IMG/VR virus record: IMGVR_UViG_3300042878_000577
Coordinates: 1-21,027 of that record
Source: a virus
Reading direction: 5' to 3' (one strand)
DNA: 21,027 bases
The notes below the pieces were generated by a model, which worked only from the letters and a program-made list of their open reading frames with translations, made no database searches and was not told the origin of the DNA. Of the stretch, positions 1 through 21,027 are shown one piece after another. Both the position numbers and the translations under genes were made by a program. The first letter of the stretch is position 1; every line of letters starts with the position of its first letter.

Positions 1-2003
1 TCAGCAAGACAATAACATTGCCTGGTACTTTGAATAATAACAAGTTATTCGGTATGTTTTTCAGTCCGCAAAAGTTTATTGATAAGAACCTTAGCCTAAG
101 CCAACCTGATGCCAATGTAGGTACTTACTTCAACCCAAATATTAGCACCGATATACAACTATTTAAGGATGGTATGCAGATATTTACAGGCACTATGAAG
201 CTATTGCAAGTAAATAAAACCGAAGGGGTATATGAGTATGAGGTGGCTTTATTTGGTGAGTTAGGTGGTTTATATTTTGCCATTAAAAACTTCAATGGTA
301 AGCGGTTAAGGTTAGAAGATTTAGGATGGAATCCAAGTACATTAGACACTTATGATGATACTAGAATAACAACATGGTCGCAAATTGGAGTGATAGGAAA
401 CGAGGAAGTAGTTTATCCTTATATCAATTATGCTAATCAAATAAGTCCTAATATATCGGTAAGAAATTACAGACCTGCATATCCATTATTTGGTGCATTT
501 AAAAAAATGTTTGCGAAGTTAGGCTATACAATTACAGGCGGATGGTTCGATACGGATGCCATGCAGAACAGCATATTCATTCCTAACAATAATGAAAAGT
601 TATTGATGTTTACGAATAAGTTTATTAATGATACACCATTAAATGGGACTTATAATGTTTCAGTAAGTGGTGTAACATCTGCATTAAAAATGAATGGAGT
701 AGGTTTAAGTACAGATATTTCATTTAATGCAACTAATTGTGAATATACTTATAGTGGAACAAAAGATTTAACTTTAAATTTTAATGCTAATTATAATTTT
801 GATTTTAGTGGTGGCGGAGCAAATACTACAATTAATTTTACTTTATTAATGGTTTTAAATGGCAGTTCATTTTTAGCTGCAAATAGTAGTGTTTGGACAT
901 CAGGTAATACAAAACATATTAATTTAACAATTAATAAAAGTGTAAATTTATTACCAACAGATAAAATAAGTTTTTTATTATTTACTAGTTCAAATGTTGG
1001 TAGTAGTACCATTACAACATCAAATGTAAATGGCGGTGTAATTGCATTAGCTACTGAATTTACAACTACTGAACAAGTTTATAACCAACCTATTGACTAC
1101 GACCTTAATTGTCCGCGTAATGTGTACATGGATGAGTTATTTACATCATTTTGTAAGCTATTTAATCTATATGTAACTGAAAGTAAGTACAACAAAAAAG
1201 AGTTGAATATTAAGCCTTATATTGAGTATTACAATGGCAATAGCACTTTAAATTGGAGTGATAAGTTTGATAAAGATAATTATAAGGTGCTACCAATTAG
1301 CGAAATTACACCTAATACATTTAACTTTAAGTGGAAGCCAGATAAGGACTATTTAAATGAGAAATACGATAAGCAATATGGTCAGACAATGGCTGATTAT
1401 ATTGAAACTAGTGGATTTGATAGCGCAAAAGGTGAGGAGAAGATAGAATTAATATTTAGTCCAAGCCATATTTACGGCATTGGTGGGGATGATAAGGTTA
1501 CGACAGGCATTTTTAAGCGAGATGCAGGTGGCGATTTGCCAATAAATAGCAATATTAGATTGGTATTTTTAAAGGTTTTAGCTTGTGATACCCACAAACT
1601 TTTTAATGGTGCTACTGATTTGGGTTCATTATCTGAATATTGCTATGCAGGGATGACAGATGACCCTTATAATGGTGGTTTTTTAGTTAGTGGAGATAGA
1701 TTAAACTTAGGATTTGCAAGTCCTGCAGAGGTGTATTATGATTTGCCAAGTGGTAGTGGTGTATCAACTAGCTTTTATAGCATCTATTGGAGTCCTTACA
1801 TTGGTGAGATGATAGACAGCAGTAATTTAATGCTGAATTGCAGATTGAATTTAGATACGGTGGATTTGTTCAGATTAAACTTTGCAAATTATATCAATAT
1901 TCATGGCATTGATTATAAATTGAATGCAATAAAGGATATAGATGTAAATACTAACGAGATGGCGAATGTTGAACTAATTAAGGTGGTAGATTATATATAT
2001 TAA
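1..2003 (+). CDS. Tail-tip / baseplate hub-like protein, 5' partial
   Basis: The reading frame is already open at the left edge (first full codon at 3), so the true start lies outside the window. The in-frame TTG at 18 is not a credible start, because residues before it (SKTIT) continue into LPGTLNNNKLFG, an N-terminal pattern I recognise from large tail proteins of Bacteroidota phages. About 666 residues are visible. They are rich in beta-strand-like segments, Asn, Thr and Tyr, with no signal peptide or membrane segment. A low-complexity Ser/Asn/Thr-rich stretch lies near 690-1060. The gene ends 5 nt before the tape measure start, and that position suggests a tail-tip or hub component. The specific role (hub, distal tail or receptor-proximal protein) is inferred from context; I see no catalytic motif. 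Confidence 0.6.
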   Translation, partial: SKTITLPGTLNNNKLFGMFFSPQKFIDKNLSLSQPDANVGTYFNPNISTDIQLFKDGMQIFTGTMKLLQVNKTEGVYEYEVALFGELGGLYFAIKNFNGKRLRLEDLGWNPSTLDTYDDTRITTWSQIGVIGNEEVVYPYINYANQISPNISVRNYRPAYPLFGAFKKMFAKLGYTITGGWFDTDAMQNSIFIPNNNEKLLMFTNKFINDTPLNGTYNVSVSGVTSALKMNGVGLSTDISFNATNCEYTYSGTKDLTLNFNANYNFDFSGGGANTTINFTLLMVLNGSSFLAANSSVWTSGNTKHINLTINKSVNLLPTDKISFLLFTSSNVGSSTITTSNVNGGVIALATEFTTTEQVYNQPIDYDLNCPRNVYMDELFTSFCKLFNLYVTESKYNKKELNIKPYIEYYNGNSTLNWSDKFDKDNYKVLPISEITPNTFNFKWKPDKDYLNEKYDKQYGQTMADYIETSGFDSAKGEEKIELIFSPSHIYGIGGDDKVTTGIFKRDAGGDLPINSNIRLVFLKVLACDTHKLFNGATDLGSLSEYCYAGMTDDPYNGGFLVSGDRLNLGFASPAEVYYDLPSGSGVSTSFYSIYWSPYIGEMIDSSNLMLNCRLNLDTVDLFRLNFANYINIHGIDYKLNAIKDIDVNTNEMANVELIKVVDYIY

Positions 2004-2008
2004 AAGAA

Positions 2009-4291
2009 ATGGCAGAAGAAATAATAGGGTTAAAGGTCGAATTAGATACCAGTGGTGCGAGTGCGCCAATGGCATCTTTAAAATCACAGATAAAAGAAGC
2101 TACTAAAGACTTAATAAACTTTACAGATAAGTTTGGTGCAACATCAAAAGAGGCTATCAATGCAGCTAAAAGAGTTGCAGAGTTAAAGGATAGAATGGGT
2201 GATGCTAGGCAAATGGTAGATGCATTTAATCCAGATGCAAAGTTTAATGCTTTAACGCAAGCTATAAGTGGTGCTGCAAACGCATTTTCAGCTGTGCAGG
2301 GTGCAATGGGTTTATTTGGCGTGGAAAGTGCGAATACTGAAAAGGCATTATTGAAGGTGCAGAGTGCTATGGCATTTAGTCAAGGATTGAGTAGTTTTTT
2401 AGATGGTGGTATAGAAGGTTTTAAAAATTTATATAGGCAAATTGCAGGTCCAGTAGTTGAGTCGTTTAGTACCTTAAAGGGTGCATTAATTAGTACAGGT
2501 ATTGGTGCATTAGTTGTATTACTAGGTTTGGCTATTGCAAATTTTGATGAATTAAGTGTAGCTATTGGCTTAACAACTTCAGCCGAGCAAGCATTGAAAA
2601 GTATTAGTAAGGATGTAACTAAAGGCATGGAAGATGTTTACAAAAATGTAAACAGCGTAAACGATGCAATGGTTAAGGCTAAAGCAGGGGTTATATCTAA
2701 AAAAGATGCATTAAAAACATACAACGATACATTAGGGGATAGTTTAGGGCATACTAATAATTTTAACCAAGCTGAAAAGAATTTAAGAGATAAAACACCA
2801 GCCTACCTTGCAGCTATGCAAGCAAGAATTACTATGCAGGTAGCAATGGCAAAGATTGCAGAATTGCAAGCTAAAATAGCAACTAATAAAGGTAATGATT
2901 TAGGTTTTGTTGATACAAGTGTAAAAACAATTTTAAGTTTATTTGGTAAGGTAGGAACTGAACAAGCCTATACATTAGGTGCTATTAAAGACCAAAACGA
3001 AGGATATAATACTCAAATTGAAGCATTAAAAAAAATAGCTGAACAAAAAGCTAAGGAAGCCGAAGCCGAAGATAAAAGGGCAGGTATAAACACAAATGCA
3101 ACTACCAATGCAACACCAGAACAAAAGAAAAAAACTGCAGAAAAAAAACAAGGAAAAACAGATATTGAAATACTAAAAGAAAAATATGCAAGTGAATTAT
3201 TAGCAGCGCAAGAATTTCATTTAACTAATATTGAACTTGAAGAAACATATGAAAAAAAGAAACTTGCAATTACTGAAAAATATCTAAAAACTAAATTAGC
3301 TACTAATGACCAAACGCATGTTGAATTATTAAATGCACAAAGAGAAATAAATAATAAACTAAGAGAATTAAATAAAGAAATAGAAGAAGAAGCACCCGAG
3401 AAAGACCCTAAAGTAGTAAAAGCTAAAGAGGTAGTACAATTATTATTAGATACAGAAGGTAATTATATTCAAGAAAAAGATAGTTTGTATTATCAAGATA
3501 GACAAAAATTATTACTAAATGCAAAAAATCAATTAGAAATTATAAAAGGGTTAAGGATAAATTCTTTTGAAAATGAAGTACAAAAAATAAAGCAAGAAGC
3601 TGCACTAAAGTATGATATAATAAAAGGGAATAAGGCAGCCGAGATAGCATTAGAAGAAGATACAGCAGCAAAGATAGCAGCATTAAGGCAATCTGTAATT
3701 AATCAAAATATTGATGCTTACATGCAAGCTGCAACTTCTATCAATAGCATACTATCCCAATCTAATGCCAATCAATTAGCAGACTTAGAAGCAAATTCAC
3801 AGGCTAGGATTGCGGCAGCAGGGGGCAACAAAGAAGCTATTTTAGCTATTGAAAACGAAACAGCAATTGAAAAAAATAGATTGCAAAATGAGCAAGTAAA
3901 GCGTGATAAATTATTTGCTATTGCCGAAGCTATTATTAATACTTATAAGGCGGCTGCGCAAGTATTTGCAAGACCAGCACCTGGCGATCCTGTAACATCT
4001 TTAGGAATAAAGATAGCATCAATGGTGGCTGCAGTTGCAAGTGGAATAGCTAATGTAATGGCAATTAGAAAAGTACCATTGCCATCAGGCGGTGGTGGTG
4101 GTGGAGATGTATCAGGTGGTTCAGCACCTAATTCGCCAATGGGTACGGTATTTAATACAATAACCAAACTAAATAAAGATAGCATTGATAAGATTAACGA
4201 TAAGGCAGTAAAGGCTTATGTAGTTGAGACAGATATTAACAACGGACAAAAAAGAATAGAACGAATATTAATAAACACAAAATTTAAGTAA
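2009..4291 (+). CDS. Tail tape measure protein
   Basis: 760 aa. This protein should span the tail lumen, set tail length and take part in DNA ejection. It has the usual tape-measure architecture: an Ala/Lys-rich helical N-terminus, a hydrophobic segment at about residues 157-180, a long charged Lys/Glu/Gln-rich coiled-coil region around 330-560, a second hydrophobic Ala-rich stretch near 630-690, and a Gly-rich linker before the C-terminus. If helical at 0.15 nm per residue it would correspond to a tail of roughly 110 nm (inference). It follows the tail-tip gene by 5 nt and precedes the prohead protease by 1 nt, so it appears to be co-transcribed with both. No tail-assembly chaperone pair with a frameshift is visible upstream in the window. 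Confidence 0.85.
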   Translation: MAEEIIGLKVELDTSGASAPMASLKSQIKEATKDLINFTDKFGATSKEAINAAKRVAELKDRMGDARQMVDAFNPDAKFNALTQAISGAANAFSAVQGAMGLFGVESANTEKALLKVQSAMAFSQGLSSFLDGGIEGFKNLYRQIAGPVVESFSTLKGALISTGIGALVVLLGLAIANFDELSVAIGLTTSAEQALKSISKDVTKGMEDVYKNVNSVNDAMVKAKAGVISKKDALKTYNDTLGDSLGHTNNFNQAEKNLRDKTPAYLAAMQARITMQVAMAKIAELQAKIATNKGNDLGFVDTSVKTILSLFGKVGTEQAYTLGAIKDQNEGYNTQIEALKKIAEQKAKEAEAEDKRAGINTNATTNATPEQKKKTAEKKQGKTDIEILKEKYASELLAAQEFHLTNIELEETYEKKKLAITEKYLKTKLATNDQTHVELLNAQREINNKLRELNKEIEEEAPEKDPKVVKAKEVVQLLLDTEGNYIQEKDSLYYQDRQKLLLNAKNQLEIIKGLRINSFENEVQKIKQEAALKYDIIKGNKAAEIALEEDTAAKIAALRQSVINQNIDAYMQAATSINSILSQSNANQLADLEANSQARIAAAGGNKEAILAIENETAIEKNRLQNEQVKRDKLFAIAEAIINTYKAAAQVFARPAPGDPVTSLGIKIASMVAAVASGIANVMAIRKVPLPSGGGGGGDVSGGSAPNSPMGTVFNTITKLNKDSIDKINDKAVKAYVVETDINNGQKRIERILINTKFK

Positions 4292-4292
4292 A

Positions 4293-4874
4293 ATGGAATT
4301 ACCACTATACGAGTTGAAACTTGATGAACAAACAAATGAATTTGGCGTAGATATAATTAGCTTAGTAGATGCACCAGCAATCGAAAAGAATTATGTAATG
4401 TTTGACAGCCATAAAGTAGAATGGACTGCAAACAATGAAAGAATGATAGTTAGCGGACCAGCAATGATACCAGATAAACTAATCTATCGTAACGATGCAA
4501 ATGGCGAATATAACACCGTAATAAGTAAAGAAACGATTGAGGCGGTTGTACTTCGTTACATGGAGCAAGGTAACCAAAGCAATGTGAACCTTATGCATGG
4601 CTCAATGGCTAAAGATGTATTTGTATTTGAAAGCTTTATAAGTGATAGCCAAAGAGGTATAGCACCAATGGCAGGCTACGAAGATTTACCAAATGGTACT
4701 TGGTTTGTTTCAATGAAAGTAAATAATCCTACTGTATGGCAACAAGTGAAAGAAGGTAAGCTAAAAGGTTTTAGTATTGAGGGTTTTTTTGGCATGGAAA
4801 AGAAAGAAGTGAAAGCTGAAATGAGTGTAGATAGTGCATTTGATGAAATATTGGAACTAGTAAAGGAAATCTAG
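4293..4874 (+). CDS. XkdF-like prohead serine protease
   Basis: 193 aa. It resembles the XkdF-like phage serine proteases (Peptidase_S78_2 type), which cleave scaffold and capsid N-termini during head maturation. The N-terminus (LPLYEL, then SLVDAPAI) is typical. Candidate catalytic residues are His102 in NLMHGS and Ser161 in GFSIEGFF, the S78-like arrangement of a His followed about 60 residues later by a Ser in a G-x-S-x-E-G context. The acidic C-terminal tail may interact with scaffold. It starts 1 nt after the tape measure stop and lies directly upstream of the scaffold-like and capsid genes, as expected for a maturation protease. Family assignment is from motif recognition; cleavage activity is inferred. 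Confidence 0.8.
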   Translation: MELPLYELKLDEQTNEFGVDIISLVDAPAIEKNYVMFDSHKVEWTANNERMIVSGPAMIPDKLIYRNDANGEYNTVISKETIEAVVLRYMEQGNQSNVNLMHGSMAKDVFVFESFISDSQRGIAPMAGYEDLPNGTWFVSMKVNNPTVWQQVKEGKLKGFSIEGFFGMEKKEVKAEMSVDSAFDEILELVKEI

Positions 4875-4910
4875 GTAACTTTTTATATATATAATAAAGG
4901 AATATTAAAA

Positions 4911-5486
4911 ATGAGTGAAAATAAAGCAAATATTTTGCAACAAATAAAGAGCATTTTAACTAATGTTAAATTCGATGCTCAACCAATTATTGAAGAAAGC
5001 GCACCAATTGAATTGATGAAAGTAACAGATGCAAGTGGTAACGAGTACGAAGTTGAAGCATTAGAAATTGGCAATATCATGACAATGGGCGGTGTGCCTG
5101 TTCCTGCAGGTGAGTACATAGTAGCTGAAGGTGCAACGGTTGTAACAGTTGGTGAAGGTGGTGCTATTACAGAAATTAGCGAGGCTGAAAGCGAGATGCC
5201 AGAAGCAGAAGTAGTTGAAGAAGTTGCACACTTATCTATTGAGAAAGTAGAGCACATGATTGCAGAAGCAGCTAAGCAAATGGAAGTAAAATACAATAAG
5301 CAAATTGATGATTTGCAAAAAAGTATCAGTCAATCATTTGCATCTACTAAGCAAGCTATTGAAGTATTGGCAGATATGCCAACAGCTGAACCAATCCACG
5401 TAGAACACAACAAAATAAATAAATCAGACAAACAAGCTCGCAGAGAATTATTAGGCGAAGCATTTACAAACTTTTTAAAAAAATAA
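4911..5486 (+). CDS. Capsid scaffold-like protein
   Basis: 191 aa. The protein is strongly acidic in the middle (a Glu-rich stretch at about residues 88-110) with a helical, coiled-coil-prone region at about 112-155 (KVEHMIAEAAKQMEV onward) and a basic C-terminus ending in NFLKK. This acidic, helical profile, together with its position between the XkdF-like protease and the major capsid gene, supports a scaffold that directs procapsid assembly and is then degraded. Residues 35-85 (DASGNEYEVEALEIG and following) look like a small beta-rich domain. The 36-nt gap before it is AT-only apart from a few bases and holds no convincing TAnnTTTG promoter. The function rests on position and composition, not on a diagnostic motif. 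Confidence 0.65.
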   Translation: MSENKANILQQIKSILTNVKFDAQPIIEESAPIELMKVTDASGNEYEVEALEIGNIMTMGGVPVPAGEYIVAEGATVVTVGEGGAITEISEAESEMPEAEVVEEVAHLSIEKVEHMIAEAAKQMEVKYNKQIDDLQKSISQSFASTKQAIEVLADMPTAEPIHVEHNKINKSDKQARRELLGEAFTNFLKK

Positions 5487-5496
5487 ATAAAAACAA

Positions 5497-6456
5497 ATGG
5501 CAACAGTAGTATCAGGATTAACAAATTATGTTCCTCAAAACGTAAATGAGGTAATATTAGCCGCAACATTCGGCACTAAATTTTTAACGGAAGCAGCAAC
5601 CAAAGCAACCGTACAAGCAGGCGTAAAAACATCAGCAAATGTGTTGTTGTTAGATGGCCCAGTAACTTTACAATCAGGCAATAACTGCACATGGGCTGCA
5701 AGTGGTTCAGCAACTATTACAGATAAGACTGTAACGGTAGCACCTATCAGCGTAATGGAAGAAATTTGCTACGATGATGTAAGATTAAAATACACTCAAT
5801 TAGCTATGTTACAAGGTAGCAAAAACTTTGATGAAGTTGTATTTGCTCAATCAATTGTAGATATGAAAGTAAAGCGTATTGCAGAAGCTAACGAAAACTT
5901 AGTATTTCAAGGAGATACAGCTTCAGGAACTGCAAACTTAGCTTTATTTGATGGCTTATTAAAGCAAGTACAAACAGGTGGCGTAAATAGTAACGTATCT
6001 CAATTTACAACAGGTGGGCCTATCTTAACTGCAACTGGTATCACAACATCTAATGTAATTGCAATCTTCAATGGTATTGAGAATGCAACACCAATAGCAA
6101 TAGCAACTTCACAAGATAGAGTAGTATTATGTGGTGCAGATACAGCACGTAAATTTGCACAAGCATTAACTACTGCAAACTTGTTTAATTACACAGTTAC
6201 ACAAGATGGTGTAAGTGAGTTCATAGTGCCTGGTACTTCAACTAGAGTAGTACCTGTAAATGGTATGAACGGAACTAACATGATTTTATCTTTTGCGTTC
6301 CCTAACATGGTAATGGCAATGGATGGCGAAGGTGAGCATGAAGTAGTAGAATTGAAGTATGATGAGTATTCAATGAAAACAAGATTGTATTGCAAATATA
6401 AGTTAGGTGTAACTTTTGCAAGAACATCAGAGGTTGCTTACTTCAAATTAGCTTAA
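5497..6456 (+). CDS. Major capsid protein, HK97-fold type
   Basis: 319 aa, a normal size for an HK97-fold major capsid protein without a long delta domain. It should form the hexamers and pentamers of the icosahedral shell. Supporting features: the N-terminal MATVVSGLTNYVP segment, the repeated short hydrophobic/Thr strand pattern, MEEICYDDVRLKYTQLA (spine-helix-like region around residues 87-103), the segment FQGDTASGTANLALFDGLL typical of this capsid class, and a C-terminal beta-rich domain ending in FARTSEVAYFKLA. It starts 10 nt after the scaffold gene and is followed by a strong intrinsic terminator, consistent with high, separately ended expression. No catalytic residues are expected. 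Confidence is high from order and sequence character. Confidence 0.85.
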   Translation: MATVVSGLTNYVPQNVNEVILAATFGTKFLTEAATKATVQAGVKTSANVLLLDGPVTLQSGNNCTWAASGSATITDKTVTVAPISVMEEICYDDVRLKYTQLAMLQGSKNFDEVVFAQSIVDMKVKRIAEANENLVFQGDTASGTANLALFDGLLKQVQTGGVNSNVSQFTTGGPILTATGITTSNVIAIFNGIENATPIAIATSQDRVVLCGADTARKFAQALTTANLFNYTVTQDGVSEFIVPGTSTRVVPVNGMNGTNMILSFAFPNMVMAMDGEGEHEVVELKYDEYSMKTRLYCKYKLGVTFARTSEVAYFKLA

Positions 6457-6465
6457 TTAATTTAG

Positions 6466-6500
6466 TAAGGAGTGGGTAAAATTATCCACTCCTTATTTTA
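6466..6500 (+). terminator. Intrinsic terminator after the major capsid gene
   Basis: The arms at 6466-6478 and 6483-6495 pair over 13 bp (one G-T wobble, otherwise perfect) around a 4-nt loop and are followed by TTTT. It lies 9 nt after the capsid stop codon and ends the capsid transcript. Confidence 0.8.
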
Positions 6501-6528
6501 ATAACATTCAAAAAAACAATATAAAAAT

Positions 6529-7041
6529 ATGCCTTGTAATTTAACAGCAGGATTTACTTTAGACGCATGTAAAGATTTACATGGCGGTGCGAAATCCTTA
6601 AGAATAACAGAACTTTCCAATGTTTCGAGTATCACAGAAACAGCGGGAGTAATTACGGCTATCACAATGGTAGCTACAAAGAAATTTTACAATTTCATTT
6701 TCAAAAAAGAGGTGATTAACTTCAAAGAAACTGAAAACGTAGATGAAGAAAACGACACTGCAGAATACGTAATCGAAGTAACTGCAAAGAAAAATGCACT
6801 AACTACAACAACTAGAAATACTTTATTATTATTAGCACAAAATACTTTATGTATTATTGCAGAAGATAATAATGGTAAGTATTGGTTGCTAGGTGAGAAG
6901 TATGGTTTGACAAAATCAGGAAGCCGCGAAAGTGGTACTAAGTTTGCAGACTTCAATGGTTCAATGCTTACTTTTAAAGGTAAGGAGATAGCACCATTTA
7001 AAGAAGTAGATAGTTCAATCATCGCAGCATTAACTGCTTAA
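6529..7041 (+). CDS. Probable major tail (tube) protein
   Basis: 170 aa. It begins MPCNLTAGFTLDACKD and continues with a beta-strand-rich body. The C-terminal half has a SGTKFADFNGSMLTFKGKE segment, similar to the G-T-x-x-x-D-x-x-G-x-x-L-T-x-x-G-x-E pattern that I recognise in abundant structural proteins of Bacteroidota and other environmental phages. These are often presumed to be tail tube subunits. Its separation from neighbours by terminators on both sides (6466-6500 and 7060-7094) suggests strong independent expression, as expected of a protein needed in many copies. The assignment to tail tube rather than head decoration is an inference. No signal peptide or membrane segment is seen. 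Confidence 0.55.
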   Translation: MPCNLTAGFTLDACKDLHGGAKSLRITELSNVSSITETAGVITAITMVATKKFYNFIFKKEVINFKETENVDEENDTAEYVIEVTAKKNALTTTTRNTLLLLAQNTLCIIAEDNNGKYWLLGEKYGLTKSGSRESGTKFADFNGSMLTFKGKEIAPFKEVDSSIIAALTA

Positions 7042-7059
7042 TTTTAAAATAAAACAATT

Positions 7060-7094
7060 AAAAAAGGTATGCTGTGAAAGGTGTACCTTTTTTT
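7060..7094 (+). terminator. Intrinsic terminator after the probable tail tube gene
   Basis: A 10-bp perfect stem (A-rich 5' arm 7060-7069, T-rich 3' arm 7084-7093, with GGTA/TACC at the loop end) overlaps a run of seven Ts. It sits between the 170-aa gene stop and the portal gene start at 7103. The A-tract on the 5' arm means it could also work on the - strand. Confidence 0.75.
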
Positions 7095-7102
7095 ATAACA
7101 AT

Positions 7103-8968
7103 ATGGAAGGATTTAATATAAAACTAGCAGAGGCATTAAAGCCATATAATCCGCCTTTTAAATTAGGCCAAGATGAAAAACCTATATTAAATGTAGGCGG
7201 TGGTAATATTAATTACAACGAGTATTTAATGTACCTATTCCAAAATTCACCAAAGCATGGCAGTTTGGTTAAGGGCAAGGCTAAGTATATTTATGGCAAA
7301 GGATATGCTTACAATCCTAAAGTAAGCGCAACCGATACACTTAATGACTTGGCTAAAAAGTGCATATTAAATTATGAGATATTTAACGCATTTTATATTG
7401 AAGTAATTAGAAATAAAAAGGGCAAAGTAGCCAGTTTGCATCCAATACCAAATAGAAACATAGCGCGTAATTATGATGGCACTAAGTATTGGTATATAAT
7501 CAATCCACAGCTTACATCTATTGGGGCAAATAACTTAGTTGAATTTGCAATTTATGGCGAACCAAATCCAGAAGGTTTGCGTGAATTATTTTTTTATGCA
7601 GAGAATGAAAATCCTGCAAATGTTTATCCTACTCCTAACTATTTTCAAGGGTTAAATTATATTGCTGCAGATGTTGAAGTAAGTAAACACACATATACAA
7701 ATAGCAAGCAAGGTTTCAAAGCTACCAAGCATGTAACTTTAGTAAATGGCGAACCAACAGAAGAAATTAAATCAAGAATTAAAAAGAAATTCAGCGACAC
7801 TTACACAGGTGAAGGTGGCGAAAGTATTATTTTAGATTTCGTTTCGGATATAAATAGAAAAACAGTTATTGATGATTTGGGTGTAAGTGATTTGGTAAAA
7901 GAAAATTATAGTGCTATTGATGAATTAATAAGAAACAATATTTTTTCATGCCATGAAGTTACAAGTCCAGAATTATTTGGCATTAGTGTGCCTGGTAAGT
8001 TAGGTGGCACGAATAATCTAAAAGAAAGCTATCAGATTTTCAATAATACTTATGTGTATTATCGAAGGGATGCAGTGCATTATGAATTAATGAAATTGGT
8101 TAAAGATTTGAATGATACTTTAGATACTTCTGTAATGGGAATGATGCCAACAGATCCAATCGGTATCGTATTAGATAGCACAGCTATATCAATGATACTT
8201 ACCAAAGATGAGCAAAGGGAGTTGATAGGCTACGAACCTTCAGATGGTGATGTTACAGATAATAATGAAGTAATAAATGCATTAAATTCACTTAGTCCAT
8301 TAGTTGCTACTAAGGTATTGGAAACAATGACACCGAATGAAATTAGAACATTGGCAAAATTACCAATAAAAGCAGATGGTAACGAATTACCACAAGCTAT
8401 TGGTACACCTATTTCACAATCCAAGCATGATGATATATTGGCAATATTTAGCGAATTTGGGGCAAATAAAGCCGATTTTAACCACTTTGTAAGACATATA
8501 GCACTAAGTGTCACTAAATCCGATATAAGCGATATTTACGGCATTATTGCAGTAAATCCAGATGCTACGATAGAAGACATAGCTAATGAGATGGATTTAA
8601 GCGAAAATGATGTAAAAAGTGCGCTAAATCAACTAGAAAAACAAGGTAAAATAAGCATTGGCACTAGTGGAATTGAGATAATTGAGCAACCAACTGCGAC
8701 AGATTATAGGGTTATGTATTCCTACGAGTGGAAGGATGAGATACCTGTAAGCGAAAGGGATACTGCAGAGCATCCAAGCCGACCTTTTTGCCAAAAATTA
8801 ATAGCTTTAGATAGGTATTACAGCCGTAAAGATATCGAAAGTATAAGTGCAAGATTGGGTTATAGTGTATTTGATAGAGCTGGTGGATGGTGGAACGATG
8901 GAAGTGGTACTCCTTCGCCAAGTTGTAGACATAGATGGGTAGGTAATTTAGTAAGCAAAAACAAATAA
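7103..8968 (+). CDS. Portal protein with winged-helix and MuF-like C-terminal segments
   Basis: 621 aa, clearly longer than a typical 400-500-aa portal. Residues about 1-390 look like a phage portal: a helical N-terminus, the segment YLFQNSPKHGSLVKGKAKYIYGKG, the conserved NAFYIEVIRNKKGKVASLHPIPN strand region, and a later Gly-rich/helical stem and crown region. The portal forms the dodecameric channel at the packaging vertex. Residues about 474-520 (DIYGIIAVNPDATIEDIANE onward) have the layout of a winged helix-turn-helix. Residues about 555-616 resemble the C-terminal part of MuF-like head morphogenesis proteins, with SRPFCQKLIALDRYYSRKDI, a G-W-W segment and a CRHRW motif at 608-612. It is followed 2 nt later by a head-tail connector gene. 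The portal call is secure from context; the functions of the two extra segments are unknown. Confidence 0.8.
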   Translation: MEGFNIKLAEALKPYNPPFKLGQDEKPILNVGGGNINYNEYLMYLFQNSPKHGSLVKGKAKYIYGKGYAYNPKVSATDTLNDLAKKCILNYEIFNAFYIEVIRNKKGKVASLHPIPNRNIARNYDGTKYWYIINPQLTSIGANNLVEFAIYGEPNPEGLRELFFYAENENPANVYPTPNYFQGLNYIAADVEVSKHTYTNSKQGFKATKHVTLVNGEPTEEIKSRIKKKFSDTYTGEGGESIILDFVSDINRKTVIDDLGVSDLVKENYSAIDELIRNNIFSCHEVTSPELFGISVPGKLGGTNNLKESYQIFNNTYVYYRRDAVHYELMKLVKDLNDTLDTSVMGMMPTDPIGIVLDSTAISMILTKDEQRELIGYEPSDGDVTDNNEVINALNSLSPLVATKVLETMTPNEIRTLAKLPIKADGNELPQAIGTPISQSKHDDILAIFSEFGANKADFNHFVRHIALSVTKSDISDIYGIIAVNPDATIEDIANEMDLSENDVKSALNQLEKQGKISIGTSGIEIIEQPTATDYRVMYSYEWKDEIPVSERDTAEHPSRPFCQKLIALDRYYSRKDIESISARLGYSVFDRAGGWWNDGSGTPSPSCRHRWVGNLVSKNK

Positions 8969-8970
8969 TT

Positions 8971-9504
8971 ATGATAAATAGTCAAGTAAAACTAATTAAC
9001 GAGCAGGTTTTTAAAGATAGAAACCTAGTACATTCAAATGTGCCATTAGAGATGCTAACACCTTCCATTTGTGCGGTGCAAGATTTATATGTGCATCCAA
9101 TACTTGGAGATACTTTATATTATAAATTAAAAGCCGATAAAAAAGCAAGTACATTAAGTGGTATTTATTTGGATTTGGTCAATAACTACATTTTAGATAT
9201 TTTAATCTATGGGGTGATGGCTGATTATGTGATTGATAGTACCTATCAAAATTATACAAAGGGAGTTACGAAAAAGCGTGATGAATTTGCAGATAGTACA
9301 AGCTATGACGAATTGGAAAAAATAAGTGATAGGCATAAAAATAAAATGGATAGCTATTTGCAAAGGTTGGTGAATTATTTGCAGAATAATAAAACACTAT
9401 TCCCAGAATACACAACCGAAAGCACAGATGTGAATGCAACCACAAATACCTATTCACCTTCGATTTATTTGAATGATGATAAAAAGGATTGTGGATGGAG
9501 ATAA
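8971..9504 (+). CDS. Head-tail connector / adaptor-like protein
   Basis: 177 aa, largely helical. The segment ICAVQDLYVHPILGDTLYYK followed by LVNNYILDILIYGVMADYVI is the pattern I associate with small DNA-packaging/head-completion adaptor proteins in Bacteroidota phages (helices packed on the portal ring). The C-terminus from about residue 145 is Thr/Asn-rich and probably flexible. The gene starts 2 nt after the portal stop, the usual position for an adaptor. No enzymatic motif is present. The role is inferred from position and helical pattern. Confidence 0.6.
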   Translation: MINSQVKLINEQVFKDRNLVHSNVPLEMLTPSICAVQDLYVHPILGDTLYYKLKADKKASTLSGIYLDLVNNYILDILIYGVMADYVIDSTYQNYTKGVTKKRDEFADSTSYDELEKISDRHKNKMDSYLQRLVNYLQNNKTLFPEYTTESTDVNATTNTYSPSIYLNDDKKDCGWR

Positions 9505-9543
9505 AAAAAGAAAAAGATATTTTAATCAAGCTAAAAAAATTCA

Positions 9544-9966
9544 ATGCAAACACTAAGCCAAATTTATCAGATAATAACCGATGCAGTAAAGTTGCTACCA
9601 ACAATTTACAACATCCTACAAGTGCCAATCCAAAACATAATAGATGATAGCTTCGATGCTAAATTTCCATTGTGTAATATTGAGTACATAGGTAGTAACA
9701 ACAATGCAAATGAGGTTATTAGGACTTATAGAGTGCATATGTTGAAAGTGCAAAAGCAAAGTGATATTGATTTGAATAATATTATAGGCGAGTGTGAGAT
9801 AGACGCGCTAACTGCAATTAAGCAATTAGATTATACAAGCCAATTAAACTTGTATAATATAGATGCGAGTGGAATTACACCTGTAAGGCAATTTACTGCA
9901 GATTATACAGCAGGAGTTTACTTTGATGTAAATATTACCGAGATAAATAGCATAGATATTTGCTAA
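9544..9966 (+). CDS. Tail terminator / tail completion-like protein
   Basis: 140 aa. An N-terminal helix (MQTLSQIYQIITDAVKLLP) is followed by strands, including FPLCNIEYIGS and YRVHMLKVQK. The C-terminal pattern TADYTAGVYFDVNITEI resembles the last strands of phage tail terminator or neck proteins. Size, mixed alpha/beta pattern and position after the connector gene all fit a protein that caps the tail tube and joins it to the head. The start at 9544 is preceded by an A-rich stretch. A competing out-of-frame 50-codon frame starting at 9495 overlaps it and is judged spurious. Confidence 0.5.
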   Translation: MQTLSQIYQIITDAVKLLPTIYNILQVPIQNIIDDSFDAKFPLCNIEYIGSNNNANEVIRTYRVHMLKVQKQSDIDLNNIIGECEIDALTAIKQLDYTSQLNLYNIDASGITPVRQFTADYTAGVYFDVNITEINSIDIC

Positions 9967-9994
9967 TAATTATAAAAATTAATATATATAAAAA

Positions 9995-10321
9995 ATGGCA
10001 ACCTACTTACCAAAACAAGAATATACAATTACACGAATAGAAGGTAATGACTGCGACTTTGTCGTAGTTGTGCCAAATCTATTTCCATTAGCAGGGATTA
10101 CAGCGTGCCAATTTAAAGTAGAGGGTAGTAATGATGAATTGATTTTTAATAAAACAATGCCAACTATAACAATTGCAAGCCAAACTATAACGATACCAAT
10201 TGCAGCAACAGATACTGCAAATAAGAATGGTAAATATAGATGGGAGTTGCAGACTACAATAGGTGGTAAGATTACAACGATAGGACTAGGTGATTTCATC
10301 TTAATTAATAAGGTTATTTAA
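9995..10321 (+). CDS. Small beta-sandwich structural protein, BppU N-terminal-like
   Basis: 108 aa. The order of segments (IEGNDCDFVVVVPNLFPLAG, TACQFKVEGSNDELIFNKTM, TITIPIAATDTANKNGKYRW, IGLGDFILINKVI) matches the small beta-sandwich domains found at the N-terminus of baseplate upper proteins and related phage fibre adaptors. These have a D-F-x-V start, then a K-Y-x-W-E-L-Q strand and a final G-D-F strand. It abuts the collagen-like fibre gene with no gap, so it probably anchors or accompanies the fibre. No signal peptide. The function as a fibre adaptor is an inference. Confidence 0.5.
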   Translation: MATYLPKQEYTITRIEGNDCDFVVVVPNLFPLAGITACQFKVEGSNDELIFNKTMPTITIASQTITIPIAATDTANKNGKYRWELQTTIGGKITTIGLGDFILINKVI

Positions 10322-11830
10322 ATGGCAGATTTGATACTTGATTTATTGGTTGAGCAATCCGTACTCTTAAATTTAGGAGTAACGGAACAAGTATTTTTAA
10401 ATGCAGAGGGAACTTATGTAACAGTGCCTGGCCCTATTGGTGCAACTGGCCCACAAGGTGCGCAGGGCATACAAGGAATAACAGGTAATCAAGGAACACC
10501 AGGTGCGAATGGATTGGATGGCAATACAATTTTATTTGGCAACATAGCACCAGATAATTCATTAGGGATTGATGATAATTTTTACATTGATTTAATCACA
10601 TGGAACTTTTACCAAAAGAAATTAGGTGCATGGACATTGCAAGGTAAAATTAAAGGTGATAACGGAACGAATGGCACTAACGGAACAAACGGCACTAATG
10701 GAACAAACGGCACTAATGGTGTTGGTATAGTATCAATAGTTAGGACTAGTGGAACAGGTGCAGCAGGAACAACCGACACATACACAATAACTTACACCAA
10801 TGCAACCACATCAACATTCAATGTATATAATGGGGCGGATGGCGCGCAAGGTATTCAAGGCATACAAGGCATACAAGGCATACAAGGTGCAACGGGAGCA
10901 ACTGGTGCAACGGGTGCAACAGGTGCTGCAGGTGTAGGAGTGCCAACAGGTGGAACAGCAGGGCAAATATTAACTAAGATAGATGCTACTAACTATAATA
11001 CTTATTGGCAAGATAATTATGCAGATTGGACATCAGTTGTAAAGCATACTGTAAAGAATAATGGACTAGCAGGAACAATTACAAAAGGTACTCCAGTGTA
11101 TGTAACAGGTGCAGATGGTACTAATAAGCTAGTTGGTAAAGCTAGTAATACAAGTGACGCCACATCAAGTAAGACAATGGGATTGATGCAGTCTGATATT
11201 ACTACAAGTGGATCAACGCAAACAGGCTTTGTAATTACAGAGGGGTTGCTAGGGGGCTTAAATACAGCAGGGCAAACAGCAGGTGATCCAATTTGGTTGG
11301 GTGTAAATGGTGCGCTAATTTATGGATTGGCAAATAAGCCTTATGCACCAGCGCATTTAGTTTTCATTGGTATAGTTACTAAAGTAAGTGCAGGTAATGG
11401 TGAGATTTTTGTAAAGGTACAGAATGGCTTTGAATTAGAAGAAATTCACAATGTGGATTTGATAACTAATACGCCAACTAACAACCAATTATTAGCTTAC
11501 AATAGCACAACATCACTTTGGGCAAATAAAAGCGTTACAACTGCGGATATTGCAGCAAGTACCAATAAGAATTATGTTACCGATGCGCAAGCCGTAGTTA
11601 TTGGTAATACAAGCGGAACAAATAGCGGAGATAATGCTACAAATAGCCTATATAGTGGACTAGCTACAAGTAAGCAAGATACATTAACTTTAACAACAAC
11701 AGGAACAAGTGGCGCGGCTACTTTAGTTGGTGCAACATTGAACATCCCACAATATAGCGGTGGCGGTGGCGCAGGTGAGCCAGCTATACGAAAAGCACAA
11801 CCAAGAATAACAAGAGAAATTTACTATTAA
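10322..11830 (+). CDS. Collagen-like tail fibre protein
   Basis: 502 aa. A short N-terminus (1-35) leads into three G-x-y stretches: about 37-68 (GPIGATGPQGAQGIQG type), 113-133 (pure GTN repeats) and 171-205 (GIQ then GAT repeats), which should form trimeric collagen-like shafts. Between them, 69-112 and 134-170 look like small globular beta inserts. Residues about 235-380 (ADWTSVVKHTVKNNGLAG to NGEIFVKVQNGFELEEIHNV) form a conserved-looking domain that I recognise from fibres of environmental Bacteroidota phages. The C-terminus carries the phage-fibre phrase KNYVTDAQAVVIGNTSGTN and ends in a Gly-rich and basic tail. It probably contacts the host surface. It begins directly after the 108-aa gene. 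Confidence 0.8.
   Translation: MADLILDLLVEQSVLLNLGVTEQVFLNAEGTYVTVPGPIGATGPQGAQGIQGITGNQGTPGANGLDGNTILFGNIAPDNSLGIDDNFYIDLITWNFYQKKLGAWTLQGKIKGDNGTNGTNGTNGTNGTNGTNGVGIVSIVRTSGTGAAGTTDTYTITYTNATTSTFNVYNGADGAQGIQGIQGIQGIQGATGATGATGATGAAGVGVPTGGTAGQILTKIDATNYNTYWQDNYADWTSVVKHTVKNNGLAGTITKGTPVYVTGADGTNKLVGKASNTSDATSSKTMGLMQSDITTSGSTQTGFVITEGLLGGLNTAGQTAGDPIWLGVNGALIYGLANKPYAPAHLVFIGIVTKVSAGNGEIFVKVQNGFELEEIHNVDLITNTPTNNQLLAYNSTTSLWANKSVTTADIAASTNKNYVTDAQAVVIGNTSGTNSGDNATNSLYSGLATSKQDTLTLTTTGTSGAATLVGATLNIPQYSGGGGAGEPAIRKAQPRITREIYY
10661..10720 (+). repeat. 18-nt tandem repeat encoding GTN collagen-like triplets
   Basis: About 3.3 near-identical copies of an 18-nt unit (two G-T-N triplets each) lie within the fibre gene. 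They differ only by synonymous changes and can expand or contract in frame. Confidence 0.8.
10832..10933 (+). repeat. 9-nt tandem repeat encoding GIQ and GAT triplets
   Basis: Within the fibre gene, 9-nt units of the ggcatacaa type encode successive GIQ triplets and pass into related units encoding GAT triplets. This gives a second in-frame collagen-like shaft. Confidence 0.75.
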
Positions 11831-11842
11831 AAAAATTAAATT

Positions 11843-12253
11843 ATGGCAGCAGGAATAGATCCAATATACATAGCAGTCCCAGAGATAGGGTTTGGTGCAA
11901 ACTTAACCACAGCAAATACAGCAACAGATGGCACAGGAACGGTTAGCACATTGATGACCGCAGGGGCAAATGGTTCGTTTGTTGAAAAAATATTTGTAAG
12001 ACATTTAGGCACTAACGTGCAAACCGTAGTTAGAATATTTATTAATAATGGCGGTGCTAATTCCACAGCTGCAAATAATAGATTGATAAGAGAGATAACA
12101 GTACCAGCTAATTCTTTAAGTCAAACGGCTGCAAGTTTAGCAATTGATATTCCTATCAACATCCCTTTACAAGCAGGCTACTCATTATTGGCAACTAATG
12201 GTACTACCATTGCAGCAGGATTGGCTTTAACTACAATATACGGAGATTACTAA
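11843..12253 (+). CDS. Small beta-rich virion protein of unknown role
   Basis: 136 aa. The segments TAGANGSFVEKIFVRHLGTN, VVRIFINNGG, LIREITVPANSLS and NIPLQAGYSLLATNGT form a regular beta-strand series. The G-A-N-G-S/x-I-x-V-R and V-x-R-x-F-I-N pattern is one I recognise from small jelly-roll-like proteins next to fibre genes in environmental phages. It lies between the collagen-like fibre and the glycine-rich protein and overlaps the latter by 1 nt (TAATG), so the two are probably translationally coupled. A role in decoration, fibre attachment or receptor binding is possible but not shown by the sequence. Confidence 0.5.
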   Translation: MAAGIDPIYIAVPEIGFGANLTTANTATDGTGTVSTLMTAGANGSFVEKIFVRHLGTNVQTVVRIFINNGGANSTAANNRLIREITVPANSLSQTAASLAIDIPINIPLQAGYSLLATNGTTIAAGLALTTIYGDY

Positions 12254-13125
12254 TGTTAGGTTTAACTTATAAAGATAATTTTAGTAGGGTTTTTGATTAC
12301 ACCGGCGATTTTGAAGCCTTTGTAATTCCAAAAAATGCAACGATGTTGCACATTTGGGCAATTGGTGCAGGCGGTCCAGGTGGCTTTGGGTTTTCAAGAG
12401 CCGCAGGGTTGCCTGGTGGTGGTGGTGGTGGCGGTGCGACAGGTGCGATAGTTACAATGCTAGTGCCTACTAGATTTTTGCCACCAACTCTATACATATA
12501 TGTTGGTGGTGGTTTAGGAAATACAGGTGGCAGAACATGGGTATCTTATCGTAGATACGATAGTCCAAATAATACAATTGCAGATAGTTTACTACTTGCC
12601 AATTTTGGTAGTAGTGGCGGTGCAGGTAGCGCAATAGGACCAGGTTCAGCCGGTGCGATTAATAGCTATGGCTTAGCAAATAATCTATATGCAGGATTAG
12701 GAACATTGACAATAACAGTAGGAACAGGTGGCAGTTTAGGTGGGGCGCATACAGGCGCAATTGGTGGGGCGATAAACGCATTTTCTGGTAATGGTGCGCC
12801 ATTCACAGGTGGTGCAGGTGGTGCAGGGTGTACTACAACTGACTTTACAGGTGGTATTATTCAAAACAACGCTAACGCGCAACAACACGCAGGATTTACA
12901 ATAGCAGGCGGTGCATCAGGTGGCGGTGATGGACTAAATGGGTTACAATTTGATGAGCCATTTACTTGTTATGGTGGCTCTGGTGGTGGTAGTAATAATA
13001 GTGGTGTAGGTGGTAAAGGTGGAGATGGTGCTATTGGATGCGGTGGCGGTGGCGGTGGCGCAGGAGTTACAGGTGGTGCAGGTGGTAGAGGCGGTAATGG
13101 CAGAGTGGTTATAACATGGTTCTAA
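12253..13125 (+). CDS. Glycine-rich adhesin-like tail protein
   Basis: 290 aa, extremely Gly-rich. The N-terminus (FDYTGDFEAFVIPKNATMLH followed by IWAIGAGGPGG) matches the beta-strand start of phage glycine-rich domains (F-x-x-T-G-x-x-x-F-x-V-P). The middle and C-terminus hold repeated poly-Gly runs (about 55-61, 244-247, 264-269) separated by short variable loops. It closes with GGRGGNGRVVITWF, the usual final strand of this domain type. Such proteins resemble polyglycine-helix adhesins, whose loops determine receptor choice, so it is a candidate host-range determinant. It overlaps the previous gene by 1 nt. The adhesin role is inferred from family resemblance and its place beside the fibre gene. 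Confidence 0.65.
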   Translation: MLGLTYKDNFSRVFDYTGDFEAFVIPKNATMLHIWAIGAGGPGGFGFSRAAGLPGGGGGGGATGAIVTMLVPTRFLPPTLYIYVGGGLGNTGGRTWVSYRRYDSPNNTIADSLLLANFGSSGGAGSAIGPGSAGAINSYGLANNLYAGLGTLTITVGTGGSLGGAHTGAIGGAINAFSGNGAPFTGGAGGAGCTTTDFTGGIIQNNANAQQHAGFTIAGGASGGGDGLNGLQFDEPFTCYGGSGGGSNNSGVGGKGGDGAIGCGGGGGGAGVTGGAGGRGGNGRVVITWF

Positions 13126-13150
13126 AAAAATAAAAAATAAATATACAAAA

Positions 13151-13414
13151 ATGGAGAATTTACAATATCAAACAGAGGTAAACAATTACATTGATAATCT
13201 TGTAATTAAGTTACAAAAGGATTGCCCAGAAAAAAGCATCTCAAGAAATGAATTTAAAAATGCTGTGCTAACTTTTACAAGTGAAAAAGAATTAAATGAT
13301 TATTTAGTTTTTTCAGCAACGCAATCTGTATCAATCAAAGATGCTTTTATTTGCGCGGATGCATTCTTTGAATTAAGATGGGCAAATTTAATTGAACTAA
13401 TAAATTTAAAATAA
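13151..13414 (+). CDS. Hypothetical protein, 87 aa
   Basis: I do not recognise a family. The protein is soluble-looking and helical, with an amphipathic N-terminus (residues 1-25), two central cysteines (one at about 25, one at about 68) and an aromatic C-terminal helix (AFFELRWANLIELINLK). It is separated from the glycine-rich gene by a 25-nt A-rich gap and from the holin-like gene by 1 nt. That suggests it is transcribed with the lysis genes. It could be a fibre chaperone or a lysis accessory protein; neither is supported by a motif. Confidence 0.5.
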   Translation: MENLQYQTEVNNYIDNLVIKLQKDCPEKSISRNEFKNAVLTFTSEKELNDYLVFSATQSVSIKDAFICADAFFELRWANLIELINLK

Positions 13415-13415
13415 A

Positions 13416-13688
13416 ATGAAACAAGAAAAACATTTCATGCAATCAAAGACCATAATTTTTAACTTTGTATTTTTAGCCTTAGCAATGTTTGATAGAACAT
13501 TCTTTGAAACATTGGGAGTAGGACCAGAAGCTATCCCAAAGATAGAAGTTATATTGGTTAAGATTTGTGCAATAGGTAACTTAGCATTGCGATATTTTGG
13601 AGATGGAACGCAAATTAAAAAGATAACAGGCGATGACCAAGAAACTAAATCTTTAGTAATGGTCATGGCATTTATATTAGCTTTGTAA
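13416..13688 (+). CDS. Holin-like small membrane protein
   Basis: 90 aa. Hydrophobic segments are visible at about 12-28 (IIFNFVFLALAMF), 43-60 (KIEVILVKICAIGNLALRYF) and 78-90 (SLVMVMAFILAL), with charged stretches between. The QSKTIIFN start after a short charged N-terminus is typical of small Bacteroidota phage holins. It would form pores in the inner membrane that release the endolysin and time lysis. The M15 endolysin gene lies one small gene downstream, and all are closely spaced (1-2 nt gaps or a 4-nt overlap). The third hydrophobic segment reaches the C-terminus with no charged tail. The holin call is from topology and location. Confidence 0.6.
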   Translation: MKQEKHFMQSKTIIFNFVFLALAMFDRTFFETLGVGPEAIPKIEVILVKICAIGNLALRYFGDGTQIKKITGDDQETKSLVMVMAFILAL

Positions 13689-13690
13689 TT

Positions 13691-13963
13691 ATGAACACAT
13701 TAGAAATAAACGATGCTGTAATAGACGCAATAGGAAGCGAATACAGCGATAAGGAATTATTTGACAAGCATTTCAACATTGCACTAAATAGAGTGCCTAA
13801 AAATGCACCTAAAGACCTTATAATAAGTATTATGGTAACTTATATGCAATCAATGTTAAATGATTACGCAAATACAAGTGCTAAAACTAAAGGCGGTAAG
13901 GTAGCAAGGATAATAGCAAATATTGGTAGTAAGATTTTACCATTTATAAAATTTAAAAAATGA
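13691..13963 (+). CDS. Hypothetical protein in the lysis cassette, 90 aa
   Basis: No recognised family. It is predicted soluble and helical, with a moderately hydrophobic stretch (KDLIISIMVTYMQSMLNDY, about 46-64) and a basic, amphipathic C-terminus (residues 68-90, KTKGGKVARIIANIGSKILP). The gene starts 2 nt after the holin-like gene and overlaps the endolysin start by 4 nt (ATGA), so it is probably translationally coupled to the endolysin. The amphipathic cationic tail could bind membranes, which would fit a spanin-like, antiholin or release-factor role. That is speculation; no lipobox or N-terminal signal sequence is seen. Confidence 0.5.
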   Translation: MNTLEINDAVIDAIGSEYSDKELFDKHFNIALNRVPKNAPKDLIISIMVTYMQSMLNDYANTSAKTKGGKVARIIANIGSKILPFIKFKK

Positions 13964-14466
13964 TAAAAACAACAACACCAGCGCAAACACCTTTATTTAC
14001 ATTGGTAGATAAGCCAAGTATGGATAAGATAAATAAATTGCATCCATTTGTACGAAATGAAGTAAAGGTAATTATTCAGGAGTGCAATACATTATTAACA
14101 GGCAGAGCAAAAGTAAGAGTTGCACAAGGTTTTAGAACATTCGCAGAACAAGATGCTTTGTTTGCACAAAGACCAAAGGTAACCAATAGTCGTGGCGGTC
14201 AATCAATCCATAATTATGGCTTCGCAGTTGATATAGTTTTAATTATAGACGGCAAAGAAGCTAGTTGGGATGTAAATAAAGATTGGGATGGAGACAAGAA
14301 AAGTGATTGGATGGAGTGCGTGAATGTATTTAAAAAACATGGATGGAATTGGGGCGGTGATTGGAAAAGTTTTAAAGACATGCCACATTTTGATAAGGCA
14401 GGTTTTTCAGATTGGAAAGCATTGAGTAAGTATAGACGCGATGCCAATGGTTATGTAATTTTTTAG
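13960..14466 (+). CDS. Endolysin, M15 family (L-alanyl-D-glutamate / D-Ala-D-Ala type) peptidase
   Basis: 168 aa. A single zinc peptidase domain with the M15 signature: Arg59 in GFRTFAEQ, the SxHxxGxAxD motif (His84 and Asp91 in SIHNYGFAVDI) and the third zinc ligand His143 in MPHF, preceded by a WGGDW segment. It would cut peptidoglycan stem peptides to lyse the host. The length matches single-domain phage M15 endolysins, with no extra wall-binding domain and no signal peptide, so release should depend on the holin-like protein upstream. It is the last gene of the late unit and is followed by an intrinsic terminator at 14501-14527. Confidence 0.9.
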   Translation: MIKTTTPAQTPLFTLVDKPSMDKINKLHPFVRNEVKVIIQECNTLLTGRAKVRVAQGFRTFAEQDALFAQRPKVTNSRGGQSIHNYGFAVDIVLIIDGKEASWDVNKDWDGDKKSDWMECVNVFKKHGWNWGGDWKSFKDMPHFDKAGFSDWKALSKYRRDANGYVIF

Positions 14467-14500
14467 TTAGGTTAGTATTTTTCATAGTTTATAAGACAAG

Positions 14501-14527
14501 AGAGCGTGCCAATTGGTGCGCTTTTTT
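14501..14527 (+). terminator. Intrinsic terminator closing the late (structural/lysis) unit
   Basis: The arms 14504-14510 and 14515-14521 pair over 7 bp (two G-T wobbles) around an AATT loop, extended by A-T pairs, and are followed by six Ts. It lies 35-60 nt after the endolysin stop. Confidence 0.8.
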
Positions 14528-14566
14528 GTTGTATAGTCAAAATTTATAGGATATAAATAAAATATA

Positions 14567-14599
14567 TTTGATTTATCTAAATATATATTTGTATATTTG
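14567..14599 (+). promoter_or_regulatory. Bacteroidota-type promoter for the 85-aa gene
   Basis: TATATTTG at 14592-14599 matches the -7 consensus TAnnTTTG exactly. TTTG at 14567-14570 matches the -33 element, and the 21-nt spacing is within the known range. It drives transcription rightward from about 14605, just after the late-unit terminator. Confidence 0.75.
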
Positions 14600-14636
14600 C
14601 ATTATAAAAGTAATCAAAAAAACAAAAAAAGAAATT

Positions 14637-14894
14637 ATGAAAAAGTACAATTTTAACAATAGCGAAGCAACAGTTTATTATGCTGGAAGTTTATTATCAG
14701 GTTATGGGCATCACAAAATAACTGTTGAAATGGAATGCAATGGTGAATATAAAAAGTTTACTGCAACTACTAATGATATGCGGGGATTAGATGCAGCTAA
14801 AGAATTAGACCGTCAAGATAAATACGATGCACTTTATGAATTAATAGCTAGTTATATTAATGAAGAAATATTAAATTGGGTAATAGATTTATAA
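14637..14894 (+). CDS. Hypothetical early protein, 85 aa
   Basis: No named family. The start at 14637 (MKKYNFNNSEATVYYAG) is preferred over an upstream ATG-less extension because the promoter -7 element and predicted transcription start (about 14605) lie inside any longer frame. The protein has an N-terminal beta part (HKITVEMECNGEYKKFTATT, about 26-45) and a C-terminal acidic helix pair (DAAKELDRQDKYDALYELIA onward). This alpha/beta pattern is familiar from small early proteins of Bacteroidota phages, but I know of no function. It is the first gene after the late-unit terminator, has its own promoter, and is flanked by a 14-nt inverted repeat. An AT hairpin (14883-14901) overlaps its end. 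Confidence 0.55.
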   Translation: MKKYNFNNSEATVYYAGSLLSGYGHHKITVEMECNGEYKKFTATTNDMRGLDAAKELDRQDKYDALYELIASYINEEILNWVIDL

Positions 14895-14905
14895 AATCTA
14901 TATCC

Positions 14906-14954
14906 TATAAATAAAATAAATAATAATTAATAAATATATATTTGTATATTTGCA
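14906..14954 (+). promoter_or_regulatory. Second Bacteroidota-type promoter, near-duplicate of the first
   Basis: TATATTTG at 14945-14952 is an exact -7 element. The 24 nt at 14931-14954 are identical to 14578-14601 of the upstream promoter, and 14906-14918 repeats 14552-14564. The -33 position here is weaker because the TTTG is lost. It would transcribe the 44-aa gene and the following early genes. Confidence 0.65.
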
Positions 14955-14972
14955 ATATCAAAATAAAAAAAC

Positions 14973-15107
14973 ATGAGTAAAAAATTAGGCAGACCAACCA
15001 AGTACAAAAAACCTTTAATAGTTGTTACATTGCAAGTACCAGAAGGAGAAAAAGCACAGATACAACTAGCAGCAAAAAAACTAAGAGAAAAAAATTTAAA
15101 AAATTAA
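14973..15107 (+). CDS. Small basic protein, partial ribbon-helix-helix-like, 44 aa
   Basis: A short gene 20 nt after a strong promoter, with an A-rich start context. It encodes 44 residues: a GRPTKYKKP basic arm, a beta strand (LIVVTLQVPEGE), then one helix (KAQIQLAAKKLREKNLKN). The arm-strand-helix order resembles the first half of an Arc/MetJ-type ribbon-helix-helix DNA-binding protein, but the second helix is missing or very short. It may dimerise and bind DNA as an early regulator; this is inferred from pattern only. The next gene starts 14 nt downstream. The small size leaves some doubt that it is translated, although the promoter and start context support it. Confidence 0.5.
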   Translation: MSKKLGRPTKYKKPLIVVTLQVPEGEKAQIQLAAKKLREKNLKN

Positions 15108-15121
15108 AAACAAAAAAAATC

Positions 15122-15451
15122 ATGACAAAAGCAATCCAACAACAAAAAGAATTATTAACAACGGCACTAACACATTTAGATGCTATTGAAAGACGCGAAA
15201 CACTTTACAAGGCTGCATCTATACCATCTTTAAAAGCAAGCTATAAATGTTTATTAGAGATTAGCCAGATCCAATATGCGGAAACTATGGCGGCTCTACA
15301 TTTAGTTATATCTGAATTTGCACATAGCGATGTAAAAGAAAGTGATGCAGATTTATTAAAAAATGTAGATACTTTCATGCAGCAGATACACCAATCTAAA
15401 GAGGGGTTTATTCACGATGCAAAATTATTTTTCGAGGCTGAAAATAGATAA
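15122..15451 (+). CDS. Hypothetical helical early protein, 109 aa
   Basis: No recognised family. Almost entirely helical, with heptad-like spacing of Leu/Ile (QQKELLTTALTHLDAIERRE onward), consistent with a small coiled-coil or helical bundle. Two segments rich in charged residues flank a central hydrophobic helix (YAETMAALHLVISEFAH). The 20 nt around the start codon are identical to those around the start of the helicase-methyltransferase gene, which supports this start. Its stop codon overlaps the T-run of a terminator-like hairpin that reads on the - strand. Probably an accessory early gene; no function can be assigned. Confidence 0.55.
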   Translation: MTKAIQQQKELLTTALTHLDAIERRETLYKAASIPSLKASYKCLLEISQIQYAETMAALHLVISEFAHSDVKESDADLLKNVDTFMQQIHQSKEGFIHDAKLFFEAENR

Positions 15452-15483
15452 AAAAAATAGGCGCAGTAAATACGCTGCGCCTA
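15450..15483 (-). terminator. Minus-strand intrinsic terminator
   Basis: A 9-bp perfect stem (15458-15466 with 15475-15483, six G-C pairs, 8-nt loop) is followed on the - strand by eight Ts (15457 down to 15450). On the + strand no T-run follows, so the signal reads only leftward. Confidence 0.65.
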
Positions 15484-15511
15484 CAAACAAAAAGTGCAAT
15501 CATGACATTGC
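15450..15511 (-). ncRNA. Candidate minus-strand small RNA, about 60 nt
   Basis: Read on the - strand, a TACTTTTG -7-like element is followed by an 8-bp hairpin (arms 15493-15500 and 15507-15514). After it comes a 9-bp GC-rich hairpin (15458-15466 / 15475-15483) with eight Ts. These are the parts of a compact transcription unit in a gap between two + strand genes. The extent is estimated from the promoter position and the T-run. No reading frame is evident. Confidence 0.35.
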
Positions 15512-15515
15512 ACTG

Positions 15516-15523
15516 CAAAAGTA
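15516..15523 (-). promoter_or_regulatory. Candidate minus-strand promoter -7 element
   Basis: The - strand reads TACTTTTG, an exact TAnnTTTG match followed by C. A weak TTTA lies about 22 nt upstream at the -33 position. It faces the hairpin-terminator pair at 15450-15514. Confidence 0.4.
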
Positions 15524-15541
15524 CAACTAAAAAATTAAAAT

Positions 15542-15820
15542 ATGCTAAACATTACAAGTGCAACCGACCATATCAAAAGCTGGGTTAAGAGTTGCGAAAC
15601 AAATCAACAATTAGAAACCTGCAAGAATGTGCTAGGTAGTTTTATTACGCAAAAGCTATACAACATCAGCGAGTTCCAATGTACAGCTATAAAGTGCGAG
15701 ATTAACGAATTAATAAACATCCAAGCGGTATTGATTGCCAGTAACACAACAAAAAAATCGCCAAAGCAAAGACCACCAAGCGATGATGAACAACCATTTT
15801 TCACACAAATATTTAATTAA
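15542..15820 (+). CDS. Hypothetical early protein, 92 aa
   Basis: No named family. The N-terminal half (HIKSWVKSCETNQQLETCKN onward) is a helical pattern I recognise from small proteins beside recombination genes in Bacteroidota phages. A second helix (QCTAIKCEINELINIQAVLIA) follows, then a basic, Pro-rich linker (KKSPKQRPPSDDEQPFF) and a short tail. Four cysteines are spread through the helical part, without a clear metal-binding spacing. It is 5 nt upstream of the ERF-family gene and so is probably translated with it. The acidic-aromatic DDEQPFF segment near the C-terminus is reminiscent of a protein-docking peptide, but this is speculative. Confidence 0.5.
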   Translation: MLNITSATDHIKSWVKSCETNQQLETCKNVLGSFITQKLYNISEFQCTAIKCEINELINIQAVLIASNTTKKSPKQRPPSDDEQPFFTQIFN

Positions 15821-15825
15821 AAAAC

Positions 15826-16395
15826 ATGAGCATTTATAAAAAATTACTAGAGATCCAAAAGAAAGTAAATGGATTTAAAAAGAACGCAAAATCTTTCGGC
15901 TACGAATATGTTAGTGGCACAAAAGTATTGGAACATATCAAGCCGTTAATGAATGAATACGGCTTGCTTTTAAAGCAAGAAATTACAAGCATTGAAAACA
16001 CTAGGCAAGACTATTTATCTGCCAAAGGTGCGCAGAAAAACGAGATACTAAGTAAGGTTATGATGAGGTTTACTTGGATAGATTGCGAAACAGGCGAGAG
16101 TGATGTAAACGAGTTTGGTGCAAATGGGCAGAATGATTGGGAGAAAGGATTAGGCTCGGCACTTACTTATGCTGAAAGATACTTTTTATTAAAGTTTTTC
16201 CATATTGCAACAGATGAGGATGATATAGATAATGCCGACCGCAAAACAAGTGCAGGAGTGCCATTGGAAACTGCAATCCGCGAAGCTAAAACATTAGCAG
16301 AATTAACCAATATTTACACCAAATACAAGCCGACAGATAAAAACCTATTGGAATTAATGAGTGCGAAAAAATTAGAATTAACTTTAAACAAATAA
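15826..16395 (+). CDS. ERF-family single-strand DNA annealing protein
   Basis: 189 aa. The family hallmark is the segment EKGLGSALTYAERYFLLKFF (about 106-125) followed by an acidic DEDDID stretch, matching the G-S/A-A-x-T-Y-A-x-R-Y-x-L core of ERF single-strand annealing proteins. The N-terminal half has the usual KKNAKSFGYEYVSGTKVLEH onset and a beta region (VMMRFTWIDCETGES). ERF proteins form rings that anneal complementary single strands during phage recombination and circularisation or repair. The length agrees with small phage ERF proteins. The next gene, 5 nt downstream, encodes a protein with an SSB-like tip, a plausible functional partner. No exonuclease gene is visible nearby. Confidence 0.85.
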   Translation: MSIYKKLLEIQKKVNGFKKNAKSFGYEYVSGTKVLEHIKPLMNEYGLLLKQEITSIENTRQDYLSAKGAQKNEILSKVMMRFTWIDCETGESDVNEFGANGQNDWEKGLGSALTYAERYFLLKFFHIATDEDDIDNADRKTSAGVPLETAIREAKTLAELTNIYTKYKPTDKNLLELMSAKKLELTLNK

Positions 16396-16400
16396 ATAAA

Positions 16401-16697
16401 ATGCAAAAATCAGAAGTAAAAACAACAGACAACAACATGATTGCAGGCGTACGATTATTCGCCAAGCATCCCAACGCACCAGAATTTGTAATTGCCGACA
16501 TGGTACTTACATTAGATGACCTGTACACATGGGCAAAAACTAATCCTGAAACCTTAACAGAGTATCAAGGTAAAAAGCAGGTTAAATTGCAGATACTACG
16601 CAGTAAGGATGGTGCGCCTTATGCCAAGCTAAACACCTACAACGGTAGTAAGCCAGTAGAAGTTAAAAAAGAAGACACCGAAGCATTACCATTCTAA
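16401..16697 (+). CDS. Small putative ssDNA-binding protein with SSB-like C-terminal tip
   Basis: 98 aa. The C-terminus ends KKEDTEALPF: acidic residues followed by a terminal Pro-Phe, as in bacterial SSB tails (E. coli ends DDDIPF), which recruit DNA-processing partners. The body (FVIADMVLTLDDLYTWAKTN, then KKQVKLQILRSKDGAPYAKL) has strand-helix-strand character but is too short and too different for me to recognise a classical OB fold. It lies 5 nt after the ERF gene, consistent with a replication/recombination role. An alternative is a small adaptor that mimics the SSB tail to capture host proteins. The ssDNA-binding activity is inference. Confidence 0.45.
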   Translation: MQKSEVKTTDNNMIAGVRLFAKHPNAPEFVIADMVLTLDDLYTWAKTNPETLTEYQGKKQVKLQILRSKDGAPYAKLNTYNGSKPVEVKKEDTEALPF

Positions 16698-16707
16698 GCA
16701 AAAACAA

Positions 16708-16748
16708 CTATTCAGCGGATTAGCCGTAGCATCGAAGCAACTGAATAG
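16708..16748. repeat. Intergenic inverted repeat between the SSB-like and CxxC genes
   Basis: An 8-bp perfect inverted repeat (16708-16715 with 16741-16748) encloses 25 nt that can fold weakly inside it. A competing 5-bp pairing (16720-16724 with 16748-16752) is possible. A T-rich flank follows only on the - strand. No coding frame is seen in this 70-nt gap. Confidence 0.45.
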
Positions 16749-16767
16749 CTAATTAAAAAAGTAAAAC

Positions 16768-17010
16768 ATGACAGCAAAAGAAAAAGCAAAAGAGTTATTT
16801 GATAAATACTTTTCTGAAATTAGAATGCCATCAGATTGCGAAGGATGTATGCAATGTATTGATAAGTGTGGGAATATGGTGGCTATTGCAAAGAAATATT
16901 CATTAATAGCAGTAGATGAGATTTTAAACCACCATTACCAGCAGAAAGGTTTGTATAAAATTGATAGGTATTATTTCCAACAAGTAAAAAAAGAACTTGA
17001 AAAACTATGA
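16768..17010 (+). CDS. Small early protein with CxxCxxCxxxC motif, 80 aa
   Basis: A small helical protein (MTAKEKAKELFDKYF start, then SLIAVDEILNHH and YYFQQVKKELEKL). This frame resembles short proteins that recur in Bacteroidota phages (the IAVDEIL ... VKxELEKL pattern) and have no known function. Here an insert between the first and second helix holds Cys24, Cys27, Cys30 and Cys34 (CEGCMQCIDKC), exactly the CxxCxxCxxxC spacing of 4Fe-4S ferredoxin sites; zinc binding is also possible. Its stop overlaps the start of the next gene (ATGA). Metal binding is inferred from spacing only. Confidence 0.55.
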   Translation: MTAKEKAKELFDKYFSEIRMPSDCEGCMQCIDKCGNMVAIAKKYSLIAVDEILNHHYQQKGLYKIDRYYFQQVKKELEKL

Positions 17011-17180
17011 GAAAGTACGATGAAGAACGAAAGATAAAAAACAAAAGCCGAAAGGTATTTGCAACTAAGGTAGTGGATTATCCAGTAGAATATGTTAAGC
17101 ATCCACTAGCTGATACTGATTATAGATATAAAAGCGCATTAATTGAGAGGCGAAAAGAAAGTGTAAAGTGTAAAGTGTAA
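17007..17180 (+). CDS. Small basic protein, 57 aa, ending inside the iteron block
   Basis: The start overlaps the stop of the 80-aa gene (ATGA), arguing for translational coupling. The protein is strongly basic (MRKYDEERKIKNKSRKVFAT at the N-terminus, ERRKESVKCKV at the C-terminus) with a central VVDYPVEYVKHPLADTDYRY segment. No recognised family. The last six codons are formed by the first repeats of the iteron array (17160-17182), so its C-terminus is shared with a DNA signal. A basic protein beside a repeat array could be a DNA-binding accessory, but there is no motif to support that. Confidence 0.5.
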   Translation: MRKYDEERKIKNKSRKVFATKVVDYPVEYVKHPLADTDYRYKSALIERRKESVKCKV

Positions 17181-17346
17181 AGTAGTTTACACTTAAAAAA
17201 ATAGGTGCAATAAAAAAAAACGCAAAAAAAAAGTGTAAAGTAGTGTAAAGTTTACACTTTATTATAAAAAAGTATTGATTATCAATGAAATACACATATA
17301 AGTAGTGTAAAGTAGTGTAAAGTTACTTTACACTTAGTTTACACTT
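17160..17346. repeat. Iteron-like array, candidate replication origin or operator
   Basis: Eleven copies of the 8-nt core AGTGTAAA lie in three clusters. The seven direct copies start at 17160, 17167, 17174, 17232, 17242, 17304 and 17314. The four inverted copies (TTTACACT) start at 17186, 17251, 17327 and 17338. Each cluster contains a dyad with a short spacer (4, 1 and 5 nt), and the spacing is 7 nt in cluster 1 and 10 nt in clusters 2 and 3. The DNA between clusters is AT-rich and contains a perfect ATTGAT/ATCAAT palindrome (17274-17286). No gene lies in 17181-17541. The position just upstream of the helicase and primase genes fits an origin; an operator for the promoter at 17380 is the alternative. 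Confidence 0.7.
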
Positions 17347-17379
17347 TTAATAAATATTTTTTTTTTTCAATAAAATAAT

Positions 17380-17387
17380 TATCTTTG
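17380..17387 (+). promoter_or_regulatory. Promoter for leader RNA and helicase-methyltransferase
   Basis: TATCTTTG is an exact -7 TAnnTTTG match followed by C. A T-tract (17357-17367) occupies the -33 region. Transcription should start at about 17393 and run into the structured leader. Confidence 0.6.
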
Positions 17388-17392
17388 CATTA

Positions 17393-17522
17393 GTTCTTTA
17401 AATAACAAGTTGAGAGGGAAATCAACTGAAACAAAAAATAATTCAATGGCCTTACTGGCCTTGCTACCTTGTAATATTTTATATTGCAAATTTCCCTTAG
17501 CAAAGCCAGTAAGGCTTTTTTT
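17393..17522 (+). ncRNA. Structured leader RNA or small RNA with loop-to-hairpin pseudoknot and terminator
   Basis: The non-coding stretch after the promoter folds into a compact set of mutually compatible helices. H1 pairs 17408-17413 with 17422-17427 (6 bp, 8-nt loop). H2 outer pairs 17449-17459 with 17505-17515 (11 bp, perfect). H2 inner pairs 17461-17466 with 17498-17503 (6 bp, one mismatch from the outer helix). H3 pairs 17469-17477 with 17481-17489 (9 bp, one wobble). The H1 loop at 17415-17421 is complementary over 7 nt to 17491-17497, the only free strand inside H2. Seven Ts follow. It could be an attenuator for the gene starting at 17542 or a free-standing small RNA. I do not recognise a known RNA family. 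Confidence 0.55.
17449..17522 (+). terminator. Terminator / attenuator at the end of the leader RNA
   Basis: An 11-bp perfect stem (17449-17459 with 17505-17515) directly precedes seven Ts (17516-17522), 20 nt before the start codon at 17542. The 5' arm can also fold on itself (GGCC at 17448-17451 with GGCC at 17457-17460), which would disrupt the terminator. Confidence 0.65.
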
Positions 17523-17541
17523 ATTAAAACAAAAAAAAATC

Positions 17542-19728
17542 ATGACAAAAGATTACAAAGAGTTTCTAAATGAGAAACGAAAAACGTTTATTGAAAGTGG
17601 GTTTGAAATAAATGATGATGAGTTAAATCCATTATTAAAAGATTTTCAAAAGTATGGCGTAAAAACATCAATCCGAAAAGGTAGATTTGCTTTATTTTTT
17701 GATTGTGGATTGGGTAAAACATTTTGCCAATTAGAATGGGCAAAGCATGTAAGAAAATACACAAATAAAAAAGTATTAATATTAGCACCTTTAGCAATTG
17801 TAGAGCAAACAAAAAAAGAAGCTGCAAAGTTTAATATAGAAGTTGATGTTTTTGATATAACAAATTATGACCAGTTAAAAAATATAAATTGTTCAATATA
17901 TTCTGGAGTAGTGTTAGATGAAAGTAGCATATTAAAAGGTAGGGATGGTAAATTATCTACATTAATAATTGAAACATTTAAATCAACTCCTTATAAGTTA
18001 GCATGCACAGCTACACCTTCGCCAAATGACCATATGGAATTAGGGCAGCATTCAGAGTTTTTAGGCGGAATGAGCTATTTAGAAATGCTAGCAATGTATT
18101 TTGTGCATGATGGTGGTGAAACTAGCAAATGGAGATTAAGAAAGCATGCTGAGGATGTATTTTGGAAATATGTATCTACATGGAGCATGGCTATTGATAA
18201 TCCTAAAACTTTAGGATTTGATAGTAATGGTTATGATTTGCCAGAAATAGAATATATTGAGCATATAATACCAGTTAATAATGATACAAATAATTTGTTT
18301 GGTGATGCAATGGTAAGTGCTACTGATTTACATAAAGATTTAAATAAAAGTTTTGATTTAAGGATTGCAAAAACATTAGAACTTGTAAATTCAAATAATA
18401 ACCAATGGATAGTTTGGGGATTAAAAAATAATGAAACAGATACGCTTGCAAAATTACTTAATGATAGTATTAATGTGCAAGGTTCAGATAGTGCAGAATA
18501 TAAAGCTAAATATCTAAATGGTTTTGCAAATGGTGATTTTAAAACATTAATTACAAAAACTAGCATAGCATCTTTTGGTATGAATTACCAACAATGCCAT
18601 CAAATGGTATTTATGAGTTATGATTTCAAGTTTGAGGCATTTTATCAAGCAGTTAGAAGATGTTATAGATTTGGGCAAAAGAATAAAGTACAAGTCCATA
18701 TTCTTATACCTGAAAGCCAAGTAAATGTAAGACAAACAATATTAGATAAACAAGCGCAACATTTTGAAAGAATAGCTGAAATGAGTAAATACAGCGCAAA
18801 TAACGATTATAAAAAAGCAAAATCAAGAGTTAAAATTATGAATAAAGAAATTAAAACAAATAACTATCATTTGATAAATGGAGATTGTGTTCAAGAAACA
18901 AAGAAACTAGATGATAACTGCGCTGATATAGTAGTATTTAGTCCTCCATTTGCAGAATTATATGTATATTCTGATAAAGAAGAAGATATGGGAAATGTAA
19001 GCGATTATAAGCAATTTGAGCAGCATTTTAAATTTCTAATACCAGAATTAAAAAGAACATTAAAGCCTGGAAGGATATGCGCTATTCATTGCATGGATTT
19101 ACCAATACAAAAAGGTAAGGAAGGTTATATTGGGTTGAGAGATTTTAGCGGTATGCTTATTAATTGGTTTCAAAATGAAGGATTTATTTACCATTCAAAA
19201 GTTACTATTTGGAAAAACCCAGTAACTGAAATGCAAAGGACTAAGGCATTAGGATTATTACATAAAACTATTAAAAAAGATAGCGTAATGAGTAGAGTAG
19301 GTATTCCTGATTATGTTTTATTTTTTAGAAATGAAGGAGAAAATGAAACACCAATAACACATCAAGATATTAATCCAAATAGTTTAGATTATTTACCAGT
19401 AGATTTATGGCAAAAATATGCTAGTCCAGTTTGGGATGATGTAGATTATAGCAGAACACTTCAATATAGAAGTGGTAGAGATGGAAATGATGAAAAGCAT
19501 ATTTGTCCTTTACAACTTGATACAATTGAGAGAATTTTACATTTATATTCTAATGAAGGTGAAACCGTATTAAGTCCATTTGGTGGGATTGGTAGTGAGG
19601 GATGTTGTGCAATTAAAATGAATAGAAAATCAATATCAATAGAATTAAAAGAAAGCTATTTTAAAATAAATGAAAATAACCATAAATCATTTGTTGAAGA
19701 AAAAAATAGTGTACTAACTTTATTCTAA
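17542..19728 (+). CDS. SNF2-type helicase fused to a DNA methyltransferase
   Basis: 728 aa. Residues about 30-430 are a superfamily 2 helicase/translocase: GLGKT (56-60, Walker A), DESS (126-129, Walker B position), TATP (156-159) and QAVRRCYRFGQ (369-379, motif VI of SNF2-like enzymes). Residues about 440-715 are a DNA amino-methyltransferase: SPPF (467-470, catalytic motif of the N4-cytosine/N6-adenine class) followed by SPFGGIGSEG (678-687, SAM-binding motif) and an acidic residue in ISIELKES. That is the beta-class motif order. It may modify phage DNA against host restriction or mark it for replication. The start at 17542 is chosen because an upstream in-frame extension falls in the structured leader, and because the start context matches that of the 109-aa gene. 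The primase gene follows after 12 nt. Confidence 0.85.
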   Translation: MTKDYKEFLNEKRKTFIESGFEINDDELNPLLKDFQKYGVKTSIRKGRFALFFDCGLGKTFCQLEWAKHVRKYTNKKVLILAPLAIVEQTKKEAAKFNIEVDVFDITNYDQLKNINCSIYSGVVLDESSILKGRDGKLSTLIIETFKSTPYKLACTATPSPNDHMELGQHSEFLGGMSYLEMLAMYFVHDGGETSKWRLRKHAEDVFWKYVSTWSMAIDNPKTLGFDSNGYDLPEIEYIEHIIPVNNDTNNLFGDAMVSATDLHKDLNKSFDLRIAKTLELVNSNNNQWIVWGLKNNETDTLAKLLNDSINVQGSDSAEYKAKYLNGFANGDFKTLITKTSIASFGMNYQQCHQMVFMSYDFKFEAFYQAVRRCYRFGQKNKVQVHILIPESQVNVRQTILDKQAQHFERIAEMSKYSANNDYKKAKSRVKIMNKEIKTNNYHLINGDCVQETKKLDDNCADIVVFSPPFAELYVYSDKEEDMGNVSDYKQFEQHFKFLIPELKRTLKPGRICAIHCMDLPIQKGKEGYIGLRDFSGMLINWFQNEGFIYHSKVTIWKNPVTEMQRTKALGLLHKTIKKDSVMSRVGIPDYVLFFRNEGENETPITHQDINPNSLDYLPVDLWQKYASPVWDDVDYSRTLQYRSGRDGNDEKHICPLQLDTIERILHLYSNEGETVLSPFGGIGSEGCCAIKMNRKSISIELKESYFKINENNHKSFVEEKNSVLTLF

Positions 19729-19740
19729 TATTGCAAAACT

Positions 19741-21027
19741 ATGATAAGTAAAGAATATTTAAAGAAATTGGTAAGCGTAGGCTACTCAATTATTCCAGTA
19801 GATGATAATAAAAGACCTATTGGAGAGTGGAAGCAGTACCAGACTACTGCAAGGCTAATAACTGATATAGACAGCCTGCAATCTCCTAAATATGGATTGC
19901 TAACTGGGTACAATGGACTTGAGGTAATTGATGTGGATTTAAAAGTGTTTGATACCTTGCAAGAGCAGACACATTTTTGGAATGAATACCTTTCATTCCT
20001 AAAAGATAATATTGATGACTTTGATAATAAGTTTGTTATCTATAAGACCATAAATAAAGGCTATCACATATTGTACAGATGCAGTAATGTTAAAAAGAAT
20101 AGCAAGATAGCAAAGTTAAAAGGTCATGCAGGTGCTGTAATTGAAAGCAGAGGCTTAGGTGGTATGGTAGTGCTGTATGAGAATAAGATTAGTAAGTTAG
20201 CATATAGCGAAATACAAACTATTACAGATATGGATGCAGAATGTATCTGGAGTATTAGTAAATCTTACAACTATGTTGAGAATATAGAAGTAGAAAAGCA
20301 CCAGGTTAAAGAGTATCAAGATAGTGCTATCACTCCATGGGCAGATTATAATGCAAAGGTAAGTATATTTGATATTGTACAAGATGAATTTAAGATAGTA
20401 AGGAATTTATCTAATAGGTATGAAATATTACGGAATGGAGCAAAGTCCGCAACAAGTGGAAGTATCTTTAAAAATAGCGGTTGCATGTACTTATTTAGCA
20501 CAGGCACTAATTATCCAGCTGAAAAGTTAATAACTCCATTCATAGCCTACTCAATTAAATACCACAATGGTAATTATAAGAATGCAGCAGGTCAATTATA
20601 TAAAGATGGATATGGCAGCAGGTCAATTCCTAAAATAAAAGAAGTAGAGCCTAAAGAAAAGATTATTATAAATGAGAACGATTTAAACTTTCCATTGGAT
20701 ATATTCCCAAAAGAAATCCAAGACTTTATAAGTGAAAGTGAAGTTACACTTGGATTAGTGCCTGATTACATGGGCTGCAGTTTATTATGGTTAATTAGCC
20801 TATCCATAGGGCAAAGTTTGCACATTAAAATAAAGAATGGATATACACAGCCAGCTGTTATATGGATTAGCCTAGTAGGTAAGGCAGGTATTGGTAAAAC
20901 TCCATCTATTAACCACATTATTAATCCTTTAAAAAAGTTAAACAATCAAGAAATAAAAAACTACATTGAAAAGAATAAACAGCACAAAGAATATGAAGGG
21001 TTAACCAAAGCTGAAAAGAATAATAGC
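19741..21027 (+). CDS. Primase-polymerase / DUF3987 helicase, 3' partial
   Basis: 429 residues are visible and the frame is open at the right edge. Residues about 1-170 are an archaeo-eukaryotic-type PrimPol domain: GYSIIPVDDNKRPIGEWK, acidic Asp64 and Asp66 in EVIDVD, the KGYHI motif with His109, and ESRGLGGMVV (Arg137). Residues about 195-295 (TPWADYNAK to LYKDGYGSR) resemble the connecting domain seen in phage PrimPols. Residues from about 315 are a DUF3987-type ATPase with a Walker A motif GKAGIGKTP (380-388). It would prime and unwind phage DNA, making it the core replicase with the preceding helicase-methyltransferase. It starts 12 nt after that gene and is probably co-transcribed with it. 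Confidence 0.85.
   Translation, partial: MISKEYLKKLVSVGYSIIPVDDNKRPIGEWKQYQTTARLITDIDSLQSPKYGLLTGYNGLEVIDVDLKVFDTLQEQTHFWNEYLSFLKDNIDDFDNKFVIYKTINKGYHILYRCSNVKKNSKIAKLKGHAGAVIESRGLGGMVVLYENKISKLAYSEIQTITDMDAECIWSISKSYNYVENIEVEKHQVKEYQDSAITPWADYNAKVSIFDIVQDEFKIVRNLSNRYEILRNGAKSATSGSIFKNSGCMYLFSTGTNYPAEKLITPFIAYSIKYHNGNYKNAAGQLYKDGYGSRSIPKIKEVEPKEKIIINENDLNFPLDIFPKEIQDFISESEVTLGLVPDYMGCSLLWLISLSIGQSLHIKIKNGYTQPAVIWISLVGKAGIGKTPSINHIINPLKKLNNQEIKNYIEKNKQHKEYEGLTKAEKNNS

Follow-up and report, generated by a model that had tools for sequence, protein, structure and literature searches.

Several described RNAs share parts of the architecture reported here. The HK022 put and Bacillus EAR elements are processive antitermination leader RNAs that have a conserved sequence core and no terminator of their own at the end. 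The phage leaders considered here resemble them as putative cis-acting structured leaders that open phage or operon transcripts, and differ from them by ending in their own terminator-like hairpin and by having no conserved core. The pRNA of phage phi29, a packaging RNA of about 120 nt present in one copy per phage, engages in intermolecular pairing: it too has two complementary loops that covary between phages, but the leaders come several to a phage, each before a start codon and each with its own loop sequence, called X below. The HMP-PP (thiS) riboswitch is an aptamer embedded in a terminator and, like our leaders, builds a pseudoknot-forming structure into the hairpin of an intrinsic terminator ahead of a start codon (PMC6478431). 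In that riboswitch, however, a small conserved aptamer lies within one hairpin, whereas in the phage leaders the pairing partner is a separate 5' hairpin, joined by 6-9 base pairs that vary freely; no ligand pocket is conserved across subfamilies, and the leaders sit at phage replication genes. Finally, the rplJL (L10-L12) leader of B. subtilis, a protein-controlled attenuator, has the same order of promoter, folded leader, terminator and gene; unlike the phage leaders, where none is evident, it has mutually exclusive antiterminator folds (PMC4538822).

The window, which is the entire IMG/VR virus record of 21,027 bases, holds such a leader on its + strand, in front of a gene for a SNF2/ResIII-type helicase fused to an N6/N4 DNA methyltransferase (17542-19728, + strand, 728 amino acids). 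The promoter -7 element that had been placed just upstream is indeed there: the box TATCTTTG (17380-17387) agrees with TAnnTTTG, the sigma-A consensus of flavobacteria at positions -12 to -5 (PMC9723704), and the RNA should therefore start near 17392. The first hairpin, H1, pairs AGTTGA (17408-17413) with TCAACT (17422-17427) around the loop X, AGGGAAA (17415-17421). An A-rich linker, GAAACAAAAAATAATTCAATG (17428-17448), carries the position of AAAANATT, a motif enriched in the family. The terminator hairpin H2 follows: its outer arms, GCCTTACTGGC (17449-17459) and GCCAGTAAGGC (17505-17515), form 11 perfect pairs, and its inner arms are TTGCTA (17461-17466) and TAGCAA (17498-17503). Within it stand H3 (17469-17477/17481-17489, nine pairs including one G-U) and X', TTTCCCT (17491-17497), the exact 7/7 complement of X. 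Here X' is not apical in the top hairpin: it occupies the 3' strand of an internal loop that separates H3 from the inner part of H2. The predicted termination point is a U-tract of seven T (17516-17522), 19 nt from the start codon at 17542. The initial annotation had thus drawn all four helices correctly to the base, along with the loop pairing and the T-run.

The minimum free energy of the window leader is -39.7 kcal/mol against -22.5 in shuffles (z -4.7), a value that 0 of 200 shuffles reach, and H2 by itself has a folding z of -7.4. The initial annotation had also noted that the 5' arm of H2 could form a small alternative hairpin, and read this as a possible terminator/antiterminator switch. 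The hairpin, GGCC-TTACT-GGCC, is present in the window and is not common to the family, so the switch finds no support; no conserved antiterminator or other alternative fold was found across the family, and nested folds compete in some members. Two further candidates in the window were set aside. The boxA-like sequence GTTCTTTAAA at 17393 is not common to relatives. The leader might be coding, as the frame that begins at TTG-17410 runs without a stop into the helicase. In most homologous loci, however, the match starts only at residues 1-4 of the ATG form, and the extension is thus not conserved.

A search of IMG/VR with the helicase-methyltransferase yielded 80 loci. In about 20 of them, the sequence before the gene is wholly different and the plan is the same as in the window: a sigma-A promoter box, a 5' hairpin with loop X, an A-rich linker, a long hairpin bearing X', a U-tract and the start codon. 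Many orthologous helicase genes among these loci have no leader, which is consequently not essential to the gene. Seventeen helicase leaders, including that of the window with its complement of 7 nt, were parsed blind to pairing: the longest complement between X and X' averages 5.3 nt within a leader versus 3.4 nt between leaders, and the within-leader sum was reached by none of 20,000 permutations. Searching phages and plasmids for direct DNA similarity gave no match, and a pattern for the window's own H1 with the loop left free matched only unrelated coding sequence. Against the model of subfamily R1, the window scores 18.7 bits (E 0.081) with an insert of 42 nt, level with a coding stretch. 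Since it has no close relative and its model score is marginal, its membership is based on architecture, exact loop complementarity and position at an orthologous gene.

Two pattern searches of IMG/VR fixed only the flanks and left X and X' free. The first, TGAAGT N6 CANTA ... GGMGGC N7 ACA, returned 37 matches: the 21 that lie in an AT-rich promoter context are all paired at 6 of 6 positions, with six different X cores, while the 16 stray matches in unrelated contexts pair at just 1-4 of 6. The second, GAGTAGAG N8 CTCGAAAGCC, returned 52 stretches representing 34 distinct members, contigs of 42 and 266 kb among them; every one of the 34 has an upstream 7/7 complement of its X', for 13 different X' sequences. 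In the A3 and A4 alignments, all kissing-helix cells are paired, with changes on both sides in 6 of 8 and 6 of 7 pairs respectively; none of 500 shuffles matches this covariation, and slid controls are far lower too. Compensatory changes, which the initial annotation had proposed as a check, are therefore present in the relatives. The kissing duplex, computed as a free duplex, has a median energy of -9.9 kcal/mol.

A covariance model of subfamily A4, with the pseudoknot left out, recovers members of other subfamilies (E of 3e-4 at best, then 0.001, 0.005, 0.014 and so on), which argues that the subfamilies form one family. Within A4 the unpaired UAGAG and GAAA are invariant, an observation that is not independent because both belong to the search pattern; no compact invariant nucleotide core was found across subfamilies.

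Relatives can also be found through architecture, by promoter-anchored scans over the loci and whole contigs with a reversed loop as control. A first, loose scan with no intergenic filter rose little above the control; stricter scans were clearly above it, with 28 real intergenic matches against 3 for the control at a score of at least 38. Many of these matches stand at other genes of the same phages, and one phage carries several leaders with different X. Copies occur in cultured Flavobacterium phages: two in FCV-1 (KY979235), at 35.87-35.98 kb and 40.35-40.45 kb, and three in hattifnatt9-1. About 50 members were curated, partly chosen by eye; unselected evidence comes from both pattern searches and from the gene-anchored test. 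Sequence differs from one leader to the next and loop complementarity is kept. In most curated members the long hairpin has X' in its apical loop, next to the 3' side, so that the interaction of X with X' is a kissing loop, of 6-9 bp across the family. The motif AAAANATT occurs in 16 of 50 linkers, where 1.3 are expected.

The internal-loop position of X', beside a separate H3, is shared by the window and three loci, L065:1468-1580, L068 (2702-2817) and L089:14797-14919. These three have two loop pairings, one between the H1 loop and X', the other between a linker word, such as TGCTTAC, and an H3 loop, GTAAGCA. In another comparison, the loop word GTGAGACGC belongs to the 5' loop of some phages, while other phages have it in the 3' partner (L106:7798-7919 and L087:14343-14454 versus L111:14485-14590 and L132:7209-7305), and GTAGTGC is likewise found in opposite arms (L086 at 40.4 kb versus L121): judging from these words, leader arms seem to swap roles between phages.

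The initial annotation did not recognise a known family, and the leader is indeed absent from Rfam 15: neither the window nor, at ten further loci, the element has a match at E<=1, and a weak L20_leader match (E 0.18; 27.6 bits versus the 58.7 needed) falls outside the element. A search of the main texts of openly available papers found nothing on such a leader family. The search for chromosomal homologues with the helicase brought up a contig of one Bacteroidetes MAG together with a clostridial relative. The RNA model run against 295 genomes of the class of that MAG gave a single weak match, probably due to chance from its sequence, and the family thus looks phage-borne. From comparison of sequences, then, we conclude that the folded leader in the window is real and a member, by architecture and gene position, of a widespread and apparently undescribed family of phage leader RNAs.

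What these RNAs do can be approached from their 3' ends. Counted from the G/C base of the long hairpin, the T fraction reaches 0.9 at +2 to +4 and is back to background by about +13; at least 5 T are found in the 8 nt after the hairpin in 86% of 49 members, versus 10% before other ORFs, and the U-tract of A4, which the search pattern did not include, is near-invariant. Some members have a U-tract that begins several nt past the G/C stem (GGGGCTTAACTTTTT). A same-strand ORF starts 10-64 nt past the U-tract in 45 of 48 pattern-found members, within 35 nt in 35 of these 45, the commonest distance being 17, and at 36-64 nt in the other 10. Such distances leave no evident room for a second promoter. 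The window itself has what is expected of an attenuator leader: a promoter, a leader, a G/C-based hairpin with its U-tract, and a start codon after it, features that support the initial suggestion of a structured leader of the attenuator type. The promoter-proximal position (by consensus), the conserved stems, the covarying kissing helix, the U-tract and the adjacency to start codons are established at the level of sequence. The reading that we prefer, with a probability of roughly 60%, is that the RNA is a cis-acting leader that attenuates transcription, of a kind present in multiple copies, with its terminator hairpin docked to the 5' hairpin.

The same features could belong to a 5' UTR structure with a role in mRNA protection or in setting translation; the hairpin would then not work as a terminator, and the U-rich stretch would help ribosomes bind. 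The start codon comes soon after the hairpin, the predicted 5' end is no more than about 5-20 nt from H1, the U-tract is at times offset from the stem, and Flavobacterium mRNAs have no Shine-Dalgarno sequence, their initiation being tuned by mRNA structure (PMC6847099). Yet the peak of T right past the stem base and its quick decay are those of intrinsic terminators, and the start codons of the 10 distant members are too far for a direct role at the ribosome site; we regard this explanation as unlikely, if worth keeping in mind.

The initial annotation had also offered a discrete phage small RNA, which here would act in trans once freed by termination, the neighbouring gene being incidental. 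Its own promoter, the terminator-like end and a compact stable fold of about 85-130 nt would all suit such an RNA. Against this, a same-strand ORF abuts 45 of 48 members, and two of the remaining three run off their contig; no conserved trans target is visible, as X varies freely with X', and one phage holds several leaders of different X. The adjacency to ORFs favours a cis-acting leader of the gene, and makes a free small RNA rather improbable. It is more doubtful still that the leaders act on RNA polymerase as processive antiterminators of their operons, in the manner of put or EAR: they are 5'-terminal, structured and pseudoknotted RNAs found on several transcription units per phage, with conserved unpaired motifs, but the element ends in its own terminator-like hairpin and U-tract, and no put-like conserved sequence core is seen. 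A metabolite riboswitch with a terminator-embedded aptamer, for which the pseudoknot inside the terminator hairpin of the HMP-PP (thiS) riboswitch is a precedent (PMC6478431), is very unlikely given that the subfamilies share no compact invariant set of nucleotides and that the genes concern replication and homing endonucleases rather than a metabolic pathway. As for inverted repeats acting in DNA, as protein operators or by chance, X and X' do form such repeats, but they differ widely while staying complementary, with separate stems around each and an orientation always from promoter to gene, whereas an operator would keep its sequence, and this explanation is strongly disfavoured.

For the attenuator leader, the following course of events can be proposed; that it is transcribed, terminates and regulates is what we infer. 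Transcription would begin a few nucleotides upstream of H1, the first hairpin to fold. X' would emerge ahead of the 3' arm of H2 and dock on H1, and completion of H2 on the compact docked RNA would form the terminator: some polymerases would halt at the U-tract, after about 130 nt in the window leader and 85-120 nt in its relatives, and others would read into the gene. Our preferred guess is that docking promotes termination, since without the kissing interaction a large open loop remains at the top of the terminator hairpin; the opposite sign is possible. Termination might be relieved by a factor or by timing. Since leaders precede several replication and DNA-metabolism genes in the same phages, we suggest that conditional termination at the leaders tunes or times this group of genes. 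What governs the termination would be the kissing interaction, probably together with a phage or host factor common to the leaders, for which the conserved unpaired parts (the linker AAAANATT, UAGAG and GAAA) would be candidate contact sites.

The genes downstream of the leaders encode helicase-methyltransferases, DUF6291-type and other initiator-like proteins, prim-pol and other primase/helicases, and DEAD-type helicases; others encode HNH, NUMOD4 and GIY-YIG endonucleases, AntA and KilA-N-like (antirepressor) proteins, and small proteins of about 70 amino acids, the initiator-like, GIY-YIG and KilA-N assignments having been made by eye. Free-standing homing endonuclease genes carry the leader (L086:40457-41149, L183, L187 and L218; NUMOD4/HNH by Pfam, GIY-YIG by eye), and it may on this account travel with mobile genes. 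A second short hairpin element, TAGTTATTGGTTATCTTAAAACCATTA-like, follows the U-tract and precedes the start codon in genes for a family of proteins of about 70 amino acids (MERTKIIFCSAENSN.., MANVKINFYGTEKSE..) in L185, L188, L201, L212, L231 and L233, and also in L158, L161, L163 and L111; it looks like a separate site of protein or translation control.

Other features of the window deserve mention. Directly upstream of the leader promoter, eleven GTGTAAA/TTTACAC heptamers are packed in about 180 bp (17160-17343), and smaller clusters occur in L092 (13341-13583) and L097 (5440-5681). The heptamers in the window form a putative iteron or operator array and a possible replication origin. Near-identical promoter stretches (tatatatttgtatatttgca) precede small genes at 14560-14600 and 14925-14955, and two terminator-like hairpins lie on the - strand at 15457-15514.

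A wider proposal, which we advance tentatively and with the odds somewhat against it, is that of a phage-wide RNA regulon, in which dozens of Bacteroidota phages would place self-docking leaders before their replication, recombination and homing-endonuclease genes, conserving only loop complementarity, and a common factor or folding timer would relieve termination at a set moment of infection. To our knowledge, gene timing in these phages is poorly understood, and no described mechanism for it was found in the literature searched. One recurrent leader at helicase, primase, initiator, endonuclease and antirepressor genes would give a handle on it, and the leader is testable now because copies exist in phages of Flavobacterium columnare that are in culture (FCV-1 and its group). 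The family also offers a natural series of kissing-loop sequences in which to study the effect of co-transcriptional tertiary pairing on termination, and it suggests an undescribed mode of control of phage gene timing.
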